A stretch of 64,000 nucleotides of DNA from Clostridia bacterium (GTDB taxonomy: Bacteria; Bacillota; Clostridia; Oscillospirales; Acutalibacteraceae), in the NCBI GenBank assembly GCA_017516745.1, contig JAFXBF010000006.1, positions 1 through 64,000 on the forward strand, read 5' to 3'. Shown piece by piece: positions 1-64,000 of the stretch. The notes under the pieces were generated by a model, which saw nothing but the letters and a program-made list of their open reading frames with translations, searched no databases and was not told the DNA's origin. Made by a program: the position numbers and the translations under genes. The first letter of the stretch is position 1, and the number at the start of each line of letters is the position of its first letter.

Positions 1-9
1 AAGTTCAAA

Positions 10-116
10 ATGCAAAATTGTGGGAGGGCTTCGCCCTCACCCATTTGTATAAATCGCTCTAAATTAACATTTTATAAAATCGGAGCGAAGCGACCCTTAA
101 CTTTGCACTTTGCGTT
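10..116. repeat. Dispersed intergenic repeat (two modules)
   Basis: Two short modules recur elsewhere in the window. Module A (10-43) has a GGGAGGGC..GCCCTC hairpin and recurs at 42806-42848. Module B (76-116) starts AAAATCGGAGCGAAGCGACC and recurs at 46033-46073 with one difference in 41 bases. Both lie only between genes and encode nothing obvious. They look like fragments of a dispersed non-coding element. Confidence 0.7.
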
Positions 117-130
117 TTGCACTTTGCACT

Positions 131-170
131 AATTACAGTTTATCTGTCATCAGACAGATAAACTGTAATT
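131..170. repeat. Perfect 17-bp inverted repeat
   Basis: AATTACAGTTTATCTGT at 131-147 is followed by a 6-base loop and its exact reverse complement at 154-170. No T-run follows on the plus strand, so it is not a clear terminator. It sits just upstream of the promoter at 182-210. It could be an operator, a terminator for a gene beyond the window, or the edge of the repeat before it. Confidence 0.7.
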
Positions 171-181
171 TACATTATCTC

Positions 182-210
182 TTGTATTTCCTTTTATGTT
201 GTACTATAAT
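182..210 (+). promoter_or_regulatory. Predicted sigma-A promoter for the RodA/FtsW gene
   Basis: A TTGTAT -35 box at 182-187, a 17-base spacer and a perfect TATAAT -10 box at 205-210 lie about 40 bases before the gene at 251. Confidence 0.6.
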
Positions 211-250
211 GAAGAATAATTCTAAATTTAAACCCCCGTGAGGTGAGTTA

Positions 251-1423
251 ATGCGTTCAATTACAAATTTCCTTAAGGAAACCGATATATATCTTGTAAT
301 CCTCTGCCTTATTGCTTCGGTTGCTGGCATAGTTGCCGTTTTCAGCGCAACGATGCACGACCTGGAGGAAGGCGAATTCATTGCCCGTGAGGCTATTGTT
401 ATGATAGCCGCCGTTGCGGTGGGCTTTATAATGTGTATGGTAATTTCCGCAATAGATTACGAGGTTATACTAAAGCTATGGCCCGTTGTTGCCGGTGTTT
501 CGGTTGTGCTTATGCTTGCACTTTTCAAATGGGGTACGGGCCCGAGCGAGAGAAGCGACGTTATCACCTGGCTTCCCTTCTCTATAGGCGGCTTCAGCAT
601 CTATTTTCAGCCGTCGGAGCTGCTTAAAATTGCTTTTATCATAACCTTTTCCGTTCATCTTGAGCTCATAAGTGACAGGCTTGACAAAATTGTAAATGTC
701 CTTCTGCTTGCCGTTCACGGTGCAATCCCCACACTGCTCGTTGTTGTTACGGGTGATATGGGCTCGGCACTTATTTTCCTGATGATGTTTGTCGTTATGA
801 TGTTTATGGCAGGCGTAAAGCTCAGATATTTCGCAATTGCGATTGCCACGGTTATAGCTGCCTTTCCGCTTGTATGGGTCAAGGTTTTCAGCGACATTCA
901 GCGAAACCGCTTCCTTGCACTTCTCTACCCCGAATCGTATTCGGATATCATTTACCAACAGCTTCAGAGCAAGAACGCAATGGGCTCGGGTCAGCTTTTC
1001 GGTCAGGGACTTTTTGAAGGACCTTACACACAGAACGGTGTTGTTCCTGCCGCCGAAACCGATATGATTTTGAGCGTTTTCGGCGAAGAGCTCGGCTTTG
1101 TTGGCTGTCTTGCCGTTATGGTGCTGTTTATGCTGATTGTTTTCAGGACAATCAAAACCGCACGCCTTGCCAACGACACACCCGGCAGAATGATGTGCAT
1201 AGGCGTTGCGGCTATGATAGGCTCGCAGGTTGTTGTCAATGTCGGTATGTGCCTTATGCTTCTGCCGTGTATCGGTATCACCCTGCCGTTTATGAGCTCG
1301 GGCGGTACATCCAACCTTTGTATTTATCTTGCGATGGGGCTTGTTTTCAGCGTTTACCGAATGAACTGTGAAAGAGCACCCGTTGATTTCAGGGCAATAA
1401 ACATCAGAACTCCGTACATTTAA
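251..1423 (+). CDS. FtsW/RodA/SpoVE family peptidoglycan glycosyltransferase
   Basis: A 390-residue membrane protein of the SEDS family, which polymerises lipid II into glycan strands during elongation, division or spore-cortex synthesis. About ten hydrophobic segments are visible. Family motifs are present: QPSE at 120-123, GDMGSA at 168-173 in the catalytic-Asp region, TDMILSVFGEELGF near 270-283, and FMSSGG at 347-352. The start follows a GAGGTGA ribosome site. No penicillin-binding partner is adjacent. Its length suits RodA, but RodA, FtsW and SpoVE cannot be separated from sequence reading alone. Confidence 0.9.
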   Translation: MRSITNFLKETDIYLVILCLIASVAGIVAVFSATMHDLEEGEFIAREAIVMIAAVAVGFIMCMVISAIDYEVILKLWPVVAGVSVVLMLALFKWGTGPSERSDVITWLPFSIGGFSIYFQPSELLKIAFIITFSVHLELISDRLDKIVNVLLLAVHGAIPTLLVVVTGDMGSALIFLMMFVVMMFMAGVKLRYFAIAIATVIAAFPLVWVKVFSDIQRNRFLALLYPESYSDIIYQQLQSKNAMGSGQLFGQGLFEGPYTQNGVVPAAETDMILSVFGEELGFVGCLAVMVLFMLIVFRTIKTARLANDTPGRMMCIGVAAMIGSQVVVNVGMCLMLLPCIGITLPFMSSGGTSNLCIYLAMGLVFSVYRMNCERAPVDFRAINIRTPYI

Positions 1424-1432
1424 GGTGATATT

Positions 1433-2701
1433 TTGAATTACGTTCAGGCCATAAATTATATACATTCACTCAACCGCTTCGGAATTCATCCGGGGCTCGA
1501 GCGCATTGAGGAGCTTTGCCAAGCTGTGGGCAATCCGCAGGACAAGCTGAAATTTGTCCACGTTGCAGGCACTAACGGCAAGGGCTCAACCTCTACAATG
1601 ATAGCAGGTGCACTCACCGCAAGCGGCAAAAAGACGGGTCTTTTTACTTCGCCCTATGTAAGCGAATTTTTAGAGCGAATACAGATTGACGGCTCACCTT
1701 GCGACAAGGCTGTTTTTGCTCAATGTGTTACAGAGCTTGAGCCGATAGTAGCCGAAATGGCAACAAGGGATATGCAGCCGACGGAATTTGAGGTAATCAC
1801 AGCCGCCGCATTTATGATTTTTGAAAGAGAAAACTGCGACATCTGCGTTCTTGAGGTAGGTCTTGGCGGAAGGCTTGATTCTACCAATGTCATAAACACT
1901 CCGCTTGTTAGTGTAATTGCTTCGATTTCGCTTGACCACACGGCTATACTCGGCGAAACAGTTGAGGAAATTGCGAAAGAAAAGTGCGGAATAATTAAAG
2001 AAAACGGCAAAACCGTGTGCTACCCGTGGCAGGAAAAGGAAGCTTTTGATGTAATAAACGATACCTGCGAAAGAATGAATAACTCTCTTTTCATTCCGAA
2101 TGTGCGTGGAATAATTGCGGTTGAAAACAGAATTGACGGCGTAAAATTCACATACAACAGCACGGAATACAAGCTCTCAATGAGCGGCGAATACCAGGTA
2201 TACAATGCCGTAACGGCAATTGAAGCCTGCCGTGTGTTAGAGCTTGACGAAGCGAGCATAAAGCAGGGTATTGAGGCGGCAAAGGTGCCTGCAAGAATGG
2301 AGGTTATTTCCTCCTCCCCCCTTGTGCTGCTTGACGGCGGACACAACGAGGACGGCGGAAAAGCGGTTACCGAAAGTCTTACGAGTATGCTCGGCGGCAA
2401 AAGGATATTCGCCGTTATCGGTATGATGGCGGACAAGAATGTTGAAAGCTACCTTGAAAAAGTAGCGTCACTATGCACATTCGTTGCGACAACAACCGTA
2501 GCCGACAACCCCAGAGCAATGAGCGCAAAGGAATTGGAAGAAAAGGCAAATAAATACTGCAAAAATACAAAACACTTCAATTCGGCACAAGAAGCTATAG
2601 AATACGCAAAGAAAAACATTTCCGATTATGACTGTCTGCTTGTGTGCGGCTCACTCTACCTTGCAGGAGAAGTGAGAAATCAACTCAAAAATATTTTTTA
2701 A
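1433..2701 (+). CDS. folC: Bifunctional folylpolyglutamate/dihydrofolate synthase
   Basis: A 422-residue cytoplasmic Mur-ligase-like enzyme that adds glutamate to folates and, in many bacteria, also makes dihydrofolate. The nucleotide-binding loop GTNGKGSTS is at 46-54, and LEVGLGGRLDSTN and SLDHTAILG are the usual family stretches. The start is TTG, supported by an AAGGTGA site just upstream; no nearby ATG keeps the conserved N-terminus. It follows the SEDS gene by nine bases and is probably co-transcribed with it. A strong terminator follows. Confidence 0.93.
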   Translation: MNYVQAINYIHSLNRFGIHPGLERIEELCQAVGNPQDKLKFVHVAGTNGKGSTSTMIAGALTASGKKTGLFTSPYVSEFLERIQIDGSPCDKAVFAQCVTELEPIVAEMATRDMQPTEFEVITAAAFMIFERENCDICVLEVGLGGRLDSTNVINTPLVSVIASISLDHTAILGETVEEIAKEKCGIIKENGKTVCYPWQEKEAFDVINDTCERMNNSLFIPNVRGIIAVENRIDGVKFTYNSTEYKLSMSGEYQVYNAVTAIEACRVLELDEASIKQGIEAAKVPARMEVISSSPLVLLDGGHNEDGGKAVTESLTSMLGGKRIFAVIGMMADKNVESYLEKVASLCTFVATTTVADNPRAMSAKELEEKANKYCKNTKHFNSAQEAIEYAKKNISDYDCLLVCGSLYLAGEVRNQLKNIF

Positions 2702-2728
2702 GCCTCGCCTTAAAATGACACAGTTTTT

Positions 2729-2772
2729 AACATTATGCCTCTATCCTATACGGGTAGAGGCTTAATGTTTTT
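2729..2772 (+). terminator. Intrinsic terminator after folC
   Basis: An 18-bp imperfect stem (2729-2746 with 2752-2769, built around GCCTCTA/TAGAGGC) is followed by a short T-run. It separates folC from the spoIIA operon. Confidence 0.8.
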
Positions 2773-2787
2773 GAAAGGAAGTAAGAA

Positions 2788-3108
2788 ATGATTGAATTTT
2801 CGGTTTCGGGAAAATGTATGACCGTATTCTTAAGCGGAGAAATTGACCACCACTCAGCCGCCGGAATACGCAAAAGGATTGACGAAGAAACGGACAGGCT
2901 GTTGCCGCAGCTGCTTGTACTCGATTTCGGCAACGTGAGCTTTATGGACAGCTCGGGTGTCGGGCTTGTAATGGGCAGATACCGCAACGTAAGCGCACAC
3001 GGCGGACGGCTTGAAGCGGTAAATTTATCGCCGTGGTGCTACAAAATTATGAAAATGTCGGGACTGGACAAGATTGCAAAAATTCAGATGACGGGGGTGC
3101 AGCGATGA
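2788..3108 (+). CDS. spoIIAA: Anti-sigma F factor antagonist SpoIIAA
   Basis: A 106-residue STAS-domain protein. Unphosphorylated, it binds SpoIIAB and frees sigma F in the forespore; SpoIIAB phosphorylates it to shut it off. The phosphorylation motif MDSSGVG is at 53-59, and Ser55 aligns with Bacillus subtilis Ser58. GEIDHHSA near 17-24 is also family-typical. It is first in the order spoIIAA-spoIIAB-sigF. Its TGA overlaps the spoIIAB ATG. The start has a GAAAGGAAG site. Confidence 0.96.
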   Translation: MIEFSVSGKCMTVFLSGEIDHHSAAGIRKRIDEETDRLLPQLLVLDFGNVSFMDSSGVGLVMGRYRNVSAHGGRLEAVNLSPWCYKIMKMSGLDKIAKIQMTGVQR

Positions 3109-3545
3109 AAGCACTTAACAAATTTACAATGACTATGGACAGCCGAAGCGCAAACGAGGGCTTTGCACGCCTCGTGGCTTCAGGCTTTGCCGCACAGCTT
3201 GACCCGACGGTTGAAGAGCTTTGCGACATTAAAACCGCCGTAAGCGAGGCGGTTACAAACTGCATAGTCCACGCCTACCCTGACGGCGTGGGCAACATTT
3301 ACATATCGGCAGGCATTTTTGAAAACGGGCTTGTACGCATAAAAATCCGTGACAAGGGCTGCGGAATTGCCGATATAAAAAAGGCTATGGAGCCGCTTTA
3401 TTCGAGCCTTGGCGGTGAAAGAGCAGGGCTCGGCTTTGCGGTAATGGAAAGCTTCTGCGACAAAATCTCCGTGCGCTCAACACAGGGGAAGGGCACGGCG
3501 GTAACGCTCGACAAATATATAAAGGGCAAAGAATTTGGCGGTTAA
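3105..3545 (+). CDS. spoIIAB: Anti-sigma F factor and kinase SpoIIAB
   Basis: A 146-residue GHKL-fold serine kinase that sequesters sigma F and phosphorylates SpoIIAA. Visible parts are the N-box (E48 to N52 in VSEAVTNCIVHAYPDG), the ATP-lid motif DKGCGI, and GERAGLGFAVM. I chose ATG 3105 over longer in-frame starts because it matches the family N-terminus (MKALNKF..) and gives the ATGA overlap with spoIIAA that suggests translational coupling. It overlaps sigF by 11 bases. Confidence 0.96.
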   Translation: MKALNKFTMTMDSRSANEGFARLVASGFAAQLDPTVEELCDIKTAVSEAVTNCIVHAYPDGVGNIYISAGIFENGLVRIKIRDKGCGIADIKKAMEPLYSSLGGERAGLGFAVMESFCDKISVRSTQGKGTAVTLDKYIKGKEFGG

Positions 3546-4203
3546 GACTGACGAAAGAGAAAAGCTGATAACGGAAAATATGGGGCTTGTCCATTCCTGC
3601 GCCTCACGGTTTAAGGGCAAGGGTGTGGAATACGACGATTTGTTTCAGGCAGGATGTGTGGGACTTATCAAGGCGGCAGACGGCTTTGAAGCCGACAGAG
3701 GCTTCGCCTTTTCAACCTATGCCGTACCCGTAATTTTAGGCGAAATACGGCGGATATTCCGTGACGGCGGCTCGGTAAAGGTCAGCCGTATGCTAAAGGA
3801 AAAATCACGTCTTGCGTTAAGTCAGAAAGAAAGGCTCACACGCCTAAACGACCGTGAGCCGACAATTGAAGAGCTGGCAGACGCACTGGGGCTTGATGTA
3901 CAGGAAACGGCGCACATACTAAACGCTGCAATGCCTGCCGTTTCGCTGACCGCACACGAGGACGACAGCCGCAATCCGCAGCTTGACATACCCGTAGAGT
4001 CACAGGAAACGGAAATTTCGGATAAAATTGCCCTGCACCAGACTATGCTCACCCTGCCCGAAAAAGACAGACGGCTGATTGAGCTGCGCTACTTCAAAGG
4101 CTTAACTCAAGCGAAAACCGCAGAGCAGCTCGGAATGTCGCAGGTGCAGGTTTCACGAAGAGAAAAAGTAATTCTTATTGAGTTGAGAAAAAATCTCATA
4201 TAA
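3535..4203 (+). CDS. sigF: RNA polymerase sporulation sigma factor F
   Basis: A 222-residue sigma-70 family factor, the first forespore-specific sigma factor of sporulation. Region 2 is seen in YDDLFQAGCVGLIKAADGFE and STYAVPVILGEIRR. The region 4 helix-turn-helix is in LTQAKTAEQLGMSQVQVSRR. The start is TTG, inside the end of spoIIAB, so translation is probably coupled. It is shorter than the Bacillus subtilis protein (about 255), as in many Clostridia. Sigma G is close in sequence, but the spoIIA context decides for F. Confidence 0.95.
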   Translation: MAVKTDEREKLITENMGLVHSCASRFKGKGVEYDDLFQAGCVGLIKAADGFEADRGFAFSTYAVPVILGEIRRIFRDGGSVKVSRMLKEKSRLALSQKERLTRLNDREPTIEELADALGLDVQETAHILNAAMPAVSLTAHEDDSRNPQLDIPVESQETEISDKIALHQTMLTLPEKDRRLIELRYFKGLTQAKTAEQLGMSQVQVSRREKVILIELRKNLI

Positions 4204-4210
4204 ACAATTC

Positions 4211-4247
4211 GAGCCACACACCCCAAAAGTGTATGGCTCTTAATCTT
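4211..4247. terminator. Hairpin terminator between convergent genes
   Basis: GAGCCACACAC (4211-4221) pairs with GTGTATGGCTC (4229-4239) with one mismatch. T-rich sequence follows on the plus strand. It lies between sigF and the convergent glycosyltransferase gene and may serve both. Confidence 0.6.
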
Positions 4248-4258
4248 ATTACCTTTTA

Positions 4259-5392
4259 TTAACCGAAACAATACTTCACAAATTCCTTTGACGTAGTGTC
4301 GCTGTCGTATTTTTTTGCTTTAAATACTTCGGTCATATCCTGTCTTTCAAATTTTCCGGAATATTCTATAGCTGTCTTTGCCCAGAGCGCTGCGTCTCCC
4401 AACGGCAGATATTTAACTCTGCCCGTTATATCGGCATCAGGGGTTATTCTGTCCGAAATAACGCACGGCACCGAAAGCGCCTGAGCCTCGATTACGGTGT
4501 TCGGCATACCTTCATAAAACGACGGAAACACAAAAACGTCCGCCGCACACAGTAAATCGGGTATATCCTTGCGTATTCCGAGCAGCTCAATGCTGTCGGT
4601 TATGTCAAGCTCTTTCGCTTTACACCTGACGTTTTCTTCCAGTTCTCCGCCGCCGACAAGGAACAGCTTTGAAGCAGGTTTTATCTTTAATATTTCGGCA
4701 AAGACTTCAAGCAGAAAACCGTGGTTTTTAGCCGTTGAGAAGCGCCCGACGTGGAATACGGCAAGCTCATCTGAAAGCCCTAATTTCTCACGCATTTCTT
4801 GTCTTTTCTCATCACTGTAATGATAGAAGTCCATATCGACCCCGTTGTAAAGTATATTCGCTTTACCGTTTTCAATACAGTTTTTGCCGAAGCAGTATTC
4901 GGCTGCTTCTTTTGACGGGGCAAATTTCACATCGGGAACAACCTTTGCAAGCTGACCGAGCGTGGAATGAAGGATTTTCTGCTTTGTTCCGCCGTCAACA
5001 GCAGTGTTGCTTGAACGGTAAATCAGCCTTTTTGCACCGCCTTTTTTTGCGGCAATAAGCTCAAGCACCGTACCGGGCTTGACAGACGAACAAAGAACGC
5101 TTTCGTAGCCGTTTTCTCTTACAACATTTTCAAGTGCCTTAAGTGAGCCTTTGAAATCTTCGGATTTGAGAGGGATGCGGTAAATTTTTCCGCCGAGGGC
5201 TTCTATTTCGTCGTCGTAATATCCTCTTTGCCGGGTATTGACACAGAAATCCATCTGATATTTTTCACGGTCCAGCTTACGGTACTGCTTCATTAAAAAG
5301 GTTTCGGCACCGCCTGCATTCATACTGTTCATACAGCAGAGCAATCTTTTTACGCCCATATCATTTAAAGCCTCTTTTTTATATAAGTTCAT
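4259..5392 (-). CDS. GT4-family glycosyltransferase (cytoplasmic)
   Basis: A 377-residue retaining glycosyltransferase with two Rossmann-like halves. The N-terminal NAGGAETFL resembles capsule and exopolysaccharide enzymes such as EpsF. The C-terminal sugar-nucleotide site is seen in HVGRFSTAKNH, VGGGEL and FPSFYEGMPNTVIEAQA. Sugar and acceptor are unknown. It follows another GT4 gene with a 14-base overlap, so the two likely act in one envelope polysaccharide pathway. Codon 12 (ATG at 5359) is an alternative start. Confidence 0.85.
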   Translation of the reverse strand: MNLYKKEALNDMGVKRLLCCMNSMNAGGAETFLMKQYRKLDREKYQMDFCVNTRQRGYYDDEIEALGGKIYRIPLKSEDFKGSLKALENVVRENGYESVLCSSVKPGTVLELIAAKKGGAKRLIYRSSNTAVDGGTKQKILHSTLGQLAKVVPDVKFAPSKEAAEYCFGKNCIENGKANILYNGVDMDFYHYSDEKRQEMREKLGLSDELAVFHVGRFSTAKNHGFLLEVFAEILKIKPASKLFLVGGGELEENVRCKAKELDITDSIELLGIRKDIPDLLCAADVFVFPSFYEGMPNTVIEAQALSVPCVISDRITPDADITGRVKYLPLGDAALWAKTAIEYSGKFERQDMTEVFKAKKYDSDTTSKEFVKYCFG

Positions 5393-6428
5393 TCAGCAGA
5401 GTTTCAACAGCCTTGTCCGCTTCAAAATGCTCCGCACGCTCAAGACAGGCTTTCTTCATTGAATTGAGCCTTTGCGGATTTTCGGCGGCTTCAAGCAGTA
5501 TTCTTTCAAGCTCGCCGTCCTTATGCGGAGGATAAACCAAACCGTCAACCCCGTTTCGGATTATGTGGGAATTGAAGTGCCAGTCCGTAGCAATTACGGG
5601 AATTCCTGCGGCAAAGGCATCCACAATGGTGCCTGCAAAGCCCTCACCCTCACATACGGTCGGGAAAAGCAGGGCAAAGTAAGCTTTGAGTTCATCCGTA
5701 CTGCGGTCGGACGCAATGTATCCTTTATAATTTATAAACGGCTCAAAGCTCCCGCAAAGCTCATTGAAGCGCTGTGTATAGTCAGGGTCAATTTTGCCGT
5801 AAATATCAAGGCTGAAAACTGTTCTGCCGTATTTACTGTTAACTGCCCTTACCGCCTGCACGGCATCCTCTATGCCCTTTTCAAGCATAATGCGTGAAAA
5901 AGTACAGAGCTTATACGGCTCGGTTTCGGAGTAAACAAGTTCATTTTCTGCAAGCGAATGGGTTTCACGCAGATTTGGCATATATACGGCGTTCTTAACA
6001 CCCAAACGGTGCAAAGCCTCCCTCATAGGCTCAAGCTCGACATAAACCCTGTCCAGCTTACTGATTGAAGGAATAAGGCTGCTGTCCGCCTCAAGCCTGT
6101 CTGCCAGCCAGCCGCCGACAACAACATAGTGAAGCTTTCTGTTAAGACCGAAATTAAGCAGCTCAAAAACACGGGGAAAAACCTTGAAACCGTTTCTTGA
6201 CGGCATCATAATAACGTTTTCACAGCTTTTAAGCAGCTTACGGCAATTCAAAAACATAGCCGCCGGATTGCTTTTCCAGCCGCAGGTGTCAAGCACGGTA
6301 ACGTTTTCTTCGCCGAGAGCTTTTACAAGAGCCTTATAAACCGCTCTGGTTTTATCCGTCTGCCCGTCGGCAAAATCCTTACCCAGCCCTAAATGGCCGC
6401 AGATACCAACCTTGTACACCTTTTTCAC
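5379..6428 (-). CDS. GT4-family glycosyltransferase
   Basis: A 349-residue GT4-type glycosyltransferase. The second half carries FSRIMLEKGIEDAVQAV and PTVCEGEGFAGTIVDAFAAG, the usual sugar-nucleotide binding segments. The N-terminus (VGICGHLGLGKDFADGQTDK) suits a G-x-G donor fold. The start is GTG; the next GTG (6419) has better spacing from the AAAGG site, so the true protein may be three residues shorter. It is first in a two-gene minus-strand unit with the enzyme at 4259-5392. Substrate unknown. Confidence 0.82.
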   Translation of the reverse strand: MKKVYKVGICGHLGLGKDFADGQTDKTRAVYKALVKALGEENVTVLDTCGWKSNPAAMFLNCRKLLKSCENVIMMPSRNGFKVFPRVFELLNFGLNRKLHYVVVGGWLADRLEADSSLIPSISKLDRVYVELEPMREALHRLGVKNAVYMPNLRETHSLAENELVYSETEPYKLCTFSRIMLEKGIEDAVQAVRAVNSKYGRTVFSLDIYGKIDPDYTQRFNELCGSFEPFINYKGYIASDRSTDELKAYFALLFPTVCEGEGFAGTIVDAFAAGIPVIATDWHFNSHIIRNGVDGLVYPPHKDGELERILLEAAENPQRLNSMKKACLERAEHFEADKAVETLLNELI

Positions 6429-6529
6429 CGCCTTTGAAAAATAAACTTTTTATAAACTTAACTTAATAAGTATATATTAATACGGCATAAATGTCAAACA
6501 GGCAAAATGAAATTTTACAATAAATACAC

Positions 6530-6558
6530 TTTACAAATCAGAAACAATATGCTATTAT
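6530..6558 (+). promoter_or_regulatory. Predicted dinB promoter
   Basis: TTTACA at 6530-6535, a 17-base spacer and TATTAT at 6553-6558. The LexA box begins six bases after the -10 box, where bound LexA would block transcription initiation. Confidence 0.65.
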
Positions 6559-6564
6559 CTTTAT

Positions 6565-6578
6565 CGAACAAATGTTCT
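6565..6578 (+). promoter_or_regulatory. LexA (SOS) box
   Basis: CGAACAAATGTTCT matches the Gram-positive LexA/DinR operator CGAAC-N4-GTTCG except at the last base. It sits between the -10 box and the dinB ribosome site, the expected place for SOS control of this polymerase. Confidence 0.8.
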
Positions 6579-6591
6579 GGAGGTGAGAACA

Positions 6592-7818
6592 ATGGCTGAA
6601 CGGATAATACTGCACTGCGACCTGAACAACTTTTTTGCTTCGGTTGAGTGTCTCGGGAAAGACGAACTCAAGGGTAAGCCCGTTGCAGTTGCAGGCAGCG
6701 TTGAAAAACGCCACGGCATAATACTTGCAAAAAACGAGGTTGCAAAAAAGTTCGGCGTTAAAACCGCCGAAGCAATATGGCAGGCACAGCTCAAATGCCC
6801 CGACCTTGTTCTGCTCTCCCCACACTACGAGCTTTACAACAGCTACTCACAAACCGTAAGGCAGATTTACGAAAGATACACGGATATAATTGAGCCCTTC
6901 GGAATTGACGAATGCTGGCTTGACGTTACGGGAAGCACCTTCCTTTTCGGCAGCGGCGAACAGATAGCCGACAAAATACGTAAAGCTGTGAAAGCCGAAA
7001 CAGGGCTGACAATTTCGGTGGGAGTCAGCTTTAATAAGGTATTTGCAAAGCTCGGAAGCGACCTGAAAAAGCCCGATGCGGTAACGGTTATAAGCCGTGA
7101 CAATTTCAAAGAAATTGTGTGGCCGCTTGACGTAGGTGAGCTTATTGGTGTCGGCAAAGCAACAAAGCAGAGCCTTTGCAGAATCGGGCTTTTCACCGTG
7201 GGAGACGTTGCAAAGGCCAACCCCGATACGCTGAAATTGGTGCTCGGCAAGGCAGGAGAAAGCCTGTGGAAATTCACAAACGGACTGGACAACTCCCCCG
7301 TTATCAGCAGCGAATTTGCGCCGCCGCCAAAAAGCATAGGCAGAAGCACAACTCCGCCCGAAAACCTGTGCACCCATGAGGATATTATGACCGTGCTTAT
7401 AAAACTGTGCGACAGGGTTTCCGCTTCATTAAGACAAAACCACGCCCTTGCAGGCGTGGTACAGGTGCATATAAGGGACACAAAGCTCAACATCACGGAA
7501 CACCAGAAAAAACTGGATGAGCCGATAAGGCTGACCGAGCTGCTTTTCCGCACAGGGGTTGAACTGATAAACGAAATATGGGATAAAGAAACTCCGCTGC
7601 GTTCAATCGGAATAAGGGCAACACAGCTTGTACCGCAAAACGAGAGTTTTCAGCTCTCCCTCGGCTGTGACTACGACAGGCTTGAAAGGCTGGAAAAATT
7701 AGAATGCGTAATCGGTGACACCCGTGAGCGCTACGGCAAGGATGCCATTGTACGTTGCAGACAGTTAAGCGGCGAAACGATAGGTATATATTCCTCTTTC
7801 GGAAAAATCGTTATATAG
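6592..7818 (+). CDS. dinB: DNA polymerase IV (Y-family)
   Basis: A 408-residue Y-family translesion polymerase, error-prone and able to bypass damaged bases. The first metal-binding motif is HCDLNNFFASVE at the N-terminus, and the second is FGIDECWLDVTG. ISVGVSFNKVFAKLGSDLKKP marks the palm, then helix-hairpin-helix and little-finger domains follow. I chose ATG 6592, with its GGAGGTGAG site; a GTG nine bases earlier lies inside that site. The LexA box indicates SOS induction. It converges on spoVAE with almost no gap. Confidence 0.95.
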   Translation: MAERIILHCDLNNFFASVECLGKDELKGKPVAVAGSVEKRHGIILAKNEVAKKFGVKTAEAIWQAQLKCPDLVLLSPHYELYNSYSQTVRQIYERYTDIIEPFGIDECWLDVTGSTFLFGSGEQIADKIRKAVKAETGLTISVGVSFNKVFAKLGSDLKKPDAVTVISRDNFKEIVWPLDVGELIGVGKATKQSLCRIGLFTVGDVAKANPDTLKLVLGKAGESLWKFTNGLDNSPVISSEFAPPPKSIGRSTTPPENLCTHEDIMTVLIKLCDRVSASLRQNHALAGVVQVHIRDTKLNITEHQKKLDEPIRLTELLFRTGVELINEIWDKETPLRSIGIRATQLVPQNESFQLSLGCDYDRLERLEKLECVIGDTRERYGKDAIVRCRQLSGETIGIYSSFGKIVI

Positions 7819-7820
7819 CT

Positions 7821-8174
7821 TTATTTTTCCTTGGGTTTAGCGAACATTGAAATTATAAGGCCGCAGAAAACCGCCGCACTTATACCTGCTGCACCTGAGG
7901 ATAAGGGCCCTGTCAGCGCACCGAGCAGCCCCTGCTCTTCCACTGCCTGACGTGTGCCTTTCACAAGAGTATAGCCAAAACCCGTCAACGGAACAGCCGC
8001 ACCCGAGCCTGCCCATTCGATAAGAGGCTCATACAAGCCCAGCGCACCGAGAATAACGCCCGAAACCACAAATGCAACAAGTATTCTTGCCGGTGTAAGC
8101 TTTGTTGTATCCATTAAAATCTGTCCTATGGCGCATATAAGTCCGCCTACCAGAAAAGCCTTTAAAAAAATCAT
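7821..8174 (-). CDS. spoVAE: Stage V sporulation protein AE (SpoVAEb type)
   Basis: A 117-residue membrane protein of the SpoVA channel, which moves dipicolinic acid into the forespore and out at germination. Family segments are AFLVGGLICAIGQILMDTTK, the LTPAR stretch and GSGAAVPLTGFGYTLVKGTR. The usual partners spoVAC and spoVAD are not beside it. Its ribosome site AAGGAG lies in the right arm of the hairpin ending the acpP transcript, with a T-run up to the ATG. Expression may therefore depend on read-through or on a forespore promoter not recognised here. Confidence 0.9.
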   Translation of the reverse strand: MIFLKAFLVGGLICAIGQILMDTTKLTPARILVAFVVSGVILGALGLYEPLIEWAGSGAAVPLTGFGYTLVKGTRQAVEEQGLLGALTGPLSSGAAGISAAVFCGLIISMFAKPKEK

Positions 8175-8179
8175 AAAAA

Positions 8180-8222
8180 AATCCGCTCCTTCAAGGCTAT
8201 TGTCTGCCTGAAAGAGCGGATT
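8180..8222. terminator. Bidirectional hairpin between acpP and spoVAE
   Basis: AATCCGCTC (8180-8188) pairs with GAGCGGATT (8214-8222), and the stem continues inward with TTCAAGGC and GCCTGAA. T-runs follow on both strands. On the minus strand it is placed to end acpP transcription, and its right arm holds the spoVAE ribosome site. Confidence 0.75.
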
Positions 8223-8242
8223 ATTCTTTTAATTAAAATAAA

Positions 8243-8467
8243 TTACATTTCTTCGATAAACTTAACGATATCGCCGACTGTTTCAAACTTTTCAAGAATG
8301 TTGTCGGGAACTTCAACCTCAAACTCGTCCTCAAGGCTGATTGCAAGATCGACAAGATCAAGGCTGTCAGCGCCAAGGTCGTCCTTGATGTTGGTTTCCA
8401 TTGTGACATCGCTTTCTTCAAGCTCAAGCTGCTTGCAGATGATTTCTCTTACCTGCTCGAAAGGCAT
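8243..8467 (-). CDS. acpP: Acyl carrier protein
   Basis: A 74-residue acidic carrier protein that holds growing fatty acids on a phosphopantetheine arm. The attachment serine lies in LGADSLDLVDL near residue 35. I chose ATG 8467, which follows AAGGAGGAAAAACC at good spacing; the six-residue longer start would overlap that site. It stands alone, away from other fatty-acid genes, with its own promoter. High acidity and length match the family. Confidence 0.95.
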   Translation of the reverse strand: MPFEQVREIICKQLELEESDVTMETNIKDDLGADSLDLVDLAISLEDEFEVEVPDNILEKFETVGDIVKFIEEM

Positions 8468-8530
8468 TGGTTTTTCCTCCTTCATAAAAATACTATTAAT
8501 TTAATTGTTGGTTTACTTATTGCGTTTTTT

Positions 8531-8559
8531 ATCTTATAGGCTATTCAGCAGTTTGTCAA
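8531..8559 (-). promoter_or_regulatory. Predicted acpP promoter
   Basis: On the minus strand, TTGACA (8554-8559), a 17-base spacer and TAAGAT (8531-8536) lie about 65 bases upstream of the acpP start. Confidence 0.6.
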
Positions 8560-8611
8560 GTGCTTTTTAAAAATTTCTTAACAAATTGTTCACGAATGGA
8601 CTTTTCGCAAA

Positions 8612-10642
8612 TCAGAAAGTAGAGCTCATATCTTCCTGAACACGCTCGTGTGTAACCTTGACAAACTTGGAGTTATCAATTTTTTCCTGAAGCAGCTTGA
8701 AGTAAAGCTCCTTGTCAATGGGAAGCTCAACTGTCTTGTCAAGCCAGCTCGAAAGGTGGGCACAGTTGGAAATTGTCAGACCGTTGATGCCCTCTTCACC
8801 TCTGCCGACAAGCTCACCGCCACGGAGAATATTATCTGCAAACTGTTTCATAACCTGAACGTGCTGTGACCAGGGCTCGGGGTCGGGCAGGACTGTAAAG
8901 GTCTTGCTGTTAAGCTTGCCGAAGCCTTCGTCGGAATGGCGTGTGTATTCACTGACCGAGCCGTCAAGCTCTGTAATTTCAAGCTTGCCGCCCATGCATA
9001 CAATCTTTGCCTTATCGAGCGTAATTTCAAGTCTGTTTGTGCCCGGATAGTCGCCTGTTGTTGTGATAAACACACCCGTTGCACCGTTGGGATATTCAAC
9101 GTAAATTGTTACGTCGTCCTCAACCTCGATATTGTGATACTTACCCTCGTGAAGAAAGCCTCTTACCTTGCAGGGCATACCGCAAAGCCACTGCCACAAA
9201 TCAAGCTGGTGCGGACACTGGTTGAGCAGTACACCGCCGCCTTCACCTGACCAGGTTGCTCGCCAGTCACCCGAATCGTAGTATGACTGGGTTCTGAACC
9301 AGTCTGTAATAATCCAGTTTACTCTTGTAATTTCGCCGTATTTGCCGCTTCTGATAATCTCACGAAGCTTTATGTAGCAGGGGTTTGTACGCTGGTTGAA
9401 CATAATTGCAAAGGATTTGTCGCTCTTTGCGGCAACCTCGTTCATTTCCTCAACCTGCTTTGTGTAAACACCTGCAGGCTTTTCAATCATAACGTGAAGG
9501 CCTGCGTCGAGTGCCTCGATAGCGTAAGTCGGGTGGAGATAGTGGGGAGTTGCAACGATAACTGCATCAACCTCACCCGAAGCGATAAGCTCGCTGCCGT
9601 CGTTATAAATCTTGATGCCAGGCTTGGTTTCAAGCGCTGCCTTACGGCGTTCTTCCTTAAGGTCGGCAATTGCGGTAACCTCGAAATCGGGCAGACAGCC
9701 CTTTACGATATTGCTCATATGGCTTGAGCCCATATTACCGTAGCCGATAATGCCAAGGCGGATTATGCCCTTTTCCATGCAAGCAAGGATTTCCTTGAGC
9801 GCATTTACAGCGGCATCAAAGGATTCATCGGTGCTGTTATATACATAGCTCTGCTTTTTGCCTATGGAGTTGATTGTGCCGTTGTCAGCCTCAAGGTTTT
9901 CAAGGCCGTCAAACACTGTGAGGTGGGGTTCAAGAGAAAGGAACTTTTCGCCGTTGTTGCGTGCAAAGCGCTTGATGATTTCGGCCACCTTGCCGTCACC
10001 CTTGCCTGCGGGGACAACCTCACCGTTTTCAAAATAAGCATCCTTGACGTGAAGATACTTTACATAGCCTTCAACCTTTTCGTAGGCTGCAAGCGGGTCA
10101 ACACCGCACTGAATGTAATTTGCAGGGTCAACAATTGCAAAGAGCTTGTGCTCGCAATGGCGGAGAATTTCAAGGTTTCTCTCGTCATTATCGCCGTATA
10201 TGCCCTTTTCATTTTCAAGGCAGCAGTATACGCCCTGTTCGTAGGAGTAGTCTGCCATAGCCTTTACTCTGCGGAGCACTTCTTCTCTGTTATCCTCGTA
10301 GCTCTGACCCTTTGTGAAGAAAAAGCTGAACATACGGATATATTTTGTATCGAGAATTTTTGCAACCTCAACCGTGTTCTTGAACTTTTCAAAGTGGGGC
10401 TCAAAATCCTCATCAATTTCAATCTTGCCGAAGGGAGAGCCGATAGAGGAAACTTTGATGCCGTTTGCATCTAACTTTTCCTTGAGAGCCTTTGCCTCTT
10501 CAACGGTAAAATCGGCAATGTTCTTGCCGTCAATACCTCTGGGCTCAAAATAGGACATACCGTTGCGCTTGAGAGCGGCAATCTGGCCGTCAAGCCCTTT
10601 TGCGGCCTCATCCGCAAAGCCGGTGAGAATAAAATTCAACAT
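8612..10642 (-). CDS. Fused TIM-barrel sugar epimerase and Gfo/Idh/MocA oxidoreductase
   Basis: A 676-residue protein with two enzyme domains. Residues 1 to about 280 resemble the xylose-isomerase-like TIM barrels (sugar phosphate isomerase/epimerase family), with LENEKGIYGD, FAIVDPANYIQCG and YLHVKDAYF as likely metal-site strands. From about 290, LGIIGYGNMGSSHM begins an NAD(P)-binding Rossmann fold, followed by the EKPAG motif and a C-terminal substrate domain. These families often sit side by side in inositol or sugar pathways; here they share one frame. ATG 10642 has an AAGGAG site. Substrate unknown; it is followed by no transporter. Confidence 0.85.
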   Translation of the reverse strand: MLNFILTGFADEAAKGLDGQIAALKRNGMSYFEPRGIDGKNIADFTVEEAKALKEKLDANGIKVSSIGSPFGKIEIDEDFEPHFEKFKNTVEVAKILDTKYIRMFSFFFTKGQSYEDNREEVLRRVKAMADYSYEQGVYCCLENEKGIYGDNDERNLEILRHCEHKLFAIVDPANYIQCGVDPLAAYEKVEGYVKYLHVKDAYFENGEVVPAGKGDGKVAEIIKRFARNNGEKFLSLEPHLTVFDGLENLEADNGTINSIGKKQSYVYNSTDESFDAAVNALKEILACMEKGIIRLGIIGYGNMGSSHMSNIVKGCLPDFEVTAIADLKEERRKAALETKPGIKIYNDGSELIASGEVDAVIVATPHYLHPTYAIEALDAGLHVMIEKPAGVYTKQVEEMNEVAAKSDKSFAIMFNQRTNPCYIKLREIIRSGKYGEITRVNWIITDWFRTQSYYDSGDWRATWSGEGGGVLLNQCPHQLDLWQWLCGMPCKVRGFLHEGKYHNIEVEDDVTIYVEYPNGATGVFITTTGDYPGTNRLEITLDKAKIVCMGGKLEITELDGSVSEYTRHSDEGFGKLNSKTFTVLPDPEPWSQHVQVMKQFADNILRGGELVGRGEEGINGLTISNCAHLSSWLDKTVELPIDKELYFKLLQEKIDNSKFVKVTHERVQEDMSSTF

Positions 10643-10673
10643 AGCTGACACTCCTTTATATTGATTGATTGTT

Positions 10674-12161
10674 TTATTTCTTTCTGTAGAGCTTCTGACC
10701 CTGATATTCGGGCTCGCAGGTTACATTGACACCGAGCTTTTTGAGCAGATGCTCGTCAACCTGGGAAAGCATAACGCTCACGTGCATTTCACAGCCACGC
10801 AGTTTTTTGAGCTGCTCCATAGCCTTGGCGGCGTTTTCGTCGCTTGCGGCACAGATTGAAAGGGCAAGCAGGATTTCGTCGGTGTGAAGTCGGGGGTTTT
10901 TGCTGCCGAAATGGTCTGTTTTAAGGTGCTGGATAGGTGTTATAACCTCAGGCGAGATAAGGTGCATATCCTCATCAAGCCCTGCATAAGCCTTGAGTGC
11001 GTTGAGAAGCATAGCTGCACTGCAGCCGAGAAGACCCGTGGTCTTACCCGTGATTATTCTGCCGTTGTCAAGCTCGATTGCCGCCGCAGGTGCGCCCGTC
11101 TTCTGTGCTCTGTCAAGGGCGGCGCAGACAACGGGTCTGTCCTCCTTGGTGATGTTTGCCTGACGCATAAGAAGCTCTAACTTATAGACAACATCCTGGT
11201 CAACCTTGCCCTCACGGCGCTCGCAAAGGCCGACATAGTAGCGGCGGATAATTTCCTGCTTTGCGGCGGCACAGACAGCCTCGTCATCATAAATACAGTG
11301 GCCTGCCATATTAACGCCCATATCCGTGGGAGATTTATATGGTGATGTGCCGTATATGGTTTCGAACATTGTGTTGAGAACGGGGAAAACCTCAACATCT
11401 CTGTTGTAGTTGACCGTTGTTTCGCCGTAGGCCTTGAGGTGGAACGGGTCAATCATATTGACGTCCTTAAGGTCTGCTGTTGCAGCCTCGTAAGCAAGGT
11501 TAACGGGGTGGTCAAGCGCAAGATTCCAAATAGGGAAGGTTTCAAACTTGGCATAGCCTGCTTTGATGCCACGCTTATTCTCATGATAAAGCTGTGAAAG
11601 GCAGGTTGCCATTTTGCCGCTGCCCGGACCCGGTGCGGTGATGATGACAAGCTCACGCTGAGTTTCGATATAATCGTTCTTGCCAAAGCCCATATCACTG
11701 ACAATGAACGGGATATTGGACGGATAGCCCGGTATTCTGTAATGGCGGTAAACCTTTACGCCAAGGCTCTTCATACGCTCGATAAACACCTCGGCCGCAG
11801 GCTGACCCGCAAGCTGTGAAACGACAATGCTTCCGACAAAGAGACCTATCTCACGGAATTCGTCAATGAGCCTGAGCACGTCGGCATCATAAGTGATGCC
11901 GTAGTCGCCTCTTATCTTGTTGTTTTCGATATCGGCCGCATTTATTACGATTACAACCTCTGCCTGGTCCTTAAGCTCAAGCAGCATTTTCAGCTTACTG
12001 TCGGGCTTGAAGCCGGGCAGAACTCTTGAAGCGTGGTAATCGTCAAACAGCTTACCGCCGAACTCAAGATAGAGTTTACCGCCGAACTGTTCGATACGCT
12101 GTCTGATACACTCGGACTGCATTTTGAGATATTTTTCGTTGTCAAAACCTATTCTTTCCAT
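10674..12161 (-). CDS. DUF1846 (UPF0371) family protein
   Basis: A 495-residue conserved protein of DUF1846, common in Firmicutes and without an established reaction as far as I know. It opens with the typical IGFDNEKYLKMQSECIRQRI and has LYLEFGGKLFDDYHASRVLP and a glycine-rich TAPGPGSGKMATCLSQLYH segment that looks like a nucleotide-binding loop. ATG 12161 is preferred to a TTG nine bases earlier, which crowds the GGGGAA ribosome site. It lies 31 bases upstream of the TIM-barrel fusion gene and is probably in the same transcript. Confidence 0.88.
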   Translation of the reverse strand: MERIGFDNEKYLKMQSECIRQRIEQFGGKLYLEFGGKLFDDYHASRVLPGFKPDSKLKMLLELKDQAEVVIVINAADIENNKIRGDYGITYDADVLRLIDEFREIGLFVGSIVVSQLAGQPAAEVFIERMKSLGVKVYRHYRIPGYPSNIPFIVSDMGFGKNDYIETQRELVIITAPGPGSGKMATCLSQLYHENKRGIKAGYAKFETFPIWNLALDHPVNLAYEAATADLKDVNMIDPFHLKAYGETTVNYNRDVEVFPVLNTMFETIYGTSPYKSPTDMGVNMAGHCIYDDEAVCAAAKQEIIRRYYVGLCERREGKVDQDVVYKLELLMRQANITKEDRPVVCAALDRAQKTGAPAAAIELDNGRIITGKTTGLLGCSAAMLLNALKAYAGLDEDMHLISPEVITPIQHLKTDHFGSKNPRLHTDEILLALSICAASDENAAKAMEQLKKLRGCEMHVSVMLSQVDEHLLKKLGVNVTCEPEYQGQKLYRKK

Positions 12162-12285
12162 ATCAATCAATTCCCCGTTTTTATGAAGAGATATAATTTA
12201 ACTTGTGTATTATATCACATACTTTTACTTTATTAAAGAGAATAATTATAAAAATTTCTTTAATTTATAAAAATTTTTCTTTCTC

Positions 12286-12314
12286 TTGAAATATTATTCT
12301 AAAGTAAGTATAAT
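12286..12314 (+). promoter_or_regulatory. Predicted nagA promoter
   Basis: TTGAAA at 12286-12291, a 17-base spacer and a perfect TATAAT at 12309-12314, in an AT-rich divergent region shared with the DUF1846 gene. Confidence 0.65.
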
Positions 12315-12348
12315 ATAGTTTACTCTAATTATAATGGGGTAGTTTGTT

Positions 12349-13464
12349 ATGATAATTAAAAACGCAACTGTTTGGGGAGAGGATTTTTCCCCCGTAAAAA
12401 AAGACATTAAAATTTCAGACGGTTTAATCGAAGACATCGGCTGTTTTGAAAACGAGGACGGCACGGATTTTTCGGGCTGCACCGTTGTGCCCGGCTTTAT
12501 TGACATACACATTCACGGCGCACGTCTTGCGGACAGCTCGTCCGGCAACGCAGAAGAAATACAGACAATCAGCAGGTATCTTGCCGAAAACGGCATCACC
12601 TCCTTCTGCCCGACGACAATGACTCTGCCCGAAGAAACACTTACCAAGGCGTTTGAGGCGGTAAAGGAGTGTATGGGCAAAGAGGAAGGCGCATATATTC
12701 ACGGAATAAATATGGAAGGCCCGTTTATTTCTCTGGGCAAAAAGGGTGCACAGGCGGCAGAGCATATCCGCAGACCCGATGTTGAGGAATTCAACAGACT
12801 CAACACCATCTGCCCGATAAAGCTTGCCGATATCGCCCCCGAAGAGGACGGCGCTGTTGAATTTGCAAAAGCGGTCAGCAAAACCTGCACGGTTTCTGCC
12901 GCACACACCTCGGCAAGCTATGAAGAGGCAAGGCTTGGCTTTGAAAACGGCTTTACACACGCAACCCACCTTTTCAACGCAATGACACCCATACAGAACA
13001 GAGCTCCCGGTGTGCCGACTGCTGTATTTGACGATGAAAAAGCCACCGCAGAGCTTATCTGCGACGGCCTTCATAACCACCCTGCAATACTTCGTATGGC
13101 TTTCAGCCTTTTAGGCGAGGACAGAGCGGTTGTAATCAGCGACTCGATGTCTGCGGCAGGTATGGGAGACGGCGAATATGAGCTGGGCGGACAGACGGTA
13201 TATGTAAAGAACGGCAAGGCAACGCTTGCCGACGGCACAATAGCCGCAAGCACGACAAACATTTTTGCGGAATTCAAAAACCTTCTGGAATTCGGTATTG
13301 ATTTCAAGGCTGCACTCAAAGCGTGCACAATCAATCCGGCAAGGGTTGTAGGCGCAGATAAATTCACAGGCTCGATAGAAAAGGGCAAGAGAGCAGACCT
13401 CCTTGTGCTTGACAGCGACCTTAACCTGAAGGCCGTTTATATCGGCGGCAAGCAGTTTGTCTGA
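12349..13464 (+). CDS. nagA: N-acetylglucosamine-6-phosphate deacetylase
   Basis: A 371-residue amidohydrolase that removes acetate from GlcNAc-6-phosphate in amino-sugar use and cell-wall recycling. Metal and active-site features are the HIHG motif after PGFID, NMEGPFIS, SAAHTSA, THLFNAM and the catalytic Asp in ISDSMSAAG. Length is normal. No nagB is adjacent. It has its own promoter, and a hairpin follows. Confidence 0.95.
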   Translation: MIIKNATVWGEDFSPVKKDIKISDGLIEDIGCFENEDGTDFSGCTVVPGFIDIHIHGARLADSSSGNAEEIQTISRYLAENGITSFCPTTMTLPEETLTKAFEAVKECMGKEEGAYIHGINMEGPFISLGKKGAQAAEHIRRPDVEEFNRLNTICPIKLADIAPEEDGAVEFAKAVSKTCTVSAAHTSASYEEARLGFENGFTHATHLFNAMTPIQNRAPGVPTAVFDDEKATAELICDGLHNHPAILRMAFSLLGEDRAVVISDSMSAAGMGDGEYELGGQTVYVKNGKATLADGTIAASTTNIFAEFKNLLEFGIDFKAALKACTINPARVVGADKFTGSIEKGKRADLLVLDSDLNLKAVYIGGKQFV

Positions 13465-13473
13465 TTACTCCGT

Positions 13474-13501
13474 GCAGACGCCGTCCGGTTACGGCGCCTG
13501 C
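13474..13501 (+). terminator. GC-rich hairpin after nagA
   Basis: GCAGACGCCGT (13474-13484) pairs with ACGGCGCCTGC (13491-13501), with one G-U pair. No U-run follows, so termination is uncertain. It may also be part of the structured leader just downstream. Confidence 0.5.
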
Positions 13502-13510
13502 AATATATAA

Positions 13511-13580
13511 AGCAGTCCGAAATAACGGCTCCCCGTGGGCAGAATTGCCACCGTTATCCATACAGGACTGCGAGGCTGCT
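13511..13580 (+). ncRNA. Structured leader RNA of unknown class
   Basis: Nested stems are visible: GCAGTCC (13512-13518) with GGACTGC (13565-13571), then ATAACGG (13522-13528) with CCGTTAT (13551-13557), then TGG-CA with TGCCA around a GAAT loop. A competing pairing of AGCAG (13511-13515) with CTGCT (13576-13580) is possible. It lies about 45 bases before the nucleosidase gene. I could not match it to a known riboswitch class; it may be a regulator or simply a palindromic repeat. Confidence 0.45.
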
Positions 13581-13624
13581 CTCAAAACATAATATGTAAA
13601 AATATGATTTAAGGTGAAATGATT

Positions 13625-14308
13625 ATGAAAACAATTGCTGTACTTATTGCAGACACACACGAATACAATCCCTTCTGCAAGTGGGCAACCGAAAACGGTG
13701 CGGAAAACTTTGAAGAAAACGGTATGAGAATGCTGAAAATGACATTCTGCGGTGACAGGCTTGTTGCAATGCTGAGCAACACGGGCAAGGTAAACGCCGC
13801 AATTGCCGCAACGCACCTTATACTTAAATACGGTGCAGAAGAAATATACAACATCGGCTTTTCGGGCGCAGTAAAGGGCGTACGCAGAGGCGACCTTGTT
13901 GCAGGCTCAAGCTGTACCGAGTGTGATTTTGACCTGACACCCCTCGGCTACGAATTAGGCGAGAAGCCTGACCAGAAATATGTATACGAAACCGACCCCG
14001 AACTGCTCGAGCTCTGTAAAGAGCAGAACCTTTACATTGGTGCGCTCGGCACGGGTGATATGTTCCTGACAAGCAACGAAAAGAAGGCGGATTTCCACAG
14101 GCGTTTCGGCATCTGTGCCTTCGATATGGAGTCGGGTGCAATTGCTTCCGTCTGCGACCGCTACGGCGTGAAATCGTTGAGCATACGCAAGATTTCCGAC
14201 GACAGCGAGGAAACCGCAAGCGAGGATTACAGAGCAATGAACAAGAGCGAGGAAATGGGTCTGACAGACACACTCATTGCACTTCTGATAAAGAAATACA
14301 ATGGATAA
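13625..14308 (+). CDS. MTA/SAH nucleosidase-like phosphorylase-fold protein
   Basis: A 227-residue protein of the nucleoside phosphorylase superfamily, closest by motif to 5'-methylthioadenosine/S-adenosylhomocysteine nucleosidase. Seen are GTGDMFL, FDMESGAIA (the MEG/MES ribose-binding stretch) and IRKISDD with the base-contacting Asp. Such enzymes clear by-products of radical SAM and methylation reactions. ATG 13625 has better spacing from AAGGTGA than ATG 13619. It overlaps the next gene, a radical SAM enzyme, by eight bases, which supports a link. Another purine nucleosidase remains possible. Confidence 0.8.
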   Translation: MKTIAVLIADTHEYNPFCKWATENGAENFEENGMRMLKMTFCGDRLVAMLSNTGKVNAAIAATHLILKYGAEEIYNIGFSGAVKGVRRGDLVAGSSCTECDFDLTPLGYELGEKPDQKYVYETDPELLELCKEQNLYIGALGTGDMFLTSNEKKADFHRRFGICAFDMESGAIASVCDRYGVKSLSIRKISDDSEETASEDYRAMNKSEEMGLTDTLIALLIKKYNG

Positions 14309-15191
14309 TTTTCTTATCGAAAGGTGCTCACTCTGCCCACGAAATTGTAAAGCAAAACGCCTTAACACCACTTCAGGCGAAGGCTTCTGTAAACTGCCTG
14401 CCCTGCCGGGTATATGCAGGGCTGATAAGCACATGTGGGAAGAGCCGAATATAAGCGGAACTCGAGGTTCGGGCACAATTTTTTTCAGCGGCTGTGTGCT
14501 TCGGTGCGAATTTTGCCAGAACAGCGATATCAGCAGAAATTACTGCGGCAAAACGGTTGATGCTCACGGGCTTACTGAAATAATAAAAGAGCTTGAAACC
14601 TCGGGAGTACACAATATCAACCTTGTAAGCCCTACACCTTACTATCCGGTGATAGTAAAGGCCTTGCAGAAATACAAACCCTCAATACCCGTTGTGTGCA
14701 ACACTTCGGGCTATGAGCAGGTTGAAACGCTCAAAGCCCTTGAAGGACTTATTGATATCTACCTGCCCGATTTCAAGTATTCCGACAATGAATTAGCGGT
14801 AAAATATTCTAAAGCGCCCGATTACCCCGTAATTGCGCTTAACGCAATAAAGGAAATGCTGCGTCAGGTCGGCACACCCGTGCACGGCGAGGACGGTATG
14901 ATGAAAAAAGGCGTTATGGTAAGGCACCTTATCCTGCCCGACAGCCTTGAAAACAGCTACGGCGTGCTTGATATGATAGCGGATAACCTGCCCGAGGATA
15001 TTTACGTCAGCCTTATGGCACAGTATTTCCCCACGGGCAACGAAATTCACGACGAATTGAAGAGAAAAATCACGGCAGAGGAATACGAAAAGGTAAGCAG
15101 CTATATGCTCCTCCTCGGCCTTGAAAACGGCTTTGTGCAGGAGCTTGAAGCGGCAGAGAAATCTTATGTTCCTGATTGGAATATGATATAA
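14301..15191 (+). CDS. PflX-like radical SAM protein
   Basis: A 296-residue radical SAM protein related to pyruvate formate-lyase activating enzymes (the COG1313/PflX group). The cluster motif CVLRCEFC lies in FFSGCVLRCEFCQN. Extra N-terminal cysteines (ERCSLCPRNCKAKR) suggest a second metal site. The substrate is not known and no glycyl radical enzyme is adjacent. It overlaps the nucleosidase-like gene upstream, which could remove 5'-deoxyadenosine or methylthioadenosine. Assignment to the family is firm; function is open. Confidence 0.85.
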   Translation: MDNFLIERCSLCPRNCKAKRLNTTSGEGFCKLPALPGICRADKHMWEEPNISGTRGSGTIFFSGCVLRCEFCQNSDISRNYCGKTVDAHGLTEIIKELETSGVHNINLVSPTPYYPVIVKALQKYKPSIPVVCNTSGYEQVETLKALEGLIDIYLPDFKYSDNELAVKYSKAPDYPVIALNAIKEMLRQVGTPVHGEDGMMKKGVMVRHLILPDSLENSYGVLDMIADNLPEDIYVSLMAQYFPTGNEIHDELKRKITAEEYEKVSSYMLLLGLENGFVQELEAAEKSYVPDWNMI

Positions 15192-15236
15192 ATTACAGTT
15201 TGTCGAACCAATTCGCAATTCGGAAGGAGTAACACA

Positions 15237-15698
15237 ATGAAGATTAATATGCCCCCCGAAGAATACGGCGCAAAGGCGCAGGCGCTTTTTGAGCAGGGCT
15301 ACAACTGTGCTCAGGCGGTTGTGCTTGCATTTGATGATTTGACGGGTCTTGACAACAAAACCGCCGCTATGCTTGCCTCCTCCTTTGGCGGAGGTATGGG
15401 CAGGCTGCGTGAGATCTGCGGTGCGGTAAGCGGTATGTTTGCCGTTGCAGGTATATTGAGAGGTTATGCCGACCCGAAGGCAAAGGAAGAAAAGACAGAG
15501 CACTACGCTTTTATACAAAGCCTTGCAGGCGAATTCAAAAAAGAAAACGGCAGCTACATCTGCCGTGAGCTGCTTGAACTTCCCGGTGCAAGCAAGCCTA
15601 TCCCCGAAGAGCGCACGGCAGAATATTACCTGCGCCGTCCGTGCGGAGAATATGTACGCTGTGCAGCGACAATACTTGCCAAGGAACTTGAAGATTAA
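15237..15698 (+). CDS. C_GCAxxG_C_C family protein
   Basis: A 153-residue protein of the cysteine-rich C_GCAxxG_C_C family, frequent in anaerobes and thought to bind metal or redox cofactors. Family cysteines are in GYNCAQAV, EICGAVSGM and the C-terminal RRPCGEYVRCAA. It is preceded by AAGGAG and follows the radical SAM gene by 45 bases. Function unknown. Confidence 0.85.
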   Translation: MKINMPPEEYGAKAQALFEQGYNCAQAVVLAFDDLTGLDNKTAAMLASSFGGGMGRLREICGAVSGMFAVAGILRGYADPKAKEEKTEHYAFIQSLAGEFKKENGSYICRELLELPGASKPIPEERTAEYYLRRPCGEYVRCAATILAKELED

Positions 15699-15719
15699 AG
15701 AAAAAAGAAGTAAGGAAAA

Positions 15720-18440
15720 ATGAAAGAAAAACTAAAGAAGCTGACGCTTTTGGACTCCGCTGCGATATGTGCGGCAATTATGCTTTTTATATATGCGCTT
15801 AAAGGTGTCTGGCCCTTCGGCACGGGTAATATTTGCTATGACGATATGGCACAGGGTGCCGTGCCTGCGCTTTACCATTTATATGACTGGATTCACGGTG
15901 ACAAAGCACTCGATTGGGACTGGCTTTCGGGACTCGGCACCAACGTTTCCAACTTCGGCAACCCCACTCCCCTTTTGCTTGTGCTGTGCCTGTTTCCGAG
16001 GGACAGCCTGCTTTATGCCGTTGGCATTTATGTAGTGCTCAAGGTTGCGGCTGCGGCTTTCACTTCAAAATACTGTTTTGAAAAAATGTTCCCCAAGCCC
16101 GACGGAATATGGCACACTCTGTTTTCCGTTATGTACGCCATGAGTGCGTTTTCAATGTTTTATTACACAAACACCTCGTGGCTTGATTTTGTTGTTGTTT
16201 TCCCGTTTATCATTTACGGATTGAAGCGTCTGCTTGACGAGGACAAGCCGTTTATGTATATTGCCGCCTTTGCGGTAACGCTTTTCTATTCCGTTTACCA
16301 CGGGTTTATGATTACGCTTGCCGTATTTATGTTAAGCGGACTTTATATCACACTTATTTCGCCGAGGGAAAAGCGTGGCAGACAGTCCTTTATGCTCGGT
16401 CTTTCAACGCTTGCAGGCGGTCTTATTTCCTGCTTTGCCGCTGTTCCTGCAGCGTTGCAGACACTCGGCTCAAAGCGGTTTGAAACCAGCACGGGCAGCG
16501 AGGAAGGTGTACTTGAAAAGATACTCAAGGCTGAGCCTGACGCACAGCTTCACAATAAACTCATACTGCTTATAGGCTTACAGCTTGCAATTGTGCTGAC
16601 GGTTGTCTTTATAGTAAAGCTGTTCAAGGACAAAAAAATAAAGCAGGCTGTTTTCGTTCTCACTTCAACACTTATTCTCCTGCTGCCTGTATTTATTGAA
16701 AGCATAAATCTTATATGGCACATGGGCAGCTACGTTCAATTCCCGACAAGATTTTTCTTTATTTCGGTGTTCGTGCTGCTGTGCTTCTCGCTTGCGGGAA
16801 TTGAAAAATATTCCGAAGCAATTGTAACTTTCAAAAACAAATTCGGCCGTTTCGGCTTGCTTGCACTTTGCGCCGTACTGATTGTAGGTCTGCTTTACGG
16901 ACTTATATATTTTGCGGAAAATATTCTCGGTTCTATCGGCACCGCACTGGAAGAAACAGCCAGTACAACAGACGTAAAATACACATCGTTTTTACTTCTT
17001 TTCGGCTTCGGTATACCGCTTTTTACGTTTCTGCTTTTCCAGAAAAAATATATTATACGCTCTTTCTGCTTCGTGCTTTGCATTATGCAATGTGCAGGTA
17101 TCTGCTACGGCGGTGTTGCAAACAAGCACCAGCAGGAAAGCGAGGAATTTCTTTACAACAGCCCGTCCTTCCTCGAATACTGTGCGGAGGTTTCGGTCCT
17201 TGACACGGATTGCGGCGAAATGGGCAGACTCAAAAACGCCGACACAAGCCTGAACACAAACTATCCGTTTGTTATAGGCACACCTGCCCTTTCAAACTGG
17301 ACGCACTATATTTCCCTTTCCGCACAGAACACGGCAAAGGTGCTCGGCTACAGCGTGCAGTACACCCGTCTGCTTGATTCGGGCGGAACAGCCTTTACCG
17401 ATGGCATTATCGGCGTTAAGAAAATGATAATGCGAAGCCACCACAAAGCGAGCAACAGATATTCTCTGCTTGATACCACGAAAAATTTCAGCCTTTACGA
17501 AAACAAGTACGCTGTTGAATTCGGCTTGCTGGGCAGTGAAGAGCTGCTCGGCAGTATAAATGAAATCAGCGTTGACGAGCGTTTTGAGGTACAGAACAAG
17601 CTCTGGCAGATTTTCACAGGCAGAGACGAAGTGCTGTTTGATATCTGTACAAGAACGGCTGACGGCGACAATATAAAGTTAGTTGAAAGCACACCCGACA
17701 AGCTCGTTTTCCGCTACACCGCAGGCAAGAACGAAGAAATTTACCTGAACGCAGGCGAATACAAGAAGCAGAGCTTCAAAATGTCGGTAAACGGTGAGAG
17801 AATTATGGCACCGTACCACAAATATACGGAATACCTCTACTATCCCTCCGCCGCAGTAAACGGTACGCTTCTGTTGGGAAGCTTCAACGAGGGTGAAGAT
17901 GTTGAGATTGTTGTTGAATGCATAAACGGCCAGAAATTCGGCGACAAAACAGTACAGCTTGCCGCTATGTCGCTTGACAAAATGACCGAACTCAACAGCC
18001 TTTATAAAGACACAGTAACCAACGAAAAGGTCGGCAAATCATCCTTGAGCTTTGACTATAACAACACCACGGGTGAAAGCCGCTACCTTTTCATTCCCGT
18101 AACCTATGACGAGGGCTTCGCTTGCAAAATCAACGGTGAAAAGACAGAAATTCATTCCGCTCTGGGTGCTTACCTTGCGGTTGAATTGCCCGAAGGCAGC
18201 GGAAGTGTTGAAATTAACTGGCAGCCCGAAGGCGAAAAAGCAGGTATTGTTCTCACAGTCTTCGGCGTGCTTCTCACTGCATTTATTCTGCTGATGAAGA
18301 AAAAGCAGATGAATATACCGAAATTCATTGAAAAGGCTGTATTTTACGGCTTGGCCCTTGCTTCGGTTGCCGCCGTTGCGGTAATCCACCTTGTACCGAT
18401 AGGATATCTTATATACGACACAATTTCCGGAGGAATATAA
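15720..18440 (+). CDS. YfhO family membrane protein
   Basis: A 906-residue multi-pass membrane protein of the YfhO family, related to GT-C-fold glycosyltransferases and linked in other Firmicutes to sugar modification of teichoic acids. About a dozen hydrophobic segments fill the first half (for example around 13-30, 95-115, 185-205). A long extracytoplasmic stretch of roughly 300 residues follows, with two hydrophobic helices at the C-terminus. An acidic CYDDMAQGAVP segment after the first helix is in the position of the GT-C catalytic loop. It ends one base before parA. Confidence 0.85.
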   Translation: MKEKLKKLTLLDSAAICAAIMLFIYALKGVWPFGTGNICYDDMAQGAVPALYHLYDWIHGDKALDWDWLSGLGTNVSNFGNPTPLLLVLCLFPRDSLLYAVGIYVVLKVAAAAFTSKYCFEKMFPKPDGIWHTLFSVMYAMSAFSMFYYTNTSWLDFVVVFPFIIYGLKRLLDEDKPFMYIAAFAVTLFYSVYHGFMITLAVFMLSGLYITLISPREKRGRQSFMLGLSTLAGGLISCFAAVPAALQTLGSKRFETSTGSEEGVLEKILKAEPDAQLHNKLILLIGLQLAIVLTVVFIVKLFKDKKIKQAVFVLTSTLILLLPVFIESINLIWHMGSYVQFPTRFFFISVFVLLCFSLAGIEKYSEAIVTFKNKFGRFGLLALCAVLIVGLLYGLIYFAENILGSIGTALEETASTTDVKYTSFLLLFGFGIPLFTFLLFQKKYIIRSFCFVLCIMQCAGICYGGVANKHQQESEEFLYNSPSFLEYCAEVSVLDTDCGEMGRLKNADTSLNTNYPFVIGTPALSNWTHYISLSAQNTAKVLGYSVQYTRLLDSGGTAFTDGIIGVKKMIMRSHHKASNRYSLLDTTKNFSLYENKYAVEFGLLGSEELLGSINEISVDERFEVQNKLWQIFTGRDEVLFDICTRTADGDNIKLVESTPDKLVFRYTAGKNEEIYLNAGEYKKQSFKMSVNGERIMAPYHKYTEYLYYPSAAVNGTLLLGSFNEGEDVEIVVECINGQKFGDKTVQLAAMSLDKMTELNSLYKDTVTNEKVGKSSLSFDYNNTTGESRYLFIPVTYDEGFACKINGEKTEIHSALGAYLAVELPEGSGSVEINWQPEGEKAGIVLTVFGVLLTAFILLMKKKQMNIPKFIEKAVFYGLALASVAAVAVIHLVPIGYLIYDTISGGI

Positions 18441-18441
18441 A

Positions 18442-19206
18442 ATGGCTAAAATAATTGCAATTGTTAACCAGAAGGGCGGTGTGGGCAAAACCACAACCGC
18501 AGTCAACCTCACGGCTGCCCTTGGCGCAAAGGGCAAAAGGGTGCTGCTTGTTGACATTGACCCGCAGGGCAACTCAACGAGCGGACTGGGAATAAACAAA
18601 AGGGATGTGAAAATTTCATCCTACGACAATATAATAGGCGGTACGCCTGCTTCGCAGACCATTGTTCATTCACCCTTCAAGAATGTTGACGTTATCCCTT
18701 CAACAATGGACCTTGCAGGCGCAGAGCTTGAGCTCGTTGACGTTGAGAGAAGAGAAGCCAAACTTCGCACCTGTCTTGCACTTGTAAAGGCGCAGTACGA
18801 TTTTATTTTTCTTGACTGTCCGCCCTCGTTGGGTCTGATTACACTCAACGGTCTTTGTGCGGCAGACACCCTGCTTGTGCCTATTCAGTGCGAATACTAT
18901 GCGCTTGAGGGTCTGTCTCAGCTTATTTCTACCGTCAGAAATATCAAGCGCCTTTATAACCCCCTTATAGATATTGAAGGCGTACTGCTTACAATGTATG
19001 ACGGCAGGCTCAACCTCACACAGCAGGTTGTGGAGGAAGTCAAAAAATTCTTCCCCAAAAAGGTTTTTTCAACCGTTATTCCCCGTACGGTCAGGCTTTC
19101 CGAAGCACCGAGCTTCGGTCAGCCCGTAATGTATTACGACCGTGCTTCCAAGGGCACGCTTGCCTATGACGCCCTTGCAGACGAGCTCATTCAGAAGAAT
19201 ACATAA
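18442..19206 (+). CDS. parA: Chromosome-partitioning ATPase ParA/Soj
   Basis: A 254-residue ParA-type ATPase that moves ParB-parS complexes and, in spore formers, affects initiation of replication and sporulation. The deviant Walker A motif KGGVGKTTTAVNL is at about 10-22, and FIFLDCPPSLG holds the Walker B region. It is followed by parB after 21 bases. No parS site (TGTTTCACGTGAAACA type) was noticed in the window. Confidence 0.96.
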   Translation: MAKIIAIVNQKGGVGKTTTAVNLTAALGAKGKRVLLVDIDPQGNSTSGLGINKRDVKISSYDNIIGGTPASQTIVHSPFKNVDVIPSTMDLAGAELELVDVERREAKLRTCLALVKAQYDFIFLDCPPSLGLITLNGLCAADTLLVPIQCEYYALEGLSQLISTVRNIKRLYNPLIDIEGVLLTMYDGRLNLTQQVVEEVKKFFPKKVFSTVIPRTVRLSEAPSFGQPVMYYDRASKGTLAYDALADELIQKNT

Positions 19207-19227
19207 TTTATCAGGAGGAGAAAGACT

Positions 19228-20082
19228 ATGGCACCGAAAAAAGGCGGACTCGGAAGAGGACTTGATGCACTTCTTGTCGATAACTCGATTGAAAATATTT
19301 CAGCATCCTCCGCAGTCAAACTCAAGCTCAACGAAATTGAGCCCAACAAAAACCAGCCCAGAAAGAATTTTGACGATGAGGCACTTGCCGAACTGAGTGC
19401 AAGCATACAAAAACACGGCGTTATTCAGCCGCTTCTCGTGCGCCCCCTGCCCAGCGGTAATTATCAGCTTGTCGCAGGCGAAAGGCGCTGGAGAGCATCC
19501 AGAATGGCAGGGCTTACGGAAGTACCCGTTGTTATAAGGGAACTCAGCGATGAGGATGCGGCCGCACTTGCGCTTATTGAAAACCTGCAGAGAGAAGACC
19601 TTGACCCGATTGAAGAGGCAGAGGGCTACAAGTACCTTATGGATAACTACTCACTCACGCAGGAAGAAGCCGCACAGCGTGTGGGTAAATCACGCTCCGC
19701 AGTTGCCAACCTTATGCGTTTGCTCGCACTTCCCGCAGACGTGCTTGCTTTGGTGAGTGAAAAGAAGCTTTCTGCAGGCCACGCAAGAGCTCTCCTTCCC
19801 CTTGAGGACGGTGCGCTTATAAAGCAGTTTGCCGATGAAATTATTGCAAACGGCTATTCGGTAAGGCAGACGGAAAAGCTGGTAAAGGATTTCCTTAAGC
19901 CTAAAAAAGCACCCAAAGCCGCACCCGAAAGGGACAAGTACATCACCGAGGTTGAGCTTTCACTCTGCGAAACACTTGCCAGAAAGGTCAGCGTAAACGC
20001 CAAGGGCAAGGGCGGCACGATTACAATAGAATACTTTGACAGCGATGATTTGAGAAAGCTTGCAAAAATGTTTGAGGAATAA
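19228..20082 (+). CDS. parB: Chromosome-partitioning protein ParB/Spo0J
   Basis: A 284-residue ParB protein. It binds parS, uses CTP to slide along DNA and loads condensin. The N-terminal ParB domain is seen in NKNQPRKNFDDEALAEL and the CTP-site GERRWRASRMAGL. ENLQREDLDPIEEAEGY and the helix-turn-helix around EEAAQRVGKSRSAVANL follow. The start has an AGGAGGAG site. The pair with parA is classical, though here it continues into rqcH and not toward gidA or rnpA. Confidence 0.96.
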   Translation: MAPKKGGLGRGLDALLVDNSIENISASSAVKLKLNEIEPNKNQPRKNFDDEALAELSASIQKHGVIQPLLVRPLPSGNYQLVAGERRWRASRMAGLTEVPVVIRELSDEDAAALALIENLQREDLDPIEEAEGYKYLMDNYSLTQEEAAQRVGKSRSAVANLMRLLALPADVLALVSEKKLSAGHARALLPLEDGALIKQFADEIIANGYSVRQTEKLVKDFLKPKKAPKAAPERDKYITEVELSLCETLARKVSVNAKGKGGTITIEYFDSDDLRKLAKMFEE

Positions 20083-20085
20083 TTA

Positions 20086-21822
20086 ATGGCACTTGACGGA
20101 TTAACCCTGCATTTTATAAAAGAAGAAATAGCCGCGGCGGCTGTCGGCTGCCGCGTTGAAAAGGTGCATCAGCCCTCCAGAGAGGAGCTGGTGCTCGTTT
20201 TGCGCGGCAGAAACGGTGCACATAAATTGCTTATCAGCGCCCGTGCCAACTCACCGAAAATTCATTTCACGGCTTTTCCGCCCGAAAACCCCGCAAAGCC
20301 GCCGATGCTTTGTATGCTGCTTAGGAAGCATCTTACCTCTGCCCTGCTGACCGCCGTGCGTCAAGAAGGGCTTGAAAGAGTGCTCTTTCTGGATTTTGAT
20401 GCTACAAATGAAATCGGCGAGCCCGTAAAATTCACGCTCTGCACGGAGATTATGGCACAGTACAGCAACATAATTCTCATAAACGAGCAGGGCAATATTT
20501 TGGATGCGGTAAAGCGTGTTGACAGCGAAACCTCATCACTCCGACAAATTCTGCCCGGTATGCTTTATAAATTACCGCCCAAGCAGAATAAGCCCGATTT
20601 GTTTGACACAACGGGTGCCGAAATTGCACGAAACGCCGCCGAAGCCGAAAACAAGGCTGTTTCCGCCGCAATTCTTTCAAATGTACAGGGCTTGTCACCG
20701 ATAGTCTGCCGTGAAATTGTCAGCCGCAGCATAGGCGAAGACAAGAGAACGGAATTTCTAAACGATGAAGAAATTTTTAAAATCGGTGAAGAAACCGAAA
20801 AGCTCAAAACCGTTGAGCCTTACCCTTGTGCCGTAATTGACCAAAGCGGAAAGCCGCTTGACTTTTCGTTTATGAACATCACGCAATACGGTGACAATGC
20901 AAAAATCAAGCCGTTTGACTCCTTCTCCGAATTGCTTGACGATTTTTATTTTGAAAAGGACAGGCTTGAAAGGACAAAGCAGAATTCTTCGGAGCTGCAG
21001 AAACTGGTTGCTAATCTGATACAGCGTACTGCAAGAAAGCTGGATGTGCAGAGAAAAGAGCTCGAGCTTTGTGCCGACAGAGAGCAGCTTAAAATCAACG
21101 CCGAGCTGATTGCCGCAAACCTTTATCAACTGCAAAAAGGTGCACCGTTTTATGAGGTTTACAACTACTACACAAACGAAAATATAAGAATAAACGCCAA
21201 CCCTGCGCTGACACCCAACGAAAACTCGCAGAAGTATTACAAGGAATACCGCAAGGCAAAAACGGCGGAGCAGATGCTCACCACGCTTATTGCAAACGGT
21301 GAGGAAGAGCTGACTTACCTTGACACGGTTGCAGATGCGCTTTCCCGTGCGGAAACTACGGCACAGATAGCCGAAATCAAACAGGAGCTTTCACACACGG
21401 GCTATATAAAGAATAAGTTGAAGCCCGGCACAAAAGCGCCAAAGCCCCTTGCACCGATGGAATATGAGTCGAGTGACGGCTTTACGATACTCGTAGGCAG
21501 AAACAACGAGCAGAACGACCGTCTTTCACTCAAGACCGCATCAAAGGGCGATATATGGCTGCACACGCAGAAATTCCCGGGCTCGCATACGGTAATTGTA
21601 ACCGAGGGTCGGGAAGTGCCCGAAGAAACGCTCATAGAAGCGGCAATCATAGCCGCCTACCACAGCAGGGCACGACAGTCCTCCGGTGTACCCGTTGATT
21701 ACACGCAGGTAAGAAACCTCAAAAAGCCTCAGGGTGCAAAGCCCGGCAAGGTGATATACCACGTTTACAACACGCTTTATGTCACACCCGACAGGGATTT
21801 GGTTAATAAGCTTGCAAAATAA
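20086..21822 (+). CDS. rqcH: NFACT-family ribosome quality control protein RqcH
   Basis: A 578-residue NFACT protein, the bacterial Rqc2 homologue. It binds stalled 50S subunits and adds C-terminal alanine tails that mark nascent chains for degradation; older annotation calls it fibronectin-binding protein. The N-terminal NFACT-N domain begins ALDGLTLHFIKEEI. A coiled coil lies near 290-440. The C-terminal NFACT-R domain has DIWLHTQKFPGSHTVI and HSRARQSSGVPVDY. It starts three bases after parB stops. A terminator follows. Confidence 0.92.
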   Translation: MALDGLTLHFIKEEIAAAAVGCRVEKVHQPSREELVLVLRGRNGAHKLLISARANSPKIHFTAFPPENPAKPPMLCMLLRKHLTSALLTAVRQEGLERVLFLDFDATNEIGEPVKFTLCTEIMAQYSNIILINEQGNILDAVKRVDSETSSLRQILPGMLYKLPPKQNKPDLFDTTGAEIARNAAEAENKAVSAAILSNVQGLSPIVCREIVSRSIGEDKRTEFLNDEEIFKIGEETEKLKTVEPYPCAVIDQSGKPLDFSFMNITQYGDNAKIKPFDSFSELLDDFYFEKDRLERTKQNSSELQKLVANLIQRTARKLDVQRKELELCADREQLKINAELIAANLYQLQKGAPFYEVYNYYTNENIRINANPALTPNENSQKYYKEYRKAKTAEQMLTTLIANGEEELTYLDTVADALSRAETTAQIAEIKQELSHTGYIKNKLKPGTKAPKPLAPMEYESSDGFTILVGRNNEQNDRLSLKTASKGDIWLHTQKFPGSHTVIVTEGREVPEETLIEAAIIAAYHSRARQSSGVPVDYTQVRNLKKPQGAKPGKVIYHVYNTLYVTPDRDLVNKLAK

Positions 21823-21824
21823 AC

Positions 21825-21864
21825 AAAGCCAACACAGAACTTTTACGTTTCGTGTTGGCTTTTT
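21825..21864. terminator. Bidirectional terminator between rqcH and the S41 protease gene
   Basis: AAAGCCAACAC (21825-21835) pairs with GTGTTGGCTTT (21852-21862), followed by a T-run on the plus strand; the A-rich left side can act as a T-run on the minus strand. Confidence 0.8.
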
Positions 21865-21876
21865 GATTTGTTGAAT

Positions 21877-23094
21877 TTATTGCATTAAGGTTGCATAGGC
21901 TGATTGCAGCTGCGGGTCTTTTTCGATACCCTCAAGGCTCTTTGCAACCGCACTGTCAAGACCGAGCTCAACAGTATAGGTCGGCTCAATTCCGTTGCCG
22001 TTGCAGTACTCTGCGCCCGAGTAGGAAATAACCTTTGCCACGGTGAGAGAAATTGCACTTCCGTCTTCAAGAGTGTAGATTTCCTGCATAGTCATCTGAC
22101 CCGAGGTTTTTGTACCGATAAGGCTTGCCTTTGAAAAATCCTTAAGCTGTGCGGCAAGAAGCTCTGCACCGCCCGAGGTGCTGCCGTCAACAAGCACCAT
22201 CATACCCTTGGGGAAGGTGATAGCTGAGGCGTCCGAAGTAAAGTTCTTGTAAACGCTGCCGTCACGCTTTACCGCACTGGCAATTGCACCTGCTGTTTCT
22301 GCACCGCTGGGAAGAATAAGGTCTGCCACTGCGGCGGCATATTCCATTGTGCCGTCCTTACAGCCACGAAGGTCAATAATAAGTGCCGTTACACCCTGCG
22401 AGTTGAGCGCATCAATTTCAGCCGAAAACTGCTCTGCGGTATTGGCAAAGAAGCCGTTGATGCGTATATAACCGACATTGCCGACAAACGAAGAAGTAAC
22501 GGTCTTTGTGTAGCCACGCATAACGGTTACGGTTTTCTGTGCGCCGTCACGCTCATAGGTTACCGTTACGGAATCAAAACGCCTGCCTATACGAAGGGAA
22601 TCGATAACGCCTGAAGCGTTGAGGATATTGACTTCAACATCGTCAACCTTTATTATTGCGTCACCCTTTTTAAGCTCCGCATTTTCGGCAGAAGAGCCTG
22701 CATAAACCTCGGTGATAACAACCTTGCCCTTCTCTGCGCTGTATTCAGCCTCAATACCGATACCGCCCTCACCCTTGAGCTTACGGGTGTATTCGATATA
22801 CTCCTGTGCGGTCATATAAAAGCTGCCCGAATCGGAAAGACCCTTCATATATCCGCTTGCGCTCTGTGAGAAAAGCGAATCGTCATCAAACTCGCCGTAA
22901 TAGTTTGTGCGTACAAAGTTATCGATTGCGGAAATTCCGTCGTAAAGCTCAAAACGGTTGGAAAGCTTTGAAATCAGCCCGTTGTAGATATTCTGCGAAA
23001 CGGTCATTGTAAGAGCAAAGGTGGCCGTTATGCTAAGCAGAATAAGGGCAACGGTAAGCCCGAGTGAAATTTTCTTGTTCATACGCCGTTTCAC
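21877..23094 (-). CDS. S41 family C-terminal processing peptidase (CtpA/CtpB type)
   Basis: A 405-residue serine protease anchored by an N-terminal membrane helix (about 10-30) with its catalytic part outside. A PDZ domain lies near 110-190. The Ser-Lys-Gln catalytic set is visible as STSGGAE, then GTKTSGQ. Such proteases trim envelope proteins, control hydrolases, or signal in sporulation. It follows the M23 hydrolase gene by 12 bases in the ftsE-ftsX unit. The start is GTG; ATG 23082 is an alternative. Confidence 0.9.
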   Translation of the reverse strand: MKRRMNKKISLGLTVALILLSITATFALTMTVSQNIYNGLISKLSNRFELYDGISAIDNFVRTNYYGEFDDDSLFSQSASGYMKGLSDSGSFYMTAQEYIEYTRKLKGEGGIGIEAEYSAEKGKVVITEVYAGSSAENAELKKGDAIIKVDDVEVNILNASGVIDSLRIGRRFDSVTVTYERDGAQKTVTVMRGYTKTVTSSFVGNVGYIRINGFFANTAEQFSAEIDALNSQGVTALIIDLRGCKDGTMEYAAAVADLILPSGAETAGAIASAVKRDGSVYKNFTSDASAITFPKGMMVLVDGSTSGGAELLAAQLKDFSKASLIGTKTSGQMTMQEIYTLEDGSAISLTVAKVISYSGAEYCNGNGIEPTYTVELGLDSAVAKSLEGIEKDPQLQSAYATLMQ

Positions 23095-23106
23095 CGGCCT
23101 TTCTGG

Positions 23107-24609
23107 TTATTTGGGTAACTGAACATAACCGCTCATCGGGTTTGTTGTCGAACCGTCAACACGGATTTCAAAGTGAAGGTGAGGTGCTGTTGAATAGCCC
23201 GTATCGCCTACCTTGCCTATGGGCTGACCCTGCTGTACCTTGTCGCCGACGGATACTCTCATTGAACCGTCCTGCATGTGGGCATAACAGCTTGAAATAC
23301 CCTTGCCGTGGTCGATAATTACGAAGTTGCCGTATGCCTTATGCTTTGCAGCATAGATAACCTCGCCGCCCTTGACAGCGTAAACGGTTTTGCCGTTGAT
23401 GCCTGCAGCGCAGAAATCCGTACCAGTGTGGAGCTTGTATTCGCCCGTAATCGGGTGAGTACGCATACCGTAGGGTGAAGAAATATAAACACCGCTGCAC
23501 TTGAGCGGAAATATCATACCGCTTGAAAATACGGTTTCGGTTCCGTCAAGATAGGGATTATCTTTATTGTCCGGCTTTTCCTCTTCGGGATTTTCCTCGC
23601 CCTCGGGCTCGGTTGTTTCTTCTTCCTTATCCGTTGTGGAAGAGCCTGAATTCTTGATGAATTCTTCCATCTGTGCGGACAGAGCAATAAGCTCGTCCTC
23701 CTGCTTGCTGATAAGAGCCTTGTACTCGTCACTCTCTTTATCGAGTGCGTTGAGCTCCTGCTTTTCTTTTTCCATTTCAGCCTTGAGCTCTTCACGCTTT
23801 GTCTTAAGCTCGTCACTCGTAGCCTTTATTTCGGACTTACTGCTTTCAAGCGACTGCGTTTTTGAACTAAGGTCTGTTTTCTTTGTTTCCTGTGCGGAAA
23901 TGCTGTCTGTAAGGATGGTTTCAAGCTCCTCAAGCTCGGCTACCTCACCCTCAAGCGTTGCCATAAGGTCGTTGTCGTGCTGTGCAACTCTGACAAGAAG
24001 CTCAGTTCTTGTGAGAAGGGTTGAAAAATCCTCCGAGGTAAGCAGGAATTCAAGCGTTGAGCCGCTACCTGCCATATACATTGCACGGATGCGCTGTTTG
24101 AGAAGCTCATAGGTTACCTCAAGCTGCTCCTGCTTTTCGGAAATCGCAAAGCCCGTCTGCTCAATCTGAGAGGACAGCGAGCCGAGCTGCTTTGTAATGA
24201 GCTTAATCTGACTTTCGGTGCTGCTCTGCTCATTGAGAAGCGCCTGATAGCGCATGGTAAGCAGGTCAACCTGATTCTGTGTGCTGCTTATCTGATTGCC
24301 GAGTCCGTCAACAACCTTTTCCTGTTCATCAAGACTTTCCTGTACCTTGTCGAGCTTTTCCTGGTTTTTCTCCATTTCCTGCTCGAGCTTTTCGTACTGG
24401 TCCTGAAGCTCCTGATAGGCTTCATCCGTTGTGTTTTCTTCGGTTGTCTGTTCCTTTTCCTGTTGCGAGGTACCTTCGTCTGCCTGTGCCGAGCCGCCTT
24501 CTTCCGTTGCCATTGCAGGGAAGTTAAAGCAGCAGACCAATGCGACAAAAAGCGCAAGAGCCTTCAGCAGACAGCGGCGAAGCTTACTCGCTGACATTGT
24601 CGCTGTCAT
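23107..24609 (-). CDS. M23 peptidoglycan hydrolase with coiled-coil domain (PcsB/EnvC-like)
   Basis: A 500-residue secreted hydrolase. A signal segment at about 12-35 is followed by a Glu/Gln-rich linker, a long coiled coil (about 50-330) and a C-terminal LytM/M23 domain. Zinc ligands are in HTGTDFCA and HLHFEIR; SPYGMRTHPITGEYKLHTG is the normal family stretch. The coiled-coil plus LytM arrangement and position right after ftsX match hydrolases or activators gated by FtsEX. ATG 24609 follows AAGGAG and overlaps the end of ftsX by 26 bases. Confidence 0.9.
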   Translation of the reverse strand: MTATMSASKLRRCLLKALALFVALVCCFNFPAMATEEGGSAQADEGTSQQEKEQTTEENTTDEAYQELQDQYEKLEQEMEKNQEKLDKVQESLDEQEKVVDGLGNQISSTQNQVDLLTMRYQALLNEQSSTESQIKLITKQLGSLSSQIEQTGFAISEKQEQLEVTYELLKQRIRAMYMAGSGSTLEFLLTSEDFSTLLTRTELLVRVAQHDNDLMATLEGEVAELEELETILTDSISAQETKKTDLSSKTQSLESSKSEIKATSDELKTKREELKAEMEKEKQELNALDKESDEYKALISKQEDELIALSAQMEEFIKNSGSSTTDKEEETTEPEGEENPEEEKPDNKDNPYLDGTETVFSSGMIFPLKCSGVYISSPYGMRTHPITGEYKLHTGTDFCAAGINGKTVYAVKGGEVIYAAKHKAYGNFVIIDHGKGISSCYAHMQDGSMRVSVGDKVQQGQPIGKVGDTGYSTAPHLHFEIRVDGSTTNPMSGYVQLPK

Positions 24610-25525
24610 AATCCTGCTCCTTAAGATATTTATTCATTGAAACGATACTGCCGACGGCGCCCGTAACCACGCCTACCGAAATGAAGGCGACAAGCATCAT
24701 CAGCGCATAATCCGCAAACGGTGCAGGCTTTGACGAGAGAATGGACAGCATATCGCCCATTGCGCTTGCGCCTGCCTGGTAAATACCGAATACTATTGCC
24801 AGCGAAACCAGCCCCGAAATAATGCCGAGGACTATACCCTCAACCATAAAGGGCCAGCGGATAAACCACTTGGTTGCACCGACGGATTTCATAATTCTGA
24901 TTTCAAGGCGGCGGTTATACATCGTCACCCTGACTGTGTTTGAAATGATGAAGAGAGAAACCACAAGCAGCATCAGAATAACCGCAATGCTGATATAGCC
25001 GACGGTTGTTTTGATATTGGTGAGCTGTCTTGCAAAATCCCTGTTGTGGCGAAGCTGAATGATATTGTCAAGCCCTTCAAGCTTTGTGACCGTATCATCG
25101 TAAAGCTCCATATTCTCAAGCGTTACTTCATAAGCATCGGGCAGAAGCTCGGACTCCATACCCTCAAACAGGGCTGCGGCTGTGCCGATGGACTCCATAA
25201 CCTCGGGGAAGGCCTCCTCCTTGGGGATAAAGGTCTTTCCCTTTACATTGCCTATGGCGTCAATTTCGGCGCCAATTGCGGCAATTTCCTCGTCCGTTGC
25301 ATCGTCCTCGATATAAACCATAATAACGTTCTGCTGTGAAATATCGCCGAGTATATTGTTGATATTGACAAAGAGCATAAACGCAACGCCTATCATAACA
25401 AGGCAGGACATCAGCACCGCAACGGATGCAAGCGACATCAGCTTGTTTGAACGGATGTTGCGAAAGCCCTCTTTGGTAAGGTAGGAAAGGCTGGCTGAGC
25501 CGCCTCTCTCTGCGTTTTTACTCAT
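24584..25525 (-). CDS. ftsX: Cell division protein FtsX
   Basis: A 313-residue membrane protein with four predicted helices and a large outside loop, the permease-like half of FtsEX. It passes the ATPase state of FtsE to a peptidoglycan hydrolase. The N-terminal GFRNIRSNKLMSLASVAVLM and the C-terminal IMKSVGATKWFIRWPFMVEG are typical. I chose ATG 25525, with its GGAGGTGA site; an in-frame extension of 68 residues reads through ftsE in another frame and is not credible. It overlaps ftsE by eight bases. Confidence 0.94.
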   Translation of the reverse strand: MSKNAERGGSASLSYLTKEGFRNIRSNKLMSLASVAVLMSCLVMIGVAFMLFVNINNILGDISQQNVIMVYIEDDATDEEIAAIGAEIDAIGNVKGKTFIPKEEAFPEVMESIGTAAALFEGMESELLPDAYEVTLENMELYDDTVTKLEGLDNIIQLRHNRDFARQLTNIKTTVGYISIAVILMLLVVSLFIISNTVRVTMYNRRLEIRIMKSVGATKWFIRWPFMVEGIVLGIISGLVSLAIVFGIYQAGASAMGDMLSILSSKPAPFADYALMMLVAFISVGVVTGAVGSIVSMNKYLKEQDYDSDNVSE

Positions 25526-26324
25526 CGGACTCACCTCCGCTCTTCTTTCTCTCGCTTTCGGGCTTGTAGTTGCGGATAAATTCATCCGCCTCACGGATAG
25601 CCCTGCGGTTGGAAAGGTTGAGGTCAGGCGGCAATGCGCTTTCGGCAACGATTTTTTCTCTTGAAACATCGTCCGACTTGATTCTGCCGTCCTGAATGGT
25701 GATAACTCTGCGGCCGTAACGGCGCACAAGCTCTTCCGAATGGGTTACCATTATGACGGTTGTGCCCGTAGCGTTGATTTTGTTGAGCATTTCAACAATC
25801 TCATAGGAACGCCTTGCATCAACGTTACCGGTAGGCTCGTCCGCAATAATGATATCCGCATTGTTTACAATTGCACGTGCCAAAGCAACCCTCTGCTGCT
25901 CGCCGCCTGAAAGCTGGTTGGGCAGAGCCTTTGACTTTTCTGCCAGACCTACAAGTCCGAGAACATAGGGTACACGCTTGCTTATTTTCTTTTCCTTTGC
26001 GCCTATAACACGCATTGCAAATGCAACGTTGTCATAGACGGTCATATTCGGAATAAGTCTGAAATCCTGGAAAACAATGCCCAGGTGACGGCGGAAATAG
26101 GGAATATCCCTTTTCTTCATCGTGTTGAGAAGGCGGTTTTTGATTACAACGGTGCCTGTGGTGGCAACCTCCTCACGCATCATAATCTTGAGAAGGGTGC
26201 TCTTACCTGCGCCGGAATCGCCCACTATAAACACGAATTCGCCCTGTTCGATCTTAATGTTAACATCGTCCAGGGCTAATGTGCCGTTATCGTAGCTTTT
26301 AGATACGTTTTTAAATTCGATCAA
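25518..26324 (-). CDS. ftsE: Cell division ATP-binding protein FtsE
   Basis: A 268-residue ABC ATPase, partner of FtsX. Walker A is GDSGAGKST, the Q-loop is in [15 protein letters not shown], the signature is LSGGEQQR, and Walker B is [10 protein letters not shown]. The last 45 residues form a charged tail beyond the usual FtsE end. The start is TTG with GGATGG ten bases upstream. It begins the order ftsE-ftsX-M23 hydrolase-S41 protease. Confidence 0.94.
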
Positions 26325-26403
26325 TTTGTTTAGTCCATCCTTTTTGCGCCGCCGGCATTATGCGTGCCGCAAAACCGAAAGGTTCACGCAAACGACAGCA
26401 AAA

Positions 26404-27489
26404 TTAGTACTTGACGGGGTTAGCGTCAAGATACTTCTTTACCATCAGGGCTACTTTGAATACGATTGCATCGTCGAACTCACGAAGGTCAAGACCTGTG
26501 AGCTTGTTAATCTTTTCAAGACGGTAGACCAGCGTATTTCTGTGAACGAAGAGCTTACGGGAGGTTTCGGAAACGTTGAGGTTATTCTCAAAGAACTTCT
26601 GTATTGTGAAGAGCGTTTCGTGGTCAAGTGTGTCGATAGAGCCACGCTTGAAGACCTCACGCAGGAACATTTCGCAAAGAGTTGTGGGAAGCTGGTAAAT
26701 AAGACGTGCTATACCGAGGTTGTCGTAGCTGACAATCTCCTTCTCCGTGTCGAAAACCTTGCCGACCTCGAGAGCAACCTGTGCCTCCTTGAAGGAACGG
26801 GCAAGCTCCTTGATACCCTCAACAACGGTACCGATACCGATAAGGCAATGGATAAATGCCTCGCTGCTGAGTGAATCCGCAATGGAGCGGGCAAGCTTTT
26901 CAAGGTCACGTGTTTCGATATTTGCACGGACCTCCTTGACCAGAGCAATATCTGTTTCATTGATATTAATTACGAAATCCTTGGTCTTGTCCGGGAAGAG
27001 ATTCTGGATAATATCATAGATAGAGATATCGTTGTGCTCGGGAATACGGATAAGAAGCACGACACGGGAGGTATCGGTTGTGAAGCGAAGCTCCCTTGCC
27101 TTGAGATAGATATCGCCGGGCAGAATGTTGTCGAGCACGACATTCTTGATAAAGTTGCCTCTGTCGTACTTTTCGTCGTAAAGCGACTTGACGCTGCTCA
27201 GCGACACGGCAACGATATCGGCAAACTTGGGTGCAAGCTCGTCGTCGCCGTCAACAAAAGCGGCATATTCCGGGTGTAAAACCGAACCGAAGGGACGGTA
27301 GGTGTGGCCGTCCGCAGAGAAGGTTTCGCCCTTGGAAAGGTTTTCATCAATGGGGAAAGTGCATACCTCGCCTATACGGCCGAGTTCACTACAGGAAATA
27401 ACTGTTCCCGTTTCGTCGATAACGCCGACTGTCCTTCCTATAGCCTCACGCATCTGGTGAATGATACCTTGAAAAAGTCTGTTTGACAT
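26404..27489 (-). CDS. PucR/CdaR-type helix-turn-helix transcriptional regulator
   Basis: A 361-residue regulator. The C-terminal PucR-type helix-turn-helix is clear: LFTIQKFFENNLNVSETSRK and LFVHRNTLVYRLEKINKLTG near 300-335. The N-terminal 120 residues may be a GAF-like sensor, and the middle resembles the GGDEF-like region of CdaR. Ligand and targets are unknown. ATG 27489 has GGAGG eight bases upstream; an ATG 15 bases earlier overlaps that site. It lies 79 bases upstream of ftsE and may regulate, or be co-transcribed with, that unit. Confidence 0.85.
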   Translation of the reverse strand: MSNRLFQGIIHQMREAIGRTVGVIDETGTVISCSELGRIGEVCTFPIDENLSKGETFSADGHTYRPFGSVLHPEYAAFVDGDDELAPKFADIVAVSLSSVKSLYDEKYDRGNFIKNVVLDNILPGDIYLKARELRFTTDTSRVVLLIRIPEHNDISIYDIIQNLFPDKTKDFVININETDIALVKEVRANIETRDLEKLARSIADSLSSEAFIHCLIGIGTVVEGIKELARSFKEAQVALEVGKVFDTEKEIVSYDNLGIARLIYQLPTTLCEMFLREVFKRGSIDTLDHETLFTIQKFFENNLNVSETSRKLFVHRNTLVYRLEKINKLTGLDLREFDDAIVFKVALMVKKYLDANPVKY

Positions 27490-27543
27490 CCGGATAACCT
27501 CCATAACGATGGTTTGGGTAAAGTGCCCATAATGACAATATGC

Positions 27544-27572
27544 ATTTTACACAATTTTTTTCATTTTTGCAA
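27544..27572 (-). promoter_or_regulatory. Predicted promoter of the PucR-type regulator
   Basis: On the minus strand, TTGCAA (27567-27572), a 17-base spacer and TAAAAT (27544-27549). The rest of the roughly 320-base space between 27490 and 27811 is AT-rich and holds only this and the opposing promoter. Confidence 0.55.
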
Positions 27573-27721
27573 GGGGTTTTGACGATTTTTTTGCATTTCG
27601 CTGATTTTTTGTTGAAATTATTTGTGTTTATTGCCAAATAAACCTGTGTTTTTCAGCCGCTCCCGCCTTTGTCAAAATGCACAAGCATATCAGTTGAATA
27701 CAGTTAAAAAATATTTTTTTA

Positions 27722-27750
27722 TTGACTTTAACGCCTTTTATTGATATTAT
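27722..27750 (+). promoter_or_regulatory. Predicted promoter of the secreted Ig-like protein gene
   Basis: TTGACT at 27722-27727, a 17-base spacer and TATTAT at 27745-27750, about 60 bases before the ATG. Confidence 0.7.
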
Positions 27751-27811
27751 TTATTTACTGAAAAGCAGGAAGGCGGTAAACCCTGCAAAAAAACATCAGG
27801 AGGACAAAGAA

Positions 27812-29284
27812 ATGAAAAAAGTTTCCAAGCCCATAGCTATTGTTATGGCACTCGTTCTTGCTCTCGGCACCCTGGCTGTAGTTTCCTTTGCTACAGACAA
27901 GAAGCCTTATTCACACCCCGATGAGGTTTTCACACTCGCAGGCGGCCAAAATGACGACACAGCTACTCTTGTGGCAATCGGCGAAATGGTCTACAGCAGC
28001 GTAGAAGCAGACGGCAAGGCTGTTTACAAGTTCTACAGCGCCAAAGCCCAGACACTCACACTCAGCTTTGAAAGCGCAGCACCCGTTAACGTTACGGTAA
28101 ACGCTTCCGGCGTAGAAGCAGCCCTTCTTAACGTAACAAACCAGACAAAGCTCAGCAGCAACATCGACATTGAAAACGCATACTACTACATAACAGTTGA
28201 AAACTATGTTGCTCCCGTTGTTGACGAACCCACAACAGAAGAGCCTACAACGGAAGAACCTTCCACAGAGGAAGAAACAACGGAAGAAGCTTCCGGTGCA
28301 CAAATCGTTCTCAACGGCGAAGAAGAGGCGGTTGCAAACGAGTTCTTCTTTGTAACAGCTGTTCCCGGCCTTGAGAGCACAGTCAAGGTTGACTGCAACT
28401 ACAAGAACGCAGAGATTGTTGCAGGTCAGAGCCTTCAGCTTATGCTCAGCAACTTCAACATCAAGAACCTCAACTACTTCTGGACCGTTCTCGATGATAC
28501 ATCCACTCCCCTTGTTGACGAAAGAGACATTGTTACCGTTTCCAAGGACGGTAACGTAACAGTTCAGCCCAACAGCGCAACATTTAATAAGAACACAAAC
28601 GTCAAGGTTCAGGCTGTTATGTACTACAACGGCGAGCCCTGGACAAAGACAGTTACAATCACCGCTGTTCCCGCAAACGTATTCCTTAACCCCTACTTCG
28701 ACACAACAGAAGACAACTGCCTGACCCTCGGTGAAGGTGCTTACAGATACATCACAGCAACCACAAACATGAAGGACACCACGGTCACATGGACAACTGA
28801 AGATGCTGAAATCGCTACAGTTTCTGCAGGCGGTAAGGTTACAGGCGTAGGCGTTGGCAAGACTTACATCAAGGCTTCCGTCAAGGTTGGCGAGGTCAAC
28901 GTTTCCAGAAGAGTACTTGTTGATGTCAAGCTCAACCACGTTTCCGTTATGGGCATTACCTTTGACACACATTCCGACAAAGTACGTGTAAACGACTACA
29001 AGGTTGTCAAGTACACATTTGAAACAGCTCCCGCTGACAAGAATCCCTCCAACAGCAAGGTAACATTCACCTCCAGCGACCCTGCAATTGCAACAGTTGA
29101 TGCAGACGGTAAGGTTACAGGCGTTTCCGTCGGTACAGCCACAATCACGGTTACTTCCGAAGACGGCAAGTACACAGACACCTGCACATTCACTGTTCAG
29201 GAAGCTATCCCCAACTGGCTTATGGTTATCATTGCTCCCTTCAGAATCATCTACAATCTCATTATGATGATCCTCGGCAGATAA
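27812..29284 (+). CDS. Secreted BIG2 (Ig-like) domain protein
   Basis: A 490-residue exported protein. A signal peptide covers about 1-28 (KKVSKPIAIVMALVLALG..). A beta-rich region is followed by a TTEEPTTEE-type linker near 140-165. At least two bacterial Ig-like (BIG2) repeats follow, each with a conserved core such as VTWTTEDAEIATVSAGGKVT and VTFTSSDPAIATVDADGKVT. The last 23 residues are hydrophobic (IIAPFRIIYNLIMMILGR) and could hold it to the membrane. Codon choice suggests strong expression. ATG 27812 follows AGGAGG. Probably surface adhesion or envelope structure. Confidence 0.88.
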   Translation: MKKVSKPIAIVMALVLALGTLAVVSFATDKKPYSHPDEVFTLAGGQNDDTATLVAIGEMVYSSVEADGKAVYKFYSAKAQTLTLSFESAAPVNVTVNASGVEAALLNVTNQTKLSSNIDIENAYYYITVENYVAPVVDEPTTEEPTTEEPSTEEETTEEASGAQIVLNGEEEAVANEFFFVTAVPGLESTVKVDCNYKNAEIVAGQSLQLMLSNFNIKNLNYFWTVLDDTSTPLVDERDIVTVSKDGNVTVQPNSATFNKNTNVKVQAVMYYNGEPWTKTVTITAVPANVFLNPYFDTTEDNCLTLGEGAYRYITATTNMKDTTVTWTTEDAEIATVSAGGKVTGVGVGKTYIKASVKVGEVNVSRRVLVDVKLNHVSVMGITFDTHSDKVRVNDYKVVKYTFETAPADKNPSNSKVTFTSSDPAIATVDADGKVTGVSVGTATITVTSEDGKYTDTCTFTVQEAIPNWLMVIIAPFRIIYNLIMMILGR

Positions 29285-29305
29285 TTACAACAGATTAATT
29301 AACAT

Positions 29306-29338
29306 AAGCGGATTCACTTTCGGGTGAGTCCGCTTTTA
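29306..29338. terminator. Bidirectional terminator
   Basis: AAGCGGATTCAC (29306-29317) pairs with GTGAGTCCGCTT (29324-29335), then TTT. It lies between the convergent Ig-like gene and yunB. Confidence 0.8.
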
Positions 29339-29977
29339 CTTTTGCGTTATACCTGCATACATTTCCGGCACCTTGCCGACTATTATCGTTTCGGCGACAA
29401 GTGTGGTATATGTATAGGCGGCGGTTACTGTTTCGCCCGGAAAAACTATCAGCATTGTTGCAGTTGTTTTCAGGAAAAGCTGATGTCGGGTCTGGTTTAT
29501 GCCTGCATCATCAAAAGTGTCGAAAAAAGAAGTCTGTGCGCTGCCCGTAATGCTTATCACCGTGCTGATTTTCGGCCCTCTGCCGTTTAAAAGTGCAAGA
29601 CCCGTGAGTGAGCCTATAGGTATACCCAGCTCCTTTGCGCTTAAGCCCGAAAGATTTTTGGCAACCGCAGAATTTATTTTTGATTTGAGCAGATTAATCC
29701 GCATAGCATCGGTTTCAATTGAAACAATATTACCGTCGGCACTTCGCTTTATGCTGACAAGGCTGTTATAGCCCGTATCCGTATTCGTAAGGATGGATGG
29801 AATATCCGTGCCTGCCGCAACGGCGGCGTAGCTTTGCGCCTGCACGGTTGCCGTGCTTCTTATCATGGGTCTTAGTCTTGCATCAATCAGCAGAAACAAG
29901 GTAAGCGAAATCAGCAGCAGACACACCGCAATAAAAATGTATTTTTTTGCTTTTCCGTACGGCTTACGGTATTTCAA
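29336..29977 (-). CDS. yunB: Sporulation protein YunB
   Basis: A 213-residue protein with one N-terminal membrane helix (about 12-32), of the YunB family needed in the mother cell for efficient sporulation of Bacillus subtilis; its mechanism is not established. Family segments include SYAAVAAGTDIPSIL, ISIETDAMRINLLKSKIN-like text and GRGPKISTVISITG. The ORF can begin at GTG 29986, but that codon lies in the GGGGGTGAG ribosome site, so TTG 29977 is preferred. Confidence 0.88.
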   Translation of the reverse strand: MKYRKPYGKAKKYIFIAVCLLLISLTLFLLIDARLRPMIRSTATVQAQSYAAVAAGTDIPSILTNTDTGYNSLVSIKRSADGNIVSIETDAMRINLLKSKINSAVAKNLSGLSAKELGIPIGSLTGLALLNGRGPKISTVISITGSAQTSFFDTFDDAGINQTRHQLFLKTTATMLIVFPGETVTAAYTYTTLVAETIIVGKVPEMYAGITQK

Positions 29978-30044
29978 TGTGCTCACCCCCGTATATTACC
30001 CATATATTATATGAATGTTAAATAAGGGAAGTGCATTTTTTCAC

Positions 30045-30073
30045 TTGACTAATGGACAAAAGCAATGTAAAAT
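30045..30073 (+). promoter_or_regulatory. Predicted promoter of the DUF1292 gene
   Basis: TTGACT at 30045-30050, a 17-base spacer and TAAAAT at 30068-30073, about 40 bases before the start codon. It may also drive the structured RNA downstream. Confidence 0.7.
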
Positions 30074-30115
30074 GTCTATTGTAATAAAGAAAATAAAATT
30101 CAGGAGTAATAAACA

Positions 30116-30415
30116 ATGGATAAGGAATACAATCCCGATATCGTCAGCGTAGTTGACGAGGACGGCAAAGAACACATCTTTGAAGAGCTTGACAGAATTG
30201 AAACCGAAAAGGGCAAGTATGTTGCTCTTCTCCCCATCTACGACGATCCGCAGGAGCAGCTTGACGACAGCGGAGAGGTAATTATTCTCAAGGTCACCGA
30301 GGAAGACGGCGAAATCTACCTTGCCGCAATTGAGGACGATGACGAATTCAACGAGGTCGGCAACCTTTTCGAAGAAAGACTCGAAGACCTTTTCGAGCTT
30401 GAAGACGAAGAATAA
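30116..30415 (+). CDS. DUF1292 family protein
   Basis: A 99-residue very acidic protein of DUF1292 (YrzB-like), a small conserved Firmicutes family without known function. The family stretch IVSVVDEDGKEHIFEELDRI opens it and LEDLFELEDEE closes it. In other Firmicutes yrzB lies beside yrrL and yrrK, but here it stands alone. A 12-base gap separates its stop from the structured RNA. Confidence 0.9.
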   Translation: MDKEYNPDIVSVVDEDGKEHIFEELDRIETEKGKYVALLPIYDDPQEQLDDSGEVIILKVTEEDGEIYLAAIEDDDEFNEVGNLFEERLEDLFELEDEE

Positions 30416-30426
30416 AAAATAATAAT

Positions 30427-30615
30427 CACCCTGCCTTGTGCGACAACTTTCGGCAATACTAACCCAACACTCTTTTTATAGGGATGCCTGCTCCGACAGC
30501 GGATTGCAGACCTCCCGCCTTTTCAGGCGGACGAAGGGAGCGTGAACCTGTTGGGAGGCGACCCACCTGCTTTTACACGCAGGTTAATATTAGCCTTGAG
30601 CGGCTTGGCGGGGTG
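30427..30615 (+). ncRNA. Structured RNA, candidate 6S RNA (SsrS-like)
   Basis: A 189-base region folds as a long rod. The ends pair, CACCCTGCC (30427-30435) with GGCGGGGTG (30607-30615). GGC-AATACTAA (30452-30462) pairs with TTAATATT-A-GCC (30584-30595), and CCCAACA (30463-30469) with TGTTGGG (30549-30555). A small hairpin ACCTGC/GCAGGT (30565-30584) sits on the 3' side, and CTCCC/GGGAG (30512-30540) is in the far arm. Length, closing stem and the 3'-side hairpin are as in 6S RNA, which binds housekeeping RNA polymerase. It lacks the SRP GGAAGGAAGC motif. Class not confirmed. Confidence 0.5.
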
Positions 30616-30620
30616 ACCTA

Positions 30621-30698
30621 ACGGATTTACGAGTATTTTAACGATGAGATGGCGGAAATCCTCCCCGCAAAAAACGGGTTCGGATTATACTCGCCACC
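30621..30698. repeat. 78-bp repeat, one-ended copy
   Basis: Identical at 77 of 78 bases to 55197-55274, including the terminal GTTCGGATTATACTCGCCACC. The matching left inverted end seen at 55090 is absent here, so this looks like the right half of the mobile-type element. It starts five bases after the structured RNA. Confidence 0.8.
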
Positions 30699-30714
30699 CT
30701 ATGAGTGATTTTTT

Positions 30715-31386
30715 ATGAAAAAGATTATTGATTTTGATTTGTACGGTCTTCTTCCCGTCGAAGGAGGCTTTCTTTACATAAAGCCCGAGGTTTTGCCCGA
30801 CGGCAACGTCAAGGGCAGTTTTTTAGGCTGCGAGGCGCAAAGCTGCCGCAGCGGACAGATTACCAAATGGGCATATTTTGAAAGCAAGTTCGGCCCTGCA
30901 TACAAGGCAATTGCAGGACAGGTTACTGACTATATTTCCTGCGAAACGGGCTTTCTTTCAAACAACCACACGGTTGTGCTCTACCCTGACGGCGACCTCG
31001 GCATATTCAACACCAAGGGTGCGGCAGTATGGACGGGTGAGCTCAAGTACAACGGCGCACCCGTAAGAGGTGTTGCGGTTGACGGCAAAAATTTCTGGAG
31101 CGTTGTGCCCGAGCTGAACGCAGTTATCTGCTACGCTACGGACGAAAAAAGAGTACAGATGAGAATAGGCGGCGGCAAATCCACAGCCTTCCTCAACCCT
31201 GTATCCATAGTCCGATACAACGATATGCTCTATGTCTGCAACGAGGGCTCCAACAAGGTAAGAACAATTTCGCTTGCCAACTATGCGGTGAACGATTACC
31301 TTGAATTTGACGAGCCCGTAAAAAAATATTTCCTCGCAGGCGGCAAGGAATTTGTACTGCTTGACTCGGGTCTTTACGAGCTTTAA
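30715..31386 (+). CDS. Protein of unknown function, beta-propeller-like
   Basis: A 223-residue protein I do not recognise. It has no signal peptide. Repeated beta-strand patterns such as GVAVDGKNFWSVVPELNAVICY, spaced about 45 residues apart with NPVSIVRYNDMLYVCNEGSN, resemble NHL or other beta-propeller blades. The start lies 17 bases after the 78-bp repeat and has no clear ribosome site, so translation may be weak. A hairpin terminator follows. Confidence 0.65.
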   Translation: MKKIIDFDLYGLLPVEGGFLYIKPEVLPDGNVKGSFLGCEAQSCRSGQITKWAYFESKFGPAYKAIAGQVTDYISCETGFLSNNHTVVLYPDGDLGIFNTKGAAVWTGELKYNGAPVRGVAVDGKNFWSVVPELNAVICYATDEKRVQMRIGGGKSTAFLNPVSIVRYNDMLYVCNEGSNKVRTISLANYAVNDYLEFDEPVKKYFLAGGKEFVLLDSGLYEL

Positions 31387-31395
31387 AAAAATTAA

Positions 31396-31434
31396 AAACC
31401 GCCGTTCACCTTTTAACGGTAAACGGCGTTGTTT
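31396..31434. terminator. Bidirectional terminator
   Basis: CGCCGTTCACC (31400-31410) pairs with GGTAAACGGCG (31418-31428), one mismatch. T-rich sequence follows on the plus side and an A-rich run precedes it, so it can serve both convergent genes. Confidence 0.75.
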
Positions 31435-31442
31435 TCGGATAT

Positions 31443-32651
31443 TTATATAGCGGCAAAAATTGCTTCAAAAAATCTGATTATTGCCAAGAAGAAAGATACA
31501 ATATAATCAAAGAAGTTCTTTTTGGGCTTTTCGGGCTCAACGGGTGCGGAAGCTGTCGTTTCTTCGGGAACGGTTGTTGTTTCGGGTGCACGTGTCGTTG
31601 TTTCTTCGGCAGCGGTTGTCGTTTCCTTTACGGTAGTTGTTTCACCCGGAATTTCGATTTCGGCAGGCAATGTTGTTGTTATCACAGAAGCAGTCGTTGT
31701 TTCAACGGGCTTCAAGCCGCCCGTGGTTGTTTCTTCGGGAACAACGGGTTTGGTGGTGCTTTCAGTTTCAGGCTTATACTTTTCATACATTGCCAGAGCA
31801 TCTGCAAGCTCTCTTACAGCGAGGCGTCTGTAAACCGAAACCTGAATATCGGATGAATTTCGCTCAAAATGATAAAGATATTTTCCGGTTACCGTTTCTG
31901 GGTCTATGCCGTATTTCAATGCAGAACTTCTTTCGATAGCTATAGAACTATCATATTGAGGAGTATTTGAGAGCTTGCTGCTTTCAGCATAAATTGCTCT
32001 TATCAGCACATCCTCGCTCTGACGATTGAAGCCACCAATGTTTTCAAAAGCATTGAACAGAGCCTTGCTGTTTACACCGTGATGCACAGCTCGAGACCAG
32101 ATAACATTTTTTAAAGCAATTGTGTAATCATCAATATCAAAACCCTTTATCTGTTCTTCAAGCTTCGACACCATTACATCGTAATAGCACGCCTTCGTAT
32201 AATTGTGCTGTAACACAAGAAAGCTCTGCGCATCTTCTTTGGCAACCGCCTTCCAGACAGCGTTGAAGTTTTCGCCGTATGTATTGTTATCAAGCGTAAA
32301 GGCATCAATAAGGCGCTGACCCGTGCGTGCACCCTCACCCGAAGATATACACCAGCGTGCAAACTCCATCGGTACACCGTTGCGACTCGAAAACTGATAC
32401 GCACCGTACGATACGCCACCTGTATCCTTACCCTCCGAAATGCTTGCAGGGTCGCCGTTTGATTCATACTTTGCAGACAGACTGCCGAGCAAAAAAGCTT
32501 CGTCATCGGCATTTGCGTAATCGGAATTGAGCATAATATAATATTCGCTTTCAAGTCCGTTAAGCACGAAATCCTGCTTTGCCTTTGCACTCACTGCAAA
32601 GCCGCCGACAACGGCAGCACTGAGCACAAGGCAGATTATTTTCTTTTTCAT
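31443..32651 (-). CDS. Secreted lysozyme/chitosanase-like protein with Thr-rich tail
   Basis: A 402-residue exported protein with a signal peptide at about 1-25. The segment SAKYESNGDPASISEG followed by GGVSYGAYQFSS resembles the lysozyme-like domain of phage-tail and VgrG-related proteins (chitosanase-type fold), with a likely catalytic Glu in KYESNG. The fold spans about 30-270. A Thr/Glu/Pro-rich linker (about 300-375) and a hydrophobic C-terminal tail (FFDYIVSFFLAIIRFFEAIF) follow. ATG 32651 has a GAGGTGAG site. Likely a surface-held peptidoglycan enzyme; activity is inferred. Confidence 0.7.
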   Translation of the reverse strand: MKKKIICLVLSAAVVGGFAVSAKAKQDFVLNGLESEYYIMLNSDYANADDEAFLLGSLSAKYESNGDPASISEGKDTGGVSYGAYQFSSRNGVPMEFARWCISSGEGARTGQRLIDAFTLDNNTYGENFNAVWKAVAKEDAQSFLVLQHNYTKACYYDVMVSKLEEQIKGFDIDDYTIALKNVIWSRAVHHGVNSKALFNAFENIGGFNRQSEDVLIRAIYAESSKLSNTPQYDSSIAIERSSALKYGIDPETVTGKYLYHFERNSSDIQVSVYRRLAVRELADALAMYEKYKPETESTTKPVVPEETTTGGLKPVETTTASVITTTLPAEIEIPGETTTVKETTTAAEETTTRAPETTTVPEETTASAPVEPEKPKKNFFDYIVSFFLAIIRFFEAIFAAI

Positions 32652-32744
32652 TAAACTCACCTCAACTTATATTTTAACTTATTTCACAACCTTTTGTCAA
32701 TTATACCTTCAATGGTAAATATATAAAATGAAAGGAAACAGAAA

Positions 32745-33806
32745 ATGGAATCAATTATGCAGCTTATCGAAAAAATTATTGCGCTGTTTATGTCCTTCTT
32801 CGCAATGTTTTTCGGTACAACAACACCCGCAGGATATTCTCCGCTTGATGCAGAGAACATAAAGCTCAATGCGGCTGTCATTTCTGACACCCACATTGAC
32901 AGCGCAACATATGAAAGGACGTCGCTTCTGCGCAAAGGCCTTGCAGATATCAATGCAAGCACCGCAGGCGTTGACGTTCTTGCCGTTGTCGGCGACTGCA
33001 CCGAAGGCGGCAAGTCTGACCAGTTCAGAATTTTCTTCAACCGCCTTTCCGCCTGCGACAGAGTAAGACTTACCCTTGTTTCGCTCGGCAACCACGACTC
33101 GTGGCAGGACAACGCAGGCTTCCAGGCTTTCTTTGAGCAGTACGGTAAATTCCTCAAAAAAGTCGTAACAACAACCTACCGCCACGAAACCGTAAAGGGC
33201 TACCACTTCTTCACCCTCGGCACAGAGGCAAAGCTGCAGGACGAAGCCTACCTCTCACAGACACAGCTTGACTGGTTTGACTCGGAGCTTTCGGGTCTTA
33301 TCGGCACGGACAAGCCGATTTTCGTAATGCTTCACCAGCCCTTCAACGGCACAAACAGAGTTAACGAAGCATGGGCACTCGGTCAGCTCGGCCAGCAGTC
33401 CGACGCACTTATGGCTATCACCAAGAAGTACACCGACCGGGGCATGCTTATCGTATTCTTCTCGGGTCACCTTCACAGCGGTCTGGGCTACAGCGGCGTT
33501 ACCAACGACGGCAACCTTTATTTTGTTGACTGCCCGAGCTTCGGCAAAGACCCCTCCAGAGGCGACATCATTGAAACAGGTACGGGCTATGTGCTTGAAG
33601 CATATATAGGCAGAATAGTTATCCGTGCAAGAAACTTTGTTTCGGGCATATTCTACGATAACTATACCTACACAATCAAGACAAACGAGCAGACAGTCCC
33701 CGAAGAGCCCACAACGGATGAGCAGCCGACAGAACCTCCGACCGCTCCTCCCGAAACGGAAACAACAACCGTCCCGATGACAACCCTGCCTGCTGAAATA
33801 GGATAA
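32745..33806 (+). CDS. Metallophosphoesterase with hydrophobic N-terminus and Thr-rich tail
   Basis: A 353-residue calcineurin-like phosphoesterase. Metal-binding motifs are DTHIDS, VVGDCTEGG, GNHDSW, MLHQPF and GHLHSG in the correct order. The first 25 residues (MQLIEKIIALFMSFFAMFFG) form a hydrophobic helix that could be a signal anchor. The last 45 residues are Thr/Pro/Glu-rich and end TTLPAEIG, a motif also present in the neighbouring lysozyme-like protein. Probably extracytoplasmic; substrate unknown. It is divergent from the lysozyme-like gene. Confidence 0.85.
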   Translation: MESIMQLIEKIIALFMSFFAMFFGTTTPAGYSPLDAENIKLNAAVISDTHIDSATYERTSLLRKGLADINASTAGVDVLAVVGDCTEGGKSDQFRIFFNRLSACDRVRLTLVSLGNHDSWQDNAGFQAFFEQYGKFLKKVVTTTYRHETVKGYHFFTLGTEAKLQDEAYLSQTQLDWFDSELSGLIGTDKPIFVMLHQPFNGTNRVNEAWALGQLGQQSDALMAITKKYTDRGMLIVFFSGHLHSGLGYSGVTNDGNLYFVDCPSFGKDPSRGDIIETGTGYVLEAYIGRIVIRARNFVSGIFYDNYTYTIKTNEQTVPEEPTTDEQPTEPPTAPPETETTTVPMTTLPAEIG

Positions 33807-33820
33807 ATTTCACATCATAA

Positions 33821-33858
33821 AAAGGCTTGCAACGGTAAGATTACCATTGCAAGCCTTT
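33821..33858. terminator. Strong bidirectional terminator
   Basis: A 17-bp stem with one mismatch: AAAGGCTTGCAACGGTA (33821-33837) with TACCATTGCAAGCCTTT (33842-33858). It lies between the phosphoesterase gene and the convergent hepT-like gene. Confidence 0.85.
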
Positions 33859-33869
33859 GTTTAATTCTG

Positions 33870-34193
33870 TTACTGTATTGCTTCAAGCTGTACCTTAAGT
33901 TCAGCAAGGTCACCCGAAATAATCTCCCAGACAAGAACAAGATTTACGCCTTCGTAATCGTGAACTATTCTGTTGCGTAAACCTCGCATCTGATTCCACG
34001 GAACTGATTTGTTTCCTGATATAAAATCGGCATCCAGTTTATTGACCAGTTCTCCAAGCTGGCTCAAATTAAAAACACACGCTTCAACAAGCAAGGAATT
34101 TTCCTCAAAATCGGAATAACCGATACCGTCGCAGTAAGAAGATATCTTATCAATATAACCTATCATTTTTGAAATTATTTTCTTATTCTTCAT
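33870..34193 (-). CDS. hepT: HepT-like HEPN-domain toxin (DUF86)
   Basis: A 107-residue HEPN-fold protein. The active-site motif R-x4-H-x-Y is seen in RNRIVHDYEG, in the conserved setting WNQMRGLRNRIVHDY. In known HEPN/MNT pairs this protein is the RNase-type toxin, silenced by AMPylation of the Tyr by its partner. ATG 34193 follows AGGTG; a start ten residues earlier is possible. It overlaps the nucleotidyltransferase gene by 11 bases, the normal arrangement. Confidence 0.9.
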   Translation of the reverse strand: MKNKKIISKMIGYIDKISSYCDGIGYSDFEENSLLVEACVFNLSQLGELVNKLDADFISGNKSVPWNQMRGLRNRIVHDYEGVNLVLVWEIISGDLAELKVQLEAIQ

Positions 34194-34482
34194 ATATAAC
34201 AACACCTGTTTTTTCAATTTCACGCTCTACAAGCGAACCGCTTTTTATGTGAGACACATCGAACAAATCGACCTCCATATTTACGGCTTGTTTGACATCT
34301 TCCAGAAGGCCTATGAAGCGAAGACCTTTGAGATTACTGTCAACAAGAATATCCAGATCACTTGAATTGGTGTTTGTTCCTTTGGCAACCGAGCCGAAAA
34401 GAACGGCACGGCTGACACCGTGTTGTCTGAATACAGGCGAAAGCACCTGAGCAACACTTCTGATATTTACTGCATTTTCCAT
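34183..34482 (-). CDS. mntA: MNT-type nucleotidyltransferase antitoxin
   Basis: A 99-residue minimal nucleotidyltransferase. The active-site motif [19 protein letters not shown] carries the G-S and D-x-D residues, and a third acidic residue is in VDLFDV. In characterised MntA-HepT systems it adds AMP units to the toxin Tyr. ATG 34482 follows GGGAGGCG; the 14-residue longer reading has no ribosome site. It is upstream of and overlaps hepT. Confidence 0.88.
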
Positions 34483-34622
34483 TCTTATCGCCTCCCGATT
34501 ACTTTTTTCAATTAAATTATACACAAAAATTTCAGTTAAGTCAAATTAAAGTATTTTCAAAGCACAAAATATATGATATAAACTATATTAAGATTATCTT
34601 TAACATAATCGGAGAAAACCTT

Positions 34623-36890
34623 ATGAAAAACAAATTCACCGTCGAAGGTATGATGTGTGCTGCCTGTTCTGCCGCAGTTGAAAGGGCTGTCGGTAAAATC
34701 GAGGGCGTTGAAAGCGCACAGGTCAACCTTCTTGCCAAGCTCCTTACAGTTGAATACGACGAAGGCTCGGTTACACCCGAGAGCATCTGCGCCGCAGTAA
34801 AAAAGGCAGGCTTTTCCGCCGTTTTGCAGGAAGAGCCCAAGCCCGTTGAGATAAAAAGCGATGAAAACAAAAATCCGCCGAGCTTACCCAAGCCCGAAGA
34901 AAAATTCACGCCCGTTAAGACAAGGCTAGCCGTTTCTGTGCCGCTGCTCGTTATATTAATGTATATAACAATGGGGCACATGGTCGGACTGCCCCTGCCC
35001 GATTTCCTTCACGGTGTCAACAACGGCGTTCAGTTTGCGTTTTTGCAGTTTCTGCTCACCCTGCCCGTTGTGTATGTAAACCGCAAGTTTTTCTTCAACG
35101 GCTTCAGGTCGCTTCTGCACAAAGCGCCGAATATGGACACGCTTGTTGCAGTCGGCTCGGGTGCGGCACTCATATACGGCATAGCATCAATCTTTATGAT
35201 TGGCTACGGTCTGGGAAACGCAAGACCCGACATAGCCGAAAAATATACTTCAAACCTCTATTTTGAATCCGCCTCAATGATACTCACCCTTGTTACCGTG
35301 GGCAAATTCCTTGAGGAGAGGTCAAAAAGCAAAACGAATTCAGCCGTTGCAAAGCTGATTGATTTATCGCCGAAAACAGCAACGGTTATAAGAAACGGTA
35401 AGGAAACAACGGTAAACGCCGAGGAAATTGTTGTTGGCGATGTAATTATAATCCGTCCGGGCGAAAAAATACCTGTTGACGGAATTATCACCGAGGGCGC
35501 ATCAAGCGTTGACCAGTCCGCACTTACGGGCGAAAGTATGCCCGTTGAAAAGACTGTGGGCGACAGCGTTATGTCCGCCTCAATCAACCTTGAAGGCTCA
35601 TTTACAATGAAGGCTTCAAAGGTCGGCAAAGAAACAACGCTTGCACAGATAATAAAACTCGTTGAAGAAGCAGGCGCAACAAAAGCACCTGTTGCAAGGC
35701 TTGCAGACAAGATTGCAGGCATTTTTGTGCCCGTGGTTATGAGCATTTCGTTTGTTACTTTTATTGCGTGGCTGGCAGCAGGTCAGACAGTTGAATTTGC
35801 GCTTTCCTGCGCAATATGCGTGCTTGTTATCTCCTGCCCGTGTGCACTCGGGCTTGCAACACCCGTTGCAATTACAGTTTCCGCAGGCAGATGCGCATCC
35901 AACGGAATACTGATAAAATCCGCCGAAGCACTTGAAGCAATCTGCAAGGCAGACACGGTAATTCTGGACAAAACAGGCACGGTGACAACAGGCAGACCTG
36001 CCGTTACGGATATCATCACCCTTGACATGGATAAAAACGAATTATTACAGCTTGCCGCATCACTTGAAAACAAGAGCGAGCACCTGCTTGCAAAGGCGAT
36101 TTGCGAAAGCTATAAGGGCGAGCTCGTAAAGGTAAACAGCTTTACCTATATTCCGGGCAAGGGTGTTTCGGCAATAATTAACGGTAAAAAAGCTCTCGGC
36201 GGAAATGCTTCGCTTATGTCGGAAAACGGCGTTGATATTTCGGCTTTCAAAGAGCAGACGGCTGTACTTTCCGCACAGGGCAAAACCGTAATGTATTTTG
36301 CGCAGGATAACAACGCAATCGGTATAATTGCCGTTGCGGATGAAATCAAGCCCTCAAGCGTTGAGGCTGTAAGAACGTTGATACAAAGCGGAAAAGAGGT
36401 TATCCTCCTTACGGGTGACAACCGCAACACCGCAGAAGTTATAGGCAGACAGCTCGGCGTTACAAAAGTTGTTGCAGAGGTTCTGCCTGCACAAAAGGCT
36501 GAACAGGTTGAAGCCGAGCAGAAAAAGGGTAAAAAAGTAATTATGGTTGGCGACGGAATTAACGATTCCCCTGCCCTTGCAAAAGCCGACATCGGCATTG
36601 CCATAGGCGGCGGTACGGACATTGCAATAGACTCCGCCGACGTTGTGCTTATGAAGAACGATTTGACCGATGTTGTAAAGGCAATCACCTTTTCACGCAA
36701 AACTCTGCGCAATATAAAGCAAAACCTTTTCTGGGCGTTTTTCTACAACGTTATAGGCATCCCCGTTGCGGCAGGCGTGCTGTTTTTGCCGTTTGGCATA
36801 ACCCTCTCGCCGATGATAGGTGCAGCCGCAATGAGCCTGAGCTCACTTTTCGTCGTTACAAACGCATTAAGGTTATATAAGATGAAATAA
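34623..36890 (+). CDS. copA: Copper-exporting P1B-type ATPase
   Basis: A 755-residue heavy-metal ATPase that exports Cu(I). One N-terminal metal-binding domain has GMMCAAC (Cys12, Cys15). The membrane CPC motif is at 405-407, the phosphorylated Asp is 449 in DKTGTVT, and [10 protein letters not shown] is the hinge. The usual His-Pro pair of the ATP-binding domain (SEHPL) reads SEHLL here (His487-Leu488), which is unusual. The actuator motif TGES is present. No CsoR operator or copZ gene was recognised nearby. Confidence 0.93.
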
Positions 36891-36897
36891 TCTACTG

Positions 36898-36936
36898 ACA
36901 CCGTTGATTTCAAAATTCAGCGGTGTTTTTGTTTTG
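36898..36936 (+). terminator. Intrinsic terminator after copA
   Basis: ACACCGTTGA (36898-36907) pairs with TCAGCGGTGT (36917-36926), followed by TTTTTGTTTT. Confidence 0.85.
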
Positions 36937-37018
36937 ACGGAATAATTTAGCAAATACTCTTGTTATTGTAATTAATATTTGTTATACTTATTGTAATTGT
37001 AAAATGGGGAGGAATGTT

Positions 37019-38344
37019 ATGCCCTCAAACGATACATTGGCTTTTTTGCCGGCAGCTGTAATTGTATTGCTTTCAGTTTTAATTGTTTTGCTTTCGGTTG
37101 CAACAGCTATGATTTATTCGTTAATTAAGAAAAGCAAAGCAAAAAACGATGACAGCGAAAAAATAGGCAGACTTATGGCGGATGAATTTGAAAGAAACCG
37201 CCGTGAGATGTCGGCAGGACAAAACGATATGCGTGCGCAGACGGCGCAGAGTCTCGGCGAAATGGCAAAAAAGCTTGACGAAATGACAAGGTCAAACTTT
37301 GAAAACCAGTCAAAGCTGACACAGACACTTAACGAGTCATTAAGCTCAATCCGACAGAATAACGTTGAACAGAACGAAAGGCTGACACGGGGCGTTTCCG
37401 AGGCGATAGGCAGAATGCAGGAAAGCAACGAAAAGAAGCTTGACCAGATGAGGGAAACCGTTGACGAAAAGCTCAACGCAACCCTTGCGGCAAGGCTTGA
37501 CAGCTCGTTCAAAACCGTTTCCGACCAGCTTGAAAACGTAAACAAATCGCTCGGCGAAATGAAGGAGCTTTCAAACGGCGTTACCGCAAACGTTTCAACG
37601 CTGAACAAGGTGCTCACAAATGTTAAAGCAAGGGGCACGTGGGCGGAGGTTTATCTTGAAAACATACTTGACCAGACGATACCCGGTATGTATGTCAAAA
37701 ACTTCTCACCGGTTGAGGACAGCCGTGCGGTTGTCGAATTTGCGGTAAAGATTCCTTCGGGAGATTCTTCGGGCACGGTAACCTACCTGCCCATAGACTC
37801 AAAGTTCCCGATGGAGGACTATGTAAGGCTTTGCGAGGCCGCAGAAAATGCCGACCCGACTGCACTTGCTGCCGCAAGAAAGGCGCTCTTTGCACGAATC
37901 AAGGACGAGGCAAAGCAGATAAGCAAGTACATAGTTGTTCCCACCACCACACCCTATGCGATAATGTACCTTGCAACGGAAGGCTTATATGCAGAGGTTG
38001 CTGCCTCACCGGACGGCTTGCCCGAACAGCTGAGGAGCCGGTACAACATTATGGTTGCAGGCCCGACAACTATTACCGCCCTGCTTTCCTCGCTTTCAAT
38101 GGGCTTCAAGGCGGTTGCAATAAACGAAAAAGCTAACGAGGTGCGCAAAATGCTTGCCGTTGCCAAAACACAGTACGACAAATTCGGCGTTCTGCTTGAC
38201 AAGGCACGCAGCAAGATTGACGATGCGGGCAAGGCACTCGATATGGCACAGGACAGAAACCGCATCATCCAGAAAAAACTCAAGGGCGTTGAAGCCGTTG
38301 ACGATATTGAAAAATTAGAAGAAAAATTTTTTGAAGGAGAATAG
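37019..38344 (+). CDS. rmuC: RmuC family DNA recombination protein
   Basis: A 441-residue protein of the RmuC family, a nuclease-fold protein reported to limit DNA inversions in Escherichia coli. One N-terminal membrane helix (about 8-35) is followed by a coiled coil (about 40-200) and the RmuC domain with LKNVKARGTWAEVYLENIL-type and LPIDSKFPMEDY stretches. ATG 37019 follows GGGGAGGA; an upstream ATG at 37004 overlaps that site. It ends three bases before the GH3 gene. Confidence 0.9.
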   Translation: MPSNDTLAFLPAAVIVLLSVLIVLLSVATAMIYSLIKKSKAKNDDSEKIGRLMADEFERNRREMSAGQNDMRAQTAQSLGEMAKKLDEMTRSNFENQSKLTQTLNESLSSIRQNNVEQNERLTRGVSEAIGRMQESNEKKLDQMRETVDEKLNATLAARLDSSFKTVSDQLENVNKSLGEMKELSNGVTANVSTLNKVLTNVKARGTWAEVYLENILDQTIPGMYVKNFSPVEDSRAVVEFAVKIPSGDSSGTVTYLPIDSKFPMEDYVRLCEAAENADPTALAAARKALFARIKDEAKQISKYIVVPTTTPYAIMYLATEGLYAEVAASPDGLPEQLRSRYNIMVAGPTTITALLSSLSMGFKAVAINEKANEVRKMLAVAKTQYDKFGVLLDKARSKIDDAGKALDMAQDRNRIIQKKLKGVEAVDDIEKLEEKFFEGE

Positions 38345-38347
38345 ATT

Positions 38348-40765
38348 ATGTCAAAGTACAGCGAACTTATTTCCAAGATGACCCTCGAAGAAAAGGCAGC
38401 CCTTTGCGACGGTGCGGATTTCTGGCACCTCAAGGGTATGGAAAAGTACGGCATCCCGTCAATTATGGTCTGCGACGGCCCTCACGGACTGCGCAAGAAG
38501 GACTACAGCAAGACGGGCGACAGCCTGAGCAACTCCGTTCCTGCAATCAGCTACCCCACAGCCGCTACAACAGCAGCTTCCTGGGACCCCGAGCTGCTCA
38601 ACAGAATGGGTGTTGCGCTTGGCAAAAAATGCCTTAAGGAAGAGGTCGGCGTGCTTCTTGGCCCCGGTATCAATATGAAGCGTTCCCCTCTTTGCGGCAG
38701 AAACTTTGAATACTTCTCCGAAGACCCGATTCTTGCCGGCGAGCTTGCAGCAGGCTTTATCAACGGCGTTCAGTCAATGGGTGTCGGCACATCACTCAAG
38801 CACTTTTGCGCAAACAGCCAGGAAACACGCAGAATGACCTGCGACAGCGTTGTTGACGAAAGAGCACTGCGTGAAATTTACCTCACCGCTTTTGAAATTG
38901 CCGTCAAGAAGGCACAGCCCTGGACGGTTATGAACTCCTACAACAAAATCAACGGCTTCCACGGCTCCGAAAACAAGCACACACAGATTGAAATTCTCCG
39001 TGACGAATGGGGCTTTGAGGGCGCAGTAGTCAGCGACTGGGGTGCATGTAACGACAGAGTTCTCGGCCTCAAGAACGGTAACGACCTTGAAATGCCCTCC
39101 TCCGCCGGTGCAGGCGCAAAGAAGATTGTTGAAGCTGTCAAGAACGGCACACTCGATGAGGCAGTAGTAACAGAAAGAGCGCTCAACGTACTCAAGCTCA
39201 TTGACAAGGCTGCCGCAGGCGCACAAAAGAATTATCCCTACAACGACCTTGACGACCAGGACTTTGCAAGAGAGATTGCCGCAAACTGTATGGTTCTTCT
39301 CAAGAACAACGGCGTTCTTCCCCTCAAAAAGGAGGGCAAGGTTGCAGTTATCGGTGAGCTTGCAAGAACACCCAGATATCAGGGCGCAGGCTCCTCACAC
39401 ATCAACCCCACAAAGCTCGACAACGCTCTTGAAGAGCTTAAAGCTGTCGGCTATGACGTTGAATTCGCACAAGGCTACGAGCTTTCAAAGAAGAAGGCAA
39501 AGAAGAACCCTGCTCTTGCCGAAGAGGCAGCACAGCTTGCCGCAAAGTGCGAAACAGTTGTTCTCTTTATCGGTCTTACAGACGAATACGAGGCAGAGGG
39601 CTACGACAGAACACATATGAATCTGCCCGAGGCACACGACAAGCTTGTCGAAGAAATCCTCAAGGTAAACAAGAACGTAATCGTTGTTATTGCAGGCGGC
39701 TCACCCGTTGAAATGCCTTGGAACGACGGCGTTGCAGCAGTTCTCAACTCCTACCTCGGCGGTCAGGCCGGCGCAGGCGCAGTTGCCGACATCATCAGCG
39801 GTAAGGTCAACCCCAGCGGTAAGCTGCCCGAAACATATCCGATGGTTTATTCGGACACACCTGCATACAATAACTTCCCCGGCAACCCTGCAACGGTTGA
39901 ATACCGTGAGAGCATCTACATCGGCTACAGATATTACGAGAAGGCCGCAAAGAATGTCCGCTATCCATTCGGCTTCGGTCTTTCCTACACAACCTTTGAA
40001 TATTCCGACTTAAAGCTCGACAAAACAGCTATGAGTGAAAATGACAAGCTCAAGATAAGCTTCACGGTCAAGAACACAGGCAATGTTGCAGGCTATGAAA
40101 TTGCACAGCTCTATGTTGCCGACAAGGAAAGCACAATCTACAGACCTGTTAAGGAGCTCAAGGGCTTCAAGAAGGTATGGCTTGAGCCGGGCGAGAGCAA
40201 GGAAGTTGAAATCGAACTTTGCAAGCGTGCATTTGCTTTCTATAACGTAAACATCAACGACTGGTGCGTTGAAAGCGGCGAATTCGACATTCTCGTCGGC
40301 GCATCAAGTGCAGATATCAAGCTCACTGCAACAATAACTGTTGAGGGCACAACCGAAAACATTCCCGACTACTCTGCAGTTGCTCCCCTTTACTACACAG
40401 GCGATGTTCAGTCCGTTCCCGAGGAGCAGTTTGTTGCAGTTCTCGGCAGAGAGCTTCCCACTGCTAACTACAACCCCGACAGAAAGCTCGGCATTCAGGA
40501 CACATTTGAAAGCTGCAGCCACACAAAGAACGGTGCCCGTATGTATAAGCTTATGTCAACCGTTGTTCCTGCAGGCTTTGCACAGGCTATTGCACTCCAG
40601 ACCCCGTTCCGTGATTTCATCAGCATGAGCGGCGGCGTATTCAGCGAAGAAATGGCAAACGGTCTTGTAAAGGCACTCAGCGGTGAAAAGGGCGGCATAC
40701 GCATTATTCTCAAGGGCATTCCCGGCGCTATCAAGGGCGTAGGTCCCCTTCTCAAGCAGATATAA
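38348..40765 (+). CDS. GH3 family beta-glucosidase
   Basis: An 805-residue glycoside hydrolase family 3 enzyme that releases beta-linked glucose or similar sugars from oligosaccharides. The (beta/alpha)8 domain contains KHFCANSQETRR and the nucleophile Asp230 in VVSDWGA. The second sandwich domain follows, then a fibronectin-III-like domain around FTVKNTGNVAGYEIAQLYV. A C-terminal 130-residue extension lies beyond the usual end. No signal peptide, so it acts inside on imported sugars. Codon use points to strong expression. The substrate range cannot be told from sequence alone. Confidence 0.93.
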   Translation: MSKYSELISKMTLEEKAALCDGADFWHLKGMEKYGIPSIMVCDGPHGLRKKDYSKTGDSLSNSVPAISYPTAATTAASWDPELLNRMGVALGKKCLKEEVGVLLGPGINMKRSPLCGRNFEYFSEDPILAGELAAGFINGVQSMGVGTSLKHFCANSQETRRMTCDSVVDERALREIYLTAFEIAVKKAQPWTVMNSYNKINGFHGSENKHTQIEILRDEWGFEGAVVSDWGACNDRVLGLKNGNDLEMPSSAGAGAKKIVEAVKNGTLDEAVVTERALNVLKLIDKAAAGAQKNYPYNDLDDQDFAREIAANCMVLLKNNGVLPLKKEGKVAVIGELARTPRYQGAGSSHINPTKLDNALEELKAVGYDVEFAQGYELSKKKAKKNPALAEEAAQLAAKCETVVLFIGLTDEYEAEGYDRTHMNLPEAHDKLVEEILKVNKNVIVVIAGGSPVEMPWNDGVAAVLNSYLGGQAGAGAVADIISGKVNPSGKLPETYPMVYSDTPAYNNFPGNPATVEYRESIYIGYRYYEKAAKNVRYPFGFGLSYTTFEYSDLKLDKTAMSENDKLKISFTVKNTGNVAGYEIAQLYVADKESTIYRPVKELKGFKKVWLEPGESKEVEIELCKRAFAFYNVNINDWCVESGEFDILVGASSADIKLTATITVEGTTENIPDYSAVAPLYYTGDVQSVPEEQFVAVLGRELPTANYNPDRKLGIQDTFESCSHTKNGARMYKLMSTVVPAGFAQAIALQTPFRDFISMSGGVFSEEMANGLVKALSGEKGGIRIILKGIPGAIKGVGPLLKQI

Positions 40766-40852
40766 AACACAACATATTGATACAAAATATTCAATTAAGC
40801 AAAATAACCCAAAAATTACCATTTTTTTAAATAATGTTCGGCGTATTATCAA

Positions 40853-40881
40853 TTGCGGATTTGCTAAAAATATTATATATT
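40853..40881 (+). promoter_or_regulatory. Possible PEP carboxykinase promoter
   Basis: TTGCGG at 40853-40858, a 17-base spacer and TATATT at 40876-40881 in an AT-rich gap. The rest of this 197-base gap shows nothing recognisable. Confidence 0.45.
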
Positions 40882-40962
40882 AGTATGTGTTAGAGAAGTA
40901 TCCGCTTTTCGGAACAACAATTTTTAAGTTTTGAAAAGCATTATTGAAAGGAGTACCAACCA

Positions 40963-42744
40963 ATGAACTACACAAACAATAAAAGCGTTCTCTCCTGGAT
41001 TGAAGAAAAAGTAGAGCTTGTAAAGCCCGACAAAATTGTCTGGATTGACGGCTCTCAGGAGCAGATCGAAGCACTCAGAGCAGAGGCTTGCTCCACAGGC
41101 GAAATGATCAAGCTCAACCAGGAGCTTCTTCCCGACTGCTACCTTCACCGCACCGCTGTAAACGACGTTGCACGTGTTGAAGGCAGAACATTCATCTGCG
41201 CTCCCACAAAGGAGATGGCAGGCCCCACAAACAACTGGATGGATCCCGACGAAGCATACAAGATGCTTTACGACATTGCAAAGGATGCCTACAAGGGCAG
41301 AACAATGTACGTTATCCCCTACTCCATGGGCCCCGTAGGCAGCCGTTTCTCCAAGATCGGTATTGAGCTTACAGACTCCATCTATGTTGTTCTCAACATG
41401 GTTATCATGACAAGAGTAGGCACAAAGGTTCTCGAGGCTCTCGGCGACAGCGAGGACTGGGTACGTGGTCTTCACTGCAAGTGTACTATCGACGAAGAAA
41501 AGAGATATATCTGCCAGTTCCCGCAGGACAACACAATCATCTCCGTTAACTCCGGTTACGGCGGAAACGTTCTCCTCGGCAAGAAGTGCTTTGCACTCCG
41601 TATTGCTTCCTACCAGGGCTGGAAGGAAGGCTGGCAGGCTGAGCACATGCTCATCCTCGGCGTTGAAAAGCCCGACGGCGAAGTCAAGTATATCTGTGCC
41701 GCATTCCCCTCTGCCTGCGGCAAGACCAACCTTGCTATGCTCATTCCGCCCAAGTCCTATCTTGAAAAGGGCTACAAGGTATGGTGCGTCGGCGACGACA
41801 TCTCCTGGATCCGCAAGGGCGACGACGGCAGACTCTATGCTATCAACCCCGAAAACGGCTTCTTCGGCGTTGCTCCCGGCACAAACGAAAAGTCCAACCC
41901 CAACGCTCTTGCAGCTACAAAGAAGGGCACAATCTTCACCAACGTTGCTCACAACCTTGACGACAACACAGTTTGGTGGGAAGGTCTTGACAAGAATCCC
42001 CCCGCAAACGCAAAAGAGTGGAAGGGCGGCGAATGGAACGGCCAAACAAGCGAAGAGAAGGGTGCACACCCCAACAGCCGTTTCACAGCTCCCGCTGTAA
42101 ACTGCCCCTGCATCAGCCCCGAGTTTGAGAACCCCGCAGGTGTTCCCATCTCCGCTATCGTATTCGGCGGCAGACGTGCTAAGCTCGCTCCCCTCGTATA
42201 TCAGTCAAGAGACTGGAACCACGGTGTATTCGTAGGCTCAATCATGGCTTCCGAAACAACAGCAGCAGCTGCCGGTGCAGTAGGTGTTGTCCGCCGTGAC
42301 CCCATGGCTATGCTTCCCTTCTGCGGTTACAATATGGGTGACTACTGGCAGCACTGGATCAACATCGGTGCAACACTCGATGCTGACAAGGCTCCTAAGA
42401 TCTTCAACGTCAACTGGTTCCGTAAGGACGACGAGGGTAACTTCATGTGGCCCGGCTTCGGTGACAACCTTCGTGTTCTTGAGTGGATTCTTGACCGTTG
42501 TGACGGCAAGGTAGATGCTGACGAGGTTGCTATCGGCTACGTTCCCAAGGCTGAGGACATCAACCTTGAAGGTATCGAGGACGAGGTTTCCATTGATACT
42601 CTCAAGGCTATGCTCGACGTTGACAAGGAGCTCTGGACAGCAGAAACAGCAGGCATCGAAGAGTTCTACGCAAAGTTTGGCGACAAGCTTCCCAAGACTC
42701 TTGCTGACGAGCTTGCAACTCTCCGTGCAAACCTTAACAAGTAA
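40963..42744 (+). CDS. pckG: Phosphoenolpyruvate carboxykinase (GTP type)
   Basis: A 593-residue cytoplasmic enzyme that interconverts oxaloacetate and phosphoenolpyruvate with GTP/GDP. Motifs are FPSACGKTNLAML (P-loop with the reactive Cys252), GDDISWIR and NPENGFFGVAPGT. The length and Cys-containing loop mark the GTP class rather than the ATP class. In fermenting gut bacteria it can run toward oxaloacetate, fixing CO2. Very regular codon choice suggests high expression. It follows AAAGGAG and has its own terminator. Confidence 0.96.
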   Translation: MNYTNNKSVLSWIEEKVELVKPDKIVWIDGSQEQIEALRAEACSTGEMIKLNQELLPDCYLHRTAVNDVARVEGRTFICAPTKEMAGPTNNWMDPDEAYKMLYDIAKDAYKGRTMYVIPYSMGPVGSRFSKIGIELTDSIYVVLNMVIMTRVGTKVLEALGDSEDWVRGLHCKCTIDEEKRYICQFPQDNTIISVNSGYGGNVLLGKKCFALRIASYQGWKEGWQAEHMLILGVEKPDGEVKYICAAFPSACGKTNLAMLIPPKSYLEKGYKVWCVGDDISWIRKGDDGRLYAINPENGFFGVAPGTNEKSNPNALAATKKGTIFTNVAHNLDDNTVWWEGLDKNPPANAKEWKGGEWNGQTSEEKGAHPNSRFTAPAVNCPCISPEFENPAGVPISAIVFGGRRAKLAPLVYQSRDWNHGVFVGSIMASETTAAAAGAVGVVRRDPMAMLPFCGYNMGDYWQHWINIGATLDADKAPKIFNVNWFRKDDEGNFMWPGFGDNLRVLEWILDRCDGKVDADEVAIGYVPKAEDINLEGIEDEVSIDTLKAMLDVDKELWTAETAGIEEFYAKFGDKLPKTLADELATLRANLNK

Positions 42745-42758
42745 GATATAAATTATTT

Positions 42759-42790
42759 AAACCGGTTGCCCGTGCGGCAGCCGGTTTTTT
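42759..42790 (+). terminator. Intrinsic terminator after pckG
   Basis: AAACCGGTTGCC (42759-42770) pairs with GGCAGCCGGTTT (42776-42787), followed by a T-run. Confidence 0.85.
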
Positions 42791-42805
42791 AAATGTAAAA
42801 GTCAA

Positions 42806-42848
42806 AATGCAAAGTGCAAAATTGTGGGAGGGCTGGCGCCCTCACCCG
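42806..42848. repeat. Dispersed repeat module A, second copy
   Basis: TGCAAAATTGTGGGAGGGCT, then a short loop and GCCCTCACCC, as at 10-43. The loop differs (GGC here, TTC there), consistent with a maintained hairpin. Confidence 0.7.
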
Positions 42849-42924
42849 AATTCAAATCAGATATTGCAATAGATTTAAAACAATGATATTATAAAATACA
42901 TAAAACAAAAGGCAGGTAAGGTTT

Positions 42925-43452
42925 ATGCAGAAATTTCTGATTGTTGTGGATATGCAGAACGATTTTATTGACGGTGCTCTCGGCACGGCTGAGGCTGTTG
43001 CAATTGTAGATAATGTCAAGGCAAAAATCGAGGGCTTTGACGGCAGGGTTATCTTTACCCGTGACACGCATTTTGCCGATTATCTGAGCACACAGGAGGG
43101 CAAAAATCTGCCCGTTGAGCACTGCATAAAAGGAACGGACGGCTGGCAGATAAGAAAAGAGCTTGATATTTTGAGAAAAACTGAAGCAATAGACAAGCCA
43201 ACCTTCGGCTCAAGGGAGCTCGGCGAGAAGCTCTGCACCGAAAACGAAAAAGAGGAAATAGAAAGCATTACGATTATCGGGCTTTGCACGGATATCTGCG
43301 TTATTTCAAACGCCCTGCTTATCAAAGCGTTTCTGCCCGAAACCAAGGTAAAGGTTGACGCCGCCTGCTGTGCAGGTGTCACGCCCGACAGCCACAAAAC
43401 GGCACTCAACGCTATGAAGATGTGCCAGATTGAAATTGAAAACGAGGAATAA
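42925..43452 (+). CDS. Isochorismatase-family cysteine hydrolase (nicotinamidase-like)
   Basis: A 175-residue hydrolase of the isochorismatase/nicotinamidase fold. The catalytic triad is visible as Asp in VDMQNDFID, Lys in DKPTFGS, and Cys in GLCTDICVISNAL. DTHF at about 52-55 may be the metal-binding stretch of nicotinamidases. The likely role is nicotinamide deamidation in NAD salvage, but other amidases share these motifs. It lies three bases before sdaAB. Confidence 0.85.
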   Translation: MQKFLIVVDMQNDFIDGALGTAEAVAIVDNVKAKIEGFDGRVIFTRDTHFADYLSTQEGKNLPVEHCIKGTDGWQIRKELDILRKTEAIDKPTFGSRELGEKLCTENEKEEIESITIIGLCTDICVISNALLIKAFLPETKVKVDAACCAGVTPDSHKTALNAMKMCQIEIENEE

Positions 43453-43455
43453 AAA

Positions 43456-44127
43456 ATGGCTTTTATAAGTGTTTTTGATGTTATAGGCCCCAATATGGTC
43501 GGGCCTTCAAGCTCACACACGGCAGGTGCGGCGTCAATTGCCCTGCTTGCAGGAAAGATGATAGGCGAAAGAATAACCAGAGTCACCTTCACGCTTTACG
43601 GCTCGTTTGCCAAGACCTACAAGGGTCACGGCACGGACAAGGCACTCGTGGGCGGCATACTCGGCTTTGAAACGGACGATGTGAGAATCAGGGATTCTTT
43701 CAACATCGCCAAGGAAAACGGCCTTGAATTTGATTTTGTCTGCAACAACTCGGACGATGAGGACATACACCCCAACACGGTGGATATGGAAATAGTCGGT
43801 GAATCGGGCAGACAGTTGACCGTAAGAGGCGAATCACTCGGCGGCGGCAAGGTTATGCTCACCCGTATCAACGGCGTAAAGGTACAGTTTACGGGCGAAT
43901 ACCACGCACTTATCGTAATTCAGCGTGACAACCCCGGCGTTGTCGCAGGCATCACTTCGGTGCTCAGCAGTTGGGATGTAAACATAGCCTACCTTCGTGT
44001 TTTCCGTGAGGAAAAGGGCGGACTTGCCTACACAATAGTTGAGTCCGACGAGGAAATCAGCGAAAAGGCCGTAGAGGTAATCAAGAAGAATCCTGCAATT
44101 CAGGATATTATGCTTGTGCAGAGGTAA
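43456..44127 (+). CDS. sdaAB: L-serine dehydratase, beta subunit
   Basis: A 223-residue subunit of the iron-sulfur L-serine ammonia-lyase, which converts serine to pyruvate and ammonia. GPSSSHTAGAASIALLAG near 16-33 is the conserved start of the beta domain. An ACT domain at the C-terminus (VIQRDNPGVVAGITSVLSSW onward) suggests amino-acid binding. It is followed by the alpha subunit after six bases. Confidence 0.95.
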   Translation: MAFISVFDVIGPNMVGPSSSHTAGAASIALLAGKMIGERITRVTFTLYGSFAKTYKGHGTDKALVGGILGFETDDVRIRDSFNIAKENGLEFDFVCNNSDDEDIHPNTVDMEIVGESGRQLTVRGESLGGGKVMLTRINGVKVQFTGEYHALIVIQRDNPGVVAGITSVLSSWDVNIAYLRVFREEKGGLAYTIVESDEEISEKAVEVIKKNPAIQDIMLVQR

Positions 44128-44133
44128 ATAAAA

Positions 44134-45012
44134 ATGGATTTTCATACCGCAGAAGAACTCCTTGAGCTTTGCGCACAAGGAATGAGTATAGCAACGGTTA
44201 TGCGTGAAAGAGAAGTTACGCAAGGCGAAACCGACAGTGTAACCGTTGAAGAAAGAATGAAAAAAGCGCTAAACATTATGCGCAATTCAGCCCACACACC
44301 GCTGACAGAGGTTTTGCCATCAACAGGCGGACTTATAGGCGGCGAGGCAGAAAAGCTGAACAACAATATGCTTAACGGCAAGAATATATGCGGAAGTGTT
44401 ATGTCAAAGGCGCTCATATATTCGCAGGCTGTACCCGAAATGAACGCTTCAATGGGCGTTATCGTTGCGGCACCAACAGCAGGCTCTTCGGGTGTGCTTC
44501 CTGCCGTGCTGTTTGCACTTGAGGAAGAATTTAACCTTACAGAGAAACAACTGCTTGACGGTATGTTCACCGCAGGCGCAGTAGGTTATCTTTTAATGAA
44601 GCACGCCAGCGTTTCTGGCGCACAGGCAGGCTGTCAGGCAGAGGTAGGCTCGGCCTCGGCAATGGCTGCAGCCGCCGCAGCTGCAATGATGGGCGGCACG
44701 GCACAGCAGAGCTTTGATGCGGCGTCAATTGCGCTGAGCAATCTTCTCGGCCTTGTCTGCGACCCGATAGCAGGTCTTGTCGAAGCGCCCTGCCAGAGCA
44801 GAAACGCAATAGGTGCGGCAAACGCCCTCACCTGCGCAGAAATGGCGTTAAGCGGAATAAAGGCGGTTGTACCCTTCTCCGAAATGGCAGCGGCAATGCT
44901 GAGGGTCGGCACAAAGCTCCCGAATGAGCTGCGTGAAACCGCCCTGGGCGGCTGTGCAGTAACCCCTACGGGCTGTGCGCATAATTGCAGGATATTCGGC
45001 GGCTGTAATTAA
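44134..45012 (+). CDS. sdaAA: L-serine dehydratase, alpha subunit
   Basis: A 292-residue catalytic subunit carrying the oxygen-sensitive [4Fe-4S] cluster. Family segments are APTAGSSGVLPAVLFAL, GAQAGCQAEVGSASAMAAAA, GLVCDPIAGLVEAPCQSRN and the C-terminal CAHNCRIFGGC; the cysteines there bind the cluster. Together with sdaAB it forms the Clostridia-type two-subunit enzyme. Confidence 0.96.
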   Translation: MDFHTAEELLELCAQGMSIATVMREREVTQGETDSVTVEERMKKALNIMRNSAHTPLTEVLPSTGGLIGGEAEKLNNNMLNGKNICGSVMSKALIYSQAVPEMNASMGVIVAAPTAGSSGVLPAVLFALEEEFNLTEKQLLDGMFTAGAVGYLLMKHASVSGAQAGCQAEVGSASAMAAAAAAAMMGGTAQQSFDAASIALSNLLGLVCDPIAGLVEAPCQSRNAIGAANALTCAEMALSGIKAVVPFSEMAAAMLRVGTKLPNELRETALGGCAVTPTGCAHNCRIFGGCN

Positions 45013-45037
45013 TAAAAATTCAAATTCGGAGAATAAA

Positions 45038-45907
45038 ATGCTTGATTTCATAACCAAAGAGCCCATAAACAAGGGTTGGTCGTGTGACAGGAAATACTGT
45101 GTAACCACTGCTGACGGAACTAAATGTCTTCTGCGTGTTACGCCTTTTGAAAAGAGTGCGAGCCGTGAAAATATGTTCCGTATGCAGCAGGAGGTTGCAG
45201 AACTCGGTATACCTATGTGCAAGTCACTTGAAACGGGTGAATGTGACGAGGGTATTTACATATTGCAGACGTGGATTGACGGAGAAGATGCAGAAGAAGC
45301 TATACCAAAGTTTACAGAGCACGAGCAGTATTCACTCGGCCTTGAAGCAGGCAGAATTCTGAAGAAAATCCACTCAATTTCTGCGCCCGAAAACCAGCAG
45401 GATTGGGAAACCCGTATCAACAATAAGGCTGATTCGAGAATAGAAAAGTATAACGAATGTCCGCTCAAATACGATAACGGGACTGCTTTTATTGATTTCA
45501 TCAACGCAAACAGATACCTGCTGAAAAACCGACCGCAGGTGTTTCAGCACGGGGATTATCATATCGGCAATATGATGATTGAAAACGGAAAAATCGTGAT
45601 TATAGACTTTGACCGTTACGATTTCGGCGACCCGTGGGAAGAATTCAAAAGCATCACCTGGTGCGCCAAGGCTTCTCCCCTTTTCGCTTCGGGCATGGTA
45701 AACGGATATTTTGACGGCGAAGTACCTATGGAATTCTGGAAACTCCTCGCATTTTATATCAGCCTCGGCACAATAACATCTCTGCCGTGGGCAATTCCGT
45801 TTGGCGACGGTGAAGTCAGGACTATGAAAAACCTTGCAGGCGAAGTATTAAACTGGTACGACAATATGCAGAACGTCGTTCCGAAATGGTACAGAGAATA
45901 TGTTTAA
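45038..45907 (+). CDS. Aminoglycoside phosphotransferase-like kinase
   Basis: A 289-residue protein of the APH/choline-kinase-like family. The catalytic loop HGDYHIGNMM and the metal-binding IDFDRYDFGDPWEEF are clear. Most such proteins in gut Firmicutes are small-molecule kinases of unknown substrate, so drug resistance should not be assumed. I chose ATG 45038, with GGAG upstream; a reading frame opening at 44975 overlaps sdaAA and lacks support. Confidence 0.85.
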   Translation: MLDFITKEPINKGWSCDRKYCVTTADGTKCLLRVTPFEKSASRENMFRMQQEVAELGIPMCKSLETGECDEGIYILQTWIDGEDAEEAIPKFTEHEQYSLGLEAGRILKKIHSISAPENQQDWETRINNKADSRIEKYNECPLKYDNGTAFIDFINANRYLLKNRPQVFQHGDYHIGNMMIENGKIVIIDFDRYDFGDPWEEFKSITWCAKASPLFASGMVNGYFDGEVPMEFWKLLAFYISLGTITSLPWAIPFGDGEVRTMKNLAGEVLNWYDNMQNVVPKWYREYV

Positions 45908-45948
45908 GTGCAGAATGCAGAGTTCAGAACGCAGAACAAAAGAGGGAT

Positions 45949-46013
45949 GTCATTCTGAGCGGAAACGAAGAATCTTAAAGGCTAAAAAGATTCTTCACTG
46001 CGTTCAGAATGAC
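45949..46013. repeat. Palindromic repeat (ATTCTGAGC...GAAGAATCT type)
   Basis: GTCATTCTGAGCGGAAACGA continues to AATCTT, then after a short loop its imperfect reverse complement ends at 46013. Repeats of this type are widespread between genes in Firmicutes. It is followed within 20 bases by module B. Confidence 0.75.
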
Positions 46014-46032
46014 ACGCCGTAAGGTTTGTGTT

Positions 46033-46073
46033 AAAATCGGAGCAAAGCGACCCTTAACTTTGCACTTTGCGTT
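46033..46073. repeat. Dispersed repeat module B, second copy
   Basis: Forty of 41 bases match 76-116 near the window start. The two repeats at 45949-46073 fill most of the 200-base gap before the NUDIX gene. Confidence 0.75.
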
Positions 46074-46107
46074 CATTTCGATAAACTGCAATAAAAGGAA
46101 TTTTATT

Positions 46108-46623
46108 ATGAACAAAAATTTTGCAGGAACAATAAACCAATTCGACGAAACATATACTGACCCGCCACCCAAGGTAAGGGAATCCGCAAGGGCGTTGGTA
46201 ATAAGGGACGGTAAAATTCTGCTCACCTATGAAGCCAACATAAATAACTATATGTCCCCCGGCGGCGGTGTTGAGCAGGGTGAAACGCTGGAAGAGTGCT
46301 GTATCAGAGAGCTTCGTGAAGAAAGCGGCTATGAAGTAAAACCCGTTGAACGCTTTGTAACCGTCAATGAATTCAGCCTCGGCACGCTTTATATCAGCAA
46401 CTATTTTCTCTGCGAGGTTACAGGTGAATGCGAGCAAAGCCTTACGCCGACAGAAATTGACCACGGTGTCTGCCCGAGATGGCTGCCGCTGAATGAGGCT
46501 ATAGCAATTTTCAGCACCTATGCCGGCAAACCACCTGATAAAGCAAGCCTGTACCTGCGTGAGTATACGGTTTTGAACAGGTATTTAGAGAAAATCCGTC
46601 TTGACACCGCTATAACGGTGTGA
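46108..46623 (+). CDS. NUDIX hydrolase
   Basis: A 171-residue NUDIX enzyme that hydrolyses a nucleoside-diphosphate-linked compound. The Nudix box G-x5-E-x7-REL-x-EE-x-G is complete in GVEQGETLEECCIRELREES. The C-terminal part (PPDKASLYLREY) gives no clear substrate hint. ATG 46108 has an AAAGGAA site; an in-frame start at 46009 would lie within the repeats and is rejected. Confidence 0.88.
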   Translation: MNKNFAGTINQFDETYTDPPPKVRESARALVIRDGKILLTYEANINNYMSPGGGVEQGETLEECCIRELREESGYEVKPVERFVTVNEFSLGTLYISNYFLCEVTGECEQSLTPTEIDHGVCPRWLPLNEAIAIFSTYAGKPPDKASLYLREYTVLNRYLEKIRLDTAITV

Positions 46624-46684
46624 TATACTTTATTCATTAAATCAAGGGAAACCCTTTAAATTATTATGATTGGAGATACTCAAA

Positions 46685-46834
46685 ATGGAGAGAATCAAGA
46701 CTATCGAAACAAAAGACCTTGTAAAGAGCTGCGAAAACGGCGGTTGCGGCGAGTGCCAGACTTCCTGCCAGTCCGCTTGCAAGACCTCCTGCGGTGTTGC
46801 TAACCAGCAGTGCGAAAACACAAACGAGAACTAA
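46685..46834 (+). CDS. scfA: SCIFF ranthipeptide precursor
   Basis: A 49-residue precursor of the SCIFF family (six cysteines in forty-five residues), one of the most conserved peptides of Clostridia. The core GGCGECQTSCQSACKTSCG is near 19-37. Cysteines are at 16, 21, 24, 28, 32, 36 and 43, one more than the family norm, the extra one being Cys16. The maturase makes thioether links from Cys to Thr or other residues. The biological role is still unclear. It lies 84 bases before its radical SAM maturase and is too short for routine gene callers. Confidence 0.95.
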   Translation: MERIKTIETKDLVKSCENGGCGECQTSCQSACKTSCGVANQQCENTNEN

Positions 46835-46861
46835 TTACAGCAAATACAAAAATTGAGAAAA

Positions 46862-46895
46862 CAGGTAATACAGTTTTTGTATTACCTGCTTTTTT
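46862..46895 (+). terminator. Terminator/attenuator between SCIFF peptide and maturase genes
   Basis: CAGGTAATAC (46862-46871) pairs perfectly with GTATTACCTG (46879-46888), followed by CTTTTTTA. It would end most transcripts after the peptide gene, giving an excess of peptide over enzyme with read-through to the maturase. Confidence 0.8.
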
Positions 46896-46918
46896 ATAAC
46901 TCCCAAGGAGAAAGACTA

Positions 46919-48280
46919 ATGGTACACCAGTATAAACTAAACGGCTACAACATTGTTCTCGACACGTGCAGCGGTGCCGTTCACGTTGTTGACGAGGTAG
47001 CTTACGATATAATTGCGCTTTACAAAGAAAAAAGTGCGGAAGAAATTGCGGATATTATCTGTGAAAAATACAGCGATGTAACACGTGAAGAATGTTTTGA
47101 ATGTGTTGATGCTGTTGCTGCCCTTGAAAAGACAGGCAAGCTTTATACTCCCGACACCTATGCCGATATGGCGTTTGATTTCAAGAACAGAAACACGGTT
47201 ATCAAGGCTATGTGCCTTCACGTTGCACACACCTGCAACCTCAACTGCGAATACTGCTTTGCAAGCCAGGGCAAATACCACGGTGACAGAGCGCTTATGA
47301 GCTTTGAGGTCGGCAAGCGTGCACTCGATTTCCTGATTGAGCATTCGGGCACACGCCACAACCTTGAGGTTGACTTTTTCGGCGGTGAACCGCTGATGAA
47401 CTGGGATGTTGTAAAGCAGCTTGTTGCCTACGCCCGTGAGCAGGAGAAAATCCACAACAAGAATTTCCGTTTTACTCTCACCACAAACGGTATGCTCATT
47501 GATGATGAAGTAATCGAATTCAGCAACAAGGAAATGAGCAACGTTGTTTTAAGCCTTGACGGCAGAAAAGAAGTTCACGACCGCTTGCGCAAGGACTATC
47601 AGGGCAGAGGCAGCTACGACATAATTCTGCCCAAGTTCAAGGAGTTTGTTAAGCGCAGAGGCGACAAGAGCTACTATATGCGAGGCACCTTCACCCACGC
47701 CAACACAGATTTCACAAACGATATTTTCCATATGGCAGATATGGGCTTTACGGAGCTTAGCATGGAGCCCGTTGTCTGTGCACCGACTGACCCGAGTGCA
47801 CTCACCCAGGAGGATTTACCCGTACTGTTTGAGCAGTACGAAATTCTGGCTAAAGAGATGATTAAGCGCAAGAAGGAAGGCAGACCCTTCACCTTCTACC
47901 ACTATATGCTCGACCTCAAGCACGGCCCTTGTATCTACAAGCGCATTTCGGGCTGCGGAAGCGGCACGGAATATGTTGCCGTAACACCCACGGGCGATAT
48001 TTACCCCTGCCACCAGTTTGTCGGCGACGAAAAATATCTGCTCGGCAACATTTACGACGGTATTACCAACACCGCCGTACAGAATGAATTCAAGCTCTGC
48101 AACGCTTATGCGAGAAAAGAGTGTGACGACTGCTGGGCAAAGCTTTACTGCTCGGGCGGCTGTGCGGCAAACTCCTACCACGCCTCGGGCAAAATTACAG
48201 GCATATACGAATACGGCTGTGAGCTTTTCAAAAAGCGTATAGAATGTGCCGTAATGCTACAGATTGCTGACGAAATCTGA
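46919..48280 (+). CDS. scfB: SCIFF peptide radical SAM maturase (thioether-forming)
   Basis: A 453-residue radical SAM-SPASM enzyme that installs thioether bridges in the SCIFF peptide. The N-terminal 95 residues are a peptide-recognition domain. The radical SAM cluster is bound by Cys106, Cys110 and Cys113 (HTCNLNCEYCF). The SPASM domain has CGSGTEYVAVTPTGDIYPCH and the C-terminal CDDCWAKLYCSGGC. ATG 46919 follows AAGGAGAAA; an upstream TTG-led reading crosses the terminator and is rejected. Closest known relatives would be CteB and Tte1186. Confidence 0.95.
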   Translation: MVHQYKLNGYNIVLDTCSGAVHVVDEVAYDIIALYKEKSAEEIADIICEKYSDVTREECFECVDAVAALEKTGKLYTPDTYADMAFDFKNRNTVIKAMCLHVAHTCNLNCEYCFASQGKYHGDRALMSFEVGKRALDFLIEHSGTRHNLEVDFFGGEPLMNWDVVKQLVAYAREQEKIHNKNFRFTLTTNGMLIDDEVIEFSNKEMSNVVLSLDGRKEVHDRLRKDYQGRGSYDIILPKFKEFVKRRGDKSYYMRGTFTHANTDFTNDIFHMADMGFTELSMEPVVCAPTDPSALTQEDLPVLFEQYEILAKEMIKRKKEGRPFTFYHYMLDLKHGPCIYKRISGCGSGTEYVAVTPTGDIYPCHQFVGDEKYLLGNIYDGITNTAVQNEFKLCNAYARKECDDCWAKLYCSGGCAANSYHASGKITGIYEYGCELFKKRIECAVMLQIADEI

Positions 48281-48297
48281 ATAAGGAAACATTAAAT

Positions 48298-49632
48298 ATG
48301 ATAGGTACACCGATTGTTGATTTTGTAGAAAAATATGCAAAAGAAAACAAGGCCCGGTTTCATATGCCGGGCCATAAAGGTGTGCCTTTTTTAGGCCTTG
48401 AGCCGCTTGATATCACCGAAATCGACGGTGCAGACGACCTTTACCATGCCGACGGAATAATACTGGAAAGCGAAAAAAATGCGTCATCTCTTTTCGGTAC
48501 AAGCCGTACTGTTTACAGCACAGGCGGCTCAACGCAGAGCATTCAGGCTATGCTTTTCACCGCTTTCCAAAGAGCGGACAAAACCGAAAATCCGTTTATT
48601 CTTGCAGGCAGAAACGCACATAAAGCATTTATCTACGGCGTAGCCAAGCTCGGCGTTGACGTTGAATGGCTCTACCCCGAAGAAAATAACGGTATATGCT
48701 CGTGCAGTATTACAGCACAAAAAATTGACGCAGTGCTTGCCTCGGCATCAAAAAAACCGTTTGCGGTTTATATCACAATTCCCGATTACCTCGGGGGTAT
48801 GGCGGATATCAAAGGTATATCCGAAGTATGCAGAAAGCACAAACTCCCCCTGCTTGTCGATAATGCTCACGGCGCATATCTGGCATTCTGCAAAGAAAAT
48901 CTTCACCCGATTTCACTCGGTGCTGATATGTGCTGCGATTCTGCACACAAAACCCTGCCCGTGCTGACAGGCGGCAGCTATCTGCACTGCGCCAAGAGTG
49001 ATATCTACGGCTTTGCCGACAAAATCAAGGCGGCAACCGCTCTTTTCGGCAGCACGAGCCCATCGTATCTCGTAATGCAGTCACTCGACCTTTGCAACAG
49101 ATATATTGACGAAAAAATCAGGGAAGATATCGCCTTCGCTGAAGGCAAAGTAACCGAAATCAGAGAAGCAATGCAGGCAAAAGGCATTGACGAAATATCC
49201 TCCGAGCCTCTTAAAATCACTGCCCGTTACCCCGATGCAGCTTATTTCAGGGCTGTAGGCATAGAGCCCGAATATGCCGACGGTGAGTTTGTTTCGTTTA
49301 TGGCATCCTCATTCAATTCAAACGAAGATTTTGAAAAGCTCATAGCAGCATTTGAGAATATTCCTTCTTACAAAGCAGGTGTAAAGCAAAGCCTCGGGTT
49401 TGTAAAACACGAAAGGGTTATGTCAATACGTGAGGCTATGTTTGCCGAAAGCGAAATGGTTGGTGTAGACGAGGCAATCGGAAAAATCTGCGCCGCACCT
49501 ACGGTTTCCTGCCCCCCAGCAATTCCCATTGCAGTAAGCGGCGAAAAAATAACCCAAGAACACATCGCCATTTTTAAAGCATACTCAATAAACAGAATAG
49601 CTGTTGTGAAACATCAGGTAAAGGAGTGTTGA
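48298..49632 (+). CDS. Orn/Lys/Arg decarboxylase family PLP enzyme
   Basis: A 444-residue PLP-dependent enzyme of the basic amino acid decarboxylase family, fold type I. FHMPGHKG near 20-27 and DSAHKTLPVLTGGSYLHC with the PLP-binding Lys are typical, along with VDNAHGAY. It is of the short Firmicutes type (like YaaO) rather than the inducible long form. Likely makes agmatine or cadaverine; the exact substrate is uncertain. It lies 17 bases after scfB. Confidence 0.88.
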   Translation: MIGTPIVDFVEKYAKENKARFHMPGHKGVPFLGLEPLDITEIDGADDLYHADGIILESEKNASSLFGTSRTVYSTGGSTQSIQAMLFTAFQRADKTENPFILAGRNAHKAFIYGVAKLGVDVEWLYPEENNGICSCSITAQKIDAVLASASKKPFAVYITIPDYLGGMADIKGISEVCRKHKLPLLVDNAHGAYLAFCKENLHPISLGADMCCDSAHKTLPVLTGGSYLHCAKSDIYGFADKIKAATALFGSTSPSYLVMQSLDLCNRYIDEKIREDIAFAEGKVTEIREAMQAKGIDEISSEPLKITARYPDAAYFRAVGIEPEYADGEFVSFMASSFNSNEDFEKLIAAFENIPSYKAGVKQSLGFVKHERVMSIREAMFAESEMVGVDEAIGKICAAPTVSCPPAIPIAVSGEKITQEHIAIFKAYSINRIAVVKHQVKEC

Positions 49633-49636
49633 GTTT

Positions 49637-50629
49637 ATGTCTGTTCCGATAATATCAATAGTTGTTCCGGTTTACAATACGGAAAAGTATCTCGACCAAT
49701 GCCTTGAATCCTTATCCGCACAAACCGAAAGAAATCTTGAAATTATAGTTGTTGATGACGGTTCAACAGACGGTTCTGCTTTAATATGTGATAAATGGGC
49801 AGAAAAGGACAGCCGAATCCGCATTATTCATCAAAAAAACGGCGGTGTAGTTGCTGCCTGCCGCACAGGCTTTGATGCCGCAACGGGTTTATACTTCACA
49901 AAGGTTGACAGCGACGATTGGGTCGAAAAGGATTTTTGCGAAACTCTCGGAAATCTTGCAGCAAACAACAAGCTCGATATGATAATTTCGGGTTATATTT
50001 CCGAAAAATACGGCAAAGCATTTGTCACAAGATTCAAGAAAAACTGTGTTGATACAGGTTACAATCTTGTTGCCGAACACGGTCAGGTTCACACAAGTGC
50101 GGATATATGCTATTCAGTAAGAATGGCTTTCAGGACAGAATTTTTGCGTGATCACAAGCTTTTTTTTGGCGAGGGAATGAAAATCGGTGAGGATACGGTG
50201 CTGAATGTAACCGCTCTTGAAAAAGCTCAACGAGTTATGGCAATTGATTATGCCGGATATCATTACAGAGATAACAATACCGACAGCGTTATGAGAAAGA
50301 CATATAAAGAATCGCTGGAAAATGATCTGAGCAAGCAGTTTGGTATACGCAGTAAATGCTTCGCCGATATCCCGTCCTATTTATATGACCTTGCTGTATA
50401 CTATTTCACCGCTTGGTTTTATGCAGCCATTAATAACTGTATGAATTCCCACAACGGTCTGAGATACCGTGATATCAGAAGAATACTGTATTCCGACTGG
50501 GTAATTTTCTGTTTTAGAAAACTGGGCTTCAAGCTTCCCTGCACAAACAGAAAAGAATATATCATGGCTTTGGTTGCCAAATTCCGACTTGCAACCGTTT
50601 ATTATCTTTATCTGAAAATTAAAGGTTAA
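49637..50629 (+). CDS. GT2-family glycosyltransferase
   Basis: A 330-residue inverting glycosyltransferase. VPVYNTEKYLDQCLESLSAQ and IIVVDDGSTDGS are the GT2 donor motifs. FTKVDSDDW is the metal-binding DxD-type site. No membrane helices are obvious. It starts four bases after the decarboxylase and ends with a terminator. Substrate unknown; its GC and codon choice are more AT-rich than neighbours, which may hint at separate origin. Confidence 0.85.
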   Translation: MSVPIISIVVPVYNTEKYLDQCLESLSAQTERNLEIIVVDDGSTDGSALICDKWAEKDSRIRIIHQKNGGVVAACRTGFDAATGLYFTKVDSDDWVEKDFCETLGNLAANNKLDMIISGYISEKYGKAFVTRFKKNCVDTGYNLVAEHGQVHTSADICYSVRMAFRTEFLRDHKLFFGEGMKIGEDTVLNVTALEKAQRVMAIDYAGYHYRDNNTDSVMRKTYKESLENDLSKQFGIRSKCFADIPSYLYDLAVYYFTAWFYAAINNCMNSHNGLRYRDIRRILYSDWVIFCFRKLGFKLPCTNRKEYIMALVAKFRLATVYYLYLKIKG

Positions 50630-50640
50630 CCATTTTCTTT

Positions 50641-50680
50641 GACAGTACAACTGCTCCTGTGTTTGTACTGTCTTTTTTAT
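50641..50680. terminator. Terminator between the GT2 gene and spoIID
   Basis: GACAGTACAA (50641-50650) pairs perfectly with TTGTACTGTC (50663-50672), followed by TTTTTTAT. It slightly overlaps the end of the convergent spoIID gene. Confidence 0.85.
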
Positions 50681-51678
50681 ATTTCTTCTATCTCCACACC
50701 GGTATAATAGTGCTTGATTATTTCTTCCCACGAGCTTCCCTGCCGTGCCATATAATCCGCACCGTACTGGCTTAAGCCCACACCGTGGCCGTAGCCTTCG
50801 GTGGTAAAATGAAAGCTGCCGTTTTTGTATTCATAGGTAAACACGGCGCTGCGCAGACCCGTTGCTTCACGGAAGCGGATACCCGTGTATTCTTTTGAGC
50901 CCACACTTATACCCGACACATAGCCCGATGAGGTTGTTCGTATTTCGCCTATCCAGTCCTGATCCTCTCCCGAAAGCTCACACTCTTCGAGGGTTGCAAG
51001 CATTTGTGACAGCTCATCCGCCTTGATTGCAACGGTTTTCGTACAGTCGGGTGAAAGTCTGTCGCCTGTACTTACAACGCTTTGCAGATAGGCAACCTCA
51101 CCGCCCCAGACGGTTTTTGCGCTGTTTGTTACACCGCTGTTTATTGCGTGAAAAGCCGCCATTATTGGCTTGCCCTCAAAGGTTATAACCTTGCCGCTTA
51201 CAGATTTTATTGCTTCGGCCAGCTTTTTTTCGTAGGATTTTGTTTTGTCACCCCATTTTTCTTCTCTTTCTTCGGGGGTGAGATAGCCCTGATGAGTAGA
51301 TGAATCGTCAGACAAATCTGCACCCTTAAGCGTCGCATCGGGCTTTTCGCTTTGCACGCCCCGTCTGTACAGCAGGTATGTGTAGGCCGTTGCCGCCTGT
51401 GCTTTGAGTGCTTCCTCATGGTAGGCTGCAGGCATTTCCGCCGCAAGCACACCGAGCAGGTATTCATTGAGTTCAACCTCAATAACCTTGTTTTCCTCTT
51501 TAAGCAACACCTTTACCCTGCCTGTGTCCTTATTGATTTTGTCGCTTTGCTTGTCAGCTTCGGATGTTGATTCTTTTGGAATTTCCGTACCGTGAGACCT
51601 TGTCCCTTTTAACGACAGCAGCGGCGTGAGCATAACGGTAAGCGCAATAAGAAAGGCAAGCAATTTGTAAAATCCCAT
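50677..51678 (-). CDS. spoIID: Stage II sporulation protein D
   Basis: A 333-residue lytic transglycosylase of engulfment, held by an N-terminal helix (about 3-22). The SpoIID domain is seen in YLLGVLAAEMPAAYHEEALK, with the catalytic Glu in AAEMP, and AQAATAYTYLLY. The C-terminus has GYGHGVGLSQYGADYMAR. SpoIIP and SpoIIM are not adjacent; no spoIIQ or spoIIID gene follows within the window. Confidence 0.94.
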   Translation of the reverse strand: MGFYKLLAFLIALTVMLTPLLSLKGTRSHGTEIPKESTSEADKQSDKINKDTGRVKVLLKEENKVIEVELNEYLLGVLAAEMPAAYHEEALKAQAATAYTYLLYRRGVQSEKPDATLKGADLSDDSSTHQGYLTPEEREEKWGDKTKSYEKKLAEAIKSVSGKVITFEGKPIMAAFHAINSGVTNSAKTVWGGEVAYLQSVVSTGDRLSPDCTKTVAIKADELSQMLATLEECELSGEDQDWIGEIRTTSSGYVSGISVGSKEYTGIRFREATGLRSAVFTYEYKNGSFHFTTEGYGHGVGLSQYGADYMARQGSSWEEIIKHYYTGVEIEEI

Positions 51679-51726
51679 TTTTATTTCTCCTTATCTTTTA
51701 TTTTTATTAAGCCTCAGCTTTATTCA

Positions 51727-51755
51727 TTGACTTTTAAAAAATTTTTATATATAAT
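51727..51755 (+). promoter_or_regulatory. Predicted citrate synthase promoter
   Basis: TTGACT at 51727-51732, a 17-base AT-only spacer and a perfect TATAAT at 51750-51755. Confidence 0.75.
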
Positions 51756-51811
51756 ATAAATTCAAGTATTATGTATACCTGTTTGCAGGTGTTACCCAAG
51801 GAGAAAAGTTT

Positions 51812-53236
51812 ATGTCCAAGTATATGTCCCCCATTACGAGTGACTCCCTGATTAATCTATGCTCGGAAATCAGTATTAATGACAAGATTAATGTAGAGGA
51901 TTACAACAGGTACAACGTCAAGCGTGGCCTTCGCAACAGCGACGGCACAGGCGTTATGGCGGGCTTAACAAGAATATGCAGTGTTGACGGTTATTATATC
52001 CAGGACGGTGAGCGTGTGCCCCGACCAGGTATGCTCAAATTCCGTGGTCTTGATGTCAACGAGTTGGTCAAGGGCTTCCGTGAGGATGACCGCTTCGGTT
52101 TTGAAGAGGTTGCGTGGCTTCTCATCTGCGGTGCTCTGCCAACAAAGGATCAGCTTGAAAAATTCAGGAATGTTCTTGCGGAATGCCGTGAGCTGCCCGA
52201 AGATTTCATTGAAGATATGATAATGAAGGCACCGTCTGCCAACATTATGAACAAGATGTCACGCTCCGTGCTGGCTCTCTATTCTTACGACGATAATCCC
52301 GACGATATTTCGGTGGAAAATGTGCTCAGACAGTGTATTCAGCTCATTGCCCAGCTTCCCTCGGTTATGAGCTACGCCTATCAGGTAAAGCGCCGTCACT
52401 TCTATAAGAAGAGTATGTACATTCATCAGCCCAAGCCCGAGCTTTGCACGGCGCAGTCCATACTCCGTGCAATCCGTTCGGACAGAATGTTTACGGACGA
52501 AGAAGCAAAGCTTCTCGACCTGTGCCTTATTCTCCACTCCGAGCACGGCGGCGGTAACAACTCCACCTTTGCCACCCGTGTTCTCACTTCTTCCGGCACA
52601 GACACCTATTCCGCAATTGCCGCAGGTATAGGCTCACTCAAGGGTCCCAGACACGGCGGTGCCAACATCAAGGTTCGTGAGATGACCACGCTTATGGCAG
52701 AGGAAATCTCCGACATTACTAACGAGGGTCAGGTTGCCGACTACCTTAAAAAGATAATCCACAAGCAGGCAGGCGACGGTTCAGGCCTTGTTTACGGCAT
52801 GGGACACGCTATTTATACAATGTCCGACCCGAGAGCAGTTCTTCTCAAGGCTGCTGCAAAGGATTTTATCAAAACCGAGGAATTTGCAAGAAGATTCGAG
52901 CAGCTTGAACTCATTGAAAAGCTCACGCCCGAAATTTTCCGAAAGGAAAAAGGCAATATGAAGCCCATCTGTGCAAACGTTGACCTTTATTCGGGTCTTA
53001 TCTTTGATATGCTTGGCATACCCGAGGATTTGTTCACACCCATCTTCACCGTTTCCCGTATGGCAGGCTGGGCTGCACACAGGCTTGAAGAAATCAGCAC
53101 AGGCGGCAGAATTATCCGCCCGGCATACAAGAACGTTTCTCTTCCCAACAAGTACATAACCCTTGCAGACCGCACGGAAGAAAACGTTATGCATTCAGAT
53201 ATGTATATTCCAAGCGAAGAACGCTTTACATTTTAA
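51812..53236 (+). CDS. gltA: Citrate synthase
   Basis: A 474-residue enzyme joining acetyl-CoA and oxaloacetate. Catalytic regions are HGGGNNSTFATRVLTSSG, GPRHGGANIKV, GMGHAIYTMSDPRA and the Asp in NVDLYSGLIFDMLGIP. It is longer at the N-terminus than the roughly 370-residue Bacillus form, as in a clade common among Clostridia. No aconitase or isocitrate dehydrogenase is adjacent. The role is likely glutamate precursor supply in an incomplete cycle. 2-Methylcitrate synthase is a less likely alternative. Confidence 0.94.
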   Translation: MSKYMSPITSDSLINLCSEISINDKINVEDYNRYNVKRGLRNSDGTGVMAGLTRICSVDGYYIQDGERVPRPGMLKFRGLDVNELVKGFREDDRFGFEEVAWLLICGALPTKDQLEKFRNVLAECRELPEDFIEDMIMKAPSANIMNKMSRSVLALYSYDDNPDDISVENVLRQCIQLIAQLPSVMSYAYQVKRRHFYKKSMYIHQPKPELCTAQSILRAIRSDRMFTDEEAKLLDLCLILHSEHGGGNNSTFATRVLTSSGTDTYSAIAAGIGSLKGPRHGGANIKVREMTTLMAEEISDITNEGQVADYLKKIIHKQAGDGSGLVYGMGHAIYTMSDPRAVLLKAAAKDFIKTEEFARRFEQLELIEKLTPEIFRKEKGNMKPICANVDLYSGLIFDMLGIPEDLFTPIFTVSRMAGWAAHRLEEISTGGRIIRPAYKNVSLPNKYITLADRTEENVMHSDMYIPSEERFTF

Positions 53237-53247
53237 GAGGTGTAAAA

Positions 53248-54141
53248 ATGAAAAAGATTAAAGGAAGTTTATCAAAGCCCGAGCCGTTTGCAATTATTGC
53301 AGCCGCCGCAATCAGCCTTTGTGTGCTGCTGCCGCTTCGTGTTTATCAGGTAACACAGCTTATCGACCCCGAAACCGGCTTTTTTACCGAAAACAATTTC
53401 ACTGTGCCGCTGTTTTATATTCTCTGCGCAGTCGTTGTTGCAGGTGTTGCCGCATTCAGCTTTTTAAGTGAAAAGGCAGGCAGGACAAGAAACGTGGTTG
53501 GCCGCAGTATTCCCACAGGTGTTGCGGCAGGTCTGACAGCACTTGCGGTAATGTTTGATTCGGTTTACAGAGTTTACACATTCATCGAAATGAATGCCGC
53601 CTATGTCGAGTCCGTGGATTTTACCCGTATGCAGTACTTAAGCAAATCGGGCGCAACCGCTCTTTTGCTTCAGGCGGTTTTCGGTGTGCTGACCGCATTC
53701 TTCCTCTGGATTTACACCGTTTCCTGCTTCAGCAAAACAGCAAAGCTCAGCGGCTTCGCCGTTCTTTCCGTTGCCCCCGTTGCGTGGGCAATATGCAGAA
53801 TTATTGTGCGTTTTGTGCGCAAAATAAGCTTTGTAAACATTTCCGACCTTCTGCTTGAACTGTTCATGCTCGTGTTCCTTATCACGTTCTTTATGGCCTT
53901 TGCTCAGATTGTAACCAAGGTAACACCCGAAGATGCTGCATGGAGACTTTACGGCTGCGGTGTTCCCGCTGCGCTTCTCGCCTTCCTTGTCAGCGTACCC
54001 CGACTTTTCCTTATTATAATCGGCCACTCCGACAGCCTTGTTGCAGACTACGGCTTCAACATCTGCGACCTTGCTCTGGCTGTATTCATTCCCCTCTTCC
54101 TTTACAATTCAGCCTGCGCAAAGAAGCAGGCAGACAAATAA
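53248..54141 (+). CDS. Multi-pass membrane protein of unknown function
   Basis: A 297-residue protein with about eight predicted helices (near 14-33, 51-72, 86-105, 135-158, 165-185, 195-222, 232-255 and 268-288) and short loops. I do not recognise a family. It starts 11 bases after citrate synthase with GAGGTG upstream and may be in the same transcript. Confidence 0.75.
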   Translation: MKKIKGSLSKPEPFAIIAAAAISLCVLLPLRVYQVTQLIDPETGFFTENNFTVPLFYILCAVVVAGVAAFSFLSEKAGRTRNVVGRSIPTGVAAGLTALAVMFDSVYRVYTFIEMNAAYVESVDFTRMQYLSKSGATALLLQAVFGVLTAFFLWIYTVSCFSKTAKLSGFAVLSVAPVAWAICRIIVRFVRKISFVNISDLLLELFMLVFLITFFMAFAQIVTKVTPEDAAWRLYGCGVPAALLAFLVSVPRLFLIIIGHSDSLVADYGFNICDLALAVFIPLFLYNSACAKKQADK

Positions 54142-54162
54142 CCGACGAAAGGTCCGACCGAC

Positions 54163-55089
54163 TTGTTTGTTGAAAATTTACTCACAACCGCTCAGCAGGT
54201 ACTTATTCTCTACATCTTAATAGCCGTCGGCTTTTTTGCCGACAAAGCAGGTCTTTACACGGAAAAAGCTTCAAAGCTCAACACAAACCTGCTGTTTTAC
54301 ATTGTCACTCCGCTTGTAATAGTCAACAGCTTTCTGACCATTGACAATTCACCCGAAAACCTTAAAAACTTCGGAATCGCCACACTGCTCGGCGCAGCAA
54401 TTCAGCTTACGGGAATTGTAATCACATTGCCGTTTTTCCGCAAGGGCAGCAAAGACACTGCGGGAATTTACAAGTACGCTTCTATTTACGGCAACTGCGG
54501 TTATATGGCGCTGCCGCTTACCGCCGCCGTTCTCGGCCCTCAGGGTGTTTTCTACGGCTCCGCCGTAATTATGGTGTTTAACATTTTCTGCTTCACCCAC
54601 GGCATATATATAATAGGAGCGCAGAACGGCAAATTCAATTTTAAGAAGCTTATCGTAAACCCCGGCTCGATAGGTGTTATTCTTGGTCTTCCGTTGTTTT
54701 TGCTGGGAGTTAAGCTTCCGGAATTTATTGCAACGCCCGTTTCGAGCCTCGCCTCGCTTAACACACCGCTGGCCATGCTTATTTTCGGCACATATATTGC
54801 CAACACAGACCTTAAAACACTGTTTAAGGACAAAAACATTTATCTTGTTTCGGCGCTCAAGCTGCTTGCCGTACCGTTGGTTATAATAGCAGTCTGTAAA
54901 ATTTTCAACGTTCCGCAGACGCTTGCCATGGCAATAGCAATTCCTGCCTCAGCACCCAGCGCAAACAACACGGTCATCCTGGCAGGCAAATACGACCTGA
55001 ATACAGGCGTCGCTTCAAAGACCGTTGCACTCGTCAGCTTTTTCTCTGTGCTGACCATGCCCGTTATGATTGCGCTATCAGCATTATAG
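54163..55089 (+). CDS. AEC family transporter
   Basis: A 308-residue membrane protein of the auxin efflux carrier family, with ten hydrophobic segments arranged as two halves. GNCGYMALPL near 110-119 and the C-terminal AIPASAPSANNTVILAGKYD carry the conserved residues. Relatives export or import organic acids such as malate or amino-acid derivatives; the substrate here is unknown. The start is TTG with GAAAGG ten bases upstream. Its stop codon TAG ends at the left border of the 185-bp repeat. Confidence 0.85.
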   Translation: MFVENLLTTAQQVLILYILIAVGFFADKAGLYTEKASKLNTNLLFYIVTPLVIVNSFLTIDNSPENLKNFGIATLLGAAIQLTGIVITLPFFRKGSKDTAGIYKYASIYGNCGYMALPLTAAVLGPQGVFYGSAVIMVFNIFCFTHGIYIIGAQNGKFNFKKLIVNPGSIGVILGLPLFLLGVKLPEFIATPVSSLASLNTPLAMLIFGTYIANTDLKTLFKDKNIYLVSALKLLAVPLVIIAVCKIFNVPQTLAMAIAIPASAPSANNTVILAGKYDLNTGVASKTVALVSFFSVLTMPVMIALSAL

Positions 55090-55274
55090 GGTGGCGAGTA
55101 TAATCCGAACTCGCCCAAAAGCGTGAATTTTGGGGTCGCAGATTTTTTGCGAAGCGGATTTTTGGCATATCAAGGCACAAAACGCAGTAAATCCTGACGG
55201 ATTTACGAGTATTTTAACGATGAGATGGCGGAAATCCGCCCCGCAAAAAACGGGTTCGGATTATACTCGCCACC
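55090..55274. mobile_element. 185-bp MITE-like element with 21-bp terminal inverted repeats
   Basis: Its ends are perfect inverted repeats: GGTGGCGAGTATAATCCGAA at 55090-55109 plus one more base, and the reverse complement at 55254-55274. Four-base direct repeats (ATAG) flank it. It has no coding capacity. Internal hairpins include GTAAATCC/GGATTTAC and GGCGGA/TCCGCC. The right 78 bases also occur at 30621-30698. These traits fit a miniature element moved by a transposase encoded elsewhere. Confidence 0.75.
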
Positions 55275-55292
55275 ATAGGGAGGACTGATAAC

Positions 55293-56060
55293 ATGACAGA
55301 AAACAAAAAAAGAAAGGGTCAGAGCAAGCTCGCCTTCCCCCTCGGTTTAGCTATAATCATTCTTGCCGTTGTCGGCGTTATATTCTCCGTCGGCGCAGGA
55401 ATTGACGGTATAAAGGATTTGACGGACAAATCCGAAAAGAAAATAGAATACGAAACAATGCTCATTCCCGTTGTTATGTACGACCCCGATATGTTTGACG
55501 ACGTTTCCGCCGCCAACCTTGACCAGCTTACGGTCTGTGCCGTATGGGGAGTTATCAAGGATGAAAGCATCTACCCCGGCAAATACGAAACGGACGACAG
55601 CGGTAACATTATGATACCTGCCGAAGAAGTCAACAAAAAGTTTGCCGAGCTTTTCGGCACGGATGTCATACCCACTCACATCGGCGTAAAGGGTAATTTC
55701 GACGAATTCTCCTTCAACGAGCAGACGCAGTGCTACCTCGTAACCTCCGCAGGTACAATGCCGATATACACCCCCGATGTCAAAGACATTGAAAAAACCT
55801 CCAACACGGTTGTGCTCACAGTCGGCTACCTTTCCGCAGAAGCCTGGGCACAGGACAAGGCAGGTAACTTTGTCGAGCCCGAGCCGAGCAAATACGTAAA
55901 GGTTACGCTTCGAGAAAACGACAACGGTTACTACATAAGCGCAATTCAGGCAACAGACTCACCCGACAACGCTGACCCCGGCGTTACAATACTGCCGGCA
56001 ACAACCGCACCCGTAACGCTCGAAAGCACAAGCGAAGCCGAAAGCGAAACGGAAGAATAA
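55293..56060 (+). CDS. Membrane-anchored protein of unknown function
   Basis: A 255-residue protein with a positively charged start, one hydrophobic helix (about 15-35) and an acidic outside part ending in a Thr/Glu/Ser-rich tail (ESTSEAESETEE). No domain is recognised. ATG 55293 follows GGGAGGAC. The 185-bp element lies directly upstream and may influence its promoter. Confidence 0.72.
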   Translation: MTENKKRKGQSKLAFPLGLAIIILAVVGVIFSVGAGIDGIKDLTDKSEKKIEYETMLIPVVMYDPDMFDDVSAANLDQLTVCAVWGVIKDESIYPGKYETDDSGNIMIPAEEVNKKFAELFGTDVIPTHIGVKGNFDEFSFNEQTQCYLVTSAGTMPIYTPDVKDIEKTSNTVVLTVGYLSAEAWAQDKAGNFVEPEPSKYVKVTLRENDNGYYISAIQATDSPDNADPGVTILPATTAPVTLESTSEAESETEE

Positions 56061-56070
56061 CAAAAAAATT

Positions 56071-56374
56071 ACCGCTTACCCGATTTCGCCACCGAGTCGC
56101 AAGGAAGTATTTGTTTCTCGAGTAAAATTCCCTGTATCTTTGTCAAAAGCCTCGCAAGGCGCCAGCCTTGCTGCGTTTTTGGCTTTGATACAAGAAATTT
56201 TACACTCTTACGAAACTGCAAAGCACTTTAAAATGAAATTTTAAGATACAAGAAAAGGAAAATCCCACAGATAATGCCGACGCATATCTGTGGGATTAGA
56301 CGCATTATTGTGCTTAAAATTCACATTTTAAAGAAATACTGCCTTACGACTCGGTGGCGTTTCAGGTAAGCGGT
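56071..56374. repeat. 304-bp palindromic multi-hairpin element
   Basis: Ends are imperfect inverted repeats of about 42 bases: ACCGCTTACC..CGCCACCGAGTCG at the left, and its complement at the right. Inside are a stem from GTAAAATTCC..AAAGCC to GGCTTTGATAC..TTTTAC, a GCAAGGC/GCCTTGC hairpin, and a 13-bp AATCCCACAGATA/TATCTGTGGGATT hairpin. The whole folds into one branched structure. It fills the 330-base gap between two convergent genes and encodes nothing. Confidence 0.75.
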
Positions 56375-56392
56375 TTTAATTTATGTATTCAA

Positions 56393-56800
56393 TTACTTTT
56401 CAGCGTTGCCGAGATAGATATAACCCGTTGCCTTGGAATAGTCGAGGTTTGTGAAATCTTCATAAGAACCATCCTCAAAGACAAGGCGGATATCGTAGAT
56501 ATTCTCTTCCTTTTCAACATAGCTGAGCTCGAGAGCCTTGTTTGTATGGAAGAAGTCCTGAGAAAGTACGTTATCTGACCACTCCTCCGTTCCACTGGGA
56601 CGGACAAGCATTGAAACGGCATCCTTGCCCGTAACGTTGGCAACTACAACCTTTTTCTTTTCCAAGCCAACGTCTTCACCGTCTTCGATTGCAAGACTGT
56701 TTGATTCGTCATCCGAAACATCGTTACCTGTGCAAGCCGCAAATGAGAATACGCAGAGCAGAGCCAGAAGAAGTGCAAAAATCTTTTTTAAATTATTCAT
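56393..56800 (-). CDS. Small lipoprotein of unknown function
   Basis: A 135-residue exported protein with a signal peptide and lipobox FSFAAC (cysteine near 23), so it is likely anchored to the outer face of the membrane. The rest is acidic and beta-rich; DIRLVFEDGSYEDFTNLDYS looks like the last strands of a small beta domain. I do not recognise the family. Confidence 0.8.
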   Translation of the reverse strand: MNNLKKIFALLLALLCVFSFAACTGNDVSDDESNSLAIEDGEDVGLEKKKVVVANVTGKDAVSMLVRPSGTEEWSDNVLSQDFFHTNKALELSYVEKEENIYDIRLVFEDGSYEDFTNLDYSKATGYIYLGNAEK

Positions 56801-56837
56801 ATATATTCTCCTTAACCGAAATTATATATTGATTATA

Positions 56838-57575
56838 TTATAAAGCTATTGCCGTTTCAAGAGCAAGTTTCATCATATCCGTAAACGAGGACTGTCTTTC
56901 CTCGGCAGAGGTTGCCTCGCCCGTGATAAGGTGGTCGGAAACCGTGAATATACCCAGTGCATTTTTGCCTGCACGGGCAGCATTCATATAAAGCGCCGCA
57001 CTTTCCATTTCAACGGCAAGCACACCCATTTTCGCCCAGAGTGCATTGCCTTTGAGTTCATCCGGCAGACAGCCGTCATCACCGTAGAAGGTGTCGGAAG
57101 AGAGGACGTTGCCGACCTTGTAATTCAGATTAAGCTCTTTAGCCTTATTCACACAGGCTTCGAGAAGCTTCCAGCTTGCAATCGGGGCGTAATCGCCCGG
57201 CAAGTGAAACTGCTTTACAAAATTGGAGTTTGTGCAGGCACCCATACCGATTACGACATCCCTGATTTTAACCTTTTCGCTCATACCGCCTGCGGTGCCT
57301 ACACGGATAATGTTTTCAACGCCGAAGAAATTGAAAAGCTCGTAGGAATAAATACCTATGGAGGGTATGCCCATACCGCTGCCCATAACGGATACTCTTT
57401 CACCCTTGTAAAGGCCTGTAAAGCCGAGCATATTGCGCACGGAATTCACCTGCACGGCTTCTTCTAAAAAGCTTTCCGCAATAAATTTTGCTCGCAGAGG
57501 GTCACCGGGCATAAGCACGGTTTTTGCAAAATCCTCGGGAGCTGCGTTTATATGCGGAGTAGGATAGTTTTCCAA
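56838..57575 (-). CDS. deoD: Purine nucleoside phosphorylase DeoD type
   Basis: A 245-residue hexameric-type phosphorylase that splits purine (deoxy)nucleosides into base and ribose-1-phosphate. [42 protein letters not shown] and [10 protein letters not shown] with the catalytic Asp are all present. The start is TTG with GAGGTGA upstream. It follows deoC by 13 bases in a deoxynucleoside salvage operon. Confidence 0.95.
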
Positions 57576-57588
57576 TTAAATCACCTCA

Positions 57589-58263
57589 TCAATATCCGCC
57601 CGTAAAGTTTTCCTGCTTTACAAGCTTTACGATTGCGCTTGTGCCCAGTCTGTCAGCACCGAGCGCAATAAAGTCCTCGGCATCGGCTATTGAGCGTATT
57701 CCGCCTGCCGCCTTTATCTTCAGACCGTTTGAAACGTGCTTTGCAAAGAGGGCTATATCCTCCCTTGTTGCACCGCCCGTAGAAAAGCCCGTAGATGTCT
57801 TAATATAGTCTGCACCCGATTGGCTTACAATTTCGCACATCCTGATTTTTTCTTCGTCGGTAAGCAGGCAGGTTTCAATAATAACCTTTAACACCCTGCC
57901 GTCACAGGCAGCTTTAATCTGCCTGATTTCGTCGAGCAGCTCATCATACTTTTTATCCTTCATCCAGCCGACGTTTATAACCATATCAATTTCGTCAGCG
58001 CCGTTTTTAACCGCATCGGCAGCCTCGGCAACCTTGACTGCGGTTGTTGAATAGCCCAAAGGAAAACCGATAACCGTGCAGATTTTCACCCTGCCTTTTG
58101 CATATTCTGCCGCCTGCTTAACAAACGAAGCGGGAATACAGACACTCGCCGTAGAATACTCAATACCGTCATCACATATAGCCTTAATCTGCTCCCACGT
58201 TGACTCCTGCTTTAAAAGCGTGTGGTCAACCTTTGAAAGTATGTCCTTTATCTCCAAAGACAA
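57589..58263 (-). CDS. deoC: Deoxyribose-phosphate aldolase
   Basis: A 224-residue class I aldolase that splits deoxyribose-5-phosphate into glyceraldehyde-3-phosphate and acetaldehyde. The Schiff-base Lys lies in [11 protein letters not shown], and KVIIETCLL and KAAGGIRS are typical. The start is TTG, preceded by AAAGGCGG. It is first in the deoC-deoD unit. Confidence 0.95.
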
Positions 58264-58350
58264 AACCGCCTTTCGTGTTTTATTGTATTATTATAATAAC
58301 ATTGTTTGGTTTTAAATGCAATAAATTGTTCGACGAACTGTAAAAAACTC

Positions 58351-58378
58351 TTGCAAACCGAAACTATTATGTTATAAT
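58351..58378 (+). promoter_or_regulatory. Predicted trpS promoter
   Basis: TTGCAA at 58351-58356, a 16-base spacer and a perfect TATAAT at 58373-58378. The leader is short and has no T-box. Confidence 0.6.
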
Positions 58379-58425
58379 ATTTTACTGTATATTTTATTAC
58401 ATAAGATTAACGGAGAAATTACGAT

Positions 58426-59436
58426 ATGGAAAACCGGACACCCGAGCGCAAGAAGCGTGTACTCAGCCTTATTCAGCCCACAGCAGTACCGACAATCGGC
58501 AACTACTTTGGCGCACTTAAAAACTGGAAGGCTATGAGCGAGGATTACGACTGCCTTTTCGGCGTAGCCGACCTGCACGCAATCACCGTTCGTCAGGAGC
58601 CTGCAACGCTCAGGAAGCAATCAACGGAAATGTTTGCGCTTCTGCTTGCAAACGGCCTTGACCCCGAAAAGAGCATTGTATTTATGCAAAGCCACGTTCC
58701 GCAGCACTCACAGCTGGGCTGGCTTCTCAACTGCTATACCCAGTTCGGCGAGGCATCCCGAATGACCCAGTTCAAGGACAAGAGCCAGAAGCACGCTGAC
58801 AATATAAACGTAGGTCTGTTCTCATATCCGACCCTTATGGCGGCTGATATTCTGCTTTACCAGGCAAACTTTGTACCCATAGGCGCAGACCAGAAGCAAC
58901 ACCTTGAGCTGACACGAAACATTGCCGACCGCTTCAACGGAATCTACGGCAATGTATTCACAATTCCCGAGCCGTTTATCGGCAAAAAGGGCGCAAAGAT
59001 AACATCTCTGCAGGACCCGACAAGCAAGATGTCCAAGTCCGACCCCAACCCCAAGGCTTCTGTTTCCGTGCTTGACGAGCCGAATGTGATTATGAAAAAA
59101 TTCAAGAGTGCGGTTACAGATTCAGAAGCCTGCGTACGCTATGCTGACGGCAAGGACGGCATAAACAACCTTATGACCATCTACTCCTGCTGTACGGGCA
59201 AGAGTTTTGAAGAAATCGAAAAAGAGTTTGACGGCAAGGGCTACGGCGATTTCAAGGTTGCCGTTGCAGAGGCTGTCATAGAAGAGCTTCGTCCCATGCA
59301 GGAAAACTATAAGCACCTTATCACAGACACAGCATATCTCAACGAATGTATGGCAAAGGGCGCAGAAAGAGCCTCAAGGCTTGCACAGAGAACGCTCGAT
59401 AAGTGCATGAAAAAAATAGGCTTCAAACAAATTTAA
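58426..59436 (+). CDS. trpS: Tryptophan--tRNA ligase
   Basis: A 336-residue class I aminoacyl-tRNA synthetase. The HIGH-like motif is in PTAVPTIGNYFGAL, and KMSKSD is at about 203-208. GADQKQHLELTRNIADRFN is the usual ATP/tryptophan site region. Length is normal. It has its own promoter and ends just before the rpsU promoter. Confidence 0.96.
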   Translation: MENRTPERKKRVLSLIQPTAVPTIGNYFGALKNWKAMSEDYDCLFGVADLHAITVRQEPATLRKQSTEMFALLLANGLDPEKSIVFMQSHVPQHSQLGWLLNCYTQFGEASRMTQFKDKSQKHADNINVGLFSYPTLMAADILLYQANFVPIGADQKQHLELTRNIADRFNGIYGNVFTIPEPFIGKKGAKITSLQDPTSKMSKSDPNPKASVSVLDEPNVIMKKFKSAVTDSEACVRYADGKDGINNLMTIYSCCTGKSFEEIEKEFDGKGYGDFKVAVAEAVIEELRPMQENYKHLITDTAYLNECMAKGAERASRLAQRTLDKCMKKIGFKQI

Positions 59437-59444
59437 AAAACTTA

Positions 59445-59474
59445 TTGACAAGCAATATTCTCTTGTTGTATAAT
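59445..59474 (+). promoter_or_regulatory. Strong rpsU promoter
   Basis: A perfect TTGACA at 59445-59450 and perfect TATAAT at 59469-59474 with an 18-base spacer. The leader holds a small hairpin, AATTTGC (59493-59499) with GCAAATT (59504-59510), before the ribosome site. Confidence 0.85.
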
Positions 59475-59531
59475 GTCTGCTATAGAATGAGAAATTTGCC
59501 CCTGCAAATTCGCGGAGGGAGGGAATAGACA

Positions 59532-59708
59532 ATGAGTAAAGTAGAAGTTAAAGAAAACGAATCCTTGGACAGCGCACTCAGAAGATTTAAGAGACAGACT
59601 TCCAGAGACGGTGTTATTCAGGAGGTTCGCAAAAGAGAACACTATGAAAAGCCTTCTGTAAAGAGAAAGAAGAAGTCAGAGGCTGCTCGTAAGCGCAAGT
59701 ATAAGTAA
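59532..59708 (+). CDS. rpsU: Small ribosomal subunit protein bS21
   Basis: A 58-residue basic protein. The start [20 protein letters not shown] and the Lys/Arg-rich end ([17 protein letters not shown]) are standard for S21. It has a GGAGGGAGG site and a terminator directly after, so it is transcribed alone. Confidence 0.96.
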
Positions 59709-59716
59709 GAACCGAC

Positions 59717-59752
59717 AAGACGGGCATATTGTTTGCCCGTCTTATTTTTTAT
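59717..59752 (+). terminator. Terminator after rpsU
   Basis: AAGACGGGCA (59717-59726) pairs with TGCCCGTCTT (59734-59743), followed by ATTTTTTAT. Confidence 0.88.
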
Positions 59753-59768
59753 CCGAGGAACAACAGAT

Positions 59769-60287
59769 ATGCTTGATGACCGCTATATGCCGCAATACCG
59801 CTTCAAAAGCGTGTGCGACATTACAACTCAGGATTTGAAAACTATGGGTGTTGACGGGCTTTTGCTCGACATTGACAACACACTCATTTACGATGAAACC
59901 CTGCGCCCCCTGCCGGGAGTAAAAGAATGGCTCAGATACATACATTCCGCAGGCATTAAAACTGCCATTGTTTCAAACGCAATCCCTCTTCGTGTTATTC
60001 CTGTTGCAAAAAAGCTGAACATCAGGTATTATATATACAGTGCAAAAAAGCCCCGACCCGACGGACTTTTTAAAGCGGCTCAAAAGCTCGGCTTGCCGAT
60101 TGACCGCCTTGCAATGGTCGGCGACCAGCTTAAAACGGATATGCTTGCCGCAAACACCGCCGGTGCCGTTGCCGTATTTACGGACAGGGCACGGGACGAA
60201 AAAATATTCAAGTTCTATTTCAAGAAGGCAAGAGACGGCGAAAAAGAGCTTTTGCAGGAATTTGAACGCAGAAAAACGGAGAAATGA
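59769..60287 (+). CDS. yqeG: YqeG family HAD phosphatase
   Basis: A 172-residue HAD-superfamily (IIIA) phosphatase. The nucleophile motif DIDNTL is in LLLDIDNTLIYDE, AIVSNA is motif II, KKPRPDGLF is motif III and VGDQLKTDMLAANTAGA is motif IV. In other Firmicutes yqeG sits beside the GTPase yqeH. ATG 59769 is chosen because GAGGA lies nine bases upstream. It overlaps the next frame by four bases at the alternative start there. Confidence 0.9.
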   Translation: MLDDRYMPQYRFKSVCDITTQDLKTMGVDGLLLDIDNTLIYDETLRPLPGVKEWLRYIHSAGIKTAIVSNAIPLRVIPVAKKLNIRYYIYSAKKPRPDGLFKAAQKLGLPIDRLAMVGDQLKTDMLAANTAGAVAVFTDRARDEKIFKFYFKKARDGEKELLQEFERRKTEK

Positions 60288-60289
60288 AA

Positions 60290-61366
60290 ATGGAACTTCA
60301 CGACCTTATAAAGATTTTACCCAAGGATATTGATGCGGGTATTATTTCCAGCCCCTCAAACATAAGATATTTTACGGGCTTCAACACCGATTCGGGCTAT
60401 ATTGTTGTCAGCCGCAACGGCAGCGTTTTTATGACGGACAGCCGTTACATCGAAGCGGCACAGGCAAGCGTTGAATGCTGTGACGTTGTGCTTATGAAGG
60501 ATTACAGGGAACAGATTCCGAAGTATCTCAAAAAATTCAACTGTTCAAGCGTTGCACTTGAAGCAGACCACGTCACAATAGCAGGTCTTCGTGAGTTCAA
60601 CAGATTTTTCAAGCCCGACGGCTTCAAGGCTGTTTTTGACAGCCGCCTTGACAAAGCCTTGCGTTTCCTGCGCTGTGAAAAGAAGGCGGAAGAGGTCGAA
60701 AACATAAAGGCCGCCCAAGCTATTGCCGAGGCAGCCTACAACCACGTTATCAAATACATAAAGCCCGGCATGACCGAAAAAGAGGTTGCACTGGCTATTG
60801 ATTTCTATATGCTGCGCAACGGTGCAGAAGGCATAGCCTTTGACACAATAGTTGTCAGCGGCAAAAAGACCTCCCTGCCCCACGGTGTGCCCGACGACAA
60901 GGTTATCGAATTCGGCGATTTTGTCACAATGGATTTCGGCGCAAAGGTAAACGGCTATTGCAGCGATATGACCAGAACGGTTGCCGTAGGCGAGGTCAGC
61001 GATATGATGGCCGATGTTTACTCCATTGTTCTTGAAGCACAGGCAGCGGCAATCAAAACAGCGGCGGTAGGTATTCCCGCCTCAACGGTGGATTTTGCCG
61101 CAAGAAGTATAATTGACAAATCCGGCTACGGCCACGCATTCGGTCACGCAACGGGTCACGGCGTAGGTATAGATATTCACGAAGAACCCCGTGTTTCCGA
61201 AAAGAGCAACTATACCCTGCGTGCAGGCAATATAATCACCGCAGAACCCGGAATATATCTGCCCGACCAGTTCGGTGTCAGAATAGAAGATATGCTTCTC
61301 ATAACCGAAAACGGCTGTGAAAACCTCACCAATACACCAAAGGAACTGACTGTTCTTAACAACTGA
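60290..61366 (+). CDS. M24 family aminopeptidase P/Xaa-Pro dipeptidase-like
   Basis: A 358-residue metallopeptidase that removes residues next to proline. An N-terminal creatinase-like domain (about 1-125) precedes the pita-bread domain. Metal ligands are visible: Asp in TMDFGAKVNGYCSDMTRT (two), His in GHGVGIDIHEEP, Glu in TAEPGIYL and Glu in GVRIEDM. ATG 60290 fits GGAG at eight bases; ATG 60284 overlaps the yqeG stop and is too close to it. In many Clostridia efp follows, but not here. Confidence 0.93.
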   Translation: MELHDLIKILPKDIDAGIISSPSNIRYFTGFNTDSGYIVVSRNGSVFMTDSRYIEAAQASVECCDVVLMKDYREQIPKYLKKFNCSSVALEADHVTIAGLREFNRFFKPDGFKAVFDSRLDKALRFLRCEKKAEEVENIKAAQAIAEAAYNHVIKYIKPGMTEKEVALAIDFYMLRNGAEGIAFDTIVVSGKKTSLPHGVPDDKVIEFGDFVTMDFGAKVNGYCSDMTRTVAVGEVSDMMADVYSIVLEAQAAAIKTAAVGIPASTVDFAARSIIDKSGYGHAFGHATGHGVGIDIHEEPRVSEKSNYTLRAGNIITAEPGIYLPDQFGVRIEDMLLITENGCENLTNTPKELTVLNN

Positions 61367-61400
61367 GAACTACTCCAAAATATTTTTAGGATGTGAAGAG

Positions 61401-62309
61401 ATGGAAAACCAGAAAGCCAAGAAAGTTCTTGTTATAATCAATCCCTGTTCAGGCAGATACACACTCAAAAAACAGCTCTGGCATATTGCCGATATGTTCA
61501 CAAAGGCAGGCTTTGAAACCACCGTTTACACCACACAGAAGCGTGGCGACGCAACGGAATACGCAAAGCTCCTTGCCGACAAATTCGACCTTATTGTCTG
61601 CCGTGGCGGTGACGGCACATTCAACGAAACCGTAAACGGCGTTATTCAGTCGGGTATCGAAATACCGATTGGCTATATTCCCAGCGGCACGACTAACGAT
61701 TTTGCCGCCAGCATAGGCGTACCCACAGACGCACAGAAGGCAATTGACCTCATCTGCGAGGTTGAGCCGAAATTCCACGATATGGGTCAGATGAATAACG
61801 AGCGTTATTTCTGCTATACCGCTTCCTTCGGTATATTCACCAAAGCCTCATACTCCGTTTCCCAGTCGGCAAAAAATGTATTCGGCTATCCTGCTTACTT
61901 CCTTGCAGGTCTTAAAGAGCTCAAGGGCTTCAAGCCGTTTGCAATGAGAATTGAGTGTGATAACGTCGTTTACGAGGGTGAATACGCCTTCGGCGCAATT
62001 TCGAGCTCACTTTCAATCGGTAACATCATCAAGTACAAGCGAGAGGACATAGGCTTTGACGACGGTCTGTTTGAGCTCAACCTTGCCAAAATGCCCCACG
62101 GCGCAAAAATGTGGACAGAAAAGGCCAAGGAAATCCTTTTGCAGCACACCTATGCCGACGATATGTTCACCCTCACCAAGGGTAGTCACTTTGTTGTAGA
62201 GTGTCTTGACTGCGAGCTTCCATGGACACTTGACGGCGAATACGGCGGAACATATAAAATTGCCGAATTCGACTGCCGTAAGCACGCAGTAAAGGTTTAC
62301 AGAAGTTAA
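61401..62309 (+). CDS. Diacylglycerol kinase-like lipid kinase (YegS/DgkB family)
   Basis: A 302-residue cytoplasmic lipid kinase. The signature GGDGT is in VCRGGDGTFNETVNG, and IPSGTTNDFAASIG is the second conserved stretch. VIINPCSGRY opens the fold. Substrate is probably diacylglycerol or a related lipid, returned to phosphatidic acid during membrane and lipoteichoic acid turnover. Confidence 0.9.
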   Translation: MENQKAKKVLVIINPCSGRYTLKKQLWHIADMFTKAGFETTVYTTQKRGDATEYAKLLADKFDLIVCRGGDGTFNETVNGVIQSGIEIPIGYIPSGTTNDFAASIGVPTDAQKAIDLICEVEPKFHDMGQMNNERYFCYTASFGIFTKASYSVSQSAKNVFGYPAYFLAGLKELKGFKPFAMRIECDNVVYEGEYAFGAISSSLSIGNIIKYKREDIGFDDGLFELNLAKMPHGAKMWTEKAKEILLQHTYADDMFTLTKGSHFVVECLDCELPWTLDGEYGGTYKIAEFDCRKHAVKVYRS

Positions 62310-62339
62310 GTTTTATGATAATAAAACTATTGACAACAC

Positions 62340-62368
62340 AGGTAAAGCTGAATATAATAAAAGTGTAA
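62340..62368 (+). promoter_or_regulatory. Promoter of the plus-strand antisense RNA
   Basis: A consensus TTGACA, a 17-base spacer and TATAAT lie here on the plus strand, facing the toxin-like gene. The transcript would begin close to GTAAGGTGTTGCC at 62367-62379. Confidence 0.8.
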
Positions 62369-62460
62369 GGTGTTGCCGATAGACGGTTACGCCCTCATTA
62401 ATTGGAAATTAAAGATTTAACCGCCAACTTTTGCAGGGTCCGGCGGTTATTTCTTTTTAT
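62368..62460 (+). ncRNA. Candidate antisense antitoxin RNA
   Basis: A predicted short transcript of about 90 bases from the promoter at 62340 to the stem AACCGCC (62419-62425)/GGCGGTT (62442-62448) with a T-rich tail. It is convergent to, and complementary with, the 3' end of the toxin-like mRNA, the normal arrangement of type I antitoxins. Start and end are inferred, not measured. Confidence 0.6.
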
Positions 62461-62545
62461 GCTCAAGAATTGCAATAAACAACCCTACTATGCCGACAAT
62501 TACGGCTGAAAACGCAAAAAGGCTTTCATATGTAACGTACTGCAT
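62447..62545 (-). CDS. Small hydrophobic holin-like toxin, type I TA candidate
   Basis: A 32-residue protein with a single membrane helix flanked by an acidic start and a Lys-rich end: YESLFAFSAVIVGIVGLFIA, then ILEHKKK. This fits the short holin-like/Fst-like type I toxins. ATG 62545 is seven bases after AGGAGG; an ATG at 62551 is too close. Its stop lies in the arm of the shared terminator stem. A minus-strand promoter TTGACT-17-TAATAT lies near 62617-62655. It is too short for usual gene calling. Confidence 0.7.
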   Translation of the reverse strand: MQYVTYESLFAFSAVIVGIVGLFIAILEHKKK

Positions 62546-62616
62546 AAGCATCCCTCCTTTCAGAGGGCAAAGAGTGCAACCGCCTACCGTTGTAAGGCAA
62601 CACCTTACCCGAGTAT

Positions 62617-62655
62617 ATTAGCACAAATGTTCGTATAAGTCAACATCATCTGCAA
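62617..62655 (-). promoter_or_regulatory. Promoter of the toxin-like gene
   Basis: On the minus strand, TTGACT, a 17-base spacer and TAATAT. The transcript begins near GTAAGGTGTTGCC (complement at 62601-62613), the same 13 bases that begin the antisense RNA, so the two 5' ends match. Confidence 0.65.
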
Positions 62656-62674
62656 AAGAACTTAAACAAACTGC

Positions 62675-62703
62675 TTGACACGGCGAATTAAAAGTGATAT
62701 ATT
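62675..62703 (+). promoter_or_regulatory. thrS promoter
   Basis: A perfect TTGACA at 62675-62680, a 17-base spacer and TATATT at 62698-62703. It drives the T-box leader. Confidence 0.75.
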
Positions 62704-62734
62704 GTTTTTATTATTTATATTAATAACACGATGA

Positions 62735-62980
62735 AGCAGAATGTGTACAGCACAAGCTGTCTGCAGAGAGTCCGCCAAAAGCTGCAAGGCGGATATTCAG
62801 CCGTTGTACCGACCGCTGCCGAGTGCCTGCGAAGCCGTTGATTTTCGGATAAGCTGTGCCGTATGACTGCGTTAAGGTCGCTATGAGAGGCGTACTTTTT
62901 TTGTACGCAACACGGGTGGAACCGTGGAGTATTGTTTATTGTAATGCTTCACCCTGTATTTTTCGGGGTGGAGTATTTTT
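62735..62980 (+). promoter_or_regulatory. T-box leader for threonine, with terminator
   Basis: The leader binds uncharged tRNA(Thr) and lets transcription through when threonine-tRNA is scarce. GCAGAGAG near 62763-62770 starts stem I. ACC codons at 62808-62810 and 62812-62814 are placed for the specifier and fit Thr. The T-box core ACACGGGTGGAACCGTGG is near 62910-62927. The terminator is CTTCACCCTG (62947-62956) with CGGGGTGGAG (62964-62973), followed by TATTTTT. Which ACC is the true specifier is uncertain. Confidence 0.88.
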
Positions 62981-63025
62981 ATTTTCCGTTTAATTAAACT
63001 ATTCTTCAGAAAGGATGATATAAAA

Positions 63026-64000
63026 GTGATTAACGTAACACTCAGAGACAATGTAGTTAAGGAGTACGAAAACGGCACTACCGTTGCCGAAATTGCAAAA
63101 AGTCTCGGTATGGGTCTTTACAAGGCCGCCTGTGTTGCAAGGGTAAACGGCGAGGTCTGCGACCTTCGCACAGCACTTGACGCAGACGCTCAGGTTGAGA
63201 TTCTCACCTTTGACGACGAGGAAGGCAAGAAGGCTTTCCGCCACACAGCTTCACACATTCTTGCACAGGCTGTCAAAAGGCTTTATCCGCAGGCAAAGCT
63301 TGCTATCGGCCCTGCTATAGATAACGGCTTCTATTACGATTTTGACTGCGATGTTTCCTTCACACCCGAGGTGCTTGAAAAAATTGAGGCCGAGATGAAG
63401 AAAATTGTCAAGGAAGGCATTGCACTTGAAAGATATGAGCTCTCCCCTGCCGATGCAATTGCAAAGATGGAGGAAAAGGGCGAAATCTACAAGGTTGAGC
63501 TTATCAAAGAGCACGCCGACAAGGGCGAGAATATCTCCTTCTTCAAGCAGGCTGAATTTGACGAGCTTTGCGCAGGCCCTCACATTCCCGACACCTCCCG
63601 TGTAAAGGCATTCAAGCTCACCTCCGCAACAGGTGCATACTGGAGAGGCGACTCCAAGAACAAGATGCTTCAGAGAATCTACGGCACAGCCTTCACAAAG
63701 CAGGCCGACCTTGAAGCTCACCTTGAAGCTATTGAAGAGGCAAAGAAGCGTGACCACAATAAGCTCGGCCGTGAGCTTGAGCTGTTCACAACTTCAGACG
63801 TTATAGGTCAGGGTCTGCCGATTCTTCTGCCCAAGGGTGCAAGAATCATTCAGCTGCTCCAGAGATTTGTTGAGGATGAGGAGCAGAAGAGAGGCTGGCT
63901 TCTCACAAAAACACCCTATATGGCAAAGAGCGACCTTTATAAAATTTCAGGTCACTGGGATCACTATCAGGACGGTATGTTCGTTTTAGGCGATGAAGAA
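63026..64000 (+). CDS. thrS: Threonine--tRNA ligase (5' part, runs off the window)
   Basis: The first 325 residues of a class II aminoacyl-tRNA synthetase; the frame is open to the window edge. A TGS domain occupies about 1-62 (INVTLRDNVVKEYENGTTV), then the editing domain with FRHTASHILAQAVKRLYP and later CAGPHIPDTSRVKAFKLTS. The catalytic domain begins near 245 (KRDHNKLGRELELF). The start is GTG, ten bases after AAGGA. It is controlled by the T-box leader upstream. Confidence 0.95.
   Translation, partial: MINVTLRDNVVKEYENGTTVAEIAKSLGMGLYKAACVARVNGEVCDLRTALDADAQVEILTFDDEEGKKAFRHTASHILAQAVKRLYPQAKLAIGPAIDNGFYYDFDCDVSFTPEVLEKIEAEMKKIVKEGIALERYELSPADAIAKMEEKGEIYKVELIKEHADKGENISFFKQAEFDELCAGPHIPDTSRVKAFKLTSATGAYWRGDSKNKMLQRIYGTAFTKQADLEAHLEAIEEAKKRDHNKLGRELELFTTSDVIGQGLPILLPKGARIIQLLQRFVEDEEQKRGWLLTKTPYMAKSDLYKISGHWDHYQDGMFVLGDEE

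What the first reader, a model, noticed from the sequence alone, without database searches (positions are those of the whole stretch)
62340..62655. Candidate type I toxin-antitoxin locus with convergent RNAs and a shared terminator
A 32-residue single-helix, Lys-tailed peptide on the minus strand has a good ribosome site and its own promoter. A near-perfect promoter on the plus strand drives a short RNA into the 3' end of that mRNA. Both meet at one stem that can terminate in both directions, and both RNAs begin with the same 13 bases (GTAAGGTGTTGCC). This is the plan of pAD1 par-like and txpA/ratA-like systems, but the peptide and the matched 5' ends look distinct. It sits between a lipid kinase gene and the thrS T-box.
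Basis: partly seen in the sequence, partly recalled or inferred. Interest (0 to 1): 0.72.

Follow-up and report, generated by a model that had tools for sequence, protein, structure and literature searches.

The report
Exchangeable gut-bacterial type I toxin-antitoxin cassettes
This is one copy of a widespread family of tiny membrane-peptide genes in gut bacteria, each paired with an antisense RNA that starts with nearly the same letters as its own target; here the peptide gene also appears wired to the DNA-damage alarm.

Summary
The window's genome holds 13 copies of one chassis: convergent promoters, a shared bidirectional terminator and a conserved antisense RNA. The 12 complete copies carry three types of short hydrophobic peptide; one copy is an antisense RNA alone. 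A covariance model of the antisense RNA finds it in 68 of 398 genomes of the family at E<=1e-6 (hand count) and in named Lachnospiraceae and Negativicutes. No Rfam family matches. The matched 5' ends are locus-specific: own match 10.0 of 12, swapped 8.0, best of 10,000 permutations 8.45 over 86 loci; 9.7, 7.8 and 8.3 for 49 distinct ends. The match covers about -2 to +13. At the same site, three relatives carry another peptide type on the same flanks. The window's toxin promoter, and 5 of the 11 others, contains the 12-mer that stands upstream of recA; lexA and a Y-family polymerase gene have near variants. Best reading: a type I toxin-antitoxin system, par-like in plan, SOS-inducible at this locus. 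Transcripts, toxicity and LexA control are inferred.

The parts
62330..62358 (+). antisense-RNA promoter, TTGACA-17-TATAAT
   Evidence: 12 of 12; antisense promoters average 10.6 of 12 matches in 74 loci, toxin promoters 8.6
62365..62460 (+). antisense RNA (putative antitoxin), about 96 nt
   Evidence: model R1 match, 101.9 bits (this copy is also in the model); alignment A1 of 13 copies; ends inferred from promoter and terminator
62365..62377 (+). matched 5' end X of the antisense RNA, GTAAGGTGTTGCC
62369..62393 (+). antisense hairpin SL1 (5' end folded on GGTTACGCC around loop GATAGAC)
   Evidence: 5' arm pairs better with its own 3' arm than with swapped arms
62391..62396 (+). GCCCTC in the antisense RNA, complementary to Shine-Dalgarno GAGGG-type sequences (possible anti-SD, part of X')
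   Evidence: sequence; own versus swapped pairing with the SD region 34 of 5000 in set 1, 962 of 5000 in set 2
62418..62449 (.). shared bidirectional terminator stem TAACCGCC/GGCGGTTA
62447..62545 (-). 32-residue membrane peptide (putative toxin, type T1); its Lys codons overlap the antisense terminator T-run
   Evidence: Hol_Tox E=0.0027 below cut-off; pN/pS 0.34 over 101 pairs of related peptides, pairs not independent
62552..62559 (-). Shine-Dalgarno AAGGAGGG
62563..62568 (-). GCCCTC in the mRNA leader, can fold on the SD in cis
   Evidence: fold of the L001 leader
62596..62608 (-). matched 5' end X of the toxin mRNA, GTAAGGTGTTGCC
62615..62643 (-). toxin promoter TTGACT-17-TAATAT with extended -10
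62621..62632 (-). putative LexA (SOS) box GAACATTTGTGC, between -35 and -10
   Evidence: identical 12-mer upstream of recA, GAACATATGTGC upstream of lexA, GAACATTTGTTC upstream of a Y-family polymerase gene; present at the same site in 3 relatives, one with a base change

Best explanation
A chromosomal type I toxin-antitoxin cassette. The minus strand makes a short mRNA for a single-helix membrane peptide; the plus strand makes, from a stronger promoter, a ~96-nt antisense RNA that overlaps the mRNA 3' end and shares its terminator. The antisense RNA should pair with its own mRNA at the terminator region (perfect antisense) and, through the 3' arm of its 5' hairpin, with the mRNA start region: its anti-SD can cover the ribosome site, and because both RNAs begin with nearly the same ~13 nt, the mRNA 5' end can replace the antisense 5' end on that arm (strand exchange). 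At this locus the toxin promoter carries a LexA-type box, so DNA damage would raise toxin mRNA over a constant antisense level. The same chassis is filled with different peptides, apparently by recombination. Shown here: architecture, conservation, locus-specific 5' match, constraint on the peptide, shared SOS-like box, a different peptide at the same site in relatives. Inferred: transcripts, LexA binding, RNA pairing in the cell, toxicity, the recombination.
For: 13 copies in one genome with one antisense RNA and three peptide types. Antisense RNA found across the family and beyond. Own antisense-mRNA duplexes -90.5 to -100.9, cross mean -55.0 kcal/mol (11 mRNAs of G000). Own 5' match 10.0 versus 8.0 of 12 over 86 loci, 0 of 10,000 permutations as high; 9.73 versus 7.82, maximum 8.33, in 49 loci with distinct ends and no selection on the match; in the second set 8.5 versus 7.62, maximum 8.12, in 26 distinct ends absent from the first. 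Match confined to about -2..+13. mRNA 5' end with antisense 3' arm: own -8.34, swapped -7.20, 0 of 5000; mRNA 5' end with own leader: 2722 of 5000. Antisense promoter stronger than toxin promoter in 52, equal in 17, weaker in 5 of 74. SOS-like box in 6 of 12 toxin promoters of this genome and 0 of 74 antisense promoters. Same-site peptide difference. pN/pS 0.34.
Against: No transcript, toxicity or LexA-binding data. The pairing test used loci chosen for a 5' match of 9 or more of 12, and mRNA-X follows antisense-X, so it is not independent proof of trans pairing. The reciprocal pairing, antisense 5' end with the mRNA leader, showed no signal (740 of 5000). In the second set the two main tests are marginal (278 and 295 of 5000), anti-SD pairing is not significant (962 of 5000), and the two tests against the mRNA leader gave unusable energies. 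Counting outer-stem pairs in folds did not separate own from swapped arms (5.0 versus 4.8). Six of 12 toxin promoters here have no such box. 29 of 115 model hits and 28 of 73 in the second set had no SD-preceded peptide with usable leader by my rules and were left out. In the second set only 12 of 26 new distinct ends match at 9 or more of 12.
Confidence: 0.72

Rival explanations
1. The matched 5' ends serve RNA stability or a shared RNA-binding protein or RNase: both RNAs wear the same 5' element, and repression is only by the 3' overlap (RatA-like, RNase III).
For: Both 5' regions can fold locally; the own 3' duplex is already very strong; trans pairing of the 5' ends is only indirectly supported.
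Against: A shared protein would not require the two ends of one locus to match each other while differing from other loci (in G000 base 11 is A/A or G/G in 12 of 12 loci, read by eye).
Confidence: 0.3
2. A small membrane peptide under antisense control that is not a toxin (signal, membrane-stress or SOS checkpoint peptide).
For: Many copies kept per genome; toxicity untested; peptides diverse.
Against: Layout and peptide shape resemble type I toxins; weak Hol_Tox similarity.
Confidence: 0.25
3. The 13-bp inverted pair are terminal repeats of a miniature transposon.
For: Dispersed multi-copy element with sharply bounded inverted ends; no element at the orthologous site in 4 relatives.
Against: Promoters lie outside the repeats at fixed spacing on both sides; at the kinase-thrS site homology goes on beyond the repeats; ends differ between loci of one genome. 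Transposase and target duplications were not searched for.
Confidence: 0.05

Closest known systems
par of pAD1 (RNA I/RNA II, Fst/Ldr family)
   Same: Convergent promoters, bidirectional terminator, second region of complementarity over the translation start, SD hairpin in the toxin mRNA (passages of PMC7472228)
   Different: Peptides are not recognised as Fst; contact near the start would be carried by a structured 5' hairpin; the two RNAs have matching, locus-specific 5' ends, which the passages read do not describe for par
txpA/ratA and bsrG/SR4 of Bacillus subtilis
   Same: Antisense RNA overlapping the 3' end of a hydrophobic-peptide mRNA in Firmicutes (named in passages of PMC6563280; the layout is recalled)
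   Different: Longer toxins and prophage setting (recalled); no matched 5' ends known to me; not compared by sequence here
tisB/istR-1, dinQ/agrB of E. coli
   Same: SOS-inducible membrane peptide with an antisense RNA (passage of PMC6563280; abstract openings)
   Different: Different arrangement and unrelated peptides (recalled); the passage read names SOS-inducible type I systems from E. coli only
C. difficile CD2517.1-RCd8, CD2907.1-RCd9, CD0956.2-RCd10
   Same: Convergent overlapping type I modules in Clostridia (passage)
   Different: Toxins of 50-53 aa without homology to known type I toxins (passage); here 21-37 aa
Pfam PF16935 Hol_Tox
   Same: Type T1 peptide aligns over residues 5-32 of 32
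   Different: Below the curated cut-off; of 10 peptides of the chassis scanned, 3 touch Hol_Tox, all below cut-off

Membership tests
Type I toxin-antitoxin (general) | small hydrophobic peptide, one membrane helix, charged tail | tested here: met
   104 of 105 distinct peptides have a 15-residue stretch of mean hydropathy >=1.8; 97 of 105 end in K (peptides had been picked by position and SD; helix itself not modelled)
Type I toxin-antitoxin (general) | antisense RNA complementary to the toxin mRNA | tested here: met
   sequence overlap; own duplexes -90.5 to -100.9 kcal/mol; transcription not tested
Type I toxin-antitoxin (general) | toxicity relieved by the RNA | not testable with these tools
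   needs expression experiments
Hol_Tox PF16935 | score at or above the curated cut-off 23.3 bits | tested here: not met
   18.0 bits, E=0.0027
par/Fst family | convergent promoters and bidirectional terminator | tested here: met
par/Fst family | Fst-type peptide with PXXXG motif (motif) | tested here: not met
   no proline in the window peptide; no Fst model hit in Pfam
par/Fst family | direct repeats giving complementarity at the translation start | tested here: inconclusive
   anti-SD GCCCTC present; own pairing better than swapped in set 1 (34 of 5000), not in set 2 (962 of 5000)
SOS-regulated type I systems (tisB-like logic) | LexA box in the toxin promoter only | tested here: inconclusive
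   the sequence is there, shared with recA and absent from antisense promoters; LexA binding and induction not tested
txpA/ratA family | sequence similarity of peptide or antisense RNA to TxpA/RatA | not tested
   no direct comparison made; no Rfam hit at the element
Rfam families | match to a curated RNA family | tested here: not met
   no family at the element up to E=1 (only the neighbouring T-box)

The most novel reading that the evidence does not exclude
A widespread regulatory platform in gut Clostridia and Negativicutes in which the antitoxin RNA mimics its target's 5' leader: near-identity of the first ~13 nt works as a per-locus address for strand exchange, which lets one cell keep a dozen insulated toxin cassettes and swap peptides in and out of them, some under SOS control.
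Probability: 0.4. Interest if true: 0.85.

Novelty: new variant of a known kind. Interest (0 to 1): 0.72.

Why it matters
It would add a large type I toxin-antitoxin family in major gut bacteria; the papers listed by my searches (capped lists, open-licence papers only) showed none by title or abstract opening. It would extend SOS-inducible type I toxins beyond the E. coli examples, and offer a testable case of an antisense RNA that must match, not only complement, its target. Coevolving 5' ends and different peptides on a fixed chassis make the question of how many paralogous antitoxins avoid cross-talk directly testable.

Tried and rejected
Rfam at gathering over the window: only 6S; at E<=1 over 62250-63050: only a T-box. 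NCBIfam: no hit; PHROGs: one weak hit of unknown function (E=0.051). blastn of the element against plasmids and phages: no match at E<=0.01. The R1 tally at E<=0.01 (167 of 398 genomes) was rejected as inflated, because bidirectional terminators on the opposite strand score about 20-33 bits; I count best_E<=1e-6 instead. Outer-stem pair counts from MFE folds did not separate own from swapped arms. An alignment of 40 hairpins (A2) was not used for pair counts because its register shifts between loci. The 13-mer alone is weak evidence: with up to 2 mismatches it has 79 hits in the genome against 90 for the reversed control; only the inverted pairs at element spacing count. The miniature-transposon reading was considered and disfavoured. 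No structure prediction was run.

Rows used: the loci outside G000 were the 30 loci that one search returned (one, L050, repeats the window) and 60 regions that I picked by hand from its listed matches; not every listed match was fetched. Of 115 model hits in 102 loci, 86 entered the 5' test (some near-identical to each other), 74 nonredundant ones with match >=9 the later tests, 42 with distinct X. Of 73 hits in the second set 45 were used, at least 3 of them (L160, L191, L158) loci of the first set (repeated without them).

Full report
What is there. A 32-residue ORF on the minus strand, with a good SD, ends inside the first arm of a stem that can terminate both ways; a 12-of-12 promoter on the plus strand should start an RNA at 62365, and the toxin promoter one at 62608; both would begin GTAAGGTGTTGCC. 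The Lys codons of the tail are, on the other strand, the T-run of the antisense terminator, so tail and terminator constrain each other (inference from the sequence).

It is one of 13 copies. tblastn finds 9 places in the genome at E<=10, the window's own included, and the inverted 13-mer pair, with up to 2 mismatches, recurs. Reading the loci gives 12 complete copies and one antisense RNA without a peptide (L027). In the antisense RNA, 27 of the first 32 columns and most of the terminator stem are invariant in 13 of 13. The peptides fall into three types: T1 (window, L009-L012), T2 MVTYE[EN]LFLFGTLLVSIIALVVELTKKK (L013-L016) and T3 MEYLVM..ILV.ATGYIYTIKKK (L025, L026, L028). L011 has a foreign stretch of a few hundred bases with inverted ends in its leader.

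SOS-like box. Six of the 12 toxin promoters (L001, L012, L013, L015, L025, L026; checked again) hold GAACATTTGTGCTAA, and these are the only 6 exact places in the genome. The 12-mer GAACATTTGTGC also stands just upstream of recA, GAACATATGTGC upstream of lexA, and GAACATTTGTTC upstream of a Y-family polymerase gene (domains). In a wider set, GAACN4GTNC occurs in 10 of 74 toxin promoters and 0 of 74 antisense promoters, all 10 in the window's genus; in the second set GAACN4GTTY occurs in 4 of 37 toxin promoters (L189, L202 and a tandem pair in L171) and 0 of 37 antisense promoters; shuffled promoters give 0.13-0.15 over all 111. I take these as LexA boxes by inference; binding is untested, and most toxin promoters outside the genus show no such box.

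Distribution. A covariance model of the antisense RNA (R1) was run over 398 genomes of the family: 167 match at E<=0.01, but weak scores include bare terminators; 68 of 398 genomes (46 of 135 genera, both counted by hand from the table) have a best match at E<=1e-6 (at most 10 candidates per genome were scored, so copy numbers there are capped). In a draw of 398 genomes of the phylum, 13 match at E<=1e-6. Three of the 9 loci without a match (L178, L194, L219) are labelled Proteobacteria or Myxococcales and look like chance. A bin labelled Bacteroides (L156) does match; I did not check its label. Not every named locus shows the whole plan: for C. comes my search found no convincing matched 5' end, and for Phascolarctobacterium no peptide. 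The relative G292 is isolate RGIG2072, 'Clostridia bacterium', goat colon (L160; same coordinates as G414); the window's genome is of the same genus.

The matched 5' ends. For 86 loci with an SD-preceded peptide, the first 12 nt of the antisense RNA match their own mRNA leader at 10.0 of 12 on average (76 of 86 at 9 or more), swapped leaders at 8.0, best of 10,000 permutations 8.45; shuffled 12-mers 7.5; another antisense segment 7.7. Some of these loci are near-identical; with one locus per distinct end and no selection on the match (49 loci) own is 9.73, swapped 7.82, best permutation 8.33. Examples of different shared sequences: AAAAGGCAACC (L073, L127), GTAAGGAACGGC (L134), ATAGAGTGTYCC (L074). 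In the named set (45 loci) own is 9.0, swapped 7.6, best permutation 8.16; without loci shared with the first set and with distinct ends only (26) it is 8.5, 7.62 and 8.12, with 12 of 26 at 9 or more. By position, own identity exceeds swapped from about -2 to +13 and is at background over the rest of the promoter and after +13 (the anchor was chosen by best match among loci with match >=9, which inflates the inside of the window but not its flanks). A transcribed, RNA-level constraint fits best. Differences between the two ends are mostly transitions (99 versus 25; control between loci 183 versus 105) and mostly U in the mRNA against C in the antisense RNA (54 versus 5).

A mechanism for the match. 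In the antisense RNA the 5' end folds onto a 3' arm that runs into an anti-SD-like GCCCUC. Among 42 distinct 5' ends, the antisense 5' end pairs better with its own 3' arm than with others (0 of 5000), and so does the mRNA 5' end with the antisense 3' arm (0 of 5000), while the mRNA 5' end with its own leader shows nothing (2722 of 5000), nor does the antisense 5' end with the mRNA leader (740 of 5000); antisense 3' arm with SD region 34 of 5000; two controls 3450 and 1720 of 5000. So the identity may exist because both 5' ends must fit the same antisense arm. These loci had been selected for a match, the two 5' ends are correlated, and the second set is only marginal (278, 295 and 962 of 5000; its pattern had fixed part of that arm), so this step stays an inference.

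Specificity and dosage. In G000 each antisense RNA binds its own mRNA far better than others (mean -96 versus -55 kcal/mol over 11 mRNAs; closest cross pair -83.5; the insert-bearing L011 was left out). Antisense promoters are nearer consensus than toxin promoters.

A different peptide at the same site. The lipid-kinase gene is found in 11 of 11 genomes of the genus. In four (L142-L145) it runs straight into the thrS T-box with no element. In three (L140, L141, L146) a gene follows (GNAT family, tested in L141) and then the chassis with a T2 peptide (read; L140 has GTG in place of ATG); in the window the chassis carries T1, yet the flank next to the T-box, the box-bearing promoter and the outer leader align closely. 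The remaining three (L147-L149) have other sequence after the kinase gene, only 257 bases of it held in L149. Replacement of the peptide segment inside a standing chassis is the simplest reading; separate insertions at one spot are less likely. No recombination test was run.

Literature. The listings of my full-text searches showed no description of this family by title or abstract opening; they are capped and cover open-licence papers only. I read passages, not whole papers, of PMC6563280, PMC9045289 and PMC7472228. Subscription papers, for example the 2010 survey of type I systems by Fozo and colleagues (recalled), were not seen.

Verdict. A type I toxin-antitoxin system by architecture, to all appearance undescribed as a family, with two unusual traits (coevolving matched 5' ends; one chassis, many peptides) and probable SOS control at this locus.

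Noticed in passing
window 62722-62959 (+): thrS T-box leader scores 70.7 bits, below its Rfam gathering score of 93.
   Followed up: no
window 30425-30618 (+): 6S RNA, 76.8 bits.
   Followed up: no
L027 559-651 (-): Antisense RNA with promoter and terminator but no peptide gene; its best partner among 11 mRNAs of the genome is L025 (-69.2 kcal/mol), so it may guard in trans.
   Followed up: partly
L011 leader (G000:C5 about 19600-19900): A stretch of a few hundred bases with inverted ends (AAAGCATAGAATAGGCGAAC) lies inside the leader of one copy; looks like a miniature mobile element.
   Followed up: no
L057, L058, L060, L069, L075, L078, L097, L109, L118, L121, L131, L138, L171, L189: Two or more antisense copies in tandem, starts about 337-696 bp apart, often with nearly the same peptide.
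   Followed up: no
L171, L183, L188, L223 and others: A further peptide type, with a core like GLIAVISLCLTxFGLGYxIG, is common among the named loci on the same chassis.
   Followed up: partly
L140, L141, L146: A GNAT acetyltransferase gene (Pfam-tested in L141) sits between the kinase gene and the cassette in three relatives and is absent in the window.
   Followed up: partly
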